The notes beneath the pieces were generated by a model. That model searched no databases. It saw only the letters and a list, made by a program, of their open reading frames with translations, and was not told the origin of the DNA. A stretch of DNA of 64,000 bases from Chitinophaga sp. MM2321 (lineage in GTDB: Bacteria > Bacteroidota > Bacteroidia > Chitinophagales > Chitinophagaceae), in the NCBI RefSeq assembly GCF_964033635.1, contig NZ_OZ035533.1, positions 2,294,001 through 2,358,000 of the forward strand, read 5' to 3'. This document shows, one piece after another, positions 1 to 64,000 of this stretch. Position numbers and translations under genes: made by a program. The number at the start of each line of letters is the position of its first letter. The stretch's first letter is position 1.

Positions 1-144
1 AAAAACAATTCAAATCATTTTTCATACAATTTGGTGAAATGTAAGAAATAGCGGATGAAATGACCATTTAAACCATTTAATGCAATAAAACTGAGACTTA
101 AAATAGTATTATATATTATATTATATTGTAAAAAAAATATATAA
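1..144. other. AT-rich flank, no gene seen
   Basis: This short AT-rich stretch lies downstream of the last gene of the minus-strand EPS operon. The only open frame in it runs antisense into the acyltransferase and looks like a shadow. No convincing terminator or promoter was found. Confidence 0.5.
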
Positions 145-1329
145 CTAGCCTTTCGCCAGGGTATTTTTGTTGGAACGTTTTCTGGGCCCGTGTAAAATGT
201 CCCCGATGAAAGTATGCCTGATAAACCAATTGTAAGTTGCCATGGCAATACTACCGGTGATCAGCAACACTAACCAGAAGCGTGACCAACCAGGAACGTT
301 GGTATACAGGAAAAAGACTTGTAAACTGGCAACCAGTGACAGGTGTACCAGATAAAGCCAGTAAGATGCATCAGCAATATATTTTAAAGCGGGATTTTCC
401 CCGTTTAAATATTTCAGGAAGAACCCCATGGTACCAAATGCCAAAAACAGGGTTTGCATGGCCAGTCCAAGTTTTATAATCCATAAAACATAGGAGGTAT
501 AAACTGAAGCCTGCTCTTTGTAAACGATTAAAAAAACGAATAATATAACACTGAGTAATAGTCCTGTAAGTAAATATAACCAGGTATGCCGGGCTATTTC
601 ATTCAATTGTCCGTTATTACGGTGTAACAGGTATCCAATAACAAAGAAAAAACCATAGTAGATAAAATGGGAAATCTTTGGCAAGATACCGGTAGATACT
701 TCCACAATTGCTTCCCGGAAGAAAATAACCTGTATGCCGCCGAGTATTACTGTGAAAATAAGCAGCTGCCCCAGCGACCCGAAATTGATGCTGAATCTCT
801 TTATAAAAGAAGGGATATATTGTATGAGTCTTGTGCGTTTCACCAGCAGCATTGCCATGTAAAAGAGCAGTAGGTAATACAGGAACCATAAATGCGCCAT
901 ACCGTTCCAATGGAAAAATTGTACACGGAAAGCTGCCCAGGCTTCTGCAGGTGGTAACTTGTCAGCGATGAAATATTTGTAATAAAGGAAAGGGGCAATT
1001 GATAGTGGTAAGATAAAAATGAGGCTGCCAGTAAAAGGAAGGACAATCCTTTTGAAGCGATGTTTTATGAAAGCCGTTTCACCTATTTTCAAATATAGCA
1101 TTCGGGCAAAAAAGCCGGCTACTATATAGAATAATTGCATCCGGAACGAATGCAGCAACATATAAGTACCATCAAAAAACAACGTATGAAACTGGTTGTC
1201 AGATGGCCAGGTAGGATTAGGATACATTTTGTATGCTATGGAAGCATGTAGTATGATACCTAGTAACATGGCAATAGCCCGTAAGGCATCCAATCCGTTA
1301 ATCCTTTTGTGCTGAGGTAATGTCATCAT
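145..1329 (-). CDS. Membrane acyltransferase (acyltransferase-3 / OpgC-like)
   Basis: This is an integral membrane O-acyltransferase of the acyltransferase-3 family that probably adds acyl groups to the polysaccharide made by this locus. The 394-residue protein has about ten hydrophobic segments. An early LRAIAMLLGIILH stretch puts the family's conserved His near residue 28, and the following FRMQLFYIVAGFF region resembles OpgC/MdoC proteins. It is the last gene of the minus-strand operon, 17 bp after the GT2 gene. The start is ambiguous because two Met codons are adjacent (1329 or 1326). The family assignment is strong. The acyl group and acceptor cannot be read from sequence. Confidence 0.85.
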   Translation of the reverse strand: MMTLPQHKRINGLDALRAIAMLLGIILHASIAYKMYPNPTWPSDNQFHTLFFDGTYMLLHSFRMQLFYIVAGFFARMLYLKIGETAFIKHRFKRIVLPFTGSLIFILPLSIAPFLYYKYFIADKLPPAEAWAAFRVQFFHWNGMAHLWFLYYLLLFYMAMLLVKRTRLIQYIPSFIKRFSINFGSLGQLLIFTVILGGIQVIFFREAIVEVSTGILPKISHFIYYGFFFVIGYLLHRNNGQLNEIARHTWLYLLTGLLLSVILFVFLIVYKEQASVYTSYVLWIIKLGLAMQTLFLAFGTMGFFLKYLNGENPALKYIADASYWLYLVHLSLVASLQVFFLYTNVPGWSRFWLVLLITGSIAMATYNWFIRHTFIGDILHGPRKRSNKNTLAKG

Positions 1330-1346
1330 GAATTTATTATAAATGG

Positions 1347-2522
1347 CTATGCTATATTACGTTTAGCTTTATCCCAGGCAGGAGACTGATTTTTTGCCAG
1401 GAACCGGAAAAAACCCTGGTATACTGCCAAGTTCATGAACAAGAAGTAAAAAGGAATATAAAAAAGCTTTGATTTTATATGTTGTTTAGCCTGCTGATAA
1501 CCAATAAGGGCTCCCAGATAGAAAAACAGCTGCACTGACAGGGACAGGTAAAAGAAAATCCCAGCTCCACCAAGTACAAGTATAATGTTGCTGATGAGCA
1601 ATACTGGTAGGCTTAAGGGGCTGAGTGTCCATCTCAACACCCTATGTGATATATATTGAAAAGAAACTACGGGATATCTAAAAAAATTTAACAGTGATTT
1701 GAGCATCAGTATCGCCTGAAAGCCCCCTGCGCTGATGCGTACCTTACGTTTATGTTCTTCTTCAATAGAGTAGGAGGGTGCTTCCATCGCATAGGCATCG
1801 GGAGCATAGGCAATTCTGAAGCCGGAAATATTAATGCGTAGTGAAATAACAAAATCATCTAGAATAACTTTTTCTTCTACCGGCTGGAATAATGCGGTTC
1901 GAATGGAAAAAAGCTCACCTGCTGCGCCTACTACGGTATAAAGCTCTGCATCCAGTTTTTTAAGGAAAGATTCATATTTCCAATAGATACCTTCCGTTGC
2001 TGCTGCTCCTGATATATCTTCACTGATCACTTTTTTCTCTCCTGCCACTCCACCGGTATTTTCATCTGCATAATGTTTTACTATATTTCTTATAGCTTCT
2101 TTATTCAACAGGGTATTGGCATCACAAAAAATCACTACGGGGGTGGTTACCTGTTGCATCGCTCTGTTCAGCGCAGCTGTTTTACCATTACGCCCTGGTT
2201 GATGTAATAGCTGGATACTGGGATATTGTGCAATAATATCCGGAGTACGATCAGTAGAGCCATCTGTGATAAATAACAACTGTAGCTTACCTGCAGGGTA
2301 ATCCAATGCGAGTGTATTGGCTATTTTCTCAGCTATGAAATCCTCTTCATTATATGCGGCAATTATCAGCGTCACCGCTGGCTCAAAAATTCCGGTCTGC
2401 GGGTTCTTCCCTGCAAACAGCCGCTTTATTTTTATTAATACAAAAAGCAGCAAACCATATCCTGCATAGTTGTAGAATAAAATGAAAAAACTGATATAAA
2501 ATAATATATATATAGTTGTCAT
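1347..2522 (-). CDS. Membrane-anchored family 2 glycosyltransferase
   Basis: A GT-A fold processive-type GT2 of 391 residues. One N-terminal membrane helix precedes the catalytic domain, which opens with VTLIIAAYNEED near residue 50. A DXD-like CDAN motif sits near residue 133, and the acceptor region holds ILDDFVISLR and HKRKVR. Two or three helices close the C-terminus. It probably transfers a sugar to a lipid-linked intermediate or growing chain at the inner membrane. It lies 55 bp after the dehydrogenase-subunit-3-like gene and 17 bp before the acyltransferase, so it is in the same operon. Sugar specificity is unknown. Confidence 0.87.
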   Translation of the reverse strand: MTTIYILFYISFFILFYNYAGYGLLLFVLIKIKRLFAGKNPQTGIFEPAVTLIIAAYNEEDFIAEKIANTLALDYPAGKLQLLFITDGSTDRTPDIIAQYPSIQLLHQPGRNGKTAALNRAMQQVTTPVVIFCDANTLLNKEAIRNIVKHYADENTGGVAGEKKVISEDISGAAATEGIYWKYESFLKKLDAELYTVVGAAGELFSIRTALFQPVEEKVILDDFVISLRINISGFRIAYAPDAYAMEAPSYSIEEEHKRKVRISAGGFQAILMLKSLLNFFRYPVVSFQYISHRVLRWTLSPLSLPVLLISNIILVLGGAGIFFYLSLSVQLFFYLGALIGYQQAKQHIKSKLFYIPFYFLFMNLAVYQGFFRFLAKNQSPAWDKAKRNIA

Positions 2523-2577
2523 AATTATTTAAGGGACTACAGGTAATGATTCTAGGTGCAATAGCCTTTATTTTATC

Positions 2578-3153
2578 TTAATCTGTGGCCCAGCATTTCT
2601 GTCCTGGCTGTAAGGGTATACAACCCTGAAACTTACCAGGTACATAGTCATATGCCATTGCTTTCGTAGCTCCTTGCATTGAAGTACAAAAGCCTATAAT
2701 AGTGTATTTCTTTAAGGTCATAAAAAATGAATCGCCTATAAGTCTGCCGGAAACCTTTCCCATTATCCCCGGATATGATCTTCCCTGTTTTTCAAAGTGT
2801 GCCACTACATTTATTTTTGTTGCTTGATCGCAGGCGGCGAAGGGTTTTCCGTATCTGGAGCTGGTATATGACTCCACATCTTGCAGGCCATACATAAATC
2901 TGTTCTGTGCTTTCCGAGAAGTACAATCCCTGATCATCGTGATAATAAAATCACCCACTCCTGTGGAGCGGGCACCGGGTGTATCTGTTTCTGGAATTAT
3001 TATTTCGGCCAGCTCTGTGATCAATACCCGGTATTGCTCCAGTTTGCTTAGATCGGGTGCTTTATAGAAATGGTGATAGCCCACACCGCCGGCAATGGCA
3101 GCACCCGCCCCGCCATAAAGGAATATATTGATAATTGCTTTTCTCCTGTTCAT
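2578..3153 (-). CDS. Gluconate 2-dehydrogenase subunit 3-like protein, orphan
   Basis: This 191-residue protein resembles the small subunit (subunit 3) of membrane-bound gluconate 2-dehydrogenase-type enzymes. It has a twin-arginine-like N-terminus (NRRK followed by a Gly/Ala-rich hydrophobic stretch, residues 2-23), the family hallmark IPETDTPGA near residues 53-61, and several cysteines. In this family the protein normally helps export or stabilise a GMC-type flavoprotein partner. No such oxidoreductase is encoded here; its neighbours are an esterase (15 bp upstream) and a GT2 (55 bp downstream). It may act on sugars of the EPS or support an enzyme encoded elsewhere. The family call is fairly sure, the role is not. 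Confidence 0.75.
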   Translation of the reverse strand: MNRRKAIINIFLYGGAGAAIAGGVGYHHFYKAPDLSKLEQYRVLITELAEIIIPETDTPGARSTGVGDFIITMIRDCTSRKAQNRFMYGLQDVESYTSSRYGKPFAACDQATKINVVAHFEKQGRSYPGIMGKVSGRLIGDSFFMTLKKYTIIGFCTSMQGATKAMAYDYVPGKFQGCIPLQPGQKCWATD

Positions 3154-3168
3154 CGGCAGTGGTTGATG

Positions 3169-3969
3169 TTATTTTAATTTTCTTTTAATGGAATTAGCAC
3201 TTTGAAATTGCAATAGCCATTCGTAAATATTCATACCATTTTCCCTGTAATGTGGGTTGTAAAATGAATGCCAGCAGCAATGTGCACCGGGATAAACCGT
3301 CAATTTTGTCAGACCGCTTTTATATTTGTTTGTGCTGTCAATCGCTTCTTTTGCATTATTCAGGAAGTATTCATCACTGGCACCTGCAAAGTACCAGGTA
3401 TGGATATTGGCATCTGCCACCAGTTTATACCGCTTCAGATAAGGAGGGTCTACCCTGGCGGCTGACATAGTAATACAGCCGGCTATACGGGAGGCTAATG
3501 CTGGCTCATGTGTTTTCGCCGATTCTACTGACCACCCACCTGCACTATAGCCAGTAAGGTAAATGCGCGAAGTATCAACCGGATAATTTTTGATCACATC
3601 ATCCAGCATAGGACCAATATCCTGCGGTACAAAAGACCAGCTTTCTGAAAGAGGTGCCAAAACAATGAATTTATATAGTTTGCCATCTTTCTTATTGATA
3701 GCTTCTATTTTTTGTCCTTCTTTTAACTGCCTGGTCACACCTTCCCTGAATATTTTAACAGGGTCTTTTCCGGCAATACTTCTTCCATGAAAGCAGATCA
3801 GCAAAGGATATTTTTTACCTGGAATATTTTCTTCCGGTGTGAAAATAAGCGCCTGCCTGGTTTGCCACGGACTAATTTTTACGTCTATTCTGCGCATAGG
3901 GTCATATTGACCTTGTGCGACCATACCTGTTAGTAAAAAACTAATCAGTGTAAGCACTTTCCAATACAT
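3169..3969 (-). CDS. Secreted alpha/beta-hydrolase esterase (PHB-depolymerase-like)
   Basis: A 266-residue alpha/beta hydrolase with a signal peptide (about residues 1-20, ending VAQGQ). HG of the oxyanion region is near residue 61, the nucleophile elbow GYSAGGW gives Ser142, Asp199 is in ASDEYF, and the catalytic His is His230 or His234. The C-terminal GMNIYEWLLQFQ closely matches the end of the N-terminal esterase domain of the giant protein at 20567, so the two are homologous. A plausible role is removal of acyl groups or ester cross-links from the exported polysaccharide. It lies 31 bp after the TolC-like gene and 15 bp before the dehydrogenase-like gene. Confidence 0.8.
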   Translation of the reverse strand: MYWKVLTLISFLLTGMVAQGQYDPMRRIDVKISPWQTRQALIFTPEENIPGKKYPLLICFHGRSIAGKDPVKIFREGVTRQLKEGQKIEAINKKDGKLYKFIVLAPLSESWSFVPQDIGPMLDDVIKNYPVDTSRIYLTGYSAGGWSVESAKTHEPALASRIAGCITMSAARVDPPYLKRYKLVADANIHTWYFAGASDEYFLNNAKEAIDSTNKYKSGLTKLTVYPGAHCCWHSFYNPHYRENGMNIYEWLLQFQSANSIKRKLK

Positions 3970-4000
3970 AACAAATGTGGTTAAACTTTGAGAATGAAAA

Positions 4001-4729
4001 TTACAACTGGAGCATTACTTGTTCCAGTGTCATACCAACAAGCCCTTCCAGTTGTAATTTGGATTGACGCAGTTCTTTTTCCAGTTGTACTTTTTTAACC
4101 ATTTCTGCATTATACAGGCGGTAAGACTCTTTGTAGATTTCAAGAGAGACAGCGGGATCGCCTGCACGGAATTTTTCTTCTGCCTGGTTATAGCTGATCA
4201 ATGCATCTTCCATTAATGGCATATGCAGTTCAAACAGTTTTTTATTGGCTGCATATTCCTCATAAAATTCCAGCACTTTGGCGGTAAGGCTCTGTGCCTC
4301 TGATTTCTTTTGTATGTCCAGTAGCTTCCCCTCTGCTTTACTGCGTTTGATATCATTTGGTATTTTAATGAGATTACCGAGAGGCAGGTTCACCCCAAAA
4401 TTATAGCGGGGATAATATAGGTTGTTGCCATTTCCGCTCCCACTGCTGTTTTTAAGGGTGAATTCATTCAGATTCCCTGCAGCCGAAAAATGGTTCAGCC
4501 ATCCGGCAGTAATGCTATTCGTTTCGTACTTGTTGATTTGTTTGCGGATAGCATATTGTTCCACATCAGGATTCTGCAAAGCCAGTTCAACGAGTCTTTG
4601 TTTAAACCGGGCTACTGTAGCCTGGTCTGCGGGTAAGGTTAACAGTACAGCAGTATCTGCTTTATGCACCTGCGCTTGTGCCGCCATGCTAATCCACAAG
4701 GCAAATAATACAGAGAGAATTGTTTTCAT
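4001..4729 (-). CDS. Half-length TolC-family-like outer membrane protein
   Basis: A 242-residue exported protein with a signal peptide (cleaved around AAQAQ, residue 20). It is followed by helical segments resembling one repeat of the outer-membrane efflux (TolC/OMF) fold: an ALQNPDVEQYAIRKQI stretch near residue 51, a possible beta-strand pair (YYPRYNFGVNLPLGNL) near residues 105-120, and long alpha-helices to the end. Typical TolC proteins have two repeats and over 400 residues, so this is about half length. Its start overlaps the stop of the Wzy-like gene as ATGA (4726-4729), implying translational coupling. It might form part of a polysaccharide export channel. That role is inferred. Confidence 0.65.
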   Translation of the reverse strand: MKTILSVLFALWISMAAQAQVHKADTAVLLTLPADQATVARFKQRLVELALQNPDVEQYAIRKQINKYETNSITAGWLNHFSAAGNLNEFTLKNSSGSGNGNNLYYPRYNFGVNLPLGNLIKIPNDIKRSKAEGKLLDIQKKSEAQSLTAKVLEFYEEYAANKKLFELHMPLMEDALISYNQAEEKFRAGDPAVSLEIYKESYRLYNAEMVKKVQLEKELRQSKLQLEGLVGMTLEQVMLQL

Positions 4730-6168
4730 GATTGAGTGTTTAAAGCGTATAAGTATTTTATTTTAATCGCAATAGAAGCAAATGCATTTAACATAATTGA
4801 TGATTCAACAAGAGTAGCCGCATCCTGTGCATACTGCGCCAGGGCCATCTCAAATACAGCAGCGGCTATGCCGATCATAAGCAGTTTGTCAATTTCATTT
4901 TTTAATTTGAAATAATTGACAACGGCGATTTGAATAAGATAAAAGTAATTGGCTGCCACCAGTAACATGCCTAACCAACCTGTTTCCAGTACTGCCCGCA
5001 GATAACCATTATCAGTCTGAAAGTTAGAAAGCGGATGTCCGGGATGAAATATGAGTGCATTACCTCCCGTTGTCATCAGCCCGCCTCCAATAGGATGCTC
5101 ATATATATACGGTTGTATATGATGCCGGTTATTATCCCTCACATCCATGGACGCATCCTGCTTGCCCAGAAAGGCCGTTCTTACTCTTACAATAGTTGGG
5201 TTACTATGAAAAGGGCCGAATAAAATGACAAGTGAACAGAATCCAAATGCAATGGCAATTAATATAGTGTTTCGCTTTTGCAGGTTGGCCATAAAGAATA
5301 TCAGCAACCCTGCCGGAAGCATCACATATCCTGTGCGCGTACCTGAATAGCCCAGTGCCAGTGTATGGAAGATGATAATGAAAATAAGCGATATCTTCTT
5401 CCATAAACTGAGTACGTTAATTTTTGCTGTAAGCAGAATCATACAGATGACTATGTTACAGGCCATGATGATACCAAATGACGCTGCATCAGACATGAAA
5501 GAAAATATACGTATACCAGACAGAATGATAGTAGTATTGAATTTTTTCGGATACTTAGCCATAAAGGACAGCTCGTAAGGCAATAGTCCATGCCATTGTT
5601 GTATGCAGGCGTATATAGCAGCCAGCGTGCAGATAACTATCCAGAACTTGAAGAAGTTACGGACATCCTGCAGATTGTTAAATACATGTAGGCCCAGGTA
5701 AACGAACAACATGTTCCTGAAAAATACCCTTATGAATATAAACCAGCCTGCCATATTAGCGCCTTCGGGGTTAACCATTTGTATCAGCAGTAAAGCAAAA
5801 TACAGATAGAAAGAAACCAGGAGTGGGTCTTTCATGAATTTTACTTTTTTGGTACTGGGGTCACCCTTGCTTATGGCGCAGCCTAATAAGGAACTTAGCA
5901 ACAATCCATCCATAGCAACTCCCACACTTAGCTCTGTGCCGGCTATCCGCTCTAGCAGCGGTAAAATAAGTGTGATGCTTATGAAAATATAATAACCTAA
6001 TTTATAATTAATGACACAAAGAATGCAGGCAGCTATCCCAATAATACCGACTGCCATACCCGCACCTATTTTGACATCGATTGATGCTATATAGGCAATA
6101 CAAGGTATAAGTAATATCCACAATAGTATGGCTAATAGCCTGACCATATTTCTTTTGGTAATTTGCAT
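4726..6168 (-). CDS. O-antigen ligase / Wzy-like polysaccharide polymerase
   Basis: A 480-residue polytopic inner membrane protein with roughly eleven hydrophobic segments and a large hydrophilic loop around residues 330-390 (holding ASMDVRDNNRH and PIGGGLMTTGG), the layout of the O-antigen ligase/polymerase (Wzy/WaaL) family. It probably polymerises lipid-linked repeat units in the periplasm. It follows the small membrane ORF by 16 bp and overlaps the TolC-like gene by four bases. Wzy proteins are poorly conserved, so the choice between polymerase and ligase rests on context: a Wzc-like protein and a flippase are nearby. Confidence 0.82.
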   Translation of the reverse strand: MQITKRNMVRLLAILLWILLIPCIAYIASIDVKIGAGMAVGIIGIAACILCVINYKLGYYIFISITLILPLLERIAGTELSVGVAMDGLLLSSLLGCAISKGDPSTKKVKFMKDPLLVSFYLYFALLLIQMVNPEGANMAGWFIFIRVFFRNMLFVYLGLHVFNNLQDVRNFFKFWIVICTLAAIYACIQQWHGLLPYELSFMAKYPKKFNTTIILSGIRIFSFMSDAASFGIIMACNIVICMILLTAKINVLSLWKKISLIFIIIFHTLALGYSGTRTGYVMLPAGLLIFFMANLQKRNTILIAIAFGFCSLVILFGPFHSNPTIVRVRTAFLGKQDASMDVRDNNRHHIQPYIYEHPIGGGLMTTGGNALIFHPGHPLSNFQTDNGYLRAVLETGWLGMLLVAANYFYLIQIAVVNYFKLKNEIDKLLMIGIAAAVFEMALAQYAQDAATLVESSIMLNAFASIAIKIKYLYALNTQS

Positions 6169-6184
6169 GTAATTTTAGCTGTTA

Positions 6185-6298
6185 TTAAAGGAATACCGTT
6201 TTTACCAATAACATCAGAATGACCAATCCGGCAAACATTATTATTAACGTCTGATGCAACTGTTCGTTGATTATTTTTTTTTCTTCTTTTTTTTTCAT
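6185..6298 (-). CDS. Small single-pass membrane peptide, 37 aa, coupled within EPS operon
   Basis: This short reading frame was found by eye. It starts with ATG at 6298, which overlaps the TGA stop of the upstream acyltransferase as ATGA, and ends with TAA at 6185. The peptide begins MKKKEEKK, continues through a charged helix and has one hydrophobic span (about residues 18-37: LIIMFAGLVILMLLVKTVFL). The next gene starts 16 bp later. Stop-start coupling, operon position and a clear Lys-rich, positive-inside membrane helix support it as real. Its A-rich start (two runs of nine A) could allow slippage. No function is recognised. A small partner of the Wzy or acyltransferase protein is the natural guess. 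Confidence 0.6.
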   Translation of the reverse strand: MKKKEEKKIINEQLHQTLIIMFAGLVILMLLVKTVFL

Positions 6299-7416
6299 GG
6301 TACACTAACTTGTCGGTTATCTTTTGGTAGGTCAGATACTTTCCTTTCTTTGAACGGACCTATAAAAAGGAACCGGAGATTCAGCAATAAGCATAACCTA
6401 TATAATAAAATAGAAAGGAAGATACCTATCGCTACCAGAGAAAGTGCTATCACTGTGATATTCGTGAAGAAGCCTGTTTTTATTATAATAATCCGTAAAG
6501 AGAAAATGATTCCTAAATGCAGGAGGTATATGTATAGTGAATAATGGCCAATAGTTTGCAGGAAACTAAGCCTGTTATACTTGGCCAGTATGAAAGAAAT
6601 CATAATAACCAAGATACCTCCCAGGAGATTAAGCAGCGAATACAGATAGAGGCTCATATTTACATGTTCCATACAATAATATTGTACTAGTATAAAGACA
6701 GGCACCAGCAAAATAACTTTAATGGGAGACGTAAGCTGTTTTTGCACACTGTCCCTGAAAAAATAAGGTGTTGCGAAGTGGCCTAATGCAAAATAGATGT
6801 AGTAGATCATCACATCCGAAATGGTACTGATGTCGCCTGCATAGGGTTTTAACCCCAGTAATACGAGCCCCAGTAATATCTGTACTGGAGGGGTGAGCTT
6901 CAGTATCCGGGTGGTAAAAAGATAAAATACGGATACATTAAACAATGCAAAAAGATACCAGAGCTGTAACATGCTGCGTGGATGTATTATTATATCCACG
7001 TAATCATTGATACTTGGTTTGGAATTGGTATATTTTGAGAAAATGATTTGTAAAGTTAGCTGTATGAGACACCATAAAATATATGGATATAATAGCGTAT
7101 TGACCTTTGATGTTAAGAAGTTTCGCCCGCCCCGTTTTTGAAGACTGGAAGCAAAGAAAAGTCCGGATAAAAAGAAAAAAAGTGGCATGCGGAAACCGTA
7201 CATAATTTCATTGGCATCCATTAGCATGGTATTTACCTTCGCTCCACTATAAAGCAGCCCGTAAATAACATGACGATAAGTAACAAATATTATAGCGATT
7301 CCTTTTGCATAGTCCACCCAGGCATAACGTCTGGAGGTTTGAGGACGGAATGAAAAAAGATATTTTAATGCTGCTGAGAATGCCATCGTTGTATTCCTTT
7401 TTAGGGTTGGTAACAT
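6295..7416 (-). CDS. Membrane acyltransferase (acyltransferase-3 family)
   Basis: A 373-residue polytopic acyltransferase-3 protein. It holds YAWVDYAKGIAIIFVTYRHV near residues 31-50 (the family's conserved basic residue region), FRMPLFFFLSGLFF near residue 76, and about ten helices. It probably O-acetylates or otherwise acylates the EPS repeat unit at the membrane. The start used here, ATG at 7416, overlaps the Wzc-like stop as TAATG; a second candidate is ATG at 7386 (MAFSAAL). Its own stop overlaps the start of the small membrane ORF. It is the second acyltransferase in the operon and shows no close likeness to the one at 145-1329. Confidence 0.85.
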   Translation of the reverse strand: MLPTLKRNTTMAFSAALKYLFSFRPQTSRRYAWVDYAKGIAIIFVTYRHVIYGLLYSGAKVNTMLMDANEIMYGFRMPLFFFLSGLFFASSLQKRGGRNFLTSKVNTLLYPYILWCLIQLTLQIIFSKYTNSKPSINDYVDIIIHPRSMLQLWYLFALFNVSVFYLFTTRILKLTPPVQILLGLVLLGLKPYAGDISTISDVMIYYIYFALGHFATPYFFRDSVQKQLTSPIKVILLVPVFILVQYYCMEHVNMSLYLYSLLNLLGGILVIMISFILAKYNRLSFLQTIGHYSLYIYLLHLGIIFSLRIIIIKTGFFTNITVIALSLVAIGIFLSILLYRLCLLLNLRFLFIGPFKERKVSDLPKDNRQVSVP

Positions 7417-9602
7417 TAAAGTTCCAAATAATCATCATTGATATTATTAAGTACTGCTCCCAGGAACTTGTCATTTAAATCCTGGAGGAATTGTATTGAC
7501 TCTTTGTCGTTTTGTTTTACGGATGATCTGGATGAGAACACAGCTATAACGCTTTCAACATAATGTTCCAGTTCTTTACTATCGGTATAATCATTTAAAG
7601 GTGCACCTTCCAGCAGAATGAAATCGTAATATGCTTTAAGTTGAGGGAGATAGTTAAGTAGATGGTTTTTGGGCAAAATTTCTGTGGGAGTGTAATCTCC
7701 ACCCTTACAACCCATTACTTCAATGTTATCAATAGAATAGGTCGTCACCAGCTCCCTTACTTTATCTATGCTGAAATCTTCTGGCAACATAGAAAATGTT
7801 TCGAGTGTTGGTTTGGCTTCCAGCTGCACTGTCAGATCATTATTACAGAAGTTTGTATCGATTACCAATACTCTCTTATTACTTAAACTGAGACTATAGG
7901 CAACAGCTTGTACCAATGTGGTTTTTCCTTGCTGGGGTTCAGTGCTGGTGAAAAGAAATATTGATTTTCCACTGTTTTCTATTTCAAAACGTAATTTACG
8001 TAATAGTTCACGAAAACTGTTCTGCCGTTTTCTGAGAGCATTCGCTTTCTCCACCCTTCTTTGTAGTACCTCCAGAATGCTGTATCTTTTCAAGTCAGCA
8101 TGATTAATGGTACTAATCAGTTTAAGATTGACATTTTTTTCAAAGAGGGAGGGTGATTTTATGGAAGAGTCAAAGAACTCCATAAATAGAATACTAAGGG
8201 TAGATAATAGGAAAACGGTCATGCCAGCCATACCCATGATAATTACCCGTTTGGAAGTTTCCGGTTTAAATGCGGGCTGGCCCTTTAATGTCTGGCGGAA
8301 ATTATCCATGGGAGCTGTACGGTTATCAATAGCAGAATTAAGCTTCTCCTTTAGTTTGTTATATTCATCCTGTGCTAATTGCATTTCTTGTTGCAATGTA
8401 CTTACAGTAGCTTCCTGGTTGGCATAAGACCCAACTGAGCCTTTCAGTAACCTGATTTTTTGTTCCAGATTAGCGATATTCTGGGCAGAAGCGGAGAGGT
8501 CGGATTCCATGGCCCCCTTTTTCTGGATCAGTTCATCTTTACTGATGACTGTACCCGAGGTGACTGCTGAACTGGAAATGGATGTCTGTAGTTGCTTCCT
8601 GAGCCCCTTTATTTTATCTGCCAGTACATTGTCGTTGCTTCCGGTACGCAGATATTCGTCGTTTAGTTCATTGATCTGTTTCCGTAAACCGACTATATCA
8701 TTATTATTGTTATAGGCAGTTTTGCCCTGGCTTGCCATGGCTATCTGTGCATTAATATTCTGTAAAGAAGAACTGAGTGTATTTCTACTGGCCTGTTCAT
8801 CAAGTAACGCTTTTTCCAGCTGGCTAATAAGAGATAGCTCATTTCCGCTGGCAGCTTCTACATTCAGCAACCCTTTTGATGATTTATACATTCGCAGGGC
8901 TTCTACCTTTGCATCCAACTCCATTTTCTTCTTGTTTACCAGCTCTTCAAAGGTTTCCACGTTTTCCACGGTACGCTCTGAACGGAGGCTCCTGTAATAT
9001 CGAATAAACTCACTGTAGAGCGTATTTACTACAAAAGCTGATTGTTCCGGGTTGGGAGAGCTGAAGGAAACATCAATATAATCGGTCCTTGAAAGACGGC
9101 CAATATTGAGTGTTTTGCGGATAGATTCATAGTCATACTTGCAGAGCTTCATATATTCCAGCACTTTACGTTCTTCTGGTTGATAGGAGGTCAGCATATG
9201 TATTGAGTCCAGTTTCTCCCGACAGATCCGCAACCCCTCTTCTTTGTTGAACTGAAGATATTCCGGTGACTTGAGGTCTTTTTCTGAAAGTGTAGCAAAT
9301 GGCTTATCGCTGGTAAGGTCATGTATCAACAGGCTATATGATAACAAGCCGACTACTAAAGGAGAACCCATGGTTTGAATCACATTCTCAAACTTTACAT
9401 CAGCTTCATATATACCTACATTTTCATCACGTAGGGTAATCTGGTCTTTCATCGTAAAGCCTGTCGACATCTGTGCATTGGAGACATAAAGCCTTGGTCT
9501 GCCCATGGTGAATACGAATGCAGCCACCAACGCAAGCGCAGTGCTGATCATAATCCACCATTTCTTCTTCAATAAAGCTTTAATAAAATATATTACATCC
9601 AT
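7416..9602 (-). CDS. Wzc-like polysaccharide co-polymerase with C-terminal ATPase domain
   Basis: A 728-residue inner membrane protein that probably controls chain length and export of the EPS. A Wzz-type domain begins with a membrane helix (residues 14-33). A long coiled-coil region spans about 210-430 and a second helix lies near 457-478. The C-terminal BY-kinase-like ATPase domain has a Walker A-type STEPQQGKTT near residue 560 and VLVIDTNF as the A-prime motif. The Walker B-like segment reads FILLEGAPL, with Glu where most tyrosine kinases have Asp, and the C-terminus has only one Tyr (DDYLEL) instead of a tyrosine cluster. It may therefore bind ATP without classic autophosphorylation. 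It is the first gene of the operon. Confidence 0.88.
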   Translation of the reverse strand: MDVIYFIKALLKKKWWIMISTALALVAAFVFTMGRPRLYVSNAQMSTGFTMKDQITLRDENVGIYEADVKFENVIQTMGSPLVVGLLSYSLLIHDLTSDKPFATLSEKDLKSPEYLQFNKEEGLRICREKLDSIHMLTSYQPEERKVLEYMKLCKYDYESIRKTLNIGRLSRTDYIDVSFSSPNPEQSAFVVNTLYSEFIRYYRSLRSERTVENVETFEELVNKKKMELDAKVEALRMYKSSKGLLNVEAASGNELSLISQLEKALLDEQASRNTLSSSLQNINAQIAMASQGKTAYNNNNDIVGLRKQINELNDEYLRTGSNDNVLADKIKGLRKQLQTSISSSAVTSGTVISKDELIQKKGAMESDLSASAQNIANLEQKIRLLKGSVGSYANQEATVSTLQQEMQLAQDEYNKLKEKLNSAIDNRTAPMDNFRQTLKGQPAFKPETSKRVIIMGMAGMTVFLLSTLSILFMEFFDSSIKSPSLFEKNVNLKLISTINHADLKRYSILEVLQRRVEKANALRKRQNSFRELLRKLRFEIENSGKSIFLFTSTEPQQGKTTLVQAVAYSLSLSNKRVLVIDTNFCNNDLTVQLEAKPTLETFSMLPEDFSIDKVRELVTTYSIDNIEVMGCKGGDYTPTEILPKNHLLNYLPQLKAYYDFILLEGAPLNDYTDSKELEHYVESVIAVFSSRSSVKQNDKESIQFLQDLNDKFLGAVLNNINDDYLEL

Positions 9603-9636
9603 ACCAATTATTATTTTTTATCAATCATGTTGTTTT

Positions 9637-9657
9637 AAAAAATCCGGTTAGACCGGA
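9637..9657 (-). terminator. Leader hairpin plus T6, possible attenuator
   Basis: Read on the minus strand, a TCCGGT stem, a three-base loop and ACCGGA (9657-9643) are followed directly by six T residues (9642-9637). Two G-T pairs could extend the stem to eight. It lies about 35 bases before the Wzc-like start codon, inside the probable 5' leader. It could terminate leader transcripts (attenuation) or be a remnant terminator. The stem is short, so confidence is moderate. Confidence 0.45.
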
Positions 9658-10232
9658 CCTTTATATATATCTAAAATGAGCTTCGGGTTCATCTCCACTT
9701 GGAAACCATTGATTAACAGTACCAAGTTTCAACTGCCTTAATATCTTCCGATATGTGTTGCTTTCAGAGAAACGGTGAAAATTTACTGGTAAAAGTTAAT
9801 TAAACCGGCTTGTCAGCTGGTTTTGTCGAAGGATCTGGTCAAGAAAGGATTCGGTAAAAAGAAAACACGGGTCCATGTTGGGTATGAGGCACACAATCCC
9901 TGCGTGCTTGTTAAGCCATATGGCATATCCGGTTTACGCCGCTAAATTAGTTGTATTTTGAATGTTAATGGTACTTTTTTAGGCGAAAGTTGCTTTTTTG
10001 TTAGTGAACGTTTGAATTTGCCGGATGAAATAAGAATTACCCCTGGCAAATTGACAACCAACACCATAGACAAAGGCTCGGTATTGAGAGGTTCTTATTT
10101 TCTACCATAATTCCCCCTTTTTTGGGTCATTAAAATTCGTTTACAGTAAATTTTCCCTCTTTTACCTGAAAAAAGCAGTCGTTTACCAAAAAAGCTATCA
10201 ATGATAAAAGGAAACCTATAATTTTACACCCA

Positions 10233-10254
10233 TCGAAGCAAATATATACTTCGA
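10233..10254 (-). promoter_or_regulatory. Dyad TCGAAG-N10-CTTCGA around a TATATTTG -7 box
   Basis: A perfect six-base inverted repeat flanks ten bases whose minus-strand reading contains TATATTTG (10246-10239), matching the Bacteroidota TAnnTTTG -7 consensus. If used, it would drive the Wzc operon with a leader of about 630 bases. No good TTG -33 element was seen at the usual distance. The dyad could be an operator. Confidence 0.35.
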
Positions 10255-10418
10255 TTTAACCATTAGCAGTAAAATAGAATTCTCGCTATCGTCCCCTGAA
10301 AAACTACATGAAGTGTAATAACCTGACCTTATCCATCCAAAGCCAAAAAAAGAAGTAAACTCATTGCTGCATATATGTGGCATTGAAATTTTAAAAAGTA
10401 GTTTTGAAATTTAAGGTC

Positions 10419-10805
10419 ATGAAAAAAACAGTTTTAGTAATAGACGATAGTGCACCAATAAGATTTTTATTGGAAGCGATGCTTGGTAAAGAATATGCAG
10501 TAGTATCTGCGGCTGATGGATTCAGCGCGTTGGCATGGTTATCAAAAGGAAATACCGCCGACTGTATTGTTACTGATCTGCAAATGCCTAACATAGATGG
10601 ATGGGAGTTATTGGAACACCTTTCCGGAAGCGGTTTGTATCAGGACATTCCTGTAATAGTACTCTCCGGATATATGGAAGCTAATCTATCAGAGCTTTCC
10701 GCCAGATTTAATAATGTGCATGCTTTTGCTCAGAAGCCGTTTGATCCTACGGAGTTGATGAGTACAGTAGGAAGAATAGTGAGCCGTCAATACACAACTG
10801 TATAA
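10419..10805 (+). CDS. Stand-alone CheY-like response regulator receiver
   Basis: A single receiver domain of 128 residues from ATG 10419; a TTG at 10404 would add five residues but is less likely. The acidic pair DD (IDDS) lies near residues 9-10, the phosphoacceptor Asp is Asp53 in VTDLQMP, the switch Ser is in LSGY and the conserved Lys is in QKPF. No output domain follows, so it must signal through a partner protein. It is the first gene of the plus-strand EPS operon, 47 bp before an initiating sugar transferase with a receiver-like N-terminus. No histidine kinase is adjacent. It probably couples EPS initiation to a signal; that role is inferred from context. Confidence 0.88.
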   Translation: MKKTVLVIDDSAPIRFLLEAMLGKEYAVVSAADGFSALAWLSKGNTADCIVTDLQMPNIDGWELLEHLSGSGLYQDIPVIVLSGYMEANLSELSARFNNVHAFAQKPFDPTELMSTVGRIVSRQYTTV

Positions 10806-10852
10806 CCGTTGATCAATACCGACACCTGACCCTGATATATAATCCCGAATAT

Positions 10853-12010
10853 ATGAATACAATTACACCTACTTTTGAACATGTTATTAGTGGAAGCGAG
10901 ACGAATGCAGGAAAAAATCTTAGAGGCATTGTTCGTCAATTGCCCCTTGAAAAGTTTGTGCTTTTTGTGGGACAGTTTTACCAGGGGGTACCCGAATGCC
11001 AGGAGCATTTAAAGTGCCTTATGGTAGAAAGTGTAGGAGATGCGGAAAAGTTGATCACCGAGATGTTGAATGTATATAGGAAGATCCCCGCTGTGATCGT
11101 TTTCCAGTTTAACAGTAATTACGAAACTACTTTCGCCCAGTGGGAAAAATATTTTTCCACACACCAGGCACTTAAAACAATTCCGTTTTTCCTGTTTACA
11201 GATAAGGTCTCTGATTCACTCAGAGCTTTCACTAAAAAGCAGGCTTATATAGATGATATCGTTACAAAGGAAAATTTCAATAACCTGGGAAGTAAAATCG
11301 AGTTTGTCAGTAAGTTTAAAAGGATGAATCCTTATGCTGCCAAACTCCCGGTTATAACTAAAATCACACCCTGGTATAGTCATAAATGGTGGAGTGTAGC
11401 AGCTAAACGTCTTTTTGATATTATGGCGGCTTCCACTGCACTGCTGCTGTTAAGCCCCGTTATGCTGATTATTGCAGCACTGATAAAACTGGAATCCAAG
11501 GGCAATATTTTTTATTCGTCGCCAAGAGCCGGTAAAAACTACCGGGTCTTTAAGTTCTATAAATTCCGCACCATGGTGGCAAACGCAGATAAACAGCTTG
11601 ATCAGTTGAAACATCTGAATCAGTATGATGGAGATGAAAAGGGTGCTGTGTTTTATAAGGTATCCAATGATCCCCGGGTTACCCGTCTGGGCAGTTTCCT
11701 GAGAAATAGCAGCCTGGATGAAATTCCCCAGCTGTTTAATGTACTGAAGGGTGATATGTCGCTGGTAGGCAACAGGCCACTCCCACTGTATGAAGCAGCA
11801 GCACTGACTACCGACGAATGGACCGAGAGGTTCCTGGCACCGGCGGGCATCACAGGACTTTGGCAGATCAGCAAACGTGGAAAGAAAGAAATGTCCGCAG
11901 CGGAAAGAATTCATCTGGATATAGATTATGCACACCGCAACTCTTTCCGGTATGATATGTGGCTGATGATGAATACGCCTCGTGCGCTTATACAAAAAGA
12001 CAACGTGTAA
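10853..12010 (+). CDS. Initiating sugar-1-phosphate transferase with pseudo-receiver N-terminus
   Basis: The C-terminal 220 residues are a bacterial sugar transferase (polyprenyl-phosphate glycosylphosphotransferase). They show a single membrane helix (RLFDIMAASTALLLLSP, about residues 184-200), KFYKFRTM near residue 238, and the SSLDEIPQLFNVL and GDMSLVGNRP motifs near residues 282-310. This enzyme starts EPS synthesis by loading the first sugar phosphate on undecaprenyl phosphate. The first 150 residues lack the four membrane helices of WbaP-type enzymes. They look instead like an alternating alpha/beta receiver fold without a clear phosphoacceptor Asp. The gene stop overlaps the next start as TAATG (12008-12012). 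Confidence 0.85.
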   Translation: MNTITPTFEHVISGSETNAGKNLRGIVRQLPLEKFVLFVGQFYQGVPECQEHLKCLMVESVGDAEKLITEMLNVYRKIPAVIVFQFNSNYETTFAQWEKYFSTHQALKTIPFFLFTDKVSDSLRAFTKKQAYIDDIVTKENFNNLGSKIEFVSKFKRMNPYAAKLPVITKITPWYSHKWWSVAAKRLFDIMAASTALLLLSPVMLIIAALIKLESKGNIFYSSPRAGKNYRVFKFYKFRTMVANADKQLDQLKHLNQYDGDEKGAVFYKVSNDPRVTRLGSFLRNSSLDEIPQLFNVLKGDMSLVGNRPLPLYEAAALTTDEWTERFLAPAGITGLWQISKRGKKEMSAAERIHLDIDYAHRNSFRYDMWLMMNTPRALIQKDNV

Positions 12011-13221
12011 TGGTATTATTTATAATTGAGATTATTTTCTTTTCCTATTTAGCCGGATGCATATTCTTCAACCTTTTCCTGTCTGTTGCAGGGCTCTTCT
12101 CAAAGCGGAAGCCTGTTACAGAAGAAGTAGAAGAGTATTTCAGTAAGATCGCTATATTGGTACCTGCCTATAAAGAAGATAGTATTATCCTTTCCACCGC
12201 AAAAAGTTATGAGGATCAGCATTATCCTACTAACCGTTATGAGGTGATCGTTATAGCAGATTCTTTACAAACGGCAACTCTACAACAGTTGAGAGACAGC
12301 GGTGTTACTGTTATCCCTGTGTCTTTTGAAAAAAGCACCAAGGCAAGGTCCTTGAATGCTGCTTTCAATCAACTGGGCGATGATTACGATATGGCCCTGA
12401 TATGTGATGCAGATAATGTGCTGGAAGCAGATTTTTTAAGAAAGATTAATCAGGCATTCTGCAATGGGGAATACGCGATACAGGCAAGACGGGTAGCCAA
12501 AAACATGGATACACCGTTTGCTGTGCTGGATGCTGCCAATGAAATTATTGCCAACCATCTTTACCGGAAGGGAGCAAATGCAGTAGGTCTTTCTTCCTCT
12601 GTGATCGGTTCAGGCATGGCGTTTCATTTTCCACTGATAAAAGGAATTTTGAAAGAAATAGAAGCAACTGGTGGTTTTGATAAGGTTTTGCAATTGCTGG
12701 TAGTCGAAAAAGGACATAGCATTTATTACCTCGAAGATGCCAGGGTATATGATGAAAAGGTAGAAAGCCCGGCTGCATTCCAGAATCAGCGTAAGAGATG
12801 GGTATCCAGTCAGTTTGTATATCTGCGCACTTATTGGAAAAAAGGATGGCGGCAATTATGGAAAGGCAACTTGAATTATTTCAACCTGGCTATCTGTCAG
12901 AATATCTTACTGCCCCGGATGATACTGTTGGTAATCACCACTGTTTTTACCATTCTCTCCTTCTTTTTTCACCGTTTTCTACTGGTGCCTGCGGCATGGT
13001 GGGGGGTGATATTTGCATTAAATTTTATCAGCCTGCTGCTGCCTATTCCCCGTCTGTTCTTCACCCGTTATTTGCTTACCGCCCTGCTGGGATTGCCGCG
13101 TGCCATTCTGATCATGGTGTCGTTGATGTTCCGGTTGAAAGGCGCCAACAATACCTTTATTCATACTAAACATACTAAAACCAATATAGATAATCCTTTG
13201 CTCGATGCAACCAGAAAATAA
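12010..13221 (+). CDS. Processive family 2 glycosyltransferase
   Basis: A 403-residue membrane GT2. The ATG at 12010 overlaps the upstream stop as TAATG and is preferred over an in-frame ATG at 11959. One N-terminal helix comes first. The catalytic domain follows with ILVPAYKED (about residue 50), a DXD in CDADN (about residue 135), the ED of YLEDARVYDE, and the QxxRW-type QRKRW near residue 260. That last motif marks processive or cellulose-synthase-like enzymes. Three C-terminal helices follow. It ends inside the next GT2 gene (17-bp overlap), implying coupled translation. The sugar is unknown. Confidence 0.87.
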   Translation: MVLFIIEIIFFSYLAGCIFFNLFLSVAGLFSKRKPVTEEVEEYFSKIAILVPAYKEDSIILSTAKSYEDQHYPTNRYEVIVIADSLQTATLQQLRDSGVTVIPVSFEKSTKARSLNAAFNQLGDDYDMALICDADNVLEADFLRKINQAFCNGEYAIQARRVAKNMDTPFAVLDAANEIIANHLYRKGANAVGLSSSVIGSGMAFHFPLIKGILKEIEATGGFDKVLQLLVVEKGHSIYYLEDARVYDEKVESPAAFQNQRKRWVSSQFVYLRTYWKKGWRQLWKGNLNYFNLAICQNILLPRMILLVITTVFTILSFFFHRFLLVPAAWWGVIFALNFISLLLPIPRLFFTRYLLTALLGLPRAILIMVSLMFRLKGANNTFIHTKHTKTNIDNPLLDATRK

Positions 13222-14131
13222 TCCATATTATCCGTTGGTCTCTATTATTACTGTTAATTACAACAATACTGGTGTAACATGTGCGTTGCTGGCTTCTCTC
13301 CGGAAGATCAGCTATCCGAATTTTGAGGTGATCATCGTTGATAACGCTTCTGTAGAGAGCCCTGTTGCTGCTATAGCAGAAGTGTTTCCAACAGCAAAGG
13401 TAATCAGCAGTCCGGTAAACAAAGGTTTTGCAGGAGGCAATAATCTGGGTATATTAGCTGCTACAGGCAGTTATCTCTTCCTCGTAAATAACGATACAGA
13501 ATTTACCGAAGGCCTGATAGAAGGTCTCTTGGAAGTTTTTGATAAACACCCGGATGCAGGTATCGTAAGCCCTAAATTTCACTATTATTTTGAACCGGGT
13601 ACCATAGAATATGCTGGCTATAACGCAGTAGACATGCTCACAGGTCGTAACAGCATGATTGGTTGTAAGGAGAAAGATAACGGTCAATACGACGCCACCA
13701 CTGAAACAAATTATGCACACGGTGGCGCCATGATGATTCCCCGCGCTGCAATGGATAAAGTTGGATTGATGCCGGAACTATATTTTCTCTATTATGAAGA
13801 ATTTGACTGGTGTGAGCAGTTTAAACGGAAAGGATATAAGATCTACTACCAATACAAATCGCTTATTTATCATAAAGAATCGATGACCACAGGCAAGAAT
13901 AGCCCGCTTAAAACGTATTACCTGACCCGGAACCGATTACTGTTCATGCGTAGAAATGTAAAACTTCCCGCCAGGGTATTTTTCATGCTGTACTTCACTT
14001 TTCTGACAGTACCTAAGAACACGTTGCAGTTCATACTGAAGCGGGAAACCGTTCATCTGAAAGCGTTCTGGAAGGGCATTATGTGGAACATTAAACACCT
14101 TAAACCGAATACAAACCCATGTGTGGCATAG
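13205..14131 (+). CDS. Family 2 glycosyltransferase, rhamnosyltransferase-like
   Basis: A 308-residue soluble or peripheral GT2. IITVNYNN is near residue 15, VDNAS near 47, the DXD-like VNNDTEF near 97, and YFLYYEEFDWCEQFKRKGYK around 194-213, a layout typical of dTDP-rhamnosyltransferase-like GT2 proteins. It probably adds one sugar to the lipid-linked repeat unit on the cytoplasmic face. Its start overlaps the preceding GT2 by 17 bp and its end overlaps the asparagine synthase start by 13 bp. Donor specificity is a guess. Confidence 0.88.
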   Translation: MQPENNPYYPLVSIITVNYNNTGVTCALLASLRKISYPNFEVIIVDNASVESPVAAIAEVFPTAKVISSPVNKGFAGGNNLGILAATGSYLFLVNNDTEFTEGLIEGLLEVFDKHPDAGIVSPKFHYYFEPGTIEYAGYNAVDMLTGRNSMIGCKEKDNGQYDATTETNYAHGGAMMIPRAAMDKVGLMPELYFLYYEEFDWCEQFKRKGYKIYYQYKSLIYHKESMTTGKNSPLKTYYLTRNRLLFMRRNVKLPARVFFMLYFTFLTVPKNTLQFILKRETVHLKAFWKGIMWNIKHLKPNTNPCVA

Positions 14132-16017
14132 CAGGATTTATTGATTTTACCAGGAAAACTGGCAAAGATATATTAGAGCAGATGACAGATGTGCTCAAGC
14201 ACCGCGGCCCCAACGATGCCGGATATGAAGTGTTTGAACATCCCCAAGCGCATATAGGCTTCGGACAACGCAGGTTGTCTATCCTTGACCTAAGCAGTTC
14301 TGGTCATCAACCTATGCATTTTATGCAGTTGTCAATCATCTTCAACGGTGAGATTTATAACTTCAAGGAGATAAGGGTTGAACTGGAAAAACTGGATTAC
14401 ACTTTTCAATCCGGTTCAGACACGGAAGTATTACTGAAAGGGTATGACGCCTGGAAAGAAAAAGTGCTGGATAAGTGCATCGGCATGTTTGCCTTTGTTA
14501 TCTACAACCGGGAAGAAGGAACTATTGTTCTTGGCCGCGATCGAGCAGGCGTGAAACCATTGTATTATTACTGGCACGAGCAGACATTCCTTTTTGGTTC
14601 GGAACTGAAAAGTCTTTGCGCGTTTCCGGGTTTCCGTAAGGAAATTGATGTGAAAAGCGTATCATTATTCCTGCAGTTTAGTTATATACCAGCGCCTTAC
14701 ACTATTTATAAACATACCAGTAAGCTGAAGCCAGGACACCTGCTCACCATAAAGCTGGATAGTGCAACGATCGAGGAGCAGGAATACTGGAACGTGCTGG
14801 ATGCTTATAAAAAACCGCTGACTGAATTGTCTGAATATGCAGTAATAGAACAAACCGAGGCCCTGATGCAAAGCGCCTATAAATACAGAATGGTATCAGA
14901 TGTACCAGTGGGCGTTTTTCTTAGTGGGGGATATGACAGCGCAAGCGTGGCTGCTATCCTTCAGGCGGGTTCGGGCAGCCGGATCAAGACTTTTACTATC
15001 GGTTATAAAGAGCCACAGTGGGACGAATCACGGGAGGCCAGGAAAATTGCGCAGCACCTCGGTACCGACCATCACGAATGGATTATTGGCCCTGCTGAAG
15101 CCAAAGGGGTATTAGAATTATTACCTGAAATTTATGATGAGCCATTTGCAGATAACTCCACGGTTCCAACAACATTGGTAAGCAGGCTGGCAAGTCAGCA
15201 CGTTAAAGTGGCGCTTTCTGCAGATGGAGGAGATGAAGTATTTTCAGGGTATAATAAATTTAACCAGTCACTGTCTTATACCCGCTACCCAAAAGGTTTG
15301 CAGGGAATGCTCAGCCAGGTAATGGGGCTGATAAATCCTGAAATGATACCCTACTTTAACCGGAAATACAATTTTGCTTCCAGGTATGAAAAGATGAAAC
15401 TGATATGGGCTTCCGGCGAACCACAGAAGGCCATGAAATATATCGCGCAGTATCTTACAGAAAGCGAAGTAGCACACTATATGGGTATCCAGCAGGAAGG
15501 ATATAAAACCAATTTTGACCTGAACGGTGAATTGTCTGATGTGAATGATCCGCTGAACAAGTTGCTGGCTGTTGATTACAAAACCTTTCTGGTTGATAAT
15601 AACCTGGTAAAAGTAGACAGAGCTACCATGTCTGTAGGTATTGAAGGAAGGGAGCCGATGTTGGATCACCGGTTGGTGGAATTTCTGGCAAAAGTACCTG
15701 CTTCACTCAAAGTGAAGAATGGGATCAATAAATATATACTGAAGCAGATCGTACATAAATATATTCCCGCTACATTGATGGATCGCCCTAAACGCCCGTT
15801 CATTGCACCATTGCAGGAATGGTTCCGCGATGATCTGAAAGAACAGATGCAGTATTATCTGGCACCGGAGAGATTGGCGAAAACAGGATTATTCCATGTG
15901 GCCCATGTGCAGGTACTTCTTAAACGTTATCTGTCCGGTGGGAAAGTCAGTCATCAAAAACTCTGGAATATCCTTGTATTCCAGCTTTGGTATAACCACT
16001 GGATAGAAAAATTATAG
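14119..16017 (+). CDS. asnB: Asparagine synthase, glutamine-hydrolysing (AsnB family)
   Basis: A 632-residue two-domain amidotransferase. MCGIAGF at the start gives the Cys2 nucleophile after Met removal, the class II glutaminase domain spans about 1-200, and the synthetase domain carries the PP-loop SGGYDS near residue 271. The family makes asparagine from aspartate and glutamine. Paralogues inside polysaccharide loci (WbpS/AsnB-like) are often linked to amidation of sugar carboxylates. Being locked inside the EPS operon, overlapping the upstream GT2 by 13 bp and 21 bp from the next GT, favours such a modifying role, but sequence alone cannot separate it from housekeeping AsnB. Confidence 0.9.
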   Translation: MCGIAGFIDFTRKTGKDILEQMTDVLKHRGPNDAGYEVFEHPQAHIGFGQRRLSILDLSSSGHQPMHFMQLSIIFNGEIYNFKEIRVELEKLDYTFQSGSDTEVLLKGYDAWKEKVLDKCIGMFAFVIYNREEGTIVLGRDRAGVKPLYYYWHEQTFLFGSELKSLCAFPGFRKEIDVKSVSLFLQFSYIPAPYTIYKHTSKLKPGHLLTIKLDSATIEEQEYWNVLDAYKKPLTELSEYAVIEQTEALMQSAYKYRMVSDVPVGVFLSGGYDSASVAAILQAGSGSRIKTFTIGYKEPQWDESREARKIAQHLGTDHHEWIIGPAEAKGVLELLPEIYDEPFADNSTVPTTLVSRLASQHVKVALSADGGDEVFSGYNKFNQSLSYTRYPKGLQGMLSQVMGLINPEMIPYFNRKYNFASRYEKMKLIWASGEPQKAMKYIAQYLTESEVAHYMGIQQEGYKTNFDLNGELSDVNDPLNKLLAVDYKTFLVDNNLVKVDRATMSVGIEGREPMLDHRLVEFLAKVPASLKVKNGINKYILKQIVHKYIPATLMDRPKRPFIAPLQEWFRDDLKEQMQYYLAPERLAKTGLFHVAHVQVLLKRYLSGGKVSHQKLWNILVFQLWYNHWIEKL

Positions 16018-16038
16018 AAGGAGGCTCAAAGCTAAAAA

Positions 16039-17166
16039 ATGGAACAAGAAAGAAAAATAAGGATACTGGAAACTATCCGTCAGGGAAAGATAGGAGGAGG
16101 AGAAAGCCATGTGCTGGACCTGGTGGCTTCATTGGATAAGTCGAAGTTTGAGGCAGTAGTACTTTCCTTTACAGACGGACCTATGATCAGTGCGCTTAAA
16201 GAAATGGACGTACCAGCATACGTGATTGCTAGTGAAAAGGCGTTTGATATAGGAGTATGGTTACAGGTTAAGAAATTTATAAAAGAGCAGCAGATAGATA
16301 TTGTACATGTACATGGCACCCGGGCAAATACGAATATTCTCTGGGCGGCCCGTAGTCTGAAACTACCGGTTGTTTACACCATTCACGGGTGGTCTTTCCA
16401 CGAGGGATTACACCCGCTGATGAAAAGGGCCAGAATTGCTGCGGAGAAGTTCATTACACGAAAAGCCCAGGTAAACATCTGTGTGTCTGATGCCAACATG
16501 ACAACTGGGATAGCCGCTTTTGGCCGTTTCCATGCAATGGTGATCAAAAATGGGGTAAACCTGCAGAAATTCAATCCGGCAGCATCTTATCCGGATGTGA
16601 AAACTGCCTATGGAATACCAGCTAATCATTTGGTGGTCGGCTATATTGCGCGCATGACTCTTCAGAAGGACCCGGTGGGAATGGTCCGGGCGTTTGCTGC
16701 CGTATTGCAGCAAATACCGCGGATAACACTGCTGATGATAGGAGAGGGTGAGTTGAAACAAGCTGCTATGGCAGAGGCAAAGGCGCTGGGCATAGAAGAT
16801 AATATAAAATTTGATAATTTCCGGCAAGATGTTCCTGCCGTATTGCAGTCGGTTGATATTTATTGCTTACCTTCTCTGTGGGAAGGATTTCCGATAGGAG
16901 TGCTGGAGGCAATGGCTATGGGTAAAGCGGTGATTGCAACAGACGTGGATGGAACCAGGGAAGCAGTACAGCATGATGAAAACGGTCTGCTGGTTGCTGC
17001 CAGTAATGTAGAAGCACTTACCGCTGCTATTATCCGGTTGGCAAGAGACGCGACGCTCCGGAGCAGGTTACAGCATCACGCAGCAGGAACGATTCAGTCA
17101 AAATATAATGTAGCTCAGATGACCAGGCAAATAGAATCCGTCTATCATCAGCTTTTTCACCAATAG
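16039..17166 (+). CDS. Family 4 glycosyltransferase
   Basis: A 375-residue GT-B enzyme. The N-terminal Rossmann half has the glycine-rich RQGKIGGGESH near residue 14 and DIVHVHGTRANT near residue 84. The C-terminal half has VVGYIARMTLQKD near 198 and the E-x7-E motif EGFPIGVLE near 281, typical of retaining GT4 enzymes. It probably adds a sugar to the repeat unit in the cytoplasm. GAAGGAGG at 16017-16024 is an unusually good Shine-Dalgarno match for this genome, although 14 bases from the ATG. It sits 21 bp after asnB and 16 bp before the methyltransferase. Confidence 0.9.
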   Translation: MEQERKIRILETIRQGKIGGGESHVLDLVASLDKSKFEAVVLSFTDGPMISALKEMDVPAYVIASEKAFDIGVWLQVKKFIKEQQIDIVHVHGTRANTNILWAARSLKLPVVYTIHGWSFHEGLHPLMKRARIAAEKFITRKAQVNICVSDANMTTGIAAFGRFHAMVIKNGVNLQKFNPAASYPDVKTAYGIPANHLVVGYIARMTLQKDPVGMVRAFAAVLQQIPRITLLMIGEGELKQAAMAEAKALGIEDNIKFDNFRQDVPAVLQSVDIYCLPSLWEGFPIGVLEAMAMGKAVIATDVDGTREAVQHDENGLLVAASNVEALTAAIIRLARDATLRSRLQHHAAGTIQSKYNVAQMTRQIESVYHQLFHQ

Positions 17167-17182
17167 TTTATTGAATTCTATT

Positions 17183-17953
17183 ATGACACAGTCAGCAATT
17201 ACATATGAATATGAGCGTATTGCAGATATTAAACGCTTAAACTTTATCACAGATAGCTTGCAGAAGGAAATTCCTGCCAACGGAACTGTATTGGATGTAG
17301 GTTGTGGAAATGGTGTGATCAGCCGGCATCTCGGCCAGTTTGGATATGTGGTGTTGGGCATTGATATCAGCCAGAAAACCATTGATGTAGCACGTAGCAA
17401 AAATACATTGCCCAATGTAAAATTTGAGGCGATCAGCGCGGAGCAACTGACGGCAAGTGGACAGACATATGATGCCGTTATATGTAGCGAAGTACTGGAA
17501 CATCTGCATCATCCTGAAGTACTGCTGCGAACAATTTATGCCTCACTGAAAGATGGTGGTACCCTGGTTGTTACAGTGCCTAATGGCAACGGTCCCCGCG
17601 AAGTGTGTGTAACAAAGCCAATGCTGAAAGCCCGCAATAACCCTGGGCTATGGTCATTTATTAACAATGTTAAAAAAGCACTGGGTTTTAAAGGAACCAC
17701 TGTACAGTCACAGGCTGATAATCTGGATCATGTGCAGTTCTTTTCCCGTAAAGACCTTGAGCAGCTTGCCAACGCGAATGACTTTGAGATTATCCGTTTT
17801 GCCAAAACAAATTTTGTAGAAGATGTATTTCCGTTTTCTCTTTTTACTAAAAGGGTGAAAGCGTTACAGACACTGGATTGCAAGGTGGCGGAGCTGTTGC
17901 CTTACAGTTTTACCGGTGGTTTTAACACGTTGTGGAAAAAAACAACGCGCTAA
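17183..17953 (+). CDS. SAM-dependent methyltransferase (class I)
   Basis: A 256-residue methyltransferase from ATG 17183; an in-frame TTG at 17171 would add four residues. Motif I is VLDVGCGNG, motif II-like VLGIDIS follows, and YDAVICSEVLEHLHHP is the post-I/motif IV region, all of UbiG/Methyltransf_11 type. In this operon it may methylate a sugar hydroxyl or cap the non-reducing end of the glycan. It is the last gene of the plus-strand EPS operon, and a strong stem-loop follows at once. The substrate is inferred only from context. Confidence 0.85.
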   Translation: MTQSAITYEYERIADIKRLNFITDSLQKEIPANGTVLDVGCGNGVISRHLGQFGYVVLGIDISQKTIDVARSKNTLPNVKFEAISAEQLTASGQTYDAVICSEVLEHLHHPEVLLRTIYASLKDGGTLVVTVPNGNGPREVCVTKPMLKARNNPGLWSFINNVKKALGFKGTTVQSQADNLDHVQFFSRKDLEQLANANDFEIIRFAKTNFVEDVFPFSLFTKRVKALQTLDCKVAELLPYSFTGGFNTLWKKTTR

Positions 17954-17956
17954 CAA

Positions 17957-18001
17957 TGATTGAAAGTGTACAGATGTGAACCACCTGTACACTTTCAATC
18001 A
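17957..18001. terminator. Bidirectional 17-bp perfect stem-loop between convergent genes
   Basis: Arms at 17957-17973 and 17985-18001 are perfect reverse complements, with an 11-base loop. The element starts three bases after the methyltransferase stop and its right arm covers the last codons and stop of the GT14 gene on the other strand. There is no long T run on either side, so termination may rely on the stem alone. Confidence 0.7.
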
Positions 18002-18840
18002 CTTATGATAAGGGTGTCTATTTTGTCTAGTAGGCCGGGGCTATGATCCTGGTCAAACTTACGGGCAAATAGTTTATCTGACAGCATCATGGCATCCATA
18101 TCTTCCATCCCCAATAATTTCGGATTTGCTTTGCCTTCGGACCAGTCAATGTAATGCAGATTGTGACCAGCAATCTGATGCTGGTACTCGCTGTTCATTA
18201 ATATCGTCTGGAAAATAAATTCGTCCGCTCCCCAGGATAGTTTATAGAAGCGCCTTAGCTCAGGATGTTGTTGCTCATACTCTATGCAATATTTCACACA
18301 ATCCTGTGTAAGTGTCCACCATACGGAGCCGCTATAAAATGTATGTCCTAAAGGTGCTTTGCGTTTTGGTAGAATTTTGTTTAGATATTCAGCCAACCGG
18401 TATTTGCCAGGAAAGTTGTAGTCTACGAAATGGTACTGTTCTACTTTGGAAATAGTACGTCGTAGCTCGTCTTCATTTATAATATCCATGAATTGGATAT
18501 TATGTTGTGAATAAAGATAGTTATGGATGGCGACGGCTGATTTTAAAGGATAGTCTTGTCCGCTGAGTTGTGTAATATATGCATATTGCCGGCCGGAAGC
18601 AATCACGGAGGCCATGCTATTTAAAGTAGCCTGTATAAGGCCCCATCCGGCCCAGGTAACATTAACCCTTTTCTTTACAAGATACACCTGTGGTAAAGTC
18701 ATTACCTGCTGCCAGTCTGCCAGGTCACACTTCGCATCAATATGTATGTAACAGTCAATATCGGGATGTGCAAGCCGGTGTAGTAACCGTTCCAGTTGTG
18801 CCGGATTTTTATGCGCCTGGATGATAAATGCAATACTCAT
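17995..18840 (-). CDS. Core-2/I-branching-like glycosyltransferase (GT14)
   Basis: A 281-residue protein of the beta-1,6-N-acetylglucosaminyltransferase (GT14) family. It has FIIQAHKNPAQLERLLHRL at the start, a CYIHIDAK segment near residue 30, ITQLSGQDYPLKS near 88, YSGSVWWTLT near 167 and WGADEFIFQTI near 203. Bacterial members transfer GlcNAc, xylose or related sugars as branches. It lies 10 bp after the flippase gene and forms a two-gene minus-strand operon with it. The last codons lie in the arm of a terminator hairpin. The family is clear; the donor is not. Confidence 0.87.
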   Translation of the reverse strand: MSIAFIIQAHKNPAQLERLLHRLAHPDIDCYIHIDAKCDLADWQQVMTLPQVYLVKKRVNVTWAGWGLIQATLNSMASVIASGRQYAYITQLSGQDYPLKSAVAIHNYLYSQHNIQFMDIINEDELRRTISKVEQYHFVDYNFPGKYRLAEYLNKILPKRKAPLGHTFYSGSVWWTLTQDCVKYCIEYEQQHPELRRFYKLSWGADEFIFQTILMNSEYQHQIAGHNLHYIDWSEGKANPKLLGMEDMDAMMLSDKLFARKFDQDHSPGLLDKIDTLIISD

Positions 18841-18850
18841 ATTATAACTG

Positions 18851-20188
18851 TTATTTAACGATAGGTCGTCTGTTTATTACTTTGTTCAGCAGAATTATGC
18901 ACTCCTGCCAGCCATATATCCAGATATCCTTAATACGCACATCCAGGTGTTTTTTCAAATAGTAATATCCGAAAGCTACTGCAAAAATAATGTTCACGAA
19001 GGAAGATAGTGCCACCGATCTTATGTCTGCAAAGAAATAAACAAACAGCACGTCGCATACGATATTTAATAATAGTTTCAGAAAATTTTTATAAAAATTG
19101 ATACCGGGAAGGTTAATCATATCCAGGGTGACGCCAATAAACCTGTCTAATGGAAATAAAATAGCAGAGAATAAAAATATCCGGACTACATCTGTAGCAC
19201 CGAGATAAGCTTTGTCGGCAAGTATAAGGATCAAAGGTTGTGTCAGGAGCAAGAGTCCTGCAATAAAAGGAATAATAAGGATGCTGACTGTACCCGTGTA
19301 TCTACAAAAAGCACTGGCCACAGCTTTGAAGTCATTTTTATTGGCCGCGGCAGATATGGTAGGCTGCGCTGTTGCCACAAAACTGCGCAGGATAATTTCT
19401 ATCACCTCCATGAACTTTTGTGGAATACTGTAGATGGCTACTGCTGCAGGGTTCATCATGGTCCTGATCACCAGGTTATCCGAATAACTGATGAGGGAAG
19501 ATGATACCATACTCCCTACAATTAACCTACCATAGCGGTAAAGTTCTACTGCATGTTCACGTGTACGGAAATAGAGGGAATGTATTTTTGTCCATTTATA
19601 GAAAAGACAATAAATACTTGTCAGCGCCATAGAAATGCAATATGCGTATAATGCGTAGGGTAGTGAGATTCGGTGCAGTAGGTATAATGCGCCGAGCAGC
19701 AAGAGAAAGGAACCATTTTGCACCAGCCTGATCTGTACAATTTTATCAAACCTGTGCTGTGCCTGTAATATCCAGGAGGCAAAGTTCCACGGGAGCGATA
19801 AAACTGCCAATATGCCTATCCAGCCGATAAAAAGATGCCAGGCATCATTGAGGAAGGGGTAGGCGGCAAAAAACACGATGAATGACAAAAGAAGGTACCC
19901 TAATGTAACTGTGAGGGAAATATACCAGGCGGCACCTGTTACTTTACGACCAGTTTCTTCTTCCACGCCAGCATAAAACTTTATGATACCGGATTGCAAG
20001 AGTCCTGTACGTATCTGATCCATGATACCATAGGAAGCGATAAATAATACCCATTCCCCAAAATCAGGGAGCGATAAAGTTCTTACCAGTAATGCAAAGG
20101 AAAGTACGTTAAAAAAAGCAGTTACCAGGTTACCTAATAATGAATGAAAATGCCTGTTACGAATGGTTGCCAGTAGACCAGAAGCCAT
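18851..20188 (-). CDS. Wzx-type oligosaccharide flippase
   Basis: A 445-residue membrane protein with about twelve helices and the N-terminal FALLVRTLSLPDFGEWVLF pattern (residues 31-49) of the PST/oligosaccharide flippase family. It should move undecaprenyl-linked repeat units to the periplasmic face, supplying the Wzy-like protein at 4726. It is divergent from the large secreted protein at 20567 and coupled (10 bp) to the GT14 gene. The region is visibly AT-rich compared with the SusCD area, common for EPS loci and compatible with transfer. Confidence 0.88.
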   Translation of the reverse strand: MASGLLATIRNRHFHSLLGNLVTAFFNVLSFALLVRTLSLPDFGEWVLFIASYGIMDQIRTGLLQSGIIKFYAGVEEETGRKVTGAAWYISLTVTLGYLLLSFIVFFAAYPFLNDAWHLFIGWIGILAVLSLPWNFASWILQAQHRFDKIVQIRLVQNGSFLLLLGALYLLHRISLPYALYAYCISMALTSIYCLFYKWTKIHSLYFRTREHAVELYRYGRLIVGSMVSSSLISYSDNLVIRTMMNPAAVAIYSIPQKFMEVIEIILRSFVATAQPTISAAANKNDFKAVASAFCRYTGTVSILIIPFIAGLLLLTQPLILILADKAYLGATDVVRIFLFSAILFPLDRFIGVTLDMINLPGINFYKNFLKLLLNIVCDVLFVYFFADIRSVALSSFVNIIFAVAFGYYYLKKHLDVRIKDIWIYGWQECIILLNKVINRRPIVK

Positions 20189-20566
20189 GAATTATAATTA
20201 ATTAAATAATTAAATAAATTACTGGTTCTTGACAGGATATAGATAAAAGCAGGTGTATAAAGGGTAAAATAATATTATATACTATAAGATGGTATTTAAT
20301 ATATTTGGGTGCAATATACGTTTTTAATGCTAAATTAATAGTAAAATTTATTCTACAGTTAGCTAGTAGAAGGGTGTTTACAAATTTGTTTTAAATATAA
20401 TTTATTATAAAAAATAATACATATAAATATTTTTCACTATTTGTAGTTAAAAAAACCTTTTATTTGCAAAGTATTGCTTACAGGATAAACAGACGGGCAA
20501 AAGAAACTGGTTCCGATATTAAGCAGCAACGATATCTCATTTCTTTTACGAAAAGCCTAAGTTATT
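20189..20566. promoter_or_regulatory. AT-rich divergent intergenic region
   Basis: About 380 bp between the flippase and the giant secreted protein, very rich in A and T. A weak promoter-like pair for the plus strand (TTTG at 20440-20443 and a TTTATTTG one-mismatch -7 box at 20459-20466) is visible, with non-standard spacing. No gene or strong hairpin was seen. Confidence 0.35.
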
Positions 20567-23500
20567 GTGAAACAATTTTACTCTATAAAGTTAGCAAGCT
20601 ACTTTATACCCCTATTTGTTTTTTTTCTATATTTCCCTGTTGCCGCACAGCAGGTTGCCAGGAGTATCCCCATAGGAACTATTGATAATAACAACATTAC
20701 AGGCTTTTATGAATATCTTCCTGCTGCATATACAAATAATCCTACTGCAAAATATCCTATTATCATCTTCTTGCATGGCAGTGGTGAATTGGCGGGACCA
20801 ACAGTACCGTTATCGGCTGTTTTGAAAAATGGTATTCCCAATCTGATACAAAATGGCACCTTTCCTGCTTCATTTACTTCCAATAATCAACAGTTTTCAT
20901 TTATAGTTATCACGCCACAGTTTATCAATGCACCAGAACCTAATAATATTTACCAGTTTTTAAACTATCTCAAGACACAATACCGGATCGATGAATCACG
21001 TATTTATTTGACCGGCTTAAGTATGGGCGGTGGTGCTGTATGGGGAGCAATTTCGAAAGATGCAGAAAAAGCCAAACAATTTGCTGCGGCGCTAATTGTA
21101 TGTGGTAACTGGAATTCAGATGATACGCCGGATCTACCAGGTGTTGTTGCGAAAAATAATACACCCGTATGGGCATTACATAATGAGAGCGATCCCACAG
21201 TAAGTTCACAATTTTCCAAAAGCTGGGTGAGTAGAATAAATTCAACTGTTCCTGCACCCAACCCGTTGGCAAAACTGACGATATTTCCGGTAAGTGGCCA
21301 TGATGCCTGGTCTATGGCTTACGACCCTGTTAAAATGAAAAAGGATTATGGAATGAACGTGTACGAATGGATGCTGCAATACTCAAAAGGCGCCACTGTA
21401 CCTCCTCCCGTAACGCCTCCGCCACCAGCCACCGGCACAGGAAAGCGCATCGTAGTACAGCCCTCCAGCGGAAGGCAGATTTATTACAATGATGCCATGA
21501 AAAACCTCAATATCAGCCCAGGTGATACCCTTTGTATTCCGGCAGGAGATTATGAGTTTATTCAGTTTGGCAAATTAGCGGGCACCGCTGAGAAACCGAT
21601 TGTAATCACCAACTGTGGAGGCCAGGTAAGGGTAGGAGTAAATAGCTCTGCTACTGCTGCGGCCTTTGTTTTTTCTACCTGTAGTTATTTTAAACTGGAA
21701 GGCACAGGTGATGCTGGTACCAAATACGGTTTTGATGTAAACGGTACCAATAAACAAGGGGAGAAAATGTTCGGACTGTTTTTTGGTGATGGTACCACCG
21801 ATTTTGATGCGCACCACATTTTTGTTCATGATGCCAGTATGTTTGTACAGGCTAAAACACTGCAAACATGCGCCCATCCGGAATGGCTGGAAGGGTCTTT
21901 CGTTATGCGCAATGTTAAGATACATGATCTCCTCTGCCGGAACTCTACCTGGGAGGGCTTCTATATAGGTAATACCCATTACCTTTTTAATAATGGTAGC
22001 TGTGTAGATTTAAAATCCCATCATATCGAAAATCTTGAGGTGTATAATAATGACCTGGAGAACATGGGGAGCGATGGTATTCAGATCGCCATGACAGACC
22101 TGGGAGATAATAAAGTATATAACAACCGTGTGGTTAACTACGCCATTGCGAAAAATAGTGCGCACGGTTATGGAATTATGAGTGGCGGTGGTAGTAAACT
22201 GAAAATCTATAATAATAGGGTTGATAAAGGATATAATCCCGGGATTGAGATTTTTGGTACAGGTATCAACTACGTATACAACAATGTAATTTCCAATATT
22301 ACCTATGAAGGGATTAATGTAACTGATAAGCTGGTATTTGACCCCGCAACAGCCTACATATATAATAACACGATTTATAATACCGGTGTAGATGGGATTA
22401 AGATATTTGCAGACCTGACAACAGTAGGACATAAACTATACAATAACCTGGTGATTGTCACCGGTACCCAATGGGATACCCCTAAAATGGGTTATTATAT
22501 TAAGGGGTCCAATCCAATTAAAGTTGACTTTGCATTAGATAATAATTTGAGTTTTAAAACAGCAGCCGAGGCAGGTATCGCAGATGCAGCAAATGGTAAT
22601 TTCCGGTTGACGAGCAGCTCCAAAGCAATTAATACAGGTAGGGATATGCAGGACCTGGGTCTGATGAATGACTGGGAGAATACACCCCGGCCACAAGGAG
22701 GCAAGTATGACGTGGGGGCTTTTGAATCAAAAGATGGACAAAACAATATTACACCCACTGCGAATGCCGGAAAGGACCTCGTTATTTCTTTGCCGGTTAC
22801 TACTGTCAAACTTGATGCCTCAGCTTCCACTGATGCAGATGGAAATATAATTACCTATGCCTGGAAGAAAATAAGCGGCCCCGCTGCCGGAAATATCAGC
22901 AGCCCCGGTGCTGTGACTACCGAAATAACCGGCTTAATTGCTGGTACTTATGTTTTTGAATTGAACGTTGCTGATGATAAGGGTGTTAGTGCCACTGATC
23001 TGGTAACGGTTACAGTGCTTTCTTCACCTGCCAGACCTCCTGTAATCAGTGTCGGTCAGGATGTTACCATTCAGTTACCCACCAGCTCCATACAGCTGGA
23101 TGGAAGCAGCTCCTACGACCCTGATGGCATGATTGTTAAATACAATTGGAGTAAAATAAGCGGTCCTGCCGGTGGTACCATCACGGATAATACCCTGAGT
23201 AACACAGATGCTACTGGTATGCAGGCAGGTACTTATGTTTTTCAACTTACTATTACAAATAACGCAGGTACTACAGCTACAGCCAATATGACGGTTACCG
23301 TAAAAGGAGTAGGTGATAACAATATAGTACCTGTTGCCAATGCGGGTAGTAATATCATTATTACACTACCTGCGAGTAAAGTAACATTGGATGGCAGTAC
23401 CTCCAAGGATTCCGATGGCACAATCTCCACGTGGTTATGGCAAAAGATCAGCGGCCCGGGTGCCGGTACAATCAGCAGCCCTGCTGCAAGCAAAACAGAA

Positions 23501-25045
23501 GTAACGGGCCTGGCAGCAGGCATCTACGTATTCCAGCTCACGGTAACAGATAATGACGGTGCTACCGCTTCAGCGCGTGTAACCGTCACCGTTAACGACG
23601 CACCGGCGCAGAATAAACCACCGGTAGCAAATGCCGGTGCAAATCAAACGGTCACCTTGCCCATATCTTCTGTAACACTGGATGGAAGCACTTCTTCCGA
23701 TCCTGATGGAACAATAGCTACCTATGCGTGGAAAAAAATAAGTGGCCCAGGTGCTGGTACCATCAGCAGTCCTGCTACTAACACAACTATTGCCACCGGA
23801 CTGGTAACAGGTGTCTATATATTTGAACTTACCGTAACAGATAATAATGGTGCTACTAACGCAGCACGTACAACTGTCATCGTTAACGATGCACCGGTGC
23901 AGAATAAACCACCGGTAGCGAATGCCGGTACAAATCAAACGGTCACCTTACCCATATCTTCTGTAACACTGGATGGAAGCAGTTCTTCCGATCCCGATGG
24001 AACAATAGCCACCTATGCATGGAGGAAAATAAGTGGCCCCGGTGCTGGTACAATCAACAGTTCTGCTACTAACACAACTATTGTCACCGGACTGATAACA
24101 GGTGTCTATATATTTGAACTTACCGTAACAGATAATAATGGTGCTACTAACGCAGCACGTACAACCGTCACCGTTAACGATGCACCGGCGCAGAATAAAC
24201 CACCGGTAGCGAATGCCGGTACAAATCAAACGGTCACCTTACCCATATCTTCTGTAACACTGGATGGAAGCAGTTCTTCCGATCCTGATGGAACAATAGC
24301 CACCTATGCATGGAAAAAAATAAGCGGCCCCGGTGCTGGTACAATCAGCAGTCCTGCTACTAACACAACTATTGTCACCGGACTGGTAACAGGTGTCTAT
24401 ATATTTGAACTTACCGTAACAGATAATAAAGGTGCTACTAACGCAGCACGTACAACTGTCACCGTTAACGATGCGCCAGCAAAGCAACCCCCGGTAGCAT
24501 TGGCGGGACCAACTAGAACCGTTACCTTACCCTTCAGTTTTGTTACGCTGGACGGCACAGCGTCTTATGATCCCGATGGTACCATCGCCTCTTATTTCTG
24601 GAGCCAGGTGAACGGACCGTCAAACAGCCTCATTACCGGCGCCGATAATGCCATAGCGCAGGTATCTGAGTTGAAAAAAGGAGTATATATTTTTAAATTA
24701 CTGGTAAAGGATAATGACGGTCTTGCAAGTAGTACCAATACTTCTATTATCGTAAATGATTCTGATGTACATCCCCCCCAGGATTCTGTTATACATGTAG
24801 AGCTATATCCTAGCCGCGTAACTGGTAGCCAGCCCGCAAAGCTTGTTGTCAGCAATCCAACGGTGAATACAGTATGGATCAGCATTTATAATATAAAAGG
24901 CATGCTGGAGATGACAGCATCTTATCCACTCAACGGAACCTTCTCTACCAACCTCGATCTGGGGTCTTTAGAGACTGGTATTCACATCATAAATGTGAAA
25001 GGTGATAATGGATATAAATGGGCAGGAAAAGTGGTGAAATATTAA
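20567..25045 (+). CDS. Giant secreted esterase / beta-helix / PKD protein with T9SS sorting domain
   Basis: A 1492-residue multidomain surface or secreted protein with a GTG start at 20567. After a signal peptide (to about residue 28) comes an alpha/beta-hydrolase domain (30-275) with nucleophile Ser152 in GLSMGGG, Asp209 and His245. A Pro-rich linker (278-290) and a right-handed beta-helix-like domain (about 294-720) with repeated short N/G-rich strands such as VYNNDLENMGSDGIQ follow. Seven PKD-type modules (about 725-1400) carry the repeated LDGSSSxDPDG and YAWKKISGPG segments. The last 80 residues are a type A T9SS sorting domain. Next to an EPS locus it may bind and remodel the polysaccharide. 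It ends in a 4-bp overlap with the convergent GT4. Confidence 0.88.
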   Translation: MKQFYSIKLASYFIPLFVFFLYFPVAAQQVARSIPIGTIDNNNITGFYEYLPAAYTNNPTAKYPIIIFLHGSGELAGPTVPLSAVLKNGIPNLIQNGTFPASFTSNNQQFSFIVITPQFINAPEPNNIYQFLNYLKTQYRIDESRIYLTGLSMGGGAVWGAISKDAEKAKQFAAALIVCGNWNSDDTPDLPGVVAKNNTPVWALHNESDPTVSSQFSKSWVSRINSTVPAPNPLAKLTIFPVSGHDAWSMAYDPVKMKKDYGMNVYEWMLQYSKGATVPPPVTPPPPATGTGKRIVVQPSSGRQIYYNDAMKNLNISPGDTLCIPAGDYEFIQFGKLAGTAEKPIVITNCGGQVRVGVNSSATAAAFVFSTCSYFKLEGTGDAGTKYGFDVNGTNKQGEKMFGLFFGDGTTDFDAHHIFVHDASMFVQAKTLQTCAHPEWLEGSFVMRNVKIHDLLCRNSTWEGFYIGNTHYLFNNGSCVDLKSHHIENLEVYNNDLENMGSDGIQIAMTDLGDNKVYNNRVVNYAIAKNSAHGYGIMSGGGSKLKIYNNRVDKGYNPGIEIFGTGINYVYNNVISNITYEGINVTDKLVFDPATAYIYNNTIYNTGVDGIKIFADLTTVGHKLYNNLVIVTGTQWDTPKMGYYIKGSNPIKVDFALDNNLSFKTAAEAGIADAANGNFRLTSSSKAINTGRDMQDLGLMNDWENTPRPQGGKYDVGAFESKDGQNNITPTANAGKDLVISLPVTTVKLDASASTDADGNIITYAWKKISGPAAGNISSPGAVTTEITGLIAGTYVFELNVADDKGVSATDLVTVTVLSSPARPPVISVGQDVTIQLPTSSIQLDGSSSYDPDGMIVKYNWSKISGPAGGTITDNTLSNTDATGMQAGTYVFQLTITNNAGTTATANMTVTVKGVGDNNIVPVANAGSNIIITLPASKVTLDGSTSKDSDGTISTWLWQKISGPGAGTISSPAASKTEVTGLAAGIYVFQLTVTDNDGATASARVTVTVNDAPAQNKPPVANAGANQTVTLPISSVTLDGSTSSDPDGTIATYAWKKISGPGAGTISSPATNTTIATGLVTGVYIFELTVTDNNGATNAARTTVIVNDAPVQNKPPVANAGTNQTVTLPISSVTLDGSSSSDPDGTIATYAWRKISGPGAGTINSSATNTTIVTGLITGVYIFELTVTDNNGATNAARTTVTVNDAPAQNKPPVANAGTNQTVTLPISSVTLDGSSSSDPDGTIATYAWKKISGPGAGTISSPATNTTIVTGLVTGVYIFELTVTDNKGATNAARTTVTVNDAPAKQPPVALAGPTRTVTLPFSFVTLDGTASYDPDGTIASYFWSQVNGPSNSLITGADNAIAQVSELKKGVYIFKLLVKDNDGLASSTNTSIIVNDSDVHPPQDSVIHVELYPSRVTGSQPAKLVVSNPTVNTVWISIYNIKGMLEMTASYPLNGTFSTNLDLGSLETGIHIINVKGDNGYKWAGKVVKY
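23611..24483 (+). repeat. Three near-identical 291-bp tandem repeats encoding PKD modules
   Basis: Units start at 23611, 23902 and 24193, each opening GAATAAACCACCGGTAGC, with a period of exactly 291 bp (97 codons). They differ at only a few positions, while the flanking PKD modules are diverged. This indicates recent in-frame duplication or gene conversion, and the copy number may vary between strains. Confidence 0.92.
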
Positions 25046-26280
25046 GAGTTATGGGGTGTCAACGTTTCCGTCGCACCCTTTGTTTTTTCTTCATACTCCG
25101 AGATAGCTTTATAGATAGCAGCGGTCGAATTTTCCCAGGTGTGTGATAGGGCAAATTCCCTGCGTGATCCTGCGAGTGCTGTATTGTTTTCCGCCAAGGC
25201 CTTCTCTGCCATCGATATATAGGAAGCAACATTGTCAGCCAGGTACACATAATCACGAAAAAGCTCCATAGTTGGTGTACGTGTGGCCAGTACTGGCTTG
25301 CCCATCGCCAGGTATTCATCTACTTTCAGTGGATAGTTGCCCACTGTAAGATCATTTACCAACTGTGGGTTCATGCAGATATCAAAATAATGGACATAGG
25401 CCGGTAGCATGTTCATCGGTTTACCACCTGTAAAATGTACATTGGGTAAATGATGTAGCTGAGATCTCCGGAAATCCTCATCTTCATTACCAACCAGTAC
25501 AAATTGCCATTCCGGTTTTGTTTCCGCCATTTTTACCAGCAGGGAAATATCCAGTCTTAAGCTGGTGAGCGCCCCCACATATCCTATAATAGTGCCGGAG
25601 ATGCTGTTAATGTCAGCAGGTCTTTCGTATAATTTATCCGGGTTGAAAAGATTAAGATCACATCCCTGTCCCACGTAATAACTGTTAGGGTTATACGATT
25701 TCATGCGTTCGGTAAGGTATAATGAGTTAGCTACACCTACATCTGCTTTGGCAATATGTTGTGGCTCAATCTTTTCTCCGTGCTTTTTCCAGTAATCCAC
25801 CGCCAGTAGGTAGTCCCGGCTATAATACACATATACCGAAGGCTGAAGTAATTCTTTTAAATGAAAACCCCGGAAAATGTCATTGTCGTTAAACAGAATA
25901 ATGTTTTTGAACCCCAGCTCCCGGGTAGCGTCCTGGATACTTTTGGCAAAGCGCCGATTATTAATCTTGTTGAAAACAGCAAACAGGGAAGTGGATGGGA
26001 GCCAGTTGATAGACTCCATTATCGTTAATGGGTAAAAATTCCAGAGATTTTCAGCGATCTTTACAAGTGCCGGTTCTTTACCATTCATCACCTGTTGATG
26101 GTGTTGCACATCGGGATTGTTCTTTTCCGTCATGACCGTCCGCCGGTCCAGTGGAACATTCACATACAGCACACGGTTGTTTTTGGCAAACTCCTGGGCA
26201 ATATTTTTGCAGTTGCTCCCAATTTTAGTATACCATGGCTGTAAACCAACGATTACGATATCCCGGTTATGAATGCGCAT
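25042..26280 (-). CDS. Family 4/1 glycosyltransferase
   Basis: A GT-B glycosyltransferase of 412 residues from ATG 26280 (415 from the ATG at 26289; the two starts are nine bases apart). It opens HNRDIVIVGLQPWYTKIGSNCKNIA and has VYYSRDYLLAVDYW near 165, IIGYVGALTSLRLD near 228 and a C-terminal donor-site region DEYLAMGKPVLAT near 322. It resembles Bacteroidota GT1/GT4 proteins in EPS clusters and probably adds a sugar to the same glycan. It is convergent with the giant secreted protein, and the two stop codons overlap (TTAA at 25042-25045). Confidence 0.85.
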   Translation of the reverse strand: MRIHNRDIVIVGLQPWYTKIGSNCKNIAQEFAKNNRVLYVNVPLDRRTVMTEKNNPDVQHHQQVMNGKEPALVKIAENLWNFYPLTIMESINWLPSTSLFAVFNKINNRRFAKSIQDATRELGFKNIILFNDNDIFRGFHLKELLQPSVYVYYSRDYLLAVDYWKKHGEKIEPQHIAKADVGVANSLYLTERMKSYNPNSYYVGQGCDLNLFNPDKLYERPADINSISGTIIGYVGALTSLRLDISLLVKMAETKPEWQFVLVGNEDEDFRRSQLHHLPNVHFTGGKPMNMLPAYVHYFDICMNPQLVNDLTVGNYPLKVDEYLAMGKPVLATRTPTMELFRDYVYLADNVASYISMAEKALAENNTALAGSRREFALSHTWENSTAAIYKAISEYEEKTKGATETLTPHNS

Positions 26281-26438
26281 AATGATCACAAAGTTGAATG
26301 AAAAATGGCGGTTGTTCAGAGGAAGGATGAGTAAAATTCAATTGCGGGTGTAAAAGTAACTAAAATAGGCTAGGTAGAGCAAATAAACTTTATTTCCGCT
26401 GAAAAAAGGTAACTTAATTGCTGAATAATCAGATTCTT

Positions 26439-27971
26439 ATGTCAGAAACAGTAGAAATCAGAATGCTCACAGCAGAGGATTATTTTGACCTCAAGGAATC
26501 AATGGTATCTGCTTATGCAGATATGGCTGGAAGCTATTGGCGGGAGCCTACTATCCAACGGCTGATCAAATTATTTCCGGAAGGACAGATAGCCGTTACC
26601 GTTAATGACAAAGTGGTAGGATGTGCATTGGCTATTATAGTGGACTATGAAAAATTCGGAGATAGTCATACTTATGAACAGATCACCGGTTATTATACTT
26701 TTAACACGCATAATCCCAAAGGAGATATTTTATATGGGATAGAAGTATTTGTACATCCCGACTTCCGGGGCAAACGACTGGCCCGCCGCCTGTATGATGC
26801 CCGCAAAAATCTCTGCGAGCAACTCAACCTTCAGGGCATTGTGGCCGGAGGACGGATTCCCAACTATGAGAAATTTGCCGACAAGATGACTCCCAGGGAG
26901 TATATCGAGAAGGTGCAGGACAAGGAAATCTATGATCCTACGTTGACTTTCCAGTTTTCCAACGACTTCACCGTCAAGAAGATCCTGAAAAATTATCTGC
27001 CAAACGATGGCGCTTCTATGGGCTTTGCTACCTTGTTGCAGTGGTTCAATATCTATTATGAAAAAGATAGTGATACCATCCGTTACAACAAGTCAACCGT
27101 GCGTATCGGATTGGTGCAGTGGCAGATGCGGGATTACCGTACCCTGGATGTTTTTCTGCAGCAGGTAGAATTTTTCATCGATGCCGTGAGCGATTACGGG
27201 TCAGACTTTGTGGTCTTTCCGGAGCTCTTTAATGCACCGTTGATGGCGGAGTTTAACCAGCTTGATCCCGCAGGTGCTATCCGGGGCGTGGCAAAATATA
27301 CAGAACGCATCCGGGAAAAATTCCAGGAACACGCGGTAGCCTATAATGTAAATATTATCTCCGGCAGTATGCCCATTGTCATCGATGAGGGGCTATATAA
27401 TATATCCTACCTGTGCCGGCGGGATGGTACCTACGAGCAGTATATCAAAATTCATCCAACGCCGGGGGAAGTATCTGCCTGGGGTATTAAAGGTGGGTCG
27501 GATATCCAGGTATTTGATACCGACTGTGGTAAGGTGGGTATTCAGATCTGTTATGATGTGGAATTTCCGGAGCCTACCCGCCTTTTGGCGCAGCAGGGGA
27601 TGAAGATCCTGTTTGTACCATTCATGACAGATACGCAACATGCTTACAACAGGGTACGTTTTTGTGCGCAGGCGCGTGCCGTTGAAAATGAATGTTATGT
27701 AGCCATCGCCGGATCTGTTGGCAACCTCCCCAAGGTAAATAATATGGATCTGCAGTATGCACAATCCTGTGTATTTACACCATCCGATTTTGCCTTCCCG
27801 GTAACGGGTATAAAAGCAGAATCTACTCCTAATACGGAGATGGTGGTGATCGCAGATGTGGACCTTGTTTTGCTGAAAGAACTGCATGCTTTTGGCAGTG
27901 TACAAACGATGAAGGATATACGAAATGACCTGTACGAAGTAATCAGAAAGGATGTACCGAAAAGCGTATAG
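26439..27971 (+). CDS. GNAT acetyltransferase fused to a carbon-nitrogen hydrolase
   Basis: A 510-residue fusion from ATG 26439; an upstream TTG at 26418 is less likely. The N-terminal 200 residues are a GNAT domain with the acetyl-CoA loop VHPDFRGKRLARRLYDARK near residue 106. The C-terminal 280 residues are a nitrilase-superfamily domain with the Glu-Lys-Cys triad at Glu262 (FPELF), Lys337 (YIKIHPTPGE) and Cys371 (QICYDVEFPE). This architecture is known in many Bacteroidota and other bacteria, but its substrate is not well defined. It stands alone and is probably monocistronic. Confidence 0.9.
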   Translation: MSETVEIRMLTAEDYFDLKESMVSAYADMAGSYWREPTIQRLIKLFPEGQIAVTVNDKVVGCALAIIVDYEKFGDSHTYEQITGYYTFNTHNPKGDILYGIEVFVHPDFRGKRLARRLYDARKNLCEQLNLQGIVAGGRIPNYEKFADKMTPREYIEKVQDKEIYDPTLTFQFSNDFTVKKILKNYLPNDGASMGFATLLQWFNIYYEKDSDTIRYNKSTVRIGLVQWQMRDYRTLDVFLQQVEFFIDAVSDYGSDFVVFPELFNAPLMAEFNQLDPAGAIRGVAKYTERIREKFQEHAVAYNVNIISGSMPIVIDEGLYNISYLCRRDGTYEQYIKIHPTPGEVSAWGIKGGSDIQVFDTDCGKVGIQICYDVEFPEPTRLLAQQGMKILFVPFMTDTQHAYNRVRFCAQARAVENECYVAIAGSVGNLPKVNNMDLQYAQSCVFTPSDFAFPVTGIKAESTPNTEMVVIADVDLVLLKELHAFGSVQTMKDIRNDLYEVIRKDVPKSV

Positions 27972-28172
27972 CCTTTATAGTTAGTGTATTTTATTTTATT
28001 GGTTTTCAGGTAGATATGACCGACATTTACCTGCTTGCTTTAAGCAAAAGAGCACTGGTACAACCCGGTCAACCGGTTATAGCGAAACGAAAGACTCGTT
28101 TTACTTAAACTGTTTTATTAAGCTAATCATCATAATAGATTAATCATCAGTAAATTAATTAAAGAATTAAAG
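27972..28172. other. Intergenic region before thiamine-binding gene
   Basis: About 200 bp with no gene. It holds a small hairpin-forming sequence (AAACGA, five bases, TCGTTT at 28085-28101) inside a 19-bp segment that recurs exactly at 60579-60597. It shows none of the conserved core of a TPP riboswitch. Confidence 0.5.
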
Positions 28173-28472
28173 ATGAGCAAAAAGATCAATTTAGCCCTTC
28201 AAATCATCCCTTCAGTGCCATCTGAGCAGGTATATGCGGTCGTTGATGAAGCCATCGCCGTTATCAAAGCTTCCGGTGTGAAATACAGGGTTTGTCCTTT
28301 TGAAACTGTCATGGAAGGAACCTACGAAGAGCTGATGGAAGTAGTACGGCAAACACAGGAAGTATGTTTTAAAGCAGGTGCATCCCAGTTATTGGTGTAT
28401 ATAAAAATGCAGATAAGAAAAGACGAGGATGTAACCATCGAAGAAAAAACCGGAAAGTATGATGCCATATAA
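28173..28472 (+). CDS. Thiamine-binding (MTH1187/YkoF-like, DUF77) protein
   Basis: A 99-residue single-domain ferredoxin-like protein of the MTH1187 family, shown by IPSVPSEQVYAVVDEAIAVI near the start, VCPFETVMEGTYEELMEVV in the middle and LLVYIKMQIRKDED near the end. Members bind thiamine or its hydroxymethylpyrimidine moiety in the cytoplasm as small oligomers. No thiamine synthesis or transport genes are adjacent. A PH-domain protein starts 44 bp downstream and may be co-transcribed. Confidence 0.85.
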   Translation: MSKKINLALQIIPSVPSEQVYAVVDEAIAVIKASGVKYRVCPFETVMEGTYEELMEVVRQTQEVCFKAGASQLLVYIKMQIRKDEDVTIEEKTGKYDAI

Positions 28473-28516
28473 CGATTTTATACTATCTTTCTTTACGAAT
28501 AAAAGGACCCTGTTTT

Positions 28517-29014
28517 ATGCGATATGCCGCCACTTTGGATGATAACTCTAAAGTTGTCACAAATCTGATCATTATTCTGACATTGGTTATTTTATGCAGA
28601 CAGATCACAGACGTTACCCATGATGCTACCGCAACAAGTATCCTGCTCTTCATCCTGATTCCCGCTATTATCATAGCCTGGTTGCTGAGTCCACGATACT
28701 ATACCATAACAGCCGATGCAGTCATAATCAAAAGACCTTTCCTGTCTCTCCGGATTCCCCTGGCAGATGTTGTCAGGCTGCGGAGCATTACCGAAGAAGA
28801 CCTGGGCAGCAGCAGCCGCCTGATGTGGATGGGAGGAATATTTGGCTACCTGGGCACTTACAGATCCGGCGAAATAGGTAAATACCAGCGTTGGTGTACA
28901 AACCGGGAAAGCCTCGTACTGATTGAATCCCAGTCCCGCAAGTGGGTGATCAGCCCCTCAGATGCAGACGATTTTGTAAAATCAGTAAACAGGATCATTA
29001 ATGTAGTTGCCTGA
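28517..29014 (+). CDS. Membrane protein with bacterial PH domain
   Basis: A 165-residue protein with two membrane helices near residues 15-30 and 41-58, followed by a bacterial pleckstrin-homology-like domain (YYTITADAVIIKRPFLSLRIPL, then a beta-rich region to residue 150 and a C-terminal helix DADDFVKSVNRI). Such proteins are widespread and mostly uncharacterised; membrane stress sensing is one suggestion. It is followed by a clear terminator hairpin. Only the domain layout is supported. Confidence 0.7.
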   Translation: MRYAATLDDNSKVVTNLIIILTLVILCRQITDVTHDATATSILLFILIPAIIIAWLLSPRYYTITADAVIIKRPFLSLRIPLADVVRLRSITEEDLGSSSRLMWMGGIFGYLGTYRSGEIGKYQRWCTNRESLVLIESQSRKWVISPSDADDFVKSVNRIINVVA

Positions 29015-29032
29015 ATTTTTTAATAGTTAAGT

Positions 29033-29081
29033 AAGGGATTGTGTAGCGTTAGATTTTTTAATCAACATTATACAATCCCTT
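29033..29081 (+). terminator. Stem-loop terminator after PH-domain gene
   Basis: The arms 29033-29045 and 29069-29081 (AAGGGATTGTGTA and TATACAATCCCTT) pair over 13 bases with one G-T pair. A 23-base loop separates them and a T-rich GTTGTTTAT stretch follows. The element lies about 20 bases after the stop codon. Confidence 0.7.
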
Positions 29082-29186
29082 GTTGTTTATATGTCAGAAT
29101 ATGCTCGTAAATAGGCTTGGACACAAGGACCCTTGATGAATTGAAGTATTTTTAACCAGAATCTTTTCTAACCAAAATCTGCTGCC

Positions 29187-32100
29187 ATGAAGTCTGTTTT
29201 CATTATGACCCTGGTGTGTCTGTTCCTGTTTCTTTCCCACACGATTTCCGCACAATCCCACATCGTCACCGGCCGCGTCAATGCTGCAGGCAATAACGAT
29301 ATGCTGCCCGGTGTAACCGTGCAGATAAAGGGGGGCGCACAAGGCACCATTACCGGCACCGACGGCGCCTACCGGATACAGGTACCCTCCGGTAATACCA
29401 TCCTGGTATTTAGCTTTGTAGGCTATTTATCGCAGGAAGTACCGGTAAACAACCGTACCGCTATCGACGTACTGCTCCAGGCAGATTCCCGTAACCTTGA
29501 TCAGGTTGTTGTAACGGCCATGGGTATCCGAAAAGAAAAACGCGCCCTGGGATACGCCGTGCAGGATGTTTCCGGCGCGGATATTACCGAGTCCAGGCAA
29601 CCCAATGTGGTCAATGCTCTCCAGGGCAAAGTAGCCGGTGTGCAAATTTCCAGCACCGGCGGCGCTCCCGGTCAGGGCTCCCGTATCATCATCCGGGGCA
29701 TCAACTCACTCGACCCCACCCGGAATAACCAGCCCCTGTTTGTGGTAGATGGTATCACCATCGACAATGATTCCTATACTACCGGCGGCGCTGAAACCAG
29801 GGGTATGAGCAACCGTGCGGCCGATATTAACCCCGATGATATCGAAAGCGTTTCTGTACTGAAAGGCGGCGCGGCCACCGCACTGTATGGCTTGCGTGCT
29901 GCCAGTGGCGCCGTTATCATCACCACTAAATCAGGCAAAGCCGGCCGGCTGCGGGTAAACTTTACCACCAGCGCAGGCTTCGACAGGGTAGGCAAAACAC
30001 CCGATGTACAAAACAAATACAGCCAGGGCAACAACGGTGAATATGATAACCAGAGCTTCTGGCCCTCATGGGGACCCACCGTAGAAGATGCCCGCAAACT
30101 GGACCCCACTCATCCGGCGGAACTGTACGATAATTACAAACAAGCCTATAACACCGGTAGCCAGTTCCGTAATTCACTGAGTATGAGCGGTGGAACAGAA
30201 AAAGCCGTATATGCGGCCTCGTTATCCCAATTCAATCAGAATGGGATCATTCCTTTCAGCAACTATAAAAACTATTCCGCCCGCGTAAACGGAGATCTCA
30301 GGTTCAGCGAAAAAATCAGAATGGGTGTTTCCCTGAATTATATCAACTCCGGTGGTAACCACGCCAATTTTGACCGCTACGGCGAACAAATCATTTACTG
30401 GTCACCCCGCTGGAACCTGCGTGACTATATCAAACCGGATGGTACCCAGCAAACATACGGCGCCACCGATAACCCCATGTACACCTTGTACAGCAACCGC
30501 TTTGAAGATAATGTGAACCGCCTCATAGGAAATGTCAACATCACTTATTCCCCCTTTAAATGGCTGGATATACTCTACCGGGCCGGTACCGATTTCTACA
30601 CGGATGCCCGCACCCATGCTGCACCGGGTTTCAAAGGGATAGCCGGAGAAGTGGTGAGTACGGACAACGGATATGGTTTTGTAGATGAGTATTCCCTCAA
30701 TCAGCGGTCGCTCAGCTCCACCCTGATCCTCAACTTCAAAAATAATATTAACTCCAGGCTCACTTCTGATCTCAAACTGGGACATGATCTGTATGACAAG
30801 AAAATAAAACGTGTTTCAACAGAAGGAGATACACTGGATGTACCCGACCTGCTGATCATGCAGAATGCCAAGAAAGTGGTGGCCAGCCAGTACCTGGAAA
30901 ACTATTACCTCGTGGGTCTTTTCGGCGACTGGACCCTGTCATGGGATCGCTGGTTGTATCTCACCCTTTCCGGCAGAACAGATATCAGTTCCACTTTACC
31001 GGAAAACAACCGTGCTTTCTTTTATCCTTCTGTCAGTCTTGCCTATGTATTTACCGAACATCTCAAAATTCCTGAACACATTTTATCATATGGCAAATTA
31101 AGAGCCTCCTGGGCAAGGGTCGGTAAAGATGCTACGCCCTATAATACTGGATCAGGCTACATTCCGCTGGCTGATGGCCCCATAGATAACACGGTGATAG
31201 GCTGGACCCGTGCCGACCGGCTGGGGGATGTCTCCCTGAAACCGGAGTTTACCAACACGCTTGAAGTGGGCACGGAATTGCGTTTCTGGAATAATCGTAT
31301 AGGCGTTGACTTTGCCTGGTATACTTCCAAAAGTACCGACCTGCTGATACCCGTAAAACTTTCCAGCGCCACCGGTTATGAAGATTATTATACCAATGCC
31401 GGTTCTATCCGTAACAGGGGTATTGAGTTATCGTTGAATGGAACGCTGATAAAAAGCAAACAGTTCCAATGGGATATGCGCATTAATTATTCGACAAACA
31501 AGAATGAAGTGCTGAGTATTGGTAAAGGTTTACAGGAAGTGGTGGTAGGCGACCAGTTTGGATACGCCGGTTCTACCGCTACCATGAAGTATCTTCCAGG
31601 TTATCCGGTGGGGGCTATCTTCGGCACCAGCTACCTGCGTTATTATCCCGCAGGACAAAGTGATAATGGCGTAGATATAGATTACAGCCGCCCCATTCAG
31701 ATTGCGCAGAGCGGAAGTCAGGCAGGTTTTCCGATGATCAATTCTGCCCAGAAGTATCTGGGCAATTCTCAGCCCAGATGGATGGGCAGTATCAGTAATA
31801 GCTTCAGTTATGGTCCCCTGAGTTTTTCTTTTTTGATAGATACCCGGCAGGGCGTGAAGAAATATAATCAACTGGCCAACTTTATGGCGGCCTTCGGAGA
31901 ATCCGCGTTTACTGCCAACCGCTTTGATCAGGTTACCTTCCCCGGCGTGTATGCGGATGGCACTCCCAATACGCAGAAAGTATACCTGCAACAGGCAGAG
32001 GGGCCTGATGGCCGTAATTATGGCGCAGGCTACTACCGTAATGTGTACAGGGGCGTGACAGAAAACTTTGTTGAAAATGCTTCCTGGGTCCGGTTACGCA

Positions 32101-32327
32101 ACGTCAGCTTTTCCTACCAGTTGCCACCGGATTTGTTGTCCCGTACGCACCTGATTACCGCTGCATCGATTACACTTACCGGTAATAATCTGCTGCTGCA
32201 TACTGATTACACCGGCTTTGATCCGGAGTCCAGCTCTAATTATGCCGGTAGTAATGTGGACGCCTTCGCCGGATTCACGTATCCGGCTACACGTAGTTTC
32301 CTGGCTTCCCTTAACGTAACCTTCTAA
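29187..32327 (+). CDS. SusC/RagA-type TonB-linked outer membrane transporter
   Basis: A 1046-residue TonB-dependent transporter of the SusC family. It has a signal peptide (to about residue 22, SAQS), a carboxypeptidase-regulatory-like domain (GRVNAAGNNDMLPGVTVQIKG, 28-105), a plug domain with VVVTAMGIRKEKRALGYAV near 107 and IITTKSGK near 244, and a 22-strand-type barrel ending in the aromatic terminus SLNVTF. With the SusD lipoprotein 11 bp downstream it forms a pair for uptake of a glycan or other large nutrient. No glycosidase or sigma/anti-sigma gene is adjacent, so the substrate is open. Confidence 0.95.
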   Translation: MKSVFIMTLVCLFLFLSHTISAQSHIVTGRVNAAGNNDMLPGVTVQIKGGAQGTITGTDGAYRIQVPSGNTILVFSFVGYLSQEVPVNNRTAIDVLLQADSRNLDQVVVTAMGIRKEKRALGYAVQDVSGADITESRQPNVVNALQGKVAGVQISSTGGAPGQGSRIIIRGINSLDPTRNNQPLFVVDGITIDNDSYTTGGAETRGMSNRAADINPDDIESVSVLKGGAATALYGLRAASGAVIITTKSGKAGRLRVNFTTSAGFDRVGKTPDVQNKYSQGNNGEYDNQSFWPSWGPTVEDARKLDPTHPAELYDNYKQAYNTGSQFRNSLSMSGGTEKAVYAASLSQFNQNGIIPFSNYKNYSARVNGDLRFSEKIRMGVSLNYINSGGNHANFDRYGEQIIYWSPRWNLRDYIKPDGTQQTYGATDNPMYTLYSNRFEDNVNRLIGNVNITYSPFKWLDILYRAGTDFYTDARTHAAPGFKGIAGEVVSTDNGYGFVDEYSLNQRSLSSTLILNFKNNINSRLTSDLKLGHDLYDKKIKRVSTEGDTLDVPDLLIMQNAKKVVASQYLENYYLVGLFGDWTLSWDRWLYLTLSGRTDISSTLPENNRAFFYPSVSLAYVFTEHLKIPEHILSYGKLRASWARVGKDATPYNTGSGYIPLADGPIDNTVIGWTRADRLGDVSLKPEFTNTLEVGTELRFWNNRIGVDFAWYTSKSTDLLIPVKLSSATGYEDYYTNAGSIRNRGIELSLNGTLIKSKQFQWDMRINYSTNKNEVLSIGKGLQEVVVGDQFGYAGSTATMKYLPGYPVGAIFGTSYLRYYPAGQSDNGVDIDYSRPIQIAQSGSQAGFPMINSAQKYLGNSQPRWMGSISNSFSYGPLSFSFLIDTRQGVKKYNQLANFMAAFGESAFTANRFDQVTFPGVYADGTPNTQKVYLQQAEGPDGRNYGAGYYRNVYRGVTENFVENASWVRLRNVSFSYQLPPDLLSRTHLITAASITLTGNNLLLHTDYTGFDPESSSNYAGSNVDAFAGFTYPATRSFLASLNVTF

Positions 32328-32338
32328 ATCAGCTGATC

Positions 32339-33784
32339 ATGAAAAGTACGCACACCATATTATATATAGTAAAACAGGAAAGCAGTTATTTAAAATTATG
32401 TTGTCTGCTGATACTGGCATTATGCTTCGCCGGTTGTAAAAAAGAACTGGACATCAATAACAATCCCAATCAGGCAGAGGTGCCACCACTCAATGGTCTG
32501 CTGGCGTCAGCTACTTATAATACCTCGTACAATGTATACAAGGTGAGTAATATCACTTCCTACTTTGTGCAGTACCTGGCTTCCCCTAACGCAAACGGGG
32601 CTTCAGATACTTATGAAGCTACCGACTACAGCACCACCTGGCAGTCGCTCTATGACAACATGACCGATATCCACGACCTCATAGAACAGGCCACTGAAGC
32701 AGGTGCTACGCAACATGTAGGCGCCGCGGAAGTGATGATGGCCATCAACCTGGAAATGCTGAACGACCTGTGGGGCACGGTGCCCTATACCCAGGCATTC
32801 AACATCAGTATCCTGCAACCTGGCTATACACCTGATGACAGCGTTTATCTTCAGTGCCTGGCGCTGCTGGATGATGGGATTGCCCAACTGGAAAAGGCGG
32901 GTTCCTTATATGAACTGGACCCCGTGAAAGACCTGCTGCATGGCGGCAAGGTAAGTGCCTGGATAAAAACAGGGTATACCGTAAAAGCCCGGATATTAAA
33001 CCATCTTACCAAAAAAACGACCTACGATGCGACGGCTGTACTGGCAGCTATCGCCAACGCATATACGAGCAATAGTGATGACGCGCAGTTGCAACGTTTT
33101 CAGTCGCTCAGTCCCTGGAACCAGGCTGCGGTTAATAATGCCAATAACTCCCTGGACGGCTGGCTCAGTACCAATTTTGTAGATGCTATGAATGGAAATA
33201 CGTATGGCGTATTTGATCCGCGTTTGCCGATGATTACAGATACTACCAGGTTCGGAGATTATCGGGGTACCCTCAATGGCGCGGGCCGGATAGGATCAGG
33301 TACGGATGCGGAGGAATGCTATCTCTCGCAAGTGGGCTTCTACTCAAAGGGAGGTGCCCCCTTGTTGGTGGCTACTAACGCCGAATGCCGCTTCATCGAG
33401 GCGGAAGCTGCTTTCCGCAATGGTAACAAACCACTTGCTTACCAGGCTTACCTCCGCGGTATCTCCGCCAATATGGACAAGATCGGTGTAGATACTGTGC
33501 TGCGAAATGCCTACATCAACAACCCGGTGGTGGGTGTAGGAGCCGGAAATATTACCCTGGCACTGATCCTGAAAGAAAAGTATGCTGCACAATTCCTGCA
33601 TCCTGATACCTGGAACGATGCACGCCGCTATGACTACCAATACAAGGATTTCCACCTGCCGGTAAATGCACAGCTAACTACTTTTATCAGAAGAGTTGCT
33701 TTTCCCGATACAGAAAAAAGCCGCAACAACGGCAATGTACCGAGTGTAACCCTGACGGACAATATATGGTGGGACCATGATTAA
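32339..33784 (+). CDS. SusD/RagB-family outer membrane lipoprotein
   Basis: A 481-residue surface lipoprotein of the SusD/RagB superfamily, the lid partner of the SusC protein 11 bp upstream. The lipobox LCFAGC places the lipidated Cys near residue 33 after a rather long N-region. The body is TPR-like and helical, with LNDLWGTVPYTQAFN near 139 and FIEAEAAFRNG near 348. It ends NIWWDHD, a usual SusD-type terminus. The last codons form the start of a perfect 51-bp inverted repeat shared with the 3' end of the opposing gene. Confidence 0.93.
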   Translation: MKSTHTILYIVKQESSYLKLCCLLILALCFAGCKKELDINNNPNQAEVPPLNGLLASATYNTSYNVYKVSNITSYFVQYLASPNANGASDTYEATDYSTTWQSLYDNMTDIHDLIEQATEAGATQHVGAAEVMMAINLEMLNDLWGTVPYTQAFNISILQPGYTPDDSVYLQCLALLDDGIAQLEKAGSLYELDPVKDLLHGGKVSAWIKTGYTVKARILNHLTKKTTYDATAVLAAIANAYTSNSDDAQLQRFQSLSPWNQAAVNNANNSLDGWLSTNFVDAMNGNTYGVFDPRLPMITDTTRFGDYRGTLNGAGRIGSGTDAEECYLSQVGFYSKGGAPLLVATNAECRFIEAEAAFRNGNKPLAYQAYLRGISANMDKIGVDTVLRNAYINNPVVGVGAGNITLALILKEKYAAQFLHPDTWNDARRYDYQYKDFHLPVNAQLTTFIRRVAFPDTEKSRNNGNVPSVTLTDNIWWDHD

Positions 33785-33883
33785 AAGATTATAGGGATTA
33801 GCAAGATGGGCGTTTTGTTGTTTTTAGTTTTTAAACAACAAAACGCCCATCTTGCTAATCCCTATAATCTTTTAATCATGGTC
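33773..33883. repeat. Perfect inverted repeat, 51-bp arms, 9-base loop
   Basis: Arms 33773-33823 and 33833-33883 are exact reverse complements over 51 bases, with loop TTAGTTTTT (33824-33832). The left arm contains the last SusD codons and stop; the right arm contains the last YeiH codons and stop on the other strand. It can work as a bidirectional terminator, but its length, perfection and intrusion into both genes are well beyond the other terminators in the window. Confidence 0.97.
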
Positions 33884-35123
33884 TGAACACCAGGTATGCT
33901 ACTATCAGTGTAAAGAATATATTAAACAGCTGCGCGATAATGAATGCCAGTGCGGGTTTACCATTTTCTACTTTAAAGATGTCGGTAAATTTCGTTTCCA
34001 GCCCGATACAGGTGAAGGCGAGTGCAAACCAATACGTTTGCAGTTCCTTTAATGATCCTTTGGAGGCTTCTACTAACGGAGATGGTAGTACGAAAGAGAA
34101 CAGGAGAGAGGCAACAACGAAACCCAATACAAATTTAGGGAAGCGGTCCCATATGGTGCGGAGGGTTGGTTTTTCGTAGCCTGCTTTCTTATTGTTGTAA
34201 GACCAGTACAGGGAGATGGCGAATGCGGCCAGGCCCAGCAACACGTTTTGCGAAAACTTCACGATAGTGGCATACTTCAGGGCTTCTTTGCCCAACAGGG
34301 TACCAGCGGCTACTACTGCGCCGGAGGTATCGATGGTACCGCCCAGCCAGGCGCCCGCTACAGCCGGCGACATGCCCGCCCATATGGCAATGTAGGGCAT
34401 GAACAACATCATGGGGATCGCTACGATCATCACCAGCGAAATAACGTGCGACAGCTTTTTATTATCGCCCTCAATGGCGCCGGAAGTGGCAATAGCCGCT
34501 GATACTCCGCAGATGGATACTGCACTGGAAATCATCATCCGGAACTCATCGTCCAGTCCCAGCATTTTACAAAGCCAGAAGGAAAAATACCATACCGTAA
34601 ATACCACCACTACAGATTGGATAATACCCAGCATACCCGCTTCCATAATATCACCAAAGATGATGTTGGTGCCAAGTAATACCAGCCCTATTTTTATGTA
34701 TAACTCCGTTTGCAACGCCGGTTTAATCCATTCCGGCAGCCCTATTACGTTACTGATAAACAAGCCCAGGATCAGGCTGAATAATACCACTTCGATACCC
34801 AGGTCTTTTATCCCTTTATTGGTAGTGATGATCTGCGCGATCAAAGAAATCAGCACTATGGTCAGCAGACCGGTGAAGAGTGCCATCGGTTTATAGTCAC
34901 CCGCCAGGAAACGCGCCAGCAGCAGGCTGCCGAGCACCCATAAAAATAAGGTTCCCACGCGGAGGAGATTGGTTGTATCTGTTACCTGGCTCCATAAGCT
35001 GCCGGCATCTGTCCAGCCGAATTTGGGCAGGGCCGGCTTTAACCCGGCAAGTACCAGCCCAATGGTAAGGAATGCGATGATCACCGCAATCCAGTCTTCA
35101 TGTAATTTTTTTGATTGTAACAT
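33876..35123 (-). CDS. YeiH-family putative sulfate exporter (UPF0324)
   Basis: A 415-residue membrane protein with about eleven helices and the conserved YeiH features: EVVLFSLILGLFISN near 105, the glycine-rich SICGVSAAIATSGAI near 205, and WLGGTIDTSGAVVAAG near 258. Family members are annotated as putative sulfate exporters, some tied to taurine or sulfur metabolism, but direct evidence is thin. The gene is 39 bp downstream of the SpmA-SpmB-like fusion and probably co-transcribed. Its C-terminal VFRP and stop lie in the long palindrome, so its native 3' end may have been altered. Confidence 0.87.
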   Translation of the reverse strand: MLQSKKLHEDWIAVIIAFLTIGLVLAGLKPALPKFGWTDAGSLWSQVTDTTNLLRVGTLFLWVLGSLLLARFLAGDYKPMALFTGLLTIVLISLIAQIITTNKGIKDLGIEVVLFSLILGLFISNVIGLPEWIKPALQTELYIKIGLVLLGTNIIFGDIMEAGMLGIIQSVVVVFTVWYFSFWLCKMLGLDDEFRMMISSAVSICGVSAAIATSGAIEGDNKKLSHVISLVMIVAIPMMLFMPYIAIWAGMSPAVAGAWLGGTIDTSGAVVAAGTLLGKEALKYATIVKFSQNVLLGLAAFAISLYWSYNNKKAGYEKPTLRTIWDRFPKFVLGFVVASLLFSFVLPSPLVEASKGSLKELQTYWFALAFTCIGLETKFTDIFKVENGKPALAFIIAQLFNIFFTLIVAYLVFRP

Positions 35124-35162
35124 AGGTTTGTCTTGTACTAAAGATGATCAGTCTGAAGAATA

Positions 35163-36395
35163 TTAATGGAAAAAGAGATATCCTAACAGAATGGCTGACA
35201 GCAGGCCAAAGAAATCGGCAATCAATCCCGCAGCTACTGCATATCGCGTCAGCTTGATGTTTACGGAACCGAAGTATACCGCCAGTACATAGAACGTTGT
35301 TTCTGTAGTGCCCTGGATAACGCTGGCCAGTTTGCCCTGGAAGGAGTCTGCTCCATACTGGGTCATCACTTCTATCATCAGCCCGCGCGCGCCGCCGCCA
35401 CTCAAAGGTTTCATCAGGGCTACCGGTAACGCCGGTACGAAATCTGTATTCAGTCCCATCCAGGAAAATAACGCGGCAATGGCATTGATAATATAATCCA
35501 TACAACCTGTGGTTCGGAACACACCAATGGCCACCAGGATGCCTACAAGGTATGGGATGATACGCACAGATACCTGGAACCCTTCTTTGGCGCCTTCAAT
35601 AAAAGCATCATATACATTTATCTTTTTAATCATTCCTGCCCCCAGGAAGACGATGACAATCGCAAAAATGATCGCGCCACCAACGTTCGCCATAGTGGGG
35701 CCGATCTTTTCTGCCGGCATTTGGCTCATCCAGAAATAAAGTCCGGTTACAATCGCCGCAAAGCCACCCAGAAACACCAGCACAGGTAGTTTAAACAGGT
35801 TGATCTTCTGATAAATGGACACGGTAAACATGCCAATTATAAATGCAATAAAAGTAGATATAAGGGTAGGGATGAAGATATCCGCCGGATTGGCGGCGCC
35901 CGCAGCCATTCTCAGGGCTATCACAGAAGTGGGGATCAGGACCACCCCGGCGGTATTCAGCACCAGGAACATGATCTGCGGATTGCTGGCCACTTCCGGT
36001 TCAGGATTGAGCTCCTGCAATTCCTTCATGGCTTTAAGCCCCATGGGAGTGGCGGCATTATCCAGTCCCAATAAAGTAGCCGAAAAATTCATCATCATAG
36101 AACCCATGGCAGGATGGCCTTTGGGCACCTGTGGAAACAATTTGGAGAAGAATGGATTTACCAGCCTGGAGAAACGGTTGATCATCCCCGCTACTTCGCC
36201 TACTTTCATAATCCCAAGCCAAAGCGTCATGATGCCAATCAGTCCCAGCGAGATCTCCGCACCGCTTTTGGCACTGGTAAACATACCATTCATAATCTGA
36301 CCGAATATGGCCGTATCCTGTAAAAATACCGACTTAAAGACTGCTACCACAAACGCTATCAGGAAAAAGCCCAGCCAAACATAGTTTAATGCCAT
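35163..36395 (-). CDS. SpmA-SpmB-like fusion with two nucleoside-recognition (Gate) domains
   Basis: A 410-residue membrane protein joining what are two proteins (SpmA and SpmB) in spore formers. The first half has GLIGIMTLWLGIMKVGE near 52 and MMMNFSATLLGLDNAATPMG near 99. The second half has VSVRIIPYLVGILVAIGVF near 276 and LMKPLSGGGARGLMIEVM near 327, each a nucleoside-recognition/Gate-type transporter domain. This is a non-spore-forming lineage, so the spore name is historical. It precedes YeiH by 39 bp. Substrate unknown. Confidence 0.87.
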   Translation of the reverse strand: MALNYVWLGFFLIAFVVAVFKSVFLQDTAIFGQIMNGMFTSAKSGAEISLGLIGIMTLWLGIMKVGEVAGMINRFSRLVNPFFSKLFPQVPKGHPAMGSMMMNFSATLLGLDNAATPMGLKAMKELQELNPEPEVASNPQIMFLVLNTAGVVLIPTSVIALRMAAGAANPADIFIPTLISTFIAFIIGMFTVSIYQKINLFKLPVLVFLGGFAAIVTGLYFWMSQMPAEKIGPTMANVGGAIIFAIVIVFLGAGMIKKINVYDAFIEGAKEGFQVSVRIIPYLVGILVAIGVFRTTGCMDYIINAIAALFSWMGLNTDFVPALPVALMKPLSGGGARGLMIEVMTQYGADSFQGKLASVIQGTTETTFYVLAVYFGSVNIKLTRYAVAAGLIADFFGLLSAILLGYLFFH

Positions 36396-36439
36396 TAGAT
36401 TCTTGGTTTATTCAATCAACAAATAAACTAAAATAAACC

Positions 36440-36447
36440 TATCTTTG
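36440..36447 (+). promoter_or_regulatory. TATCTTTG -7 box upstream of ychF
   Basis: An exact match to the Bacteroidota TAnnTTTG element lies 15 bases before the ychF start codon, implying a leader of about ten bases. No clear TTG -33 box was found at 19-21 bases. Confidence 0.55.
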
Positions 36448-36462
36448 CGCAAATTTTAAAAA

Positions 36463-37566
36463 ATGGCTTTGCAAGTTGGAATTGTAGGATTGCCGAATGT
36501 AGGGAAATCGACTTTGTTTAATGCGGTGAGCAACAGTGCTAAGGCGCAGGCTAGCAACTACCGCTTTTGTACTATAGAACCAAACGTAGGACAGGTGGAC
36601 GTTCCAGACGCCCGTATGTTCAAACTGGAAGAGCTGGTAAAGCCTGAACGCGTAGTACCCACAACCATCGAATTTGTGGATATTGCCGGCCTGGTAAAAG
36701 GCGCCAGCAAAGGAGAGGGCCTGGGGAATAAATTCCTGGCCAACATCCGCGAGGTAGACGCGATCGTACACGTGATCCGTTGCTTCGAAGATGAAAACAT
36801 CCTCCGCGAAGAAGGCGATATCAACCCGGTGTCAGATAAGGAAATTATCGACACGGAATTACAGTTGAAGGACCTGGACAGTGTGGAGCGCAAAGTTGCC
36901 CGCACTGAGAAAATGGCTAAAACCGGCGGCGATCCTAAAGCAAAAATTGAATTCGAAATACTGAAAAGATGCCAGGAACATCTGCAGAAAGGCCGCAACG
37001 TCCGTGAGCTGGGACTCAGCAAGGAAGAACGCGTAGCTATTGCCGACCTGTTCCTGCTCTCCGAAAAGCCCGTACTGTACGTGGCTAACGTGGATGAAGC
37101 ATCTCTTCATACCGGCAATAAATACTCAAAGGCCTTGCAGGAATCCGTTAATGCAGAAAATGCACAGGTAGTGGTCATGAACAACAGTATTGAAGCGCAG
37201 ATCTCCGAAATGGAAGATGCGGCCGACAAAGAACTGTTCCTTGGTGAATACGGCCTCACAGAACCCGGACTAAACCGCCTGATCCGCTCTGCCTACGATC
37301 TGCTGGAACTCATCACTTACTTCACCGCCGGTGTGCAGGAAGTACGTGCCTGGACCATCCACAAAGGCTGGAAAGCGCCACAGGCAGCAAGTGTGATCCA
37401 TACCGATTTCGAGAAAGGATTTATTAAGGCAGAAGTAATTGCCTACGAAGATTACGTAAAGTACGGTTCCGAAGCAGCCTGCCGCGATAATGGCCGTCTG
37501 CGTATCGAAGGAAAAGAATACGTAGTGGCCGATGGTGATGTGATGCACTTCCGTTTCAACGTATAA
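36463..37566 (+). CDS. ychF: Redox-regulated ribosome-binding ATPase YchF
   Basis: A 367-residue Obg-family P-loop NTPase. The P-loop is GLPNVGKST (residues 8-16), G3 is DIAGLVKGASKGEG (about 70-83), the NKxD motif is replaced by the YchF-type ANVDE (about 205-209), a coiled-coil arm lies near 130-160, and a C-terminal TGS domain follows (from about 280, ITYFTAGVQEVRAW). YchF prefers ATP and binds ribosomes, with roles in stress responses. Length and motifs match the family fully. A terminator follows at 37633. Confidence 0.96.
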   Translation: MALQVGIVGLPNVGKSTLFNAVSNSAKAQASNYRFCTIEPNVGQVDVPDARMFKLEELVKPERVVPTTIEFVDIAGLVKGASKGEGLGNKFLANIREVDAIVHVIRCFEDENILREEGDINPVSDKEIIDTELQLKDLDSVERKVARTEKMAKTGGDPKAKIEFEILKRCQEHLQKGRNVRELGLSKEERVAIADLFLLSEKPVLYVANVDEASLHTGNKYSKALQESVNAENAQVVVMNNSIEAQISEMEDAADKELFLGEYGLTEPGLNRLIRSAYDLLELITYFTAGVQEVRAWTIHKGWKAPQAASVIHTDFEKGFIKAEVIAYEDYVKYGSEAACRDNGRLRIEGKEYVVADGDVMHFRFNV

Positions 37567-37632
37567 TCGTTACAGTGAGTACAAGATAGTTTAAGATACT
37601 TCATGAAGTCATCCATGAGGGTTACAACGAAA

Positions 37633-37659
37633 GACGGGTCGGATTTATTCCGGCCCGTC
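37633..37659 (+). terminator. Rho-independent terminator after ychF
   Basis: GACGGGTCGG (37633-37642) and CCGGCCCGTC (37650-37659) pair with a single mismatch around a seven-base ATTTATT loop, followed by GCTATTTTATA. It lies 66 bases after the ychF stop and may also serve the opposing TonB receptor gene. Confidence 0.75.
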
Positions 37660-37775
37660 GCTATTTTATATAGTCCACTGATCGTTTAAGCAGAAAAAAA
37701 TCTTTATCTTCTCTTATATCTCCCCGTTCAATCCTGCAATCCTTCATAATCCCGGTAATCCTGGTCAGATCCTGG

Positions 37776-40661
37776 TCAGAGGTTGTATCCCAGTGAAACA
37801 TACCACTGTGATCCGATGGTTGGGTTACCCCATGACTGAATATATTTTTTGTTCAGGATATTTACCCCACCAATCTTAACCGTGGTTTTTGCTTTCGGAA
37901 ACAGCTTGCTCACCATGGCGTCGAGCGTGCCAAAGGAAGGCATTTCACTCAGCCCTGCTGTATTCACATTTGGTCCTACAAAAGACGATTGCCATACAAA
38001 AGCATCCTGCCATTTCCAGATGAAATTGAAAGCTATCAGGGAATTGGCGACGTTTCTGTTACCGAGGTTCAGGCTATAACGAACTTTTGGTGTGTTGTAC
38101 ATGGCCAGAAAACTGCCCAGGTCTTTTTGATTATTCAGCTCATTATAAGAAACGTTACCGCCCGCAGTAAAGTTTAATGGCAGGCTGTAATCTAATCCCA
38201 GTGCCCATCCCCACGACTTAACAGTTTGTTCGGCGCTTACCGGAACAGAAAATACATTATTGGTACCACCTGCAGTAGGCTGGATCAGGATCTGAATACC
38301 ATTCATATTTTTAAAATCATTTTTGTAGATGTACGCGTCAATCAGCAACTTTCTAGCGATGAGTGCCTTGTAGCCGAGTTCGTATGCCTGTATTCTTTCC
38401 GGCAGAAATTCGCGGAAGGTATATTGTTCCGGAGCGCCGGCCTGTACAGACTGCAAAGAGAACAAGGGGCCTTTATCCAGCCCGTAACGCTCCCGCAGGA
38501 AGGGGAGCCCTCCGATAAGGTGCGCCTGCGGCGTAACAAGGTCTATATATTGATCCTGGTTATGCGGAATACGGAACCCGGTTTGATAGGATACACGGAT
38601 GTTCTGTGTTTCGAGGAAAGTATATACGGCAGATAAACGTGGACTGAACTGACCTTTGAAGTTCATGTTCTTATCGTATCGTACAGACCCGGTGAGTTTG
38701 AGATGGTCGTCGGCCAGTTTTTTCATGACCTGTACATACCCACCATATTCATTGATCCGGAATTCTTTCCCGTTATCATCCACGGCAAATAATGTCTTTT
38801 CAGAATTGAGGGCATAACGGCGATAGTTACCGCCCACCAGGATTTCGGCAAACTTTACGAGGTTATGAAAATTATACATGAATTCAGCCTGGTAAAGATT
38901 TGTTTTATCGGTGAATTTTGCACCTACGCCGGTGTTGTCCCCGGGAATAGCTTTATTCTTTATTTTATCTGCTGCGGTGTTAAATTCAGCCGTGCCGGGC
39001 AGGAAGCGGCCCATATCTGCCGTGGTTCTGGCGCTTTCATTGAAATTGCTACGTCCTGCGTTAACCGTTGCCTGTGCAGCAGCCAGTGCAGCTGCATCGG
39101 AGGCGCCTCCCTGTTTGGCTGCACCGTATGCGGCAGCAAAAGTTCCGATGGACTGTTCCGCGTATTTGCCGAAATATTCAGGATACCACTGGGTGCTGGG
39201 CTTCCATGCTTCGTTGATACCCGAAGCCAGGGTACCACCGGCATAGCTGTCGCCGGATCTTTCCTGGGTGGTATATAACCTTACATAAAAATCAGACCCT
39301 TTTAATTCCACTTTGTACTGCGCCATATTGAAATCTTTCAGCGAGTAGCGGTCAGCCCCGGTATATACAGTGGTGCCGGAGCCATAACTTCCCTGGATCA
39401 GGGCTTCCAGGTTTTCCTTTATTTTGTAATGAAGCGCGCCATTGAGTTTCAGGTTTTTGGTATTATAGTCTACCACATCTGATTCATTATAACCGGTACG
39501 GGTAATACTAGAGACACCAGCGCCGGGAATAGCGGCATCAAAGATTTGTTGCGGGGTTACCGTTCCTCCCAGTGCGGCAGATACGCCTGCCAGTTGTTGG
39601 GAAAGCCCCGAAGCGGGATTAGCGAGTTGCGCTGCCAGGCTGTTGTACATATTAACTGTGTTCTCATCTCCGTACACATTCACGCCGTTGTAGCCTTCAT
39701 TATTTGCGCGGGTACCATCCTGGAGAGTGTGCCCGTTGGCGAGGCTCTGATCACGCTTGTCATAGGCCTGCCAGTCGTCCGCTTTGATATAGCCTATGTT
39801 CAGTTTAAAAGCCCATTTGTTATTGAAGGCATGGGCATAACGTACAGAAACATCGTAAAAGCCGGTAGTGGCGTTGGTACGGCCATTATCATTGAGGATG
39901 CCTGTTTTTACCTGGGCACTGAGTCCCTGGTAGTCGAAAGGGTTTTTGCTGGTCATGAGTACAATACCATTGAGGGCATTGGGGCCATACAGTGCAGAAG
40001 CTGCACCGGGTATCAGTTCCACGTTGTCGAGGTCCAGTTCGGGGATACCCACCATGTTGCCTACGGCAAAGTTGAGGCCCGGCGCCTGGTTGTCCATCCC
40101 ATCATTCAGTTGCAGTACGCGGGTATTACCATTGCTGTTGAAACCGCGTGTATTTACAGATTTAAAGGTTAAACTCTGTGTGCTCATTTCCACGCCTTTC
40201 AGGTTGGCGAGTGCATCGTAAAAAGAAGGAGCGGGGGATGCCCTGAGTGCGCGGGCATCCAGCTTTTCAATAGATACGGGTGATTGCAGGATGCTTTCCT
40301 GTACACGGCTGGCAGCTACCACTACTTCCAGGCCCAGGATTTCAGTGGAGCTGAGTTGAATGCTGATTTTTTCGTCGGCGCTGGTCACCAGCCTTTCTTC
40401 CGACTTGAAACCTACGTAGGAAAAAATGAGGGTTAACGGGAACGCATGCGTGGTTCTCAGCTGGAATGTGCCGCCATTGCCGGAAATAGTGCCTGCAGTG
40501 GCGCCTTTAATGCTGACGGTTACCCCTGACATGCCGTTACCTGTAGTGTTATTGGTTACTGTACCATTAATGATGGATGGTGTTTGTGCTGAAATCCCCG
40601 GGGTAAGGGAAAACAATAGCAACAGGTATCCCAAACACGCTTTGAATAGAATGTTTTTCAT
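37776..40661 (-). CDS. TonB-dependent outer membrane receptor
   Basis: A 961-residue TonB receptor with a signal peptide (to about residue 25, GISAQ), a carboxypeptidase-like domain (NGTVTNNTTGNGMSGVTVSIKG, 33-110), a plug with VVAASRVQESILQSPVSIEKL near 113 and NTRGFNSNGNTRVLQLNDGMD near 168, and a barrel ending QWYVSLGYNL. Two Ala-rich stretches (near 345-375 and 505-540) are low-complexity loop insertions. There is no SusD partner, so the ligand is unknown and could be a chelate, peptide or small molecule. It is 117 bp downstream of metX on the same strand. Confidence 0.92.
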   Translation of the reverse strand: MKNILFKACLGYLLLLFSLTPGISAQTPSIINGTVTNNTTGNGMSGVTVSIKGATAGTISGNGGTFQLRTTHAFPLTLIFSYVGFKSEERLVTSADEKISIQLSSTEILGLEVVVAASRVQESILQSPVSIEKLDARALRASPAPSFYDALANLKGVEMSTQSLTFKSVNTRGFNSNGNTRVLQLNDGMDNQAPGLNFAVGNMVGIPELDLDNVELIPGAASALYGPNALNGIVLMTSKNPFDYQGLSAQVKTGILNDNGRTNATTGFYDVSVRYAHAFNNKWAFKLNIGYIKADDWQAYDKRDQSLANGHTLQDGTRANNEGYNGVNVYGDENTVNMYNSLAAQLANPASGLSQQLAGVSAALGGTVTPQQIFDAAIPGAGVSSITRTGYNESDVVDYNTKNLKLNGALHYKIKENLEALIQGSYGSGTTVYTGADRYSLKDFNMAQYKVELKGSDFYVRLYTTQERSGDSYAGGTLASGINEAWKPSTQWYPEYFGKYAEQSIGTFAAAYGAAKQGGASDAAALAAAQATVNAGRSNFNESARTTADMGRFLPGTAEFNTAADKIKNKAIPGDNTGVGAKFTDKTNLYQAEFMYNFHNLVKFAEILVGGNYRRYALNSEKTLFAVDDNGKEFRINEYGGYVQVMKKLADDHLKLTGSVRYDKNMNFKGQFSPRLSAVYTFLETQNIRVSYQTGFRIPHNQDQYIDLVTPQAHLIGGLPFLRERYGLDKGPLFSLQSVQAGAPEQYTFREFLPERIQAYELGYKALIARKLLIDAYIYKNDFKNMNGIQILIQPTAGGTNNVFSVPVSAEQTVKSWGWALGLDYSLPLNFTAGGNVSYNELNNQKDLGSFLAMYNTPKVRYSLNLGNRNVANSLIAFNFIWKWQDAFVWQSSFVGPNVNTAGLSEMPSFGTLDAMVSKLFPKAKTTVKIGGVNILNKKYIQSWGNPTIGSQWYVSLGYNL

Positions 40662-40778
40662 ACGCAGTGGATGTTTAGAAATTTAGATTCGGTTATACTA
40701 AATATAACGAAAAATAGCGTACAAAAAATATGTTGAGAATAAATGAAGAAAATTACAGATTGCAGGTAACGGGCGTTT

Positions 40779-41795
40779 TTACCCCTTCCAATCCTGTAGT
40801 ATTTTCCCGATTTTTTCAAATTCTATCAGGAAGCCATCATGTCCGTAAGAGGAATCAATTTCGTGATAGGTGGCATTGGGAAGATGTGCTGCCATTAACT
40901 GTTGCTCTTCCGGCGGGCACAGGATATCGCTGGTGATACCAATGAGCAGTACGGGTTGTTTGATATGTGAGAGGGAAGTGGTAATATCTTCATGCCGTCC
41001 GCGGGCAATGTTATGACTATCCATGGCTTTGGTCAGTAACCAGTAGGACTGTGCATTGAATCGTTTTACCAGTTTATCACCCTGATAGCAGATATAGGAA
41101 GATGCGCGGAAATCGTCTGTTTTTTCTTTATCAGGATCAGATTGGGTCCGCACGAAAGTTTTATAATTGCGGTAGGTGATCATGCCTATTGCCCGGGCGG
41201 CTTTCAGTCCTTTATGTCCGGCGTTGTGAGTATCATCCTGCCAGGTGCTGTCTGCCTCTATGGCCAATCGTTGGGTGGTATGGATGGCAATGCCCCATGC
41301 GCTTTCAGCAGCGCCGGTACACAGCAGGAACAGGCGGTTGATCAGCGCCGGTTCTGTAAGCGCCCATTCCAGTACCTGATAGCCTCCCATAGAACCGCCT
41401 ATGAGCAACCCGATACGGGGGATCTCCAGATGTTTGCGTAATAACTGGTGCGCCTGTACTATATCCCGGATGGTGATAGCGGGGAAAGAATGGAACCAGG
41501 GGGCGCCTGTTTCCGGGTTCATGGTATGCGGGCCTGAACTGCCATAGCAGGAGCCAATAATGTTGGCGCAAACAATGAAATGTGTGGCAGGATCAATCAC
41601 CCGTCCGGTACCAATAAGACCCGTCCACCAGTCAGCTACGTCGCTGTTGGCCGTCAATGCATGACATACCCATACCACATTGCTGCCATCTTCTTTCATG
41701 GTGCCGTATGTATGATACGCAATATGCAGTTCTGGTAATACCTGGCCGGACTCTAACCGGAATGATGCTTTACTGTGAAAAATCCTTACAGACAA
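40779..41795 (-). CDS. metX: Homoserine O-acetyltransferase (MetX family)
   Basis: A 338-residue alpha/beta hydrolase-fold acyltransferase for the first committed step of methionine synthesis, activating homoserine for the sulfhydrylase encoded at 42411. It opens FHSKASFRLESGQVLPELHIAYHTYG as MetX does. The nucleophile elbow is GGSMGGYQ near residue 134, and the Asp (TSDILCPPEEQ) and His (SYGHDGFL) near residues 288 and 318 complete the triad. The start appears to be TTG at 41795, with no in-frame ATG before a stop upstream. It is divergent from osmC-metZ. Acetyl versus succinyl specificity is a family-based inference. Confidence 0.92.
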   Translation of the reverse strand: MSVRIFHSKASFRLESGQVLPELHIAYHTYGTMKEDGSNVVWVCHALTANSDVADWWTGLIGTGRVIDPATHFIVCANIIGSCYGSSGPHTMNPETGAPWFHSFPAITIRDIVQAHQLLRKHLEIPRIGLLIGGSMGGYQVLEWALTEPALINRLFLLCTGAAESAWGIAIHTTQRLAIEADSTWQDDTHNAGHKGLKAARAIGMITYRNYKTFVRTQSDPDKEKTDDFRASSYICYQGDKLVKRFNAQSYWLLTKAMDSHNIARGRHEDITTSLSHIKQPVLLIGITSDILCPPEEQQLMAAHLPNATYHEIDSSYGHDGFLIEFEKIGKILQDWKG

Positions 41796-41811
41796 TAAGA
41801 CAAAATTTTTG

Positions 41812-41819
41812 CAAATCTA
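41812..41819 (-). promoter_or_regulatory. TAGATTTG -7 box for metX
   Basis: On the minus strand TAGATTTG matches TAnnTTTG 16 bases before the TTG start of metX, giving a leader of about ten bases. This supports 41795 as the start. No clear -33 element. Confidence 0.5.
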
Positions 41820-41830
41820 CATTAACAATT

Positions 41831-41861
41831 ACGAATTACGAATAACGAATGCGGATTTATG
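41831..41861. repeat. Left copy of degenerate inverted repeat flanking osmC-metZ
   Basis: ACGAATTACGAA (41831-41842) followed after 11 bases by GATTTATG (41854-41861). The same two blocks in the same order, ten bases apart, occur inverted at 43646-43675, just past metZ. Confidence 0.55.
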
Positions 41862-41942
41862 AAGATAAATGCCCGGAGATGTTCGCCTGTGGCGCTTTAC
41901 AAGTGTGCAATTTGCAATTCATCATTCGTAATTGATTTATTT

Positions 41943-41950
41943 TATCTTTG
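41943..41950 (+). promoter_or_regulatory. TATCTTTG -7 box for osmC-metZ
   Basis: An exact TAnnTTTG match 19 bases before the ATG of the OsmC-family gene. It places the transcription start near 41957 and supports ATG 41970 over the longer frame beginning at 41859. Confidence 0.6.
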
Positions 41951-41969
41951 TTGTAGAAACTCACTTATC

Positions 41970-42389
41970 ATGAAAATAGCATTACAAAGAGTAGACGACG
42001 GATTTAATATGGAGGCGGTAGATGAAGGCGGTCATAAAGTGCTGATGGATTCGTCTGTGGAAAATGGCGGTAAAAACAATGGGGTAAGACCTATGCAGAT
42101 GGTTATTATGGGCCTTGGTGGCTGTTCTGCCATTGATGTACTGATGATCCTGAAGAAACAACGCCAGGACGTAAAAGACCTTCGTATCGAGATAGACGGG
42201 GAGCGGGAAAAAGGTAAAGAGCCTTCCCTTTGGGAAACAGCCCACATCATTTTTCATCTCACCGGTAATATCGATGCTGATAAAGCGGCGCGCGCCGTGG
42301 AACTATCCATGAATAAATATTGTTCAGTGGCGGAGACACTGAGGCAGGCCAATACAAAGCTGACCTGGGAAGTGAAACTGAACGCTTAA
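41970..42389 (+). CDS. OsmC-family protein
   Basis: A 139-residue OsmC/Ohr-like protein from ATG 41970. An in-frame ATG at 41859 would add 37 poorly conserved residues and lie upstream of the -7 box. The conserved core GLGGCSAIDVLMILKKQRQ (about residues 47-65) carries the single family Cys, and the C-terminus VELSMNKYCSVAETL carries the second. Members reduce organic hydroperoxides or act in sulfur metabolism. The gene is 21 bp before metZ, and OsmC proteins next to methionine genes are common in Bacteroidota, suggesting a sulfur or redox link. Confidence 0.88.
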   Translation: MKIALQRVDDGFNMEAVDEGGHKVLMDSSVENGGKNNGVRPMQMVIMGLGGCSAIDVLMILKKQRQDVKDLRIEIDGEREKGKEPSLWETAHIIFHLTGNIDADKAARAVELSMNKYCSVAETLRQANTKLTWEVKLNA

Positions 42390-42410
42390 CCTGCTGAAAC
42401 TACCATATCA

Positions 42411-43595
42411 ATGAGCAAAGAAAATCAATACCAACCGGATACTAATGCCGTGAGGGTTCAAACCGCCAGAACAGACCAGATGGAACACTCAACACCGATG
42501 TTCCTCACTTCCAGTTTCTGTTTTGATAATGCGGAGGAAATGCGTGCTACTTTCGCCGATGAAACGGACTTCAATATCTACAGCCGTTTCAGTAATCCCA
42601 ATGTAGACGAGTTTGTACAAAAAATGTGTGTGCTGGAAGGTGCGGAGGCGGGCTACGCCACCGCTTCCGGGATGAGTGCTATCTTTGCCAGCTTTATGGC
42701 GCTGCTGAAAGCAGGTGATCATTTGCTGAGTGCCCGTTCCATCTTCGGTTCCACCCATACGGTGGTGACCAAATTCTTACCAAAGTGGGGGATCGAATCA
42801 TCCTATTTCGATATCAATGATCCGGCCGGTGTTGAGGCGATGATTCAGCCCAATACCCGCATGATCTTCGTGGAAACACCCTCTAATCCGGGCCTGGAGA
42901 TCATCGATATTGAGCTCCTGGCAAAGATTGCCAACAAACATAACATCATCCTCAATGTAGATAACTGCTTTGCTACCCCGGTACTGCAAAGGCCCATCGC
43001 GGCAGGTGCGCATATCGTTACCCATTCGGCCACCAAGTGGATCGACGGGCAGGGACGTGTACTCGGCGGCGCTGTAGTGGGTAAGAAAGAGCTGATCAAA
43101 GAGATCCATACCTTCTGCAGAAGTACAGGACCGGCCATGTCACCCTTCAATGCATGGGTGCTGAGTAAAAGCCTGGAAACATTATTCATCCGCATGGAAC
43201 GGCATTCAGAAAGCGCGTTCAAACTGGCGAAAGCACTCGAAGGCAATGTACACCTTGACTCCGTGAAGTATCCTTTCCTGCCCAGTCATCCGCAATATGA
43301 TATTGCCCGGAAACAAATGAGCGGCGGTGGTGGCATCGTTTGTTTTGAACTGAAAGGCGGGCTTGAAAGAGGCGCCGGTTTCCTCAATGCCCTGAAGTTG
43401 CTGTCGCTGACTGCCAACCTGGGAGATAGCCGCAGCATTGCATCTCATCCCGCCAGTACTACACACGCAAAACTCAGCGATGAGGAAAAAGCAAACGTAG
43501 GTATAACGGCAGGGCTTATACGTATTTCAGTAGGTCTTGAAAATATCAAAGATATCCTGGAAGATATTGAAATGGCACTGGACAAGAGTAAATAA
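42411..43595 (+). CDS. metZ: O-acylhomoserine sulfhydrylase (MetZ-like, PLP-dependent)
   Basis: A 394-residue Cys/Met-metabolism PLP enzyme of fold type I. RFSNPNVDEF near residue 60, ETPSNPGLEIIDI near 154, the Schiff-base Lys209 in HSATKWIDGQG, and SLTANLGDSRSIASHPASTTH near 330 are all in place. It most likely makes homocysteine from activated homoserine and sulfide, working with the divergent metX. The best family fit is O-succinylhomoserine sulfhydrylase, but with a MetX partner the natural substrate may be O-acetylhomoserine. It is co-transcribed with osmC. Confidence 0.92.
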   Translation: MSKENQYQPDTNAVRVQTARTDQMEHSTPMFLTSSFCFDNAEEMRATFADETDFNIYSRFSNPNVDEFVQKMCVLEGAEAGYATASGMSAIFASFMALLKAGDHLLSARSIFGSTHTVVTKFLPKWGIESSYFDINDPAGVEAMIQPNTRMIFVETPSNPGLEIIDIELLAKIANKHNIILNVDNCFATPVLQRPIAAGAHIVTHSATKWIDGQGRVLGGAVVGKKELIKEIHTFCRSTGPAMSPFNAWVLSKSLETLFIRMERHSESAFKLAKALEGNVHLDSVKYPFLPSHPQYDIARKQMSGGGGIVCFELKGGLERGAGFLNALKLLSLTANLGDSRSIASHPASTTHAKLSDEEKANVGITAGLIRISVGLENIKDILEDIEMALDKSK

Positions 43596-43645
43596 AAAAT
43601 CAGGGATTACGGAGTTGCAGGAAGGTTTACGCGAAAATCAGCCGA

Positions 43646-43675
43646 CATAAATCTGCCTACAATTTCGTAATTCGT
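43646..43675. repeat. Right copy of degenerate inverted repeat flanking osmC-metZ
   Basis: The reverse complement reads ACGAATTACGAA, ten bases, GATTTATG, matching the copy at 41831-41861 in inverted orientation. Such short A/T-rich intergenic repeats may be part of a genome-wide family. Confidence 0.55.
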
Positions 43676-43697
43676 ATTTCTTTCCTATATTGGTATT

Positions 43698-44045
43698 ATG
43701 AAATCCTTTGCACACTTTCTGATCATCCTGGTGCTCGCCTACATTGCTGGTTTGGTATTACCCTGGTGGAGTGTAACGCTGGTAGCTTTTATTGTAACCC
43801 TGGCGTTTCCTTTGTCTCCGGGAAAATCATTCATCAGTGCTTTTCTGTCCATCTTTGTGCTGTGGATGGTGCTGGCATTCTTTCAGGATGTCCGCAACGA
43901 TCACCTCCTGGCAAACCGGATGAGTGAAATGTTCCTGCAGGTGAAGAATGCACCGCTCATGGGCGTGATAAGTTCCGTTGTAGGGGCACTGGTAGCAGGC
44001 TTTGCGGCATCAAGTGCTGCTTATTTCCGCGCCGCAGCATCCTGA
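43698..44045 (+). CDS. Small hydrophobic membrane protein, unknown
   Basis: A 115-residue protein with four likely membrane helices (about residues 7-21, 25-40, 46-62 and 83-105) and a short polar loop FQDVRNDHLLANRMSEMF between the third and fourth. I do not recognise a named domain; similar small proteins occur in Chitinophagaceae. It stands 102 bp after metZ and 81 bp before a DUF5686 protein on the same strand. Function unknown. Confidence 0.7.
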   Translation: MKSFAHFLIILVLAYIAGLVLPWWSVTLVAFIVTLAFPLSPGKSFISAFLSIFVLWMVLAFFQDVRNDHLLANRMSEMFLQVKNAPLMGVISSVVGALVAGFAASSAAYFRAAAS

Positions 44046-44126
44046 TGACTCATCTTGTGCTGTTAAAATTCTGATAAAACAGTTTTAGTGTTTATCCTGT
44101 AAACACCAGGTGGTTATTTTTGAGCT

Positions 44127-46646
44127 ATGATAAAATACTTACCTACCCTGTTTTGTTTTTTCCTCACTTCTTACTGTCAGGCTAATGCGGTCAGAGGCAG
44201 CGTTACCGACAACAAGCATCAACCCCTTCCTTTTGCAACCATATTAATTAAAGGCACTTCCACAGGTACAACTACCAACGCAGCAGGCCAATACCAGCTG
44301 GAGCTGGCGCCGGGTCAGTATACGATTGTTTGTCAGTATATGGGTTACCGTAAAACAGAAACCGTTATCACCGTAAACAACACCGTGCAAACACTGGATT
44401 TTCACCTGGAACCTATCAACATGCAGATCAGGGAAGTAGTGGTGAAATCGGGGGGCGAAGATCCCGCTTATGCCATTATCCGGCAGGCGATCAGGAAACG
44501 TGCTTTTTATCAGCAACAGGTAAAGGAGTATACCTGCATGTCCTATATCAAAGGCACCATTGGTATGAAAGGAACGCCCACCCGCTTCATGGGACAAAAA
44601 ATCGATAAGAAAGATATAGGGGTAGACAGTACCGGTAAGGGCATGATCTTCCTGTCAGAATCTGTTACAAAAATATCTTACCGGCTGCCGGATAAGATGA
44701 AACTGGAAGTGATTTCTTCCCGTAAAAGTGGCGGCGGATTTGGATTGAGTTTCCCCGCTTTCATCAGCTTTTATGATAATAATGTGGCTGCCGTTATCAC
44801 GCAGATGGGGCCACGGGGCTATATTTCACCCATTGCACAAAATGCACTTTCTTATTATAAATACAAACTGGAAGGAGAATTTGTGGAAGATGGAATTACG
44901 GTTAATAAGATTTTGGTGATACCGCGGCGTAAACAGGAACCCTTATTTTCCGGCTATATTTTCATTACAGACAAGGACTGGCGCATTCATAGTACAGACC
45001 TTATCCTGACATCGGAATACCAGCTGGAAATTATGGATACACTCCGTATCCGGCAAACGCATGTGCCTGTAGCCCACGATGTATGGCGGGTAAAGGACCA
45101 GGTGATGTATATGTCTTTCAGGAAATTCGGCTTTGCCATGGAAGGAAATTTTGTGAATGTATATTCAGACTATAATGTAAAGCCTGCCTTTCCACCTAAA
45201 TATTTTGATAACGTCTTCCTGAAGTATGATACCGCATTTGACAAGAAAAATATTCCTTACTGGGATAGTATCCGGCCTGTGCCGCTGGAAGAGGCGGAGA
45301 TAAAAGATTATCACGAAAAAGACAGTACTGCCAAAGCTAACCGTGATTCCGCTTTCTCGCGTTATACGCTGGATTCTTTGCAACAAAAACAGAAGAAGGT
45401 AAAGGTGATGGATGTGTTATGGGGAGGCGTTAAGCACAATTATTATTTCCGCCGGGATAGTGCTATTGAACATCATGAGTTGCGGGTAAAATCTTTGGTG
45501 AAATCGCTGAAATATAACACCGTAGAGGGGCTGGTGCTGGCAATAGAACCTACTGCGTACTTTAACCTGGGAGAGGAAAGAAACCTGCGTGTAACACCGT
45601 TTGTGCGTTACGGATTGAGCAATACTCACTTAAACGCCTATACGCAAATTGACTATAGCAGTGCCAGCCAGATCAAAAAAAAGTACGGCCATAATAACTG
45701 GAGCCTGGCAGGAGGGAAGCGGATCTCTCAATTCAACCAGGACAATCCTATTGATAATATCACGAATGAATTTTATACCCTGTTGCTGAAAGAAAATTAT
45801 ATGAAGCTGTATGAAAACTGGTTCGGCCATTTGCAGTACAGCCGTACGTTTCAGACGAATGACAGGTTTACAGCGGGTATTACCTATGAAAACAGGAATC
45901 CGGTAGTGAACACAACAGATTTTGTCATCTTCAAAAATGATAATAAGCAATTCACGCCCAATCATCCTTATGAACTGGCCGGTGTGCCGTTTAATAAACA
46001 TACCGCCCTGGTGCTGGACTTGAGCTTTCGCTTTCAACCAGGGCAACAATTTGTGGAGCTCCCGGATCGCAAACTTCCATTCGGATCAAAGTATCCGACC
46101 TTTGAAATAGGCTATAGCAAAGGGATTCCCAATGTGGTGAACAGCATTGTGGATTTTGACAAATGGAATGTTTCCATGTTTGACAGAATGAACTTTAAAT
46201 TGTTTGGTGAATTCCGTTACCGGGTAAGTGCAGGTGGATTTATTACTGCCGGCAATGTGCAGCTGCCGGATTACCAGCATTTCAATGGTAACCAGACTTT
46301 TTACAACATGAAATACCTGAACAGTTTCCAGTTGGCTCCCTATTACAAATACAGCACTACCGCGCCATTTTATACGACTGCCAACCTGGAACATCATTTC
46401 AATGGTTTGCTCACAAATAAAATTCCGTTGTTTAACCGGCTGAAATGGAACCTGGTCATAGGCGCCAATGCCTTTTATGTAAATGGCGATAATAACTATG
46501 TAGAAGCTTTTGCCGGCCTGGAAAACATCTTGAAAATGTTCAGGGTCGATGTAGTGTCCGGCTACCAGAGCCAGGATAAAACACGTATAGGCGTGAGAGT
46601 TGGGTTTGGTGGCTTGTTCGGGGGGCTTGTCAGCTTCAATAAATAA
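44127..46646 (+). CDS. DUF5686 outer membrane protein with carboxypeptidase-like domain
   Basis: An 839-residue exported protein. The signal peptide ends near residue 20, a carboxypeptidase-regulatory-like domain follows (VRGSVTDNKHQPLPFATILIKG, 22-110), then an alpha/beta segment AYAIIRQAIRKRAFYQQQVKEYTC near 115, and a long beta-rich C-terminal region predicted as a barrel ending VGFGGLFGGLVSFNK. This layout is typical of DUF5686 family proteins, common and uncharacterised in Bacteroidota outer membranes. The gene appears to be single. A GTGTTTA/TAAACAC hairpin lies upstream near 44090. Confidence 0.85.
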   Translation: MIKYLPTLFCFFLTSYCQANAVRGSVTDNKHQPLPFATILIKGTSTGTTTNAAGQYQLELAPGQYTIVCQYMGYRKTETVITVNNTVQTLDFHLEPINMQIREVVVKSGGEDPAYAIIRQAIRKRAFYQQQVKEYTCMSYIKGTIGMKGTPTRFMGQKIDKKDIGVDSTGKGMIFLSESVTKISYRLPDKMKLEVISSRKSGGGFGLSFPAFISFYDNNVAAVITQMGPRGYISPIAQNALSYYKYKLEGEFVEDGITVNKILVIPRRKQEPLFSGYIFITDKDWRIHSTDLILTSEYQLEIMDTLRIRQTHVPVAHDVWRVKDQVMYMSFRKFGFAMEGNFVNVYSDYNVKPAFPPKYFDNVFLKYDTAFDKKNIPYWDSIRPVPLEEAEIKDYHEKDSTAKANRDSAFSRYTLDSLQQKQKKVKVMDVLWGGVKHNYYFRRDSAIEHHELRVKSLVKSLKYNTVEGLVLAIEPTAYFNLGEERNLRVTPFVRYGLSNTHLNAYTQIDYSSASQIKKKYGHNNWSLAGGKRISQFNQDNPIDNITNEFYTLLLKENYMKLYENWFGHLQYSRTFQTNDRFTAGITYENRNPVVNTTDFVIFKNDNKQFTPNHPYELAGVPFNKHTALVLDLSFRFQPGQQFVELPDRKLPFGSKYPTFEIGYSKGIPNVVNSIVDFDKWNVSMFDRMNFKLFGEFRYRVSAGGFITAGNVQLPDYQHFNGNQTFYNMKYLNSFQLAPYYKYSTTAPFYTTANLEHHFNGLLTNKIPLFNRLKWNLVIGANAFYVNGDNNYVEAFAGLENILKMFRVDVVSGYQSQDKTRIGVRVGFGGLFGGLVSFNK

Positions 46647-46666
46647 TCAATATTTTGGGATTTAGT

Positions 46667-46734
46667 GATTTTGGAATTTTGTTTTGTTAAACGTTATCCG
46701 ATTTTAGAAATGAAATTTCTACATCCCCAAAATC
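46667..46734. terminator. Nested inverted repeats between convergent genes
   Basis: GATTTTGG (46667-46674) pairs with CCAAAATC (46727-46734), and inside them TAGAAAT (46705-46711) and ATTTCTA (46715-46721) form a 7-bp stem with a three-base loop. The region lies between the DUF5686 gene and the small minus-strand ORF and may terminate both. A/T-rich GATTTTTTGATT-like sequence continues to 46760. Confidence 0.45.
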
Positions 46735-46765
46735 AAAAAATCGTAAATCAAAAAATCCGTAAATG

Positions 46766-46876
46766 CTATCTCTTCTTGCTTTTCATTTCTTTCTTCTCAT
46801 CGAAAAAGTAAGCCAGCAACCTGTAGACCCAGATACCAACCACTGCATAAATAAAGTAGGTAAAGTAAATACTCAT
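46766..46876 (-). CDS. Putative small membrane protein, 36 aa
   Basis: From ATG 46876 the frame encodes 36 residues: one hydrophobic span (about residues 3-25, with IYAVVGIWVYRLLAYFF) followed by a charged tail DEKKEMKSKKR. The frame is open upstream to 47014, but the added residues look like translated noncoding DNA. The positive-inside pattern is convincing for a single-pass protein, but no neighbour or motif gives a role. Confidence 0.45.
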   Translation of the reverse strand: MSIYFTYFIYAVVGIWVYRLLAYFFDEKKEMKSKKR

Positions 46877-47076
46877 AACATAACATTTAGGGTTAAACAA
46901 TATTTTTCTCAGTAGTAATTTCAAAAAGGGTGCCAACAGGGGTAATAACTTAAGGACGAAGTTATATACAATAATTATCAGATAGTTATAAAACAGCCAA
47001 TATTTTCTGCACACTTTGTGAACATTTGATTGTCAGGTGATGTTAGATAATAAAGTGTTTAAGCGTGTATTTTGGC

Positions 47077-47107
47077 TTGGTTTAATAACACGGAAGTGTT
47101 ACTTTTA
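47077..47107 (+). promoter_or_regulatory. Promoter with TTG-N20-TACTTTTA
   Basis: TTG (47077-47079), 20 bases, then TACTTTTA (47100-47107), one base off TAnnTTTG, is the best-spaced promoter found in the window. It points at the small gene starting 47134. A small dyad AACAC-GGAA-GTGTT overlaps its -7 side. Confidence 0.55.
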
Positions 47108-47133
47108 CGGTCACTTATGAAACCATATCTACC

Positions 47134-47340
47134 ATGAAACGAATAGCCCTCATCGCTCTCATAGCCGGTGTCGTCATGGCTGCCGCTGCCCGTATTACCG
47201 AATTAAATGACCTGCCGGGTGCAGTAGAACTGAGAACCCCCGGTTTTATAGGTTACATCCTGATTATCAGCTCCGCAGCATACTTTTCCCTCCATTTCTT
47301 ATTTGAATGGAGTAAGAAGGCGGAAACGTACCGTTCCTGA
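47134..47340 (+). CDS. Small two-helix membrane protein, unknown
   Basis: A 68-residue protein with an N-terminal hydrophobic segment (residues 4-19, possibly a signal anchor) and a second helix near residues 38-55, ending in a charged EWSKKAETYRS tail. A well-spaced promoter lies 27 bases upstream. No domain is recognised. It stands alone between the DUF5686 and trhO genes. Confidence 0.6.
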   Translation: MKRIALIALIAGVVMAAAARITELNDLPGAVELRTPGFIGYILIISSAAYFSLHFLFEWSKKAETYRS

Positions 47341-47408
47341 CCCTGGGACATACCGGGAAATTATTCACTCATTTTGTGGCCTCAAACAGAGAATATGCTG
47401 ATTATGCT

Positions 47409-47416
47409 TATCTTTG
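47409..47416 (+). promoter_or_regulatory. TATCTTTG -7 box upstream of trhO
   Basis: An exact TAnnTTTG match giving a leader of roughly 115 bases before ATG 47540. No TTG was seen at the standard distance. The leader contains an open frame from 47376 that is judged a shadow. Confidence 0.4.
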
Positions 47417-47539
47417 CATCCTTTCCGGGGAAAAACCGGAAGAACAGTTTATAATTTATCGATCTGTACCCTTTAAACGGGGGGAATTGATAGAAGTTTT
47501 GTTCACTAGAGCAAGTGTCCTTAAAATTTCAAACAAAAA

Positions 47540-48559
47540 ATGGCCTTACACAACAGAGTATCCGCCGCCGAACTCAAGCAACGGCTGGCGATGGAAACAA
47601 TTAAACGCGTTACTATTTCTTTCTACCAGTACGCGAAAATCGAAGACCCGCAGGCTTTCCGCGACCAACTGTACGGAACCCTTTTCAAACTGGATGTATT
47701 CGGACGTATTTATGTAGCACATGAAGGCATCAATGCCCAACTCAGTGTGCCGCAACATCATTTTGAGGCGCTGAAGGAAGCGTTGTACGCCATCTCCTTC
47801 CTCCATGGTGTACGGTTGAATATTGCAGTAGATGATGATGGTAAATCATTCTTCGTATTAAAAATTAAAGTACGGGAGAAGATTGTAGCGGATGGTATCG
47901 AAGATCCTGCTTTTGATATGGCCAACCGCGGTAAATATGTAGATGCAAAAGGCTTTAATGAACTCACCAATGATCCTGATACCGTGGTGGTGGATATGCG
48001 CAATCACTATGAATATGAAGTAGGACATTTTGAAGGCGCCATTGAAGTGCCCTCCGATACTTTCCGCGATCAGCTACCCATGGCGGTTGATATGCTCCGG
48101 GATCAGAAAGACAAAAACATCATCATGTACTGTACCGGTGGGATCCGCTGTGAGAAAGCTTCTGCCTATATGCTACATAACGGGTTCAAAAATGTATTTC
48201 ACCTGGAAGGGGGCATCATTGAATATACCAACAAAGCAAAACAACAAGGGCTGCCCATTAAATTCAAAGGTAAAAACTTTGTATTCGATGACCGCCTGGG
48301 TGAGCGCATCAGTGAAGATGTTATCAGCCATTGTCATCAGTGTGGTGAACCTTGTGATACACATACCAACTGTTTGAATGAAGGTTGTCATCTCTTGTTC
48401 ATTCAATGTGATGCCTGTGCAAAAAAGTACCATGGCTGTTGCAGTGAAGCTTGTCAGACTGTGAATGCACTACCCGAAGAAGAGAAAGCCGCTATGCGGA
48501 AAGGTGTAGAGAAAGGGCTGATGTTCAATAAATCCAGACGAAGAAAAATTCCTAAATAA
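47540..48559 (+). CDS. trhO: tRNA uridine(34) hydroxylase TrhO (rhodanese-related, YceA family)
   Basis: A 339-residue protein with the TrhO layout. The N-terminal ferredoxin-like domain holds [18 protein letters not shown] near residue 54. The rhodanese domain (about 130-235) has the active-site loop CTGGIRCEK with Cys198. The C-terminal Cys-rich zinc-like region ([14 protein letters not shown], then [16 protein letters not shown]) follows. It performs oxygen-dependent hydroxylation of uridine 34 in tRNA. Two consecutive terminator hairpins follow it. Confidence 0.92.
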
Positions 48560-48562
48560 AAA

Positions 48563-48596
48563 TCCGCCCCGCGTTGTTTCTTCTCGGCAGGGCGGA
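48563..48596 (+). terminator. First terminator hairpin after trhO
   Basis: TCCGCCC (48563-48569) pairs with GGGCGGA (48590-48596), with further partial pairing inside, four bases after the stop codon. There is no T run directly after, so it may act together with the next hairpin. Confidence 0.6.
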
Positions 48597-48618
48597 GTAG
48601 AGATCATAAAATCAGTGA

Positions 48619-48649
48619 GGCCGGACGTTGTCGGGCCTTTCCTTTTTTC
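48619..48649 (+). terminator. Second terminator hairpin after trhO
   Basis: GGCCGGAC and GTCGGGCC (48619-48626 and 48630-48637) form a stem with one mismatch and a three-base loop, followed by TTTCCTTTTTTC. This is a classic intrinsic terminator layout. Confidence 0.75.
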
Positions 48650-48720
48650 ATAACCATTCTATCAACCTATATGCGAACTAAGCGTTAAAGCAGTCAGCCT
48701 TTTGCTGCGTGCTGAATTTT

Positions 48721-51700
48721 TTACATGGATGCTTTCTTATTTTTATAGGCGCCATAAAAAATGATCGGAAACACGAGTAGGGTAAGTACGGTTGCAGTAA
48801 TCAAACCACCGATCACCACAATGGCCAATGGCTTCTGTGTTTCGGAACCAATGCCATGTGACAATGCTGCCGGCACCAGGCCGATGGCCGCCATGAGGGC
48901 TGTCATCACTACCGGACGGATACGGCTTTGTACACCCATCCTGATCGCTTCATTTAAATGGACCTTCGCCAGTAAGTTTTTGTGGAATACAGATATGAGT
49001 ATTACCCCGTTTTGAATACAGATTCCGAACAACGCGATGAATCCAACACCTGCGGAGATACCGAAATTCATACCGGTAACATGCAATGCGAGGATGCCGC
49101 CGATCAATGCAAAAGGTACGTTCATCAACACCAGTCCTGCATCTTTCACATTACCCAGCATAATAAATAGCACCACAAAAATGGCGATGATGCTAACCGG
49201 CACTACCTGTCCCAAACGCTGTGTGGCACGTACCTGGTTCTCGAATTCGCCCGTCCAGCCTATGCTGTAGGCTTTAGGTAGTTTAATGACCTCATTGATT
49301 TTATGCTGTGCTTCTGCAATGGTAGAACCGAGGTCACGGTCACGTACAGAGAACTTCACGCCAATAAAACGCTTGTTCATATCACGGTAAATAAATGCCG
49401 GACCGGTGATTGTTTTTATTTCAGCTATTTCTTTCAGCGGCACCTTGTTGTTGTTGATAGTAGGTACCATCAGGTTAGCCAGGTCTTCTTCCGTCTTCCG
49501 GTAATTCTCATCATAACGGATACGGATATCAAATTTCTTCTCACCTTCATATAACTGCGTAGCTGTTTTACCACCAATCGCCATTTCTATGACAGCCTGT
49601 GCATCGCCGGTAGACACACCGTATTGTGCCATCTTGTTATCGTCCAGGTTAATACTCATTTCAGGCTGACCAATATTCCGGATCACGCCAAGGTCTTTGA
49701 TACCCGGTACTGTCTTCAATTGTGCCACTACCTGTTGCGACAGCGCCTCCAGCTGCACCAGATCATCCCCGTAGATCTTGACGCCGTTAGCGGCTTTAAA
49801 ACCGGCCACCGCTTCCGATACGTTATCACTGATAGGTTGGGAGAAGTTGAGAATAATACCAGGATATTTTTTCAGACGTTGTTCCATCTGTGAGATCAGC
49901 TCGTCTTGCGTGAGCTTGCGTTTCCATTCATCTTTAGGCGCCAGATCCACCTGGTATTGTATGAAATAAAATCCGTTAGGATCTGTACCATCATTAGAGC
50001 GGCCCACCTGCGACAAGACCCTCTTTACTTCCGGGAATGCGCCCAGGTCCTGCCGGATTTTATGCGCCATTTTGGTGCTTTCCGTGAGCGACATGCTCAT
50101 GGGTAGTTCGGTGGTAACCCACAGGGAGCCTTCATTCAGCTGTGGCAGGAATTCCGTTCCCAGGAATTTTGCAGAGAGGAATGTCAGCACCATAAAGGTG
50201 AGCGACAAGGTTAGGCTCAGTCTTTTATTTCTATATGTCCAGTTGAAACCATTGGTAACAATGCGGTCAAAGAATTTCACCACAAAGTTGTTCTTCTCTT
50301 TTACATTTTTATTTAGCAGGATAGAACACAATACAGGCACCAGTGTAAGGGTAAACAACAAGGCGCCCATTAACGCAAAGCCCAGTGTCCAGGCCAGTGG
50401 GGAAAACATTTTACCCTCTACCTTCTGGAAAGAAAAGATAGGGATCAGGGAAATGATGATAATGAGTTTTGAGAAGAAGATGGCCTTTGCCAGTTCTCCA
50501 CCTGTCTGTTTGATCCATCCCAGTTTAGCCATCTTATTAAACCGCTCCATCCCATACCGGTGGGCTTTGTGATCGAGCATTACAAAAATGCCTTCCACCA
50601 TTACCACTGCACCATCTATGATAATACCAAAGTCGATAGCGCCCATAGACAGCAGGTTTGCACTCATACCTTTTATGCGCAAGCACATAAAGGCAAATAA
50701 TAATGCCAGCGGTATAATAATGGATACGATCACGGTGGTGCGCCAGTCGGCCATAAAAATGAATACGATCACTGTTACGAAAATGATACCTTCCAGAAGG
50801 TTGTGCATCACGGTGTGTGTGCAAAAATCCATGAGGTTATCACGGTCATAGAAGGTTTCCATTTTTATGTCATCCGGCAGGATGGTTTCATTCAGTTCTT
50901 TCAGCTTTTCTTTCAGGCGCACCAGTACTTCACTGGGATTTTCTCCTTTGCGCATGACCACAATTCCTTCTACGAGGTCATCATTTTTATCCAGGCCTAC
51001 TTGTCCCACGCGCGGGGCGGAAGCTTCGTGCACATTGGCCAGGTCCTTTACCAGTAGCGGTACGCCGTTGATATTCTGTATGATGATATTCTGAATATCA
51101 GGGATGCTGTTGAGCAAGCCGATACCACGTACCACATATGCCTGCCCGTTTTTTTCAATGATGTCGCCGCCTACATTCACATTACTTTTGGCAACGGCCT
51201 GGTACAATTCCAGCGGGGTAATATCATATTTAGCGAGACGTACGGGATCTGCGGAGATCTCATAAATTTTTTCCTGTCCGCCAAAGGCAACTACATCGGC
51301 TACACCGGGCACACTGCGAATCTGGCGGTCTATCACCCAATTCTGCCAGGTAAGCAGATCGCGGGAGTCGCGTTTGTTGCTCTTTAAATAATAACGGAAT
51401 ATTTCACCCGTAGGGCCGTAGGGAGGCTGTACTTCCGGTTCGGCCCCTTCCGGCAGTTGGATGCTGGCCAGCATATTATTGACTTGTTGCCGTGCAAAGA
51501 AATCTTCCACATCATCTTCAAACATGATCTTTACAACAGAAAGACCAAACATAGTCACAGAACGAACACTGGTTTTACGTTGTACTGCGTTCATGGCTAC
51601 TTCCACGGGCAGTGTTACAAAACGTTCTACTTCCTGTGCACTGCGGCCGTTCCATTTGGTCACGATCACTATCTGTGTATTGGTAACATCGGGAAATGCT

Positions 51701-51819
51701 TCAATAGGTGTATGCAAAAATGAAAACACGCCTGCAACAATCAACGTAGCAACGCTGAAGAAAACAAACAGTTTATTCTTGAGCGAAAAGGCTACTATAT
51801 TTCTGATGAATTTGTTCAT
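48721..51819 (-). CDS. Heavy-metal efflux RND pump (CzcA/CusA family)
   Basis: A 1032-residue inner membrane RND transporter with twelve helices and two large periplasmic loops. The heavy-metal signature DFGIIIDGAVVMVE lies near residues 395-408, and EAFPDVTNTQIVIVT near the N-terminus is typical of the HME subfamily. It drives metal ions out with proton energy, through the adaptor and TolC proteins encoded upstream in the same operon. It is the last gene, 12 bp after a porin-like gene. Whether it handles Cu/Ag or Co/Zn/Cd/Ni is not decided by what I can see; the nearby DUF3347 gene leans towards copper. Confidence 0.92.
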   Translation of the reverse strand: MNKFIRNIVAFSLKNKLFVFFSVATLIVAGVFSFLHTPIEAFPDVTNTQIVIVTKWNGRSAQEVERFVTLPVEVAMNAVQRKTSVRSVTMFGLSVVKIMFEDDVEDFFARQQVNNMLASIQLPEGAEPEVQPPYGPTGEIFRYYLKSNKRDSRDLLTWQNWVIDRQIRSVPGVADVVAFGGQEKIYEISADPVRLAKYDITPLELYQAVAKSNVNVGGDIIEKNGQAYVVRGIGLLNSIPDIQNIIIQNINGVPLLVKDLANVHEASAPRVGQVGLDKNDDLVEGIVVMRKGENPSEVLVRLKEKLKELNETILPDDIKMETFYDRDNLMDFCTHTVMHNLLEGIIFVTVIVFIFMADWRTTVIVSIIIPLALLFAFMCLRIKGMSANLLSMGAIDFGIIIDGAVVMVEGIFVMLDHKAHRYGMERFNKMAKLGWIKQTGGELAKAIFFSKLIIIISLIPIFSFQKVEGKMFSPLAWTLGFALMGALLFTLTLVPVLCSILLNKNVKEKNNFVVKFFDRIVTNGFNWTYRNKRLSLTLSLTFMVLTFLSAKFLGTEFLPQLNEGSLWVTTELPMSMSLTESTKMAHKIRQDLGAFPEVKRVLSQVGRSNDGTDPNGFYFIQYQVDLAPKDEWKRKLTQDELISQMEQRLKKYPGIILNFSQPISDNVSEAVAGFKAANGVKIYGDDLVQLEALSQQVVAQLKTVPGIKDLGVIRNIGQPEMSINLDDNKMAQYGVSTGDAQAVIEMAIGGKTATQLYEGEKKFDIRIRYDENYRKTEEDLANLMVPTINNNKVPLKEIAEIKTITGPAFIYRDMNKRFIGVKFSVRDRDLGSTIAEAQHKINEVIKLPKAYSIGWTGEFENQVRATQRLGQVVPVSIIAIFVVLFIMLGNVKDAGLVLMNVPFALIGGILALHVTGMNFGISAGVGFIALFGICIQNGVILISVFHKNLLAKVHLNEAIRMGVQSRIRPVVMTALMAAIGLVPAALSHGIGSETQKPLAIVVIGGLITATVLTLLVFPIIFYGAYKNKKASM

Positions 51820-51831
51820 AACTCCTGTTCT

Positions 51832-53145
51832 TTAGAAAGCCACTCTGGTCCTTAATCCTAGGATATTTACCGGTCCGCGGTCCTTGTTGTAGCCGGGATG
51901 CATCACAAACTGGTAGTCCGGACTTAAAGCAATATGTAGCCTGGTGATGTTATATTGATAGAAAATTTCGGAAAGCATTTCAGGGCCATAGTTGAGCTGA
52001 CCGTCACCAAGCATAAAGCCGGATCCGCCGGCTTCCAGATAATGGCGGTGGTCGGGAGATAGTCCGTTTACTACCAGCGCGAGGCCTGCATTGTCCTGTG
52101 CACGGCGCCATGATGTACCAGCCTGTAACCATCCGGCGCTTACAGAACGATCTATTTCTGTATAGGCCCAGGTTTCATGATGGCCATCATTCCAGGATGC
52201 TTTTAGAAAAGCGCCACCGTCTGTGGTGAACTCCTGATCGAGGTTCACGCCAATACCGTATTTGGTATGACCATTGCGACGTACGGAAGTGATGTCAGGA
52301 GGGTGGGTGGATGTGTTTATAGCCTCCTGGTAGTCGCCCATGGGGGCCTGGTTGATGAACGTCATCACACGCATATTGCCTTCGTGTCTATTCAGGGTAT
52401 ACGTATGCGTTATCTCTACCACTTCTCCGTTAGACGTATGATAGTGATAATTAAGTTTGGGGCCGTTGGCTTCTGTTGGCTCCAGGGAGGTAGCTGCCTG
52501 CAGTATCCAGTTATCTTTCCGGTATTGTAATGTTAAGGCCAGGGTATACCCCCGTACATCCGCGGGATAATCCCAGGCGCCATTGCCCATGAGCGACCAG
52601 TTAAGGAACTGGGTGCGTGGGTCATGGCTATAGGCGTTTAAATCAAAGAAGTCCGCCAGACAATATTTCCCACCAATAAAGCGTAAATAATGAGTGGGCG
52701 TGGTGCCGGCTATATTATTCAGATCATCCTTATGGACTTCTGTTCGCATGGTTAACGGTAACGTATAAACGGCATAAGCACGCGCGAGGTAAATTTTTGG
52801 TTTGGGACTGCCCACCCGGAATGTTTCCCCATTGGGGAAACCCGCGATGCCGGTGGCTTTGCTGAGACCTGTGCCACCGGCGAGTTCGGGGTTTAAATAT
52901 AGTTCCAGATTTTTTAACGGGCGCATTCCTACGTACAGTGTGCTGGTGATGGAGGTTGCACTTGCTTCATGTGTATGAAAGCTGTTGGGCCCTGAATACT
53001 TCGCCGGAAAGTCAGGATGCCACTGTGTTACCAGGGTTTGCTGGAAATGGAAAGAGTACGGGATAATACTATCCGTTTTCTTACCCTGTCCCAGTAATTT
53101 GGTACTGCAGAGTGTTAACAGTCCTATGGAAAATAATTGCTTCAT
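51832..53145 (-). CDS. Porin-like outer membrane protein (carbohydrate porin / OprB-like)
   Basis: A 437-residue exported beta-rich protein. The signal peptide ends near residue 20 (KLLGQG), LQYRKDNWILQAATS-like alternating strands run throughout, and the C-terminus is YQFVMHPGYNKDRGPVNILGLRTRVAF-like, matching the end of carbohydrate-selective porins. It also contains many His residues near the N-terminus (WHPDFP, SFHTHEA). It sits 8 bp after the adaptor and 12 bp before the RND pump, so it is part of the metal efflux operon and may move metal or ligands across the outer membrane. The exact role is unclear. Confidence 0.65.
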   Translation of the reverse strand: MKQLFSIGLLTLCSTKLLGQGKKTDSIIPYSFHFQQTLVTQWHPDFPAKYSGPNSFHTHEASATSITSTLYVGMRPLKNLELYLNPELAGGTGLSKATGIAGFPNGETFRVGSPKPKIYLARAYAVYTLPLTMRTEVHKDDLNNIAGTTPTHYLRFIGGKYCLADFFDLNAYSHDPRTQFLNWSLMGNGAWDYPADVRGYTLALTLQYRKDNWILQAATSLEPTEANGPKLNYHYHTSNGEVVEITHTYTLNRHEGNMRVMTFINQAPMGDYQEAINTSTHPPDITSVRRNGHTKYGIGVNLDQEFTTDGGAFLKASWNDGHHETWAYTEIDRSVSAGWLQAGTSWRRAQDNAGLALVVNGLSPDHRHYLEAGGSGFMLGDGQLNYGPEMLSEIFYQYNITRLHIALSPDYQFVMHPGYNKDRGPVNILGLRTRVAF

Positions 53146-53153
53146 TGCAGTAA

Positions 53154-54245
53154 TTAGTCTTTAAGTGCGTCGTAGATCAGCAACTGGTTGGTAGAGATCA
53201 CTTTCTCTTCGGGTTGCAGTCCGGATTGCAGATAAGTGATGTCGCCAGCTGTTTTAGCTACTTCTACCTCTCTTACTGCAATGTTGAACTTGTCTTTAAA
53301 CACCAGCACATAGTTCTTACTGTTATCAAAAATTACAGCGGCAGAAGGCACGGCGATTTTTTCTTCTTTATCTGTATATTTTACATACACAGTAGCAAAC
53401 ATCTCCGGTTTCAGCAACATATTTTTATTATCGATACTAATCCTTACCTGCATGGTTTTAGTAGCAGGGTCCAGGAAGTTGTAGATCTTGTCAATCTTGC
53501 CATGGAAGGGTTCATCAGGGTAACTCACGGTTACTACATCCGCTTCATATCCTTCTTTTATTTTGGCGATATCTGTTTCAAAAACATTGGCCATTACCCA
53601 TACATCATCCAGTTCGGAGATGGTGAATATATTGGTGCTGTTATCCGTACGGATTTCCATACTGTTGTTGATATTCTTTTCAATGATATAGCCGGAAATA
53701 GGTGCCGTAACGAGATAGGTAGCACCTTTACCTTTGCGGTATATTTTAAACAGGTCATTCAGCCGGGTGATTTCGGCATTTGATTTTTCCAGTTCACCAT
53801 TGGCATTTACCACATCTTTTTCTGTACTCAGGCGGCTGTCGAACAGGTCCTGGGCCACTTTCAGGTTTTTTTCGGCTACGCCGCGATCGGAACGCGCCTG
53901 TGCCAGCTGCTTCTCATAGTCAGCTATTTCTGCACTGTGGATCACAGCGAGTACCTGTCCCTTTTGTACGTAATCGCCCAATTGTACTTTTATATCTTCC
54001 ACATAACCACTTACCAGCGGATATACCTTTAATACTTTACCACCATTGGGGGCCACCTTACCGGAAAGCCGTACTTCGTTCAACACCGGTTGTATATGTG
54101 CGGTATCGATCCGTATATTTTTCAGCATGGTATCGCTGAGTACAAATGTGCTCTTCTCTGAATCCTCCGCCTGGCTATGTTTGCATCCACTCCATATAAC
54201 TGCTGCCAGCAGCGAAAAGCCAAGAAATAAAACAGGCTGTTTCAT
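53154..54245 (-). CDS. Efflux RND periplasmic adaptor subunit, lipoprotein
   Basis: A 363-residue membrane fusion protein from ATG 54245, four bases after the TolC stop. A longer frame from 54302 would overlap TolC and hide the lipobox. The lipobox WSGC puts the lipidated Cys near residue 20. Barrel-sandwich and lipoyl halves (KVYPLVSGYVEDIKVQLGDYV near 72, YLVTAPISGYIIEKNI near 175), an alpha-helical hairpin between them and a beta-barrel region near 210-300 follow. It links the pump to the TolC channel. No extra metal-binding domain is fused. Confidence 0.9.
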   Translation of the reverse strand: MKQPVLFLGFSLLAAVIWSGCKHSQAEDSEKSTFVLSDTMLKNIRIDTAHIQPVLNEVRLSGKVAPNGGKVLKVYPLVSGYVEDIKVQLGDYVQKGQVLAVIHSAEIADYEKQLAQARSDRGVAEKNLKVAQDLFDSRLSTEKDVVNANGELEKSNAEITRLNDLFKIYRKGKGATYLVTAPISGYIIEKNINNSMEIRTDNSTNIFTISELDDVWVMANVFETDIAKIKEGYEADVVTVSYPDEPFHGKIDKIYNFLDPATKTMQVRISIDNKNMLLKPEMFATVYVKYTDKEEKIAVPSAAVIFDNSKNYVLVFKDKFNIAVREVEVAKTAGDITYLQSGLQPEEKVISTNQLLIYDALKD

Positions 54246-54249
54246 ATGC

Positions 54250-55542
54250 TTAAAGTTTAAATAGTTCTTGTCCCGTTGCGTAATTGAGTTCTTCGTAAGC
54301 ATTTACCCTGTTGGATAAAAATTTGTTGATGTTTTTTGCGTTGTCGCTGTAGCTGTTGAAATAGTCGATAAACTGTAGCAGGGAGATATTTCCTTTGCTG
54401 AAGTTTTTGGCGACTTCTTCAATCAGCGTATCAAATTCATGCTGGAACTGATGCAGGTCAAATCCTTTGTAACGCTTTTCCAATACAACTATACGCTGAT
54501 AGGCGTTTAATACTTCTGTTTGTGCAATAGATTGTTGCTGGAGGAGTTGCAGTTGGTCTGCACCTATTTGAAGCTGGGCAGCACGTATATTGCCCTGATT
54601 GCGGTTCCATACGGGTAGATCGATGCCCAGGGTCAGGCCCATGAAATTGGGGATGTAACTACCTTGTTTATCGTAAGTAGCACCTACATGCAGGTCGGGT
54701 ACAGCCAGCGATTTTTGCAGGTGGTAATTCAATGTAGCGGTTTGGTATTGTACAGTTGCTATCCTTACATCCGGACGGTTTTTTGCTACACTGTCCAGCA
54801 GTTCGGGTAACCGGATCTGATCCAGTTTGTAGGAAGCCAGGTCTGAAGCCGACAATGCGGCTTCATAATAATCCTGGCTATGTAACAGCTGTTGTAGGTT
54901 TTTCTGTGAGGTAAGTTCTTCCTGTTTAAGGTCGGCATAATCGTTTTCGATGCCTACCTGCAAAGCCTGCAACCGCACCAGATCAGCATGTGCTACGCTT
55001 CCTTTCTTATCTGCGGTCACATATGCATCCACAATTTTCTGCAGATTATCCAGCTGTTCCATCAGCACTTTCTCTGTTTGCTGATGGTAGTAGATATTGT
55101 AGAAACTCTCCCGCAGTTGCAGGCGTAACGTACGTACCAACTCATCGAAGGTAGCCTCGTTCATTTTTGTTGCCGCTGCTGCCAGCTGAATTGTTTTATT
55201 CCTTTTGCCAGCCAGCTGGATCAGTTGTTCAATATTGTATTGCGTTTCACCGCCGGCGCCTACATCAAACGGTTTGATGTTATTGGTGCTGCCAAAACCC
55301 AGCACCGTACTAAAGGATGGATTACTCCACATTTTAGCCTGCCGTACAAGGGCTTTCGCCGCATCTACCTGGTAACGTTGCGCCAGCAATGAATAATTCT
55401 TAACCAGGAAGGAATCTTCCACAGCCTGCATGGAGACTTGTTTTGCAGGGGATTGGGCTTGTGAATGTTGAATAAAACCCAGGCTTCCAACGCATACTGA
55501 TAAGATCAGTGTCGTCATTGTTCGCATAGTGCCAAATTTCAT
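54250..55542 (-). CDS. TolC-family outer membrane channel (CzcC/CusC-like)
   Basis: A 430-residue outer membrane efflux protein: signal peptide, then two OMF repeats. Long helices around 60-210 and 255-420 carry ALVRQAKMWSNPSFSTVLGF near 65 and LGIDLPVWNRNQGNIRAAQLQ near 305, the duplicated strand motif. It forms the exit duct of the metal efflux pump. Met1, Met6 and Met9 are all possible starts; the shorter ones give a more usual signal peptide. It follows the histidine kinase gene by 79 bp. Confidence 0.9.
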   Translation of the reverse strand: MKFGTMRTMTTLILSVCVGSLGFIQHSQAQSPAKQVSMQAVEDSFLVKNYSLLAQRYQVDAAKALVRQAKMWSNPSFSTVLGFGSTNNIKPFDVGAGGETQYNIEQLIQLAGKRNKTIQLAAAATKMNEATFDELVRTLRLQLRESFYNIYYHQQTEKVLMEQLDNLQKIVDAYVTADKKGSVAHADLVRLQALQVGIENDYADLKQEELTSQKNLQQLLHSQDYYEAALSASDLASYKLDQIRLPELLDSVAKNRPDVRIATVQYQTATLNYHLQKSLAVPDLHVGATYDKQGSYIPNFMGLTLGIDLPVWNRNQGNIRAAQLQIGADQLQLLQQQSIAQTEVLNAYQRIVVLEKRYKGFDLHQFQHEFDTLIEEVAKNFSKGNISLLQFIDYFNSYSDNAKNINKFLSNRVNAYEELNYATGQELFKL

Positions 55543-55621
55543 GACACAAAGCTCTGTAAGTCAGATTAAAGAGGGCTTTAAGAATGATTAAAAAGCACTT
55601 AAAATATCTGGTAACTTTTAT

Positions 55622-56992
55622 TTATAAATGCGGCAGCATTACTGTGAATGTAGTACCATCCTGGGGGTTGGAGGTTACTGTTATATGGCCGTTGTGAATT
55701 TGCACAATCTTTTTGCAGATGGACAAACCAAGGCCATGGCCGCGGATCTGCTGGGCATTTTCTCCGCGGTAGAAAGGTTCAAAAACTTTAAAGATTGCTT
55801 CCTCTGGTATACTGATACCATTGTTTTTTATCTGTACCGTGATGTATTTCGTGAAGAAATCAATTGATACGTGTGCGGTATTATCTTCAGAAAATTTACA
55901 GGCATTATCTACCAGGTTGAGGAAAAGTACTTTCAACAGGCTTTCATTACCGAAGCAGGTAACGAGGATTTCGTTGTCTGGAACTTTTAGGAACTGGATG
56001 TCTACCTTACTGTTGTTCTTTTGTTTGAGGCGTATCAGGTTGGCCATATCCATCAGCAGTTCATCAATGCGTACATTACTGAATACAAACTGTTGCTGCC
56101 GGAGTTCTGATTGTGCCAACTGCAACAGGCCATTGGAGAGATCTGAGAGGTTTTCTGCATCTTCAAGTACAGACACGAGGAGGGCGTGGTACTCTTCCTT
56201 GCTGCGCTCTTTTGACAGCATTACCTGTAGCTGGCTGATAATGGCTGCCAGTGGTGTACGCAGCTCATGCGAAGCATTGCTTACAAAGCTCTTTTGCAGA
56301 TTGAAAGAATCGCTGAGACGTTGCAACATGGTGTTGAAATTGGCGCCCAGCTTCGCAATTTCGTCTTTCCCTTTTACGGCTACCTTGGCATCCTGCATGT
56401 TATTGGCGTTGATGCTGTCTACCTGTTCCACGAGGCGATCAATAGGTTGCACCATCTTACGCGCAAAGAAATAGCCAACGCCGATGAGGATCAATACAGC
56501 TGTGATCAGCTCCAGCAGCAGGATTTGTTGCAAGCTACGGAGGTTCTGAAAGCCGTATTTATCAAAGGAAGAAACAATGACAATCACAGAGATATCTTCT
56601 TCTGTATAATAAACGCCTACTACTTCGCTGCTACCTTTATCATAGCTATACAGTTTATTTTCTTTGATGTAGTCCAGTAAACTGCGGTGGGTGCGGATGG
56701 TGGTATCTTTCAGGTTACTATACAATAGGTCATAGTCGGGATTGTATACGAGGATACTTTCCTTGTAAAGATCCTGGAAGGTAGTTCTGTCCAGCTTCCG
56801 GAGCAGGTCTACTTTTACGTGTCCATCTTCTATAATCACACTGGCTATTGACCGGGCGCGATATTCCAGTCTTTCGAGGTATTCGGCTTTACGTGATTTG
56901 GCAGAGAAATAATAGGCAAGTACGGCGAAGGCGATCAGCATGAGAGCTGCTGACACCGTGTAATATAACGCTATTTTGTACTTGATCTTCAC
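55622..56992 (-). CDS. Sensor histidine kinase
   Basis: A 456-residue membrane kinase with two helices (about 9-29 and 159-178) bracketing a periplasmic sensor domain of some 130 residues, a HAMP linker (to about 230), the H box SNASHELRTPLAA (His near 243), an N box LVDNACKFSED near 360, and a G box GHGLGLSICKK near 423. It phosphorylates the OmpR-type regulator encoded 37 bp upstream. Located directly before the efflux genes, it probably senses periplasmic metal, like CusS/CzcS. Confidence 0.93.
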   Translation of the reverse strand: MKIKYKIALYYTVSAALMLIAFAVLAYYFSAKSRKAEYLERLEYRARSIASVIIEDGHVKVDLLRKLDRTTFQDLYKESILVYNPDYDLLYSNLKDTTIRTHRSLLDYIKENKLYSYDKGSSEVVGVYYTEEDISVIVIVSSFDKYGFQNLRSLQQILLLELITAVLILIGVGYFFARKMVQPIDRLVEQVDSINANNMQDAKVAVKGKDEIAKLGANFNTMLQRLSDSFNLQKSFVSNASHELRTPLAAIISQLQVMLSKERSKEEYHALLVSVLEDAENLSDLSNGLLQLAQSELRQQQFVFSNVRIDELLMDMANLIRLKQKNNSKVDIQFLKVPDNEILVTCFGNESLLKVLFLNLVDNACKFSEDNTAHVSIDFFTKYITVQIKNNGISIPEEAIFKVFEPFYRGENAQQIRGHGLGLSICKKIVQIHNGHITVTSNPQDGTTFTVMLPHL

Positions 56993-57029
56993 CTGAATAA
57001 AGAATAGATTTTAAGGGTGGGTTTACAGG

Positions 57030-57716
57030 TCACTCTTCTGAAAGATAATATCCCATCCCTGTTTTGGTATGCAATAATTTCTGTTCAAAATCTTTATCAA
57101 TCTTTTTACGGAGGAAGTTCATGTATACCTCAATTACGTTGGTCCCGGTGTCAAAGTCAATGTCCCATACCTTTTCAGCGATAGTGAGTTTGGAGATCAC
57201 TTTGCCTTTGTGCAGTGCCAGGAATTCGAGTAGGTGGTATTCTTTTGCAGTAAGAGCTATTTTTTTACCACCCCTGGTTACTTCTTTTCGCTCTCTGTCG
57301 ATTTCCAGGTCTGCAATAACAATTTTGTACTGGGTACTATGTGGGGAGTCGGCACCGGCGCGTTTCAGGAATACGCGGATCCTTGCCAGCAGTTCGCGGA
57401 AGTCGAAAGGCTTTACGAGGTAATCATCTGCGCCCAGTTCGAAAGCCTGCATTTTATCTTCCACACCACCCAGGGCGGTAAGCATGATAACCGGCACCCG
57501 GATATTTTTGCGGCGGATAATCTCGCATAGCTCGTACCCATTGCTGTGGGGGAGGTTCAGGTCAAGAATAACGAGGTCGTAACTGTTGCTGGCTGCAAGA
57601 CTTTTTCCCATGCGCCCATCATAGGCAACTTCCACATCAAAGCCATTTTCTTCCAATCCTTTTTTAACGGCGTTGGCTACTTTTACTTCATCTTCAACAA
57701 CCAGTATTTTCTGCAT
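57030..57716 (-). CDS. OmpR-family response regulator
   Basis: A 228-residue two-domain regulator. The receiver has acidic residues in VVEDE (8-12), the phosphoacceptor Asp52 in LVILDLNLP, Thr in MLTALG and Lys102 in VKPF. The C-terminal winged helix has IALTAKEYHLLEFLALHKGKV near 150 and TNVIEVYMNFLRKKID near 192. It probably activates the metal efflux operon downstream when phosphorylated by the adjacent kinase. It begins 79 bp after the ABC-F gene, with a hairpin between. Confidence 0.93.
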   Translation of the reverse strand: MQKILVVEDEVKVANAVKKGLEENGFDVEVAYDGRMGKSLAASNSYDLVILDLNLPHSNGYELCEIIRRKNIRVPVIMLTALGGVEDKMQAFELGADDYLVKPFDFRELLARIRVFLKRAGADSPHSTQYKIVIADLEIDRERKEVTRGGKKIALTAKEYHLLEFLALHKGKVISKLTIAEKVWDIDFDTGTNVIEVYMNFLRKKIDKDFEQKLLHTKTGMGYYLSEE

Positions 57717-57737
57717 AAAGGAACAAAGTTTAAGCTG

Positions 57738-57777
57738 AAACTACGAATCAGACCGATAGCAGTCTGATTCATAGTTT
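57738..57777. terminator. Stem-loop between ABC-F gene and response regulator
   Basis: AAACTACGAATCAGAC (57738-57753) and GTCTGATTCATAGTTT (57762-57777) pair over 16 positions with one mismatch, with an eight-base loop. It probably ends the ABC-F transcript and separates it from the regulator operon. The T run on the minus strand is weak. Confidence 0.6.
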
Positions 57778-57795
57778 TTATGGAAGAACCCTAAA

Positions 57796-59751
57796 TTAGC
57801 TAATAAGATTCGCTTCCAGCTGCATTATTTTCTCAAACAACTGCTCGTATTGTTGATTCGCCCTTTCGAGATATTTCATTACGTCCTGGTATTCGTTCTC
57901 TACCTGCGCAAATTTTGTTTTGTTGTTGTAGATATCGGGTGTACCTAAACTGGCTTCCAGGTTGGCTTTACGTTCTTTCAAACTGGCTACCTGGCCTTCT
58001 ACCTGTGAAAACTGTTTTTGCTGTTTCTGCAACTCGCGTTGTACATCTTTATTGATAGCACCTTTGGGAGTATCTATAGTAGTGTTTTGCTGACGGGTAT
58101 CTTTTTCCTTTTTATTTTCGTTGCTGGATTTCGTTACCTGTGGCGCATTGGCAGCCATTCTCTTTTTCCACTCTTCGTATTCGTTGTAGGTGCCTTTAAA
58201 TTCTTTGATTTGCCCATCAACGATCTCCCATATTTTGTTGGCTGTCTGGCTCACAAAATAACGGTCGTGCGATACAAGAACGAGACTACCGTCATATTTG
58301 TTCAGTGAGTCGATCAACATCTGTACAGAGTTCATGTCCAGGTGATTCGTAGGCTCATCGAGCATGAGGAAGTTGGCCTGGCTGATAATGGTTTTGGCCA
58401 GTGCCACGCGGGCTTTCTCACCACCGGAGAGTATCTTGATCTTTTTGAATACATCATCGCCGGAGAAGAGGAAGCAGCCAAGGAGTTGACGTAATTCCAG
58501 TTCTGTGCGGCCACTGCCGAAGTTTTTCAGCTCATCGAGGATCTCGCTGTTCATGTCCAGTGATTCCAGCTGGTGTTGCGCGTAGAAGCTGGTCACCACG
58601 TTATGGCCAGGTACACGTTCACCTTCCATAGGCTCCATACCAAAGATGATGCGGAGCAGGGTGGATTTACCTTTACCGTTGGCACCTATCAACGCGATCT
58701 TATCGCCACGGTTGATTTCTGCGCTGGTATTTTCCAGGATAGAAATGTTGCCGTAGCTTTTACTGATATTGTTGAGCGTACATAAAATCTTACCCGGTGT
58801 TTTATCAACGGTGAAGTTGATCTTTATTTTAGACGGACCACCATCTGTTTGTTCCACACGATCCAGCTTATCGAGTCTTTTGGCGATACTCTGCGCCTGT
58901 GCGGCTTTGGAGGCTTTCGCTTTAAAGCGTTCGATGAAGCGTTCCTGCTGACGAATGTAATCCTGCTGGTTTTCGTAGGCACGTTGCTGCATTTCACGAC
59001 GCAGTTCTTTTTCCACTTCATAGTCGGCATAAGAGCCGGTATAGTGATGTAGTTGCTGCTGATATACTTCAACGATCTGGTTTACCATACGGTCCAGGAA
59101 GTAACGGTCATGCGAAACAATGATTACTGCGCCGTTGTAGCCTACGAGGTATTTCTCCAGCCATTCAATGGAGGGAAGATCCAGGTGGTTCGTCGGTTCA
59201 TCGAGCATGAGTACATCCGGTTGCTGAAGTATCAGCCTGGCCAGTAGTACACGCATGCGCCATCCACCGGAAAATTGGCTGTAGGGGCGTTCCAGGTCGG
59301 AGGTGGTGAAGCCAAGTCCTTCCAGTACCTGTGCGGTTTTGTGCTTCATGTTATAGCCGTCCAATGCTTCAAATTCATGAAGCTTGTCGCTGAATTCATG
59401 TAGCAGTTCATCGGTCTGGCTATGTTCCAGTTCTTTGGTGATCCGGTCAATATCTTTTTCCAGCTCCAGTGCTTTACCAAAGGCCATCATCCCCACTGTA
59501 AGGATGGAATCTTCTGTTTCAAAGCTGAGGAGGTCCTGGTTAAAGAAACCTATAGTCAGACTTTTACTCTTATTTATGCTCCCTTTTGAAATAGAATATT
59601 CACCATTGATAATGCGCAGCAGGGTAGACTTACCGGTTCCATTCAGGCCGATAAGGCCTACGCGGTCACCTGGCTCAATATGCCAGGAAGAATTCTCCAG
59701 GATAACCCTGGAGCCAAACTCAAACGTGATGTCCTGTAATGCGATCAACAT
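57796..59751 (-). CDS. ABC-F family ATPase (Uup/YdiF-like)
   Basis: A 651-residue soluble protein with two ABC domains. The first has Walker A GLNGTGKST near residue 36, signature FSGGWRMR near 155 and Walker B VLMLDEPTNHLD near 177. The second has GANGKGKST near 355, LSGGEKAR near 440 and FLMLDEPTNHLD near 464. Between them lies the ABC-F P-site linker, and a charged C-terminal coiled coil runs from about 550 to the end. ABC-F proteins act on stalled ribosomes, not as transporters, and some give antibiotic resistance. The C-terminal extension points to the Uup-type group. Confidence 0.92.
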   Translation of the reverse strand: MLIALQDITFEFGSRVILENSSWHIEPGDRVGLIGLNGTGKSTLLRIINGEYSISKGSINKSKSLTIGFFNQDLLSFETEDSILTVGMMAFGKALELEKDIDRITKELEHSQTDELLHEFSDKLHEFEALDGYNMKHKTAQVLEGLGFTTSDLERPYSQFSGGWRMRVLLARLILQQPDVLMLDEPTNHLDLPSIEWLEKYLVGYNGAVIIVSHDRYFLDRMVNQIVEVYQQQLHHYTGSYADYEVEKELRREMQQRAYENQQDYIRQQERFIERFKAKASKAAQAQSIAKRLDKLDRVEQTDGGPSKIKINFTVDKTPGKILCTLNNISKSYGNISILENTSAEINRGDKIALIGANGKGKSTLLRIIFGMEPMEGERVPGHNVVTSFYAQHQLESLDMNSEILDELKNFGSGRTELELRQLLGCFLFSGDDVFKKIKILSGGEKARVALAKTIISQANFLMLDEPTNHLDMNSVQMLIDSLNKYDGSLVLVSHDRYFVSQTANKIWEIVDGQIKEFKGTYNEYEEWKKRMAANAPQVTKSSNENKKEKDTRQQNTTIDTPKGAINKDVQRELQKQQKQFSQVEGQVASLKERKANLEASLGTPDIYNNKTKFAQVENEYQDVMKYLERANQQYEQLFEKIMQLEANLIS

Positions 59752-59782
59752 AATAAATAAAAAAAAGTTGGATAAAAACGTG

Positions 59783-59790
59783 CAAAGGTA
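59783..59790 (-). promoter_or_regulatory. TACCTTTG -7 box for ABC-F gene
   Basis: On the minus strand TACCTTTG matches TAnnTTTG 31 bases before the ABC-F start codon. No good -33 partner was found. Confidence 0.55.
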
Positions 59791-59963
59791 ACCAGGATTT
59801 GTGTGATTTTGTTAATTCAATTGTTTTGCGAGATGTTAAATTTGTAATTATTTGATATTTATATAGTTAGATATAATGATTATTATTGTAATGAATATAT
59901 AAAGAAGATGATAACGAATATTTTATTCATGCAGCCGATGATTCTCTCCCGGCATTTATTACT

Positions 59964-59971
59964 TAGTTTTG
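59964..59971 (+). promoter_or_regulatory. TAGTTTTG -7 box for DUF3347 gene
   Basis: Matches TAnnTTTG and would give a leader of about 45 bases to ATG 60023. The surrounding 270 bp between the divergent genes are AT-rich with no other clear signal. Confidence 0.45.
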
Positions 59972-60022
59972 CGGGGCGATCTTCGCTTACCTGAATCAAT
60001 TTAATCTGGTTAATCACTGTTT

Positions 60023-60610
60023 ATGAATTTTAAAATATGCGTACCCATAGGAACCATTTTGCTGGCTACTGTTTTGTTTGCCTGTCAGCAGCCTGCTCCC
60101 AAAGAAGAAGCGGAGGCAGGAGTTTCCACAACAGGATTACAAGCACCTTATAGCCAGGTGTTTTATGATTCGTTGCAACTAACCCTGCAATCTTATTATA
60201 AGCTGTCGGGCGCCCTGGTAAAGGCGGACAGCATTGCGGCGACTAGCGCAGCGTTGACATTAAAACAACATATTGATAGTTTGCCTGTTCATCTTTTGCA
60301 GATGGATAGTACACACCTGGGCATTGTTGCGGGTACTGCCGGTAGTATCAGTGCAGAGCTAACCGGCTTAACCGGTGAGCCGGGCCTGGAGGGAAAGCGG
60401 GCTTCTTTTCAAATGGTATCCGATATGCTTTTTGACCTGGTGAGAAATACCGGGCTGAAAGGACAAACCATTTATCACCAATACTGCCCCATGGCATTTA
60501 ATGACAAAGGTGCCTACTGGCTGAGTGATAAGCCGGATATTGAGAATCCCTATTTTGGCAATAAGATGCTACATTGTGGCGAAACGAAAGACTCGTTAAC
60601 TTATAAATAA
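60023..60610 (+). CDS. DUF3347-containing lipoprotein, probably metal-related
   Basis: A 195-residue lipoprotein with lipobox LFAC near residue 20 (VLFACQQ). It then has a DUF3347-type helical domain with YYKLSGALVKADS near 58 and the C-terminal hallmark YCPMAFNDKGAYWLS and NPYFGNKMLHCG (about 152-186). The conserved Cys, Met and His fit soft-metal binding. This domain is often found fused to or next to CusB-type proteins and copper genes. It is divergent from the ABC-F/metal-efflux block and upstream of a TonB receptor. A 19-bp stretch at its 3' end recurs at 28082. Confidence 0.85.
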   Translation: MNFKICVPIGTILLATVLFACQQPAPKEEAEAGVSTTGLQAPYSQVFYDSLQLTLQSYYKLSGALVKADSIAATSAALTLKQHIDSLPVHLLQMDSTHLGIVAGTAGSISAELTGLTGEPGLEGKRASFQMVSDMLFDLVRNTGLKGQTIYHQYCPMAFNDKGAYWLSDKPDIENPYFGNKMLHCGETKDSLTYK

Positions 60611-60676
60611 CTAATTGCTGAATCGTGCATGGTAAGTCGTAAATTACTAGTGACAATTTATTATCGATTCAGTTGT

Positions 60677-63043
60677 ATGCAGATCCGTCGCTTATCATCT
60701 TCACTGATTGTCCTGGTATTGCTATGTCTTTGCGGCATAGCGCAGGGACAACGTTATACACTCAGTGGCTACGTAAAGGACAGCAGCAGCGGCGAGTCCT
60801 TGCCAGGCGCTAATGTACAGATCCTGGGTACAACTACGGGCACACAGACAAACAATTACGGCTTTTATTCCATTACACTTCCCGCCGGGGATTATACCTT
60901 CATTTATTCTTTTCTGGGCTACGAAGGGAAAGCCCTTACACTTCCGCTGAAAGGAAATGTTTCCTACAACATGGACCTGCTGCCCCATCTGTACCAGGCC
61001 AAAGAAGTGGTGATCACCGGCAAGCGGAAAGATGAAAATGTTAAAAGCACGGATATGGGGCGGATAGAAATGACGTCCCTACAGGTGAAAAAGCTGCCGT
61101 CGCTGATGGGAGAAGTGGATGTGCTCAAGGCACTACAGCTCATGCCAGGAGTACAGGCTGCCGGGGAAGGGAATGCGGGCTTCTATGTACGTGGCGGCGG
61201 TCCCGACCAGAACCTGATCCTGCTGGATGAAGCCCCTGTATACAACACCGGGCACCTTTTCGGTTTCTTTTCTGTATTTAATGCTGATGCTATTAAAAAC
61301 ACGACATTGATAAAAGGTGGAATGCCGGCCAATTACGGCGGACGGCTTTCTTCTGTGGTGGATATTTCCATGAAAGAAGGGAATAACAAAACTTTCCAGG
61401 GAGAAGGGGGACTGGGCCTTATTTCTTCCCGTTTATCACTGCAAGGACCGCTGAAGAAAGATAAAGCATCGTTTATCATTTCAGGAAGAAGAACCTATAT
61501 AGATCTGCTTACCAAACCATTTATCAACGGCACTTCGTATAGTGGTTCAGGTTATTACTTCTACGACCTGAACATGAAAATGAATTACACCTTTTCAGAT
61601 AAGGACCGGATTTTTTTGAGCGGATACCTGGGGCAGGATGTTTTTACCTTCAGCAGCCAGGACAAACGTTTTAATGTGAAGATACCCTGGGGCAATACCA
61701 CCGCCACTTTACGATGGAACCACGTGTTCAGTACAAAATTATTTGCCAATACTTCTCTCATTTATAATGATTATAAATTTCAGTTTAATGCTTTGCAGAA
61801 TAATTTTACGATCCGGCTTTCTTCCGGTATCAGCGATGCAAATGCCAAACTGGATTTCGACTATTATGCCAGTCCCAAACATCATATCAAGTTTGGCGGC
61901 AACTATATCTACCACGCGTTTACGCCATCAACAGTAAGTGGTGGGCAGGATACCACCAAATTTTCTCCGGATAATGCCTTTAAAAAATATGCACATGAAG
62001 TAGGGCTGTATCTGATGGACGACTGGGAGATTTCACCCAGCTTCCAGTTGAATGCCGGTATCCGCTACAGTGGCTTTATGCAGATAGGACCATACACGCG
62101 TTATACCCTGGATGAAAATGGTCATAAAACGGATAGCACCGTATACGGGCGCTGGAAGCGGGTTGTCGGCTATGGAGGCTTTGAGCCGAGGGTTATTCTG
62201 CGGTACGCCTGGAATGATAAAAACTCACTGAAAGCATCCGTAACCCGTAACTATCAGTTTGTTCACCTGGTTACAAATGCCGGTACCTCATTACCTACCG
62301 ATGTATGGGTACCCAGTACTTACCTGGTAAAACCGCAGCTCTCCTGGCAATACTCCTTTGGTTACTTCCGCAATTTCAAGGATAACGCCTATGAGGCATC
62401 TGCTGAAGTCTATTACAAGGATATGCAAAACCAGATCGAATACCGGGAAGGTTACACACCGTCACTGGATGACCTGGAAAAAGATTTTGTATTCGGTAAA
62501 GGACAGGCTTATGGGCTTGAATTATTTATCAATAAAAAGAGGGGGAAGTTTACGGGCTGGATCGGTTATACACTGGCCTGGACCTGGCGGCAGTTTCCAT
62601 TGCTAAACAGCGGGAAGCAATATCCGGCTAAGTATGACCGGCGGCATGACCTCGTAGTGGTGAGTACTTTTGATGCGAATAAACACTGGAGTTTTTCAGG
62701 TGTCTTTATTTTCGGAACGGGGAATGCGACTACGTTTCCGGAAAATTTCTATTTCATAGAAGGCACGCTGATACAGGGTTATGGCAATATTAATTCGTAT
62801 CGTATGGCTTCTTATAACCGGTTGGATCTATCGGCTATTTACACCCCAACGCCAAAGAGACCAAACAGGCGTTTTAAAAGCAGCTGGGCGTTTTCGATCT
62901 ATAATGTATACAGCAGGAAGAATCCTTATTTCATTTATTTTGATCAACAGGGGAGTCCATTGGATGGCTCGTTGAATGTAAGAGCAAGACAGGTGTCACT
63001 TTTTCCAATTATACCGTCAGTGACGTATAATTTCAAATTCTGA
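60677..63043 (+). CDS. TonB-dependent receptor with carboxypeptidase-like domain
   Basis: A 788-residue outer membrane receptor from ATG 60677. An in-frame ATG at 60629 would give an odd extended N-terminus before the clear signal peptide (about residues 4-25, ending IAQGQ). A carboxypeptidase-like domain is followed by VVITGKRKDENVKSTDMG, a plug with VRGGGPDQNLILLDEAPVYN near 168 and GGMPANYGGRLSSVVDI near 218, and a barrel ending FPIIPSVTYNFKF. It follows the DUF3347 gene by 66 bp and is probably co-transcribed, so it may bring in a metal complex. Confidence 0.9.
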   Translation: MQIRRLSSSLIVLVLLCLCGIAQGQRYTLSGYVKDSSSGESLPGANVQILGTTTGTQTNNYGFYSITLPAGDYTFIYSFLGYEGKALTLPLKGNVSYNMDLLPHLYQAKEVVITGKRKDENVKSTDMGRIEMTSLQVKKLPSLMGEVDVLKALQLMPGVQAAGEGNAGFYVRGGGPDQNLILLDEAPVYNTGHLFGFFSVFNADAIKNTTLIKGGMPANYGGRLSSVVDISMKEGNNKTFQGEGGLGLISSRLSLQGPLKKDKASFIISGRRTYIDLLTKPFINGTSYSGSGYYFYDLNMKMNYTFSDKDRIFLSGYLGQDVFTFSSQDKRFNVKIPWGNTTATLRWNHVFSTKLFANTSLIYNDYKFQFNALQNNFTIRLSSGISDANAKLDFDYYASPKHHIKFGGNYIYHAFTPSTVSGGQDTTKFSPDNAFKKYAHEVGLYLMDDWEISPSFQLNAGIRYSGFMQIGPYTRYTLDENGHKTDSTVYGRWKRVVGYGGFEPRVILRYAWNDKNSLKASVTRNYQFVHLVTNAGTSLPTDVWVPSTYLVKPQLSWQYSFGYFRNFKDNAYEASAEVYYKDMQNQIEYREGYTPSLDDLEKDFVFGKGQAYGLELFINKKRGKFTGWIGYTLAWTWRQFPLLNSGKQYPAKYDRRHDLVVVSTFDANKHWSFSGVFIFGTGNATTFPENFYFIEGTLIQGYGNINSYRMASYNRLDLSAIYTPTPKRPNRRFKSSWAFSIYNVYSRKNPYFIYFDQQGSPLDGSLNVRARQVSLFPIIPSVTYNFKF

Positions 63044-63074
63044 GTAAAAATGGGAAGTACCGGAAAAATCATGG

Positions 63075-63110
63075 CGAACTGATAATCATGTAATCGTGAC
63101 GAACTGATAA
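63075..63110. repeat. Short direct repeat, 11 bp
   Basis: CGAACTGATAA occurs at 63075-63085 and 63100-63110, 25 bases apart, between two convergent genes. It has no obvious role. Confidence 0.6.
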
Positions 63111-63114
63111 CGGG

Positions 63115-63444
63115 CTATTTTTGTATCATGAACCTCACAATAGCCAGTACAGTGCCTACAATGGCGATGAACTGAAACAGACCAACCGCAAAAATCATAG
63201 TCCTGAGCTCAGACCTGGTTTCATGAATATCATTTTTGAGCTCTGTTTTGAGATCATGAATGTCTTGCTTGAGTTCTGCTTTGACTTCATAAAGCTCAAG
63301 TTTAGTAGCCAGTTCACGCTGCTTTTCCATGTGATAATTGCAGAGCGACTGGTCAAAACACAAGACAAGCTCTTTGGCTTTGTCATCCGACAAGTGCAGG
63401 TCCTTCCTGAAAATGTCGTAGATCTTTAAATTTGATGAGAACAT
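63115..63444 (-). CDS. Coiled-coil membrane-anchored protein, unknown
   Basis: A 109-residue protein with an N-terminal helical part (DIFRKDLHLSDDKAKELVLCFD), a coiled coil with heptad-like LKQDIHDLKTELKNDIHETRSEL (about 58-80), and one C-terminal membrane helix (about 84-106, ending MIQK). This layout resembles DUF1640/CCDC90-like small proteins found in many bacteria. The start is ATG 63444. It stands alone; role unknown. Confidence 0.7.
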   Translation of the reverse strand: MFSSNLKIYDIFRKDLHLSDDKAKELVLCFDQSLCNYHMEKQRELATKLELYEVKAELKQDIHDLKTELKNDIHETRSELRTMIFAVGLFQFIAIVGTVLAIVRFMIQK

Positions 63445-63782
63445 AATGAATATATTTTAGTTACAAAATTGAAATTAATGTATTTTACTAATTCGCAAAA
63501 AAAATATTTTGTATAAATATTTTCATGTCGCGATAGTGTCCCATAGAATAAGGGTATGCTTGCTTTACTAGCTGTCGGGAGAGGCTATATCGGGCATAAG
63601 ATGTTGTAACTTATTAATATTATAATTGTGATCTCCGGTAATTTTAAAACTGAGCCGCCGTCGCTGTATAAATACTTATTTTTAAAATCTTTAGTTCACT
63701 GACGTACTTATCAAAAAGCTAACAAACTATTTCTTAACTTCGCAAACATTTTATAAAGGAATTATAGCCCATATGAAAAAGT
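63445..63782. other. Intergenic region before thrS
   Basis: About 340 bp, AT-rich, without a supported gene apart from the short frame at 63773. A TAACTTCG (63735-63742) is one base off the -7 consensus and AAAGGA (63755-63760) is a possible ribosome site. No T-box or other riboswitch was recognised. Confidence 0.5.
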
Positions 63783-63847
63783 ATGGCGCTAACAGCAAAA
63801 CGTATGATAAATATCACTTTTCCGGATGGCGCAGTTCGTCAGTATGA
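63773..63847 (+). CDS. Possible 24-aa upstream ORF overlapping thrS start
   Basis: ATG at 63773 (MKKYGANSKTYDKYH) through TGA at 63847, in a different frame from thrS and overlapping its start. AAAGGA sits 12 bases upstream of this ATG, better placed than for thrS itself. It may simply be chance, or a translated leader affecting thrS initiation. Confidence 0.25.
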   Translation: MKKYGANSKTYDKYHFSGWRSSSV

Positions 63848-64000
63848 ACCAGGAGTAACTGCATTGGACATTGCCAAATCCATCAGCGAAGGATTGGCAC
63901 GTAAAGTATTGGCAGCAAAAGTTAATGGGCAGGTAGTAGATGCTACACGCCCGATTATAACGGATAGTACCCTGCAACTGCTTACGTGGGTAGATACAGA
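63783..64000 (+). CDS. thrS: Threonyl-tRNA synthetase, 5' part (cut by window end)
   Basis: The visible 72 codons encode the N-terminal TGS domain of ThrRS: MINITFPDGAVRQYEPG, ALDIAKSISEGLARKVLAAK, then a VNGQVVDATRPI segment. The enzyme charges tRNA-Thr; the editing and catalytic domains lie beyond the window. An in-frame stop at 63774-63776 limits the start to ATG 63783 (adds MALTAKR) or ATG 63804, which fits the usual family start MINITFPDG better. Confidence 0.93.
   Translation, partial: MALTAKRMINITFPDGAVRQYEPGVTALDIAKSISEGLARKVLAAKVNGQVVDATRPIITDSTLQLLTWVDT

Follow-up and report, generated by a model that had tools for sequence, protein, structure and literature searches.

The palindrome with 51-nt arms that lies between the susD-like and yeiH-like genes of Chitinophaga sp. 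MM2321 is one copy of a dispersed hairpin family and did not arise by copying of a gene end. Probably it is a short, non-autonomous form of a mobile palindromic element, the coding version of which bears a GxxExxY gene, and it would supply both neighboring genes with their stop codons and with a shared 3′ hairpin. Behind this reading stand direct observations: the copy number of the family, its placement at stop codons, relatives free of the element, arms that match within each copy specifically, and GxxExxY genes enclosed by ends of the same type. We infer that the family moves.

The palindrome at the susD–yeiH junction

The palindrome was found in a 64 000-nt stretch of MM2321 DNA, the whole of which we call the window. 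Its left arm (33773..33823, + strand), with the end GACCATGATTAA, and its right arm (33833..33883, − strand) are exact reverse complements, pairing at 51 of 51 positions (100%), and the pairing leaves an A+T-rich loop of 9 nt between them (33824..33832, without strand). Both arms are also placed by a model made from an alignment of the family's arms, the consensus of which is GACCAGGATTAAAGGATTA...GGATGGGTGTTTTGTTGTTT, and as family ends the two score equally under it. The RNA fold of 33750-33910 is predicted at −100.9 kcal/mol (z −16.17), a stability equaled by 0 of 200 shuffles, and the DNA fold of 33773-33883 has a z of −22.56. The window contains one further perfect inverted repeat of at least 16 bp (loop up to 20), at 17957-18001 with 17-bp arms. 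Matches to the Rfam family mir-7, slightly over the gathering score, were returned for both strands at 33786-33870; this is an animal microRNA family, and we rejected the match as a false hit due to the long hairpin.

The susD-like gene (32339..33784, + strand, 481 aa) and the yeiH-like gene (33876..35123, − strand, 415 aa) are open frames with orthologues in relatives, and their names are those given from the sequence alone in the initial annotation. Both are neighbors that lie outside the element except for their last codons. The left arm contains the final three susD codons, GAC CAT GAT, and the stop TAA (33782..33784, + strand), whose offset from the element edge, −12, is one of the two commonest in the family. 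In the right arm are the yeiH stop TGA (33876..33878, − strand, offset −8), the final codon (Pro) and two bases of the penultimate one. Pairing and open frames thus confirm what the initial annotation had described, namely perfect 51-bp arms around a nine-base loop that reach into the last codons of both genes.

The susD–yeiH stretch is matched in 67 of the 79 genus genomes; we examined 30 loci, including that of MM2321, and 12 relatives have both genes in the stretch. The window palindrome sequence is absent from the junction in 12 of these 12. SusD ends in WWDHD here and in WWDR, WWDK, WWDE, WWDQ, WWQL, WWNK and similar sequences in the 12 relatives; YeiH ends in VFRP here and, among the same 12, in VFR (five), VFK (two), VFRQ (one) or otherwise (four). 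The earlier suggestion that, if an arm was copied, one protein had lost its native C-terminus is not borne out, both proteins being altered only in their last residues. Orthologous loci were not seen to share this long stem; the family is dispersed within the MM2321 genome.

What relatives have at this junction varies. The gaps are 58-84 bp in G099, G100, G069 and G091, where they contain stems of 10-17 bp, 657-690 bp in G011, G074 and G044 (that of G011 holds another open frame), and 777 and 909 bp in G090 and G065. G042 (L220) has a different long palindrome, and its yeiH frame reads on to another end. In G066 (L222) and G024 (L241) other arms flank a terminator-like stem; the one in G066 is similar to that of G099 and G100. 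Several palindromes of differing sequence have therefore used the susD–yeiH junction. At a separate locus, L168, MM2321 has a 130-bp element with offsets of 0 and +3, and G011 has a native 60-bp gap with a terminator-like stem. Native sequence has thus been lost on both sides, a loss that plain insertion fails to explain.

A terminator scan of 33600-34100 reported two sites, both outside the element, under a rule that admits loops of 3-8 only and excludes the 9-nt loop. The initial annotation had offered a strong bidirectional terminator or a processed RNA hairpin as one explanation, and part of this stands: both stops lie in the hairpin, and since the stems of the four relatives with short gaps are missing at the MM2321 junction, it could plausibly serve as a 3′ hairpin. 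The hairpin may stop or protect both transcripts, and at this 3′-3′ junction it would have taken over from the lost native terminator.

A dispersed family at gene 3′ ends

The MM2321 genome is one contig of 6,778,472 bases. The element gave 87 matches in it at E ≤ 10, and the 19-base end, with up to three mismatches, gave 79 hits versus 2 for the reversed pattern. The 51-position arm model, based on 20 chosen arms, found at least 150 ends, which is a lower bound for the family; among the ends listed there are 63 head-to-head pairs and 24 single ends. (One sample of the family took 23 of 31 listed copies.) Listed pairs span 102-232 bp, with one exception of 353 and one of 661 bp. Perfect arms of at least 48 bp occur in 21 of the 63, and the window copy is thus not singular. 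An inner terminator-like stem with runs of A and T, alike between copies, was noticed at L066, L068 and L083 in MM2321 and at L387, L388, L400, L401 and L402 in G042.

Placement was judged from gene edges set by a crude longest-open-frame rule, not by a gene caller. By this simple rule 34 of the 63 listed copies are convergent, 25 codirectional, 2 divergent and 2 unassigned. The end of the stop codon falls within −31 to +9 nt of the element edge for 87 of the 95 gene 3′ ends that face a listed copy, and the stop reaches into the element at 66 of the 95. The commonest offsets are −2 (20 times), −12 (19 times) and −1 (10 times). At −2, a T outside the element and GA from the element can form TGA; at −12, GACCAGGATTAA can provide TAA. 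Both edges lie within −40 to +10 of stops in 28 of the 34 convergent copies. Gene starts that face a listed copy are 14-88 nt away in 22 of 29 cases.

The hairpin family is probably mobile. No new insertion of it was observed, and a search for target-site duplication at the 63 listed copies gave a mean best repeat of 1.41 nt versus 1.46 (sd 0.11) for shuffled sequence, with 0 of 63 reaching 4 nt. Within the genus, the arm model, at E ≤ 1e-4 and with stricter filters, matched only MM2321 and G042 among 79 genomes; the 19-base end had any hit in 5 of 59 genomes, with 86 in MM2321 and 9 in G042.

GxxExxY genes between similar ends

The 661-bp copy (C1:6298898-6299558) encodes a GxxExxY protein, in the sole open frame longer than 63 codons found in the 63 listed copies. 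The protein matches TIGR04256 with E 8.5e-36 (122.9 bits, cut-off 35), and the catalytic D...ExK residues D71, E81 and K83 are invariant across 15 aligned sequences; GxxExxY is, by prediction from sequence, a small protein of the PD-(D/E)XK nuclease type. At either end this copy fits the arm model (2.6e-8 and 2.8e-8), but between themselves the two ends are only 79.5% alike over 44 bases.

Similar surroundings were found for related genes elsewhere. Inverted repeats (E < 1e-4) flank 10 of 21 PF13366 loci in relatives (9 of 20 without a double count; L106 and L107 are halves of one broken gene, and L086 is slightly misplaced owing to a short flank), and the same test on controls gave 1 of 29 for yeiH-homologue loci and 0 of 300 for random windows. 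Loci of PF05635, a four-helix-bundle family, have such flanks at a similar rate (11 of 27, again at E < 1e-4). The test took 21 of 22 PF13366 and 27 of 30 PF05635 loci, short flanks being dropped. PF05635 (23S_rRNA_IVP) genes at L127-L156 (e.g. L133, L155, L156) were seen to have inverted, often tandem-like flanking arms, and at L139 (C1:4654293) MM2321 has a broken PF05635 copy amid GATTT-rich sequence.

A further set consists of GxxExxY loci in named records, 80 of 544 confirmed stretches, chosen with two peptide patterns from five close sequences. The sample favors one subfamily and its loci are not independent; 73 were used for repeats and 75 for the end motif. Flanking inverted repeats are present in 36 of 73 at E < 1e-4 and in 55 of 73 at E < 1e-2, and shifted-window controls for these loci gave 0 of 134 and 4 of 134. 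The motif GTCTGAA(C/T)...GATT occurs at the left end in 52 of 75, at the right in 49 and at both in 41, versus 6 of 288 control windows, having been derived from the named loci on which it is counted here. Motif-to-motif length is 459-788 bp. Among 101 motif ends, 56 have the stop of a host gene within 80 nt, and its commonest position is the TGA of GTCTGA (14 times). By eye, many GxxExxY elements (L245-L323) seem to abut, at their right end, the start codon of the gene that follows (AGACAATG, on the other strand). Record titles include Bacteroidetes, Chlorobi, Ignavibacteria, Spirochaetes, Nitrospirae and Parcubacteria; many of these records are metagenome bins, so that single taxonomic placements may be wrong.

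Other genomes provide an independent application of the motif. Among 12 of them, 3 Mucilaginibacter genomes had 25-36 hits versus 0-1 in the control, and the other nine had 0-6 versus 0-2. The sequence TTGTCTGAAYYNNGATT is present in 49 of 296 genomes sampled across the phylum, with very few control hits. An exact TTGTCTGAAYYNNGATT does not occur in MM2321, where the ends read GACC. Ten head-to-head TTGTCTGAAYYNNGATT pairs were fetched, of which seven measure 90-248 bp, several of them flush with stop codons, and three measure 467-514 bp. Two of these three carry GxxExxY (E 1.1e-37 and 4.8e-37), and in the third, of 487 bp, no recognized gene was found. Similar short pairs occur in Mucilaginibacter records, including the complete genome of Mucilaginibacter sp. 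SMC90. In G042, all of 20 sampled copies, which were picked from the listed matches and not at random, start with ACCAGGATT; 15 do so directly after TTGTCTGA, and most run on to GATGGGTGTTATGTTGTTT. The G042 copies thereby bridge the two forms, joining the wide GxxExxY end to the MM2321 core. Some G042 palindromes (e.g. L383, L391, L395) look nested, or extended outward by additional repeat units.

We propose that the GxxExxY protein may mobilize the family, by way of a hairpin or cruciform. It is also conceivable, if doubtful, that the palindromes are or were mobile, that GxxExxY is a passenger, and that another enzyme, of the host or transient, moves them. GxxExxY may be a passenger because PF13366 has a match in just 12 of the 26 genomes examined and none in the other 14, because 18 of the 73 named loci have no flanking repeat at E < 1e-2, and because PF05635 genes are likewise flanked, so that it may be one of several passengers; in addition, MM2321 has one GxxExxY gene for at least 63 paired copies. 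Against this, the only sizeable frame in the listed MM2321 pairs is GxxExxY itself, and the link recurs in half or so of the named loci at the stricter threshold with one common end motif.

Arm equality and comparison with known systems

The initial annotation held that so perfect a match must be recent or maintained. Some process of copying or of pairing does keep the arms equal. Over 42 bases, the arms of the same listed copy have a mean identity of 0.924, versus 0.805 between different copies, so that copies differ from each other by about 20% while their own arms agree. The arm's own partner is its strictly best match for 75 of 126 arms (85 including ties), where about one is expected. In 42 of 60 copies the two arms show the same spacing between their end and the GATGG core (expected 15.0; maximum 26 in 5000 permutations), and the arms often carry mirrored length changes. 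Arm identity has no clear relation to element length, and the arms stay equal even with spacers of 84-132 nt. Among the 20 sampled G042 copies, the outer 30 bases on one side mirror those on the other exactly in 10 and at 97% in one more; mirror symmetry thus continues beyond the core in 11, and in 12 no other match equals the own partner. Because copies differ by that much, recent spread of a single master does not by itself explain the perfect arms. The alternatives are renewal of one arm from the other and selection for pairing.

We favor renewal, in which one arm would be copied from the other through a hairpin intermediate. As the anatomy suggests, the coding element and its short relatives would most likely fold into hairpins or cruciforms that serve the nuclease as substrate, and repair through the hairpin would rewrite one arm from the other. 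Such copying would yield equal arms and also the mirrored length changes and flanks. Insertions that spare genes would survive, favoring 3′ ends, where the ends of the element can act as stops, as the placement partly shows.

That the arms are instead equal through selection on RNA pairing, as a bidirectional terminator, an RNase III substrate or an mRNA-protecting hairpin, after an ancient spread, seems to us rather improbable. The position of copies at gene 3′ ends, the inner terminator-like stems of some copies and the missing native terminators at the susD–yeiH junction would all suit it. Perfect arms of 48-54 bp, however, surpass the 10-17 bp stems of relatives; equality across the long spacers, mirrored length changes and G042 symmetry beyond the core also argue against it. 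The terminator scan reported no site in the element, under the loop rule given above.

That the element is a REPIN mobilized by a transposase of the RAYT (Y1_Tnp) type is very unlikely. The likeness is real: in the REP literature, dispersed inverted doublets can form hairpins mostly near gene 3′ ends (PMC3116915, PMC3733652) and REP ends are able to supply a stop codon (PMC3733652), and an inverted hairpin doublet in many dispersed copies is what we find here (63 listed pairs). But PF01797 has 0 matches at E ≤ 0.001 in MM2321, the same search being positive in 5 of 14 control genomes, and the linked gene here is GxxExxY. The arms are about 50 bp versus 20-40 bp, and their consensus, GACCAGGATTAAAGGATTA..., has no GTAG or CGTC tag as defined in PMC3733652.

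Fold-back template switching that copied one of the susD and yeiH ends onto the other, as the initial annotation had proposed on the strength of perfect arms and two coding ends, has next to no likelihood, since the arm is a dispersed repeat found beside many genes, relatives have gene ends without it, and arms match equally in the 25 codirectional copies (mean 0.920), where no second gene end is involved, and in the 34 convergent ones (0.924). Long hairpins are troublesome in sequencing; that the second arm is an assembly artefact is nonetheless just as implausible, given the single-contig genome, its 63 listed pairs and the similar pairs in other assemblies.

With more reserve than for the window copy itself, we suggest as a possibility that the GxxExxY genes of Bacteroidota and of some further phyla are the hallmark of a mobile element class not described before. 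Its members would be about 460-790 bp long, with ends (TT)GTCTGAA(C/T)(C/T)nnGATT and, after these, GATT units at intervals of 7-9 bases; they would lie exactly at stop codons without target duplication and spread by self-copying hairpins or cruciforms with a small Cas4-like PD-(D/E)XK nuclease, and their gene-less palindromic offspring would become last codons, stops and terminators of the host. This would give a testable role to GxxExxY, a family named solely by its motif and little mentioned in the literature searched; its name appears in a paper on reverse transcriptases. No description of this palindrome family was found in that literature; a survey reports perfect inverted repeats as strongly enriched after bacterial stop codons. 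Long perfect palindromes persist in dozens of copies within one bacterial chromosome, as a mobile-like repeat tied to gene 3′ ends that alters last codons, stop codons and terminators, and with differing copies whose arms agree, the cause of that persistence, copying or selection, is directly testable.

MITEs resemble the family in being short, non-coding and present in many copies with terminal inverted repeats, and in having a coding relative with matching ends in the genome, here the 661-bp GxxExxY copy. They differ in usually, though not universally, having a target-site duplication, and the present element is almost all arm, its arms coevolve within a copy, and the one gene found linked to it is no known transposase. 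The absence of target duplication and of Y1_Tnp sets the family apart from ordinary MITEs and REPINs. The 23S rRNA intervening sequences and PF05635 genes share the arrangement of a small gene between inverted repeats, but the gene is another one and the arms at the listed PF05635 loci are of other kinds, often tandem-like and without the shared end. Intrinsic bidirectional terminators, too, are hairpins between convergent genes; here, in contrast, there are 51 perfect pairs versus 10-17 in four relatives at the same junction, and the palindrome sequence is common to unrelated loci. The palindromes and their longer, GxxExxY-bearing relatives point to a type of mobile element in bacteria about which little is known.
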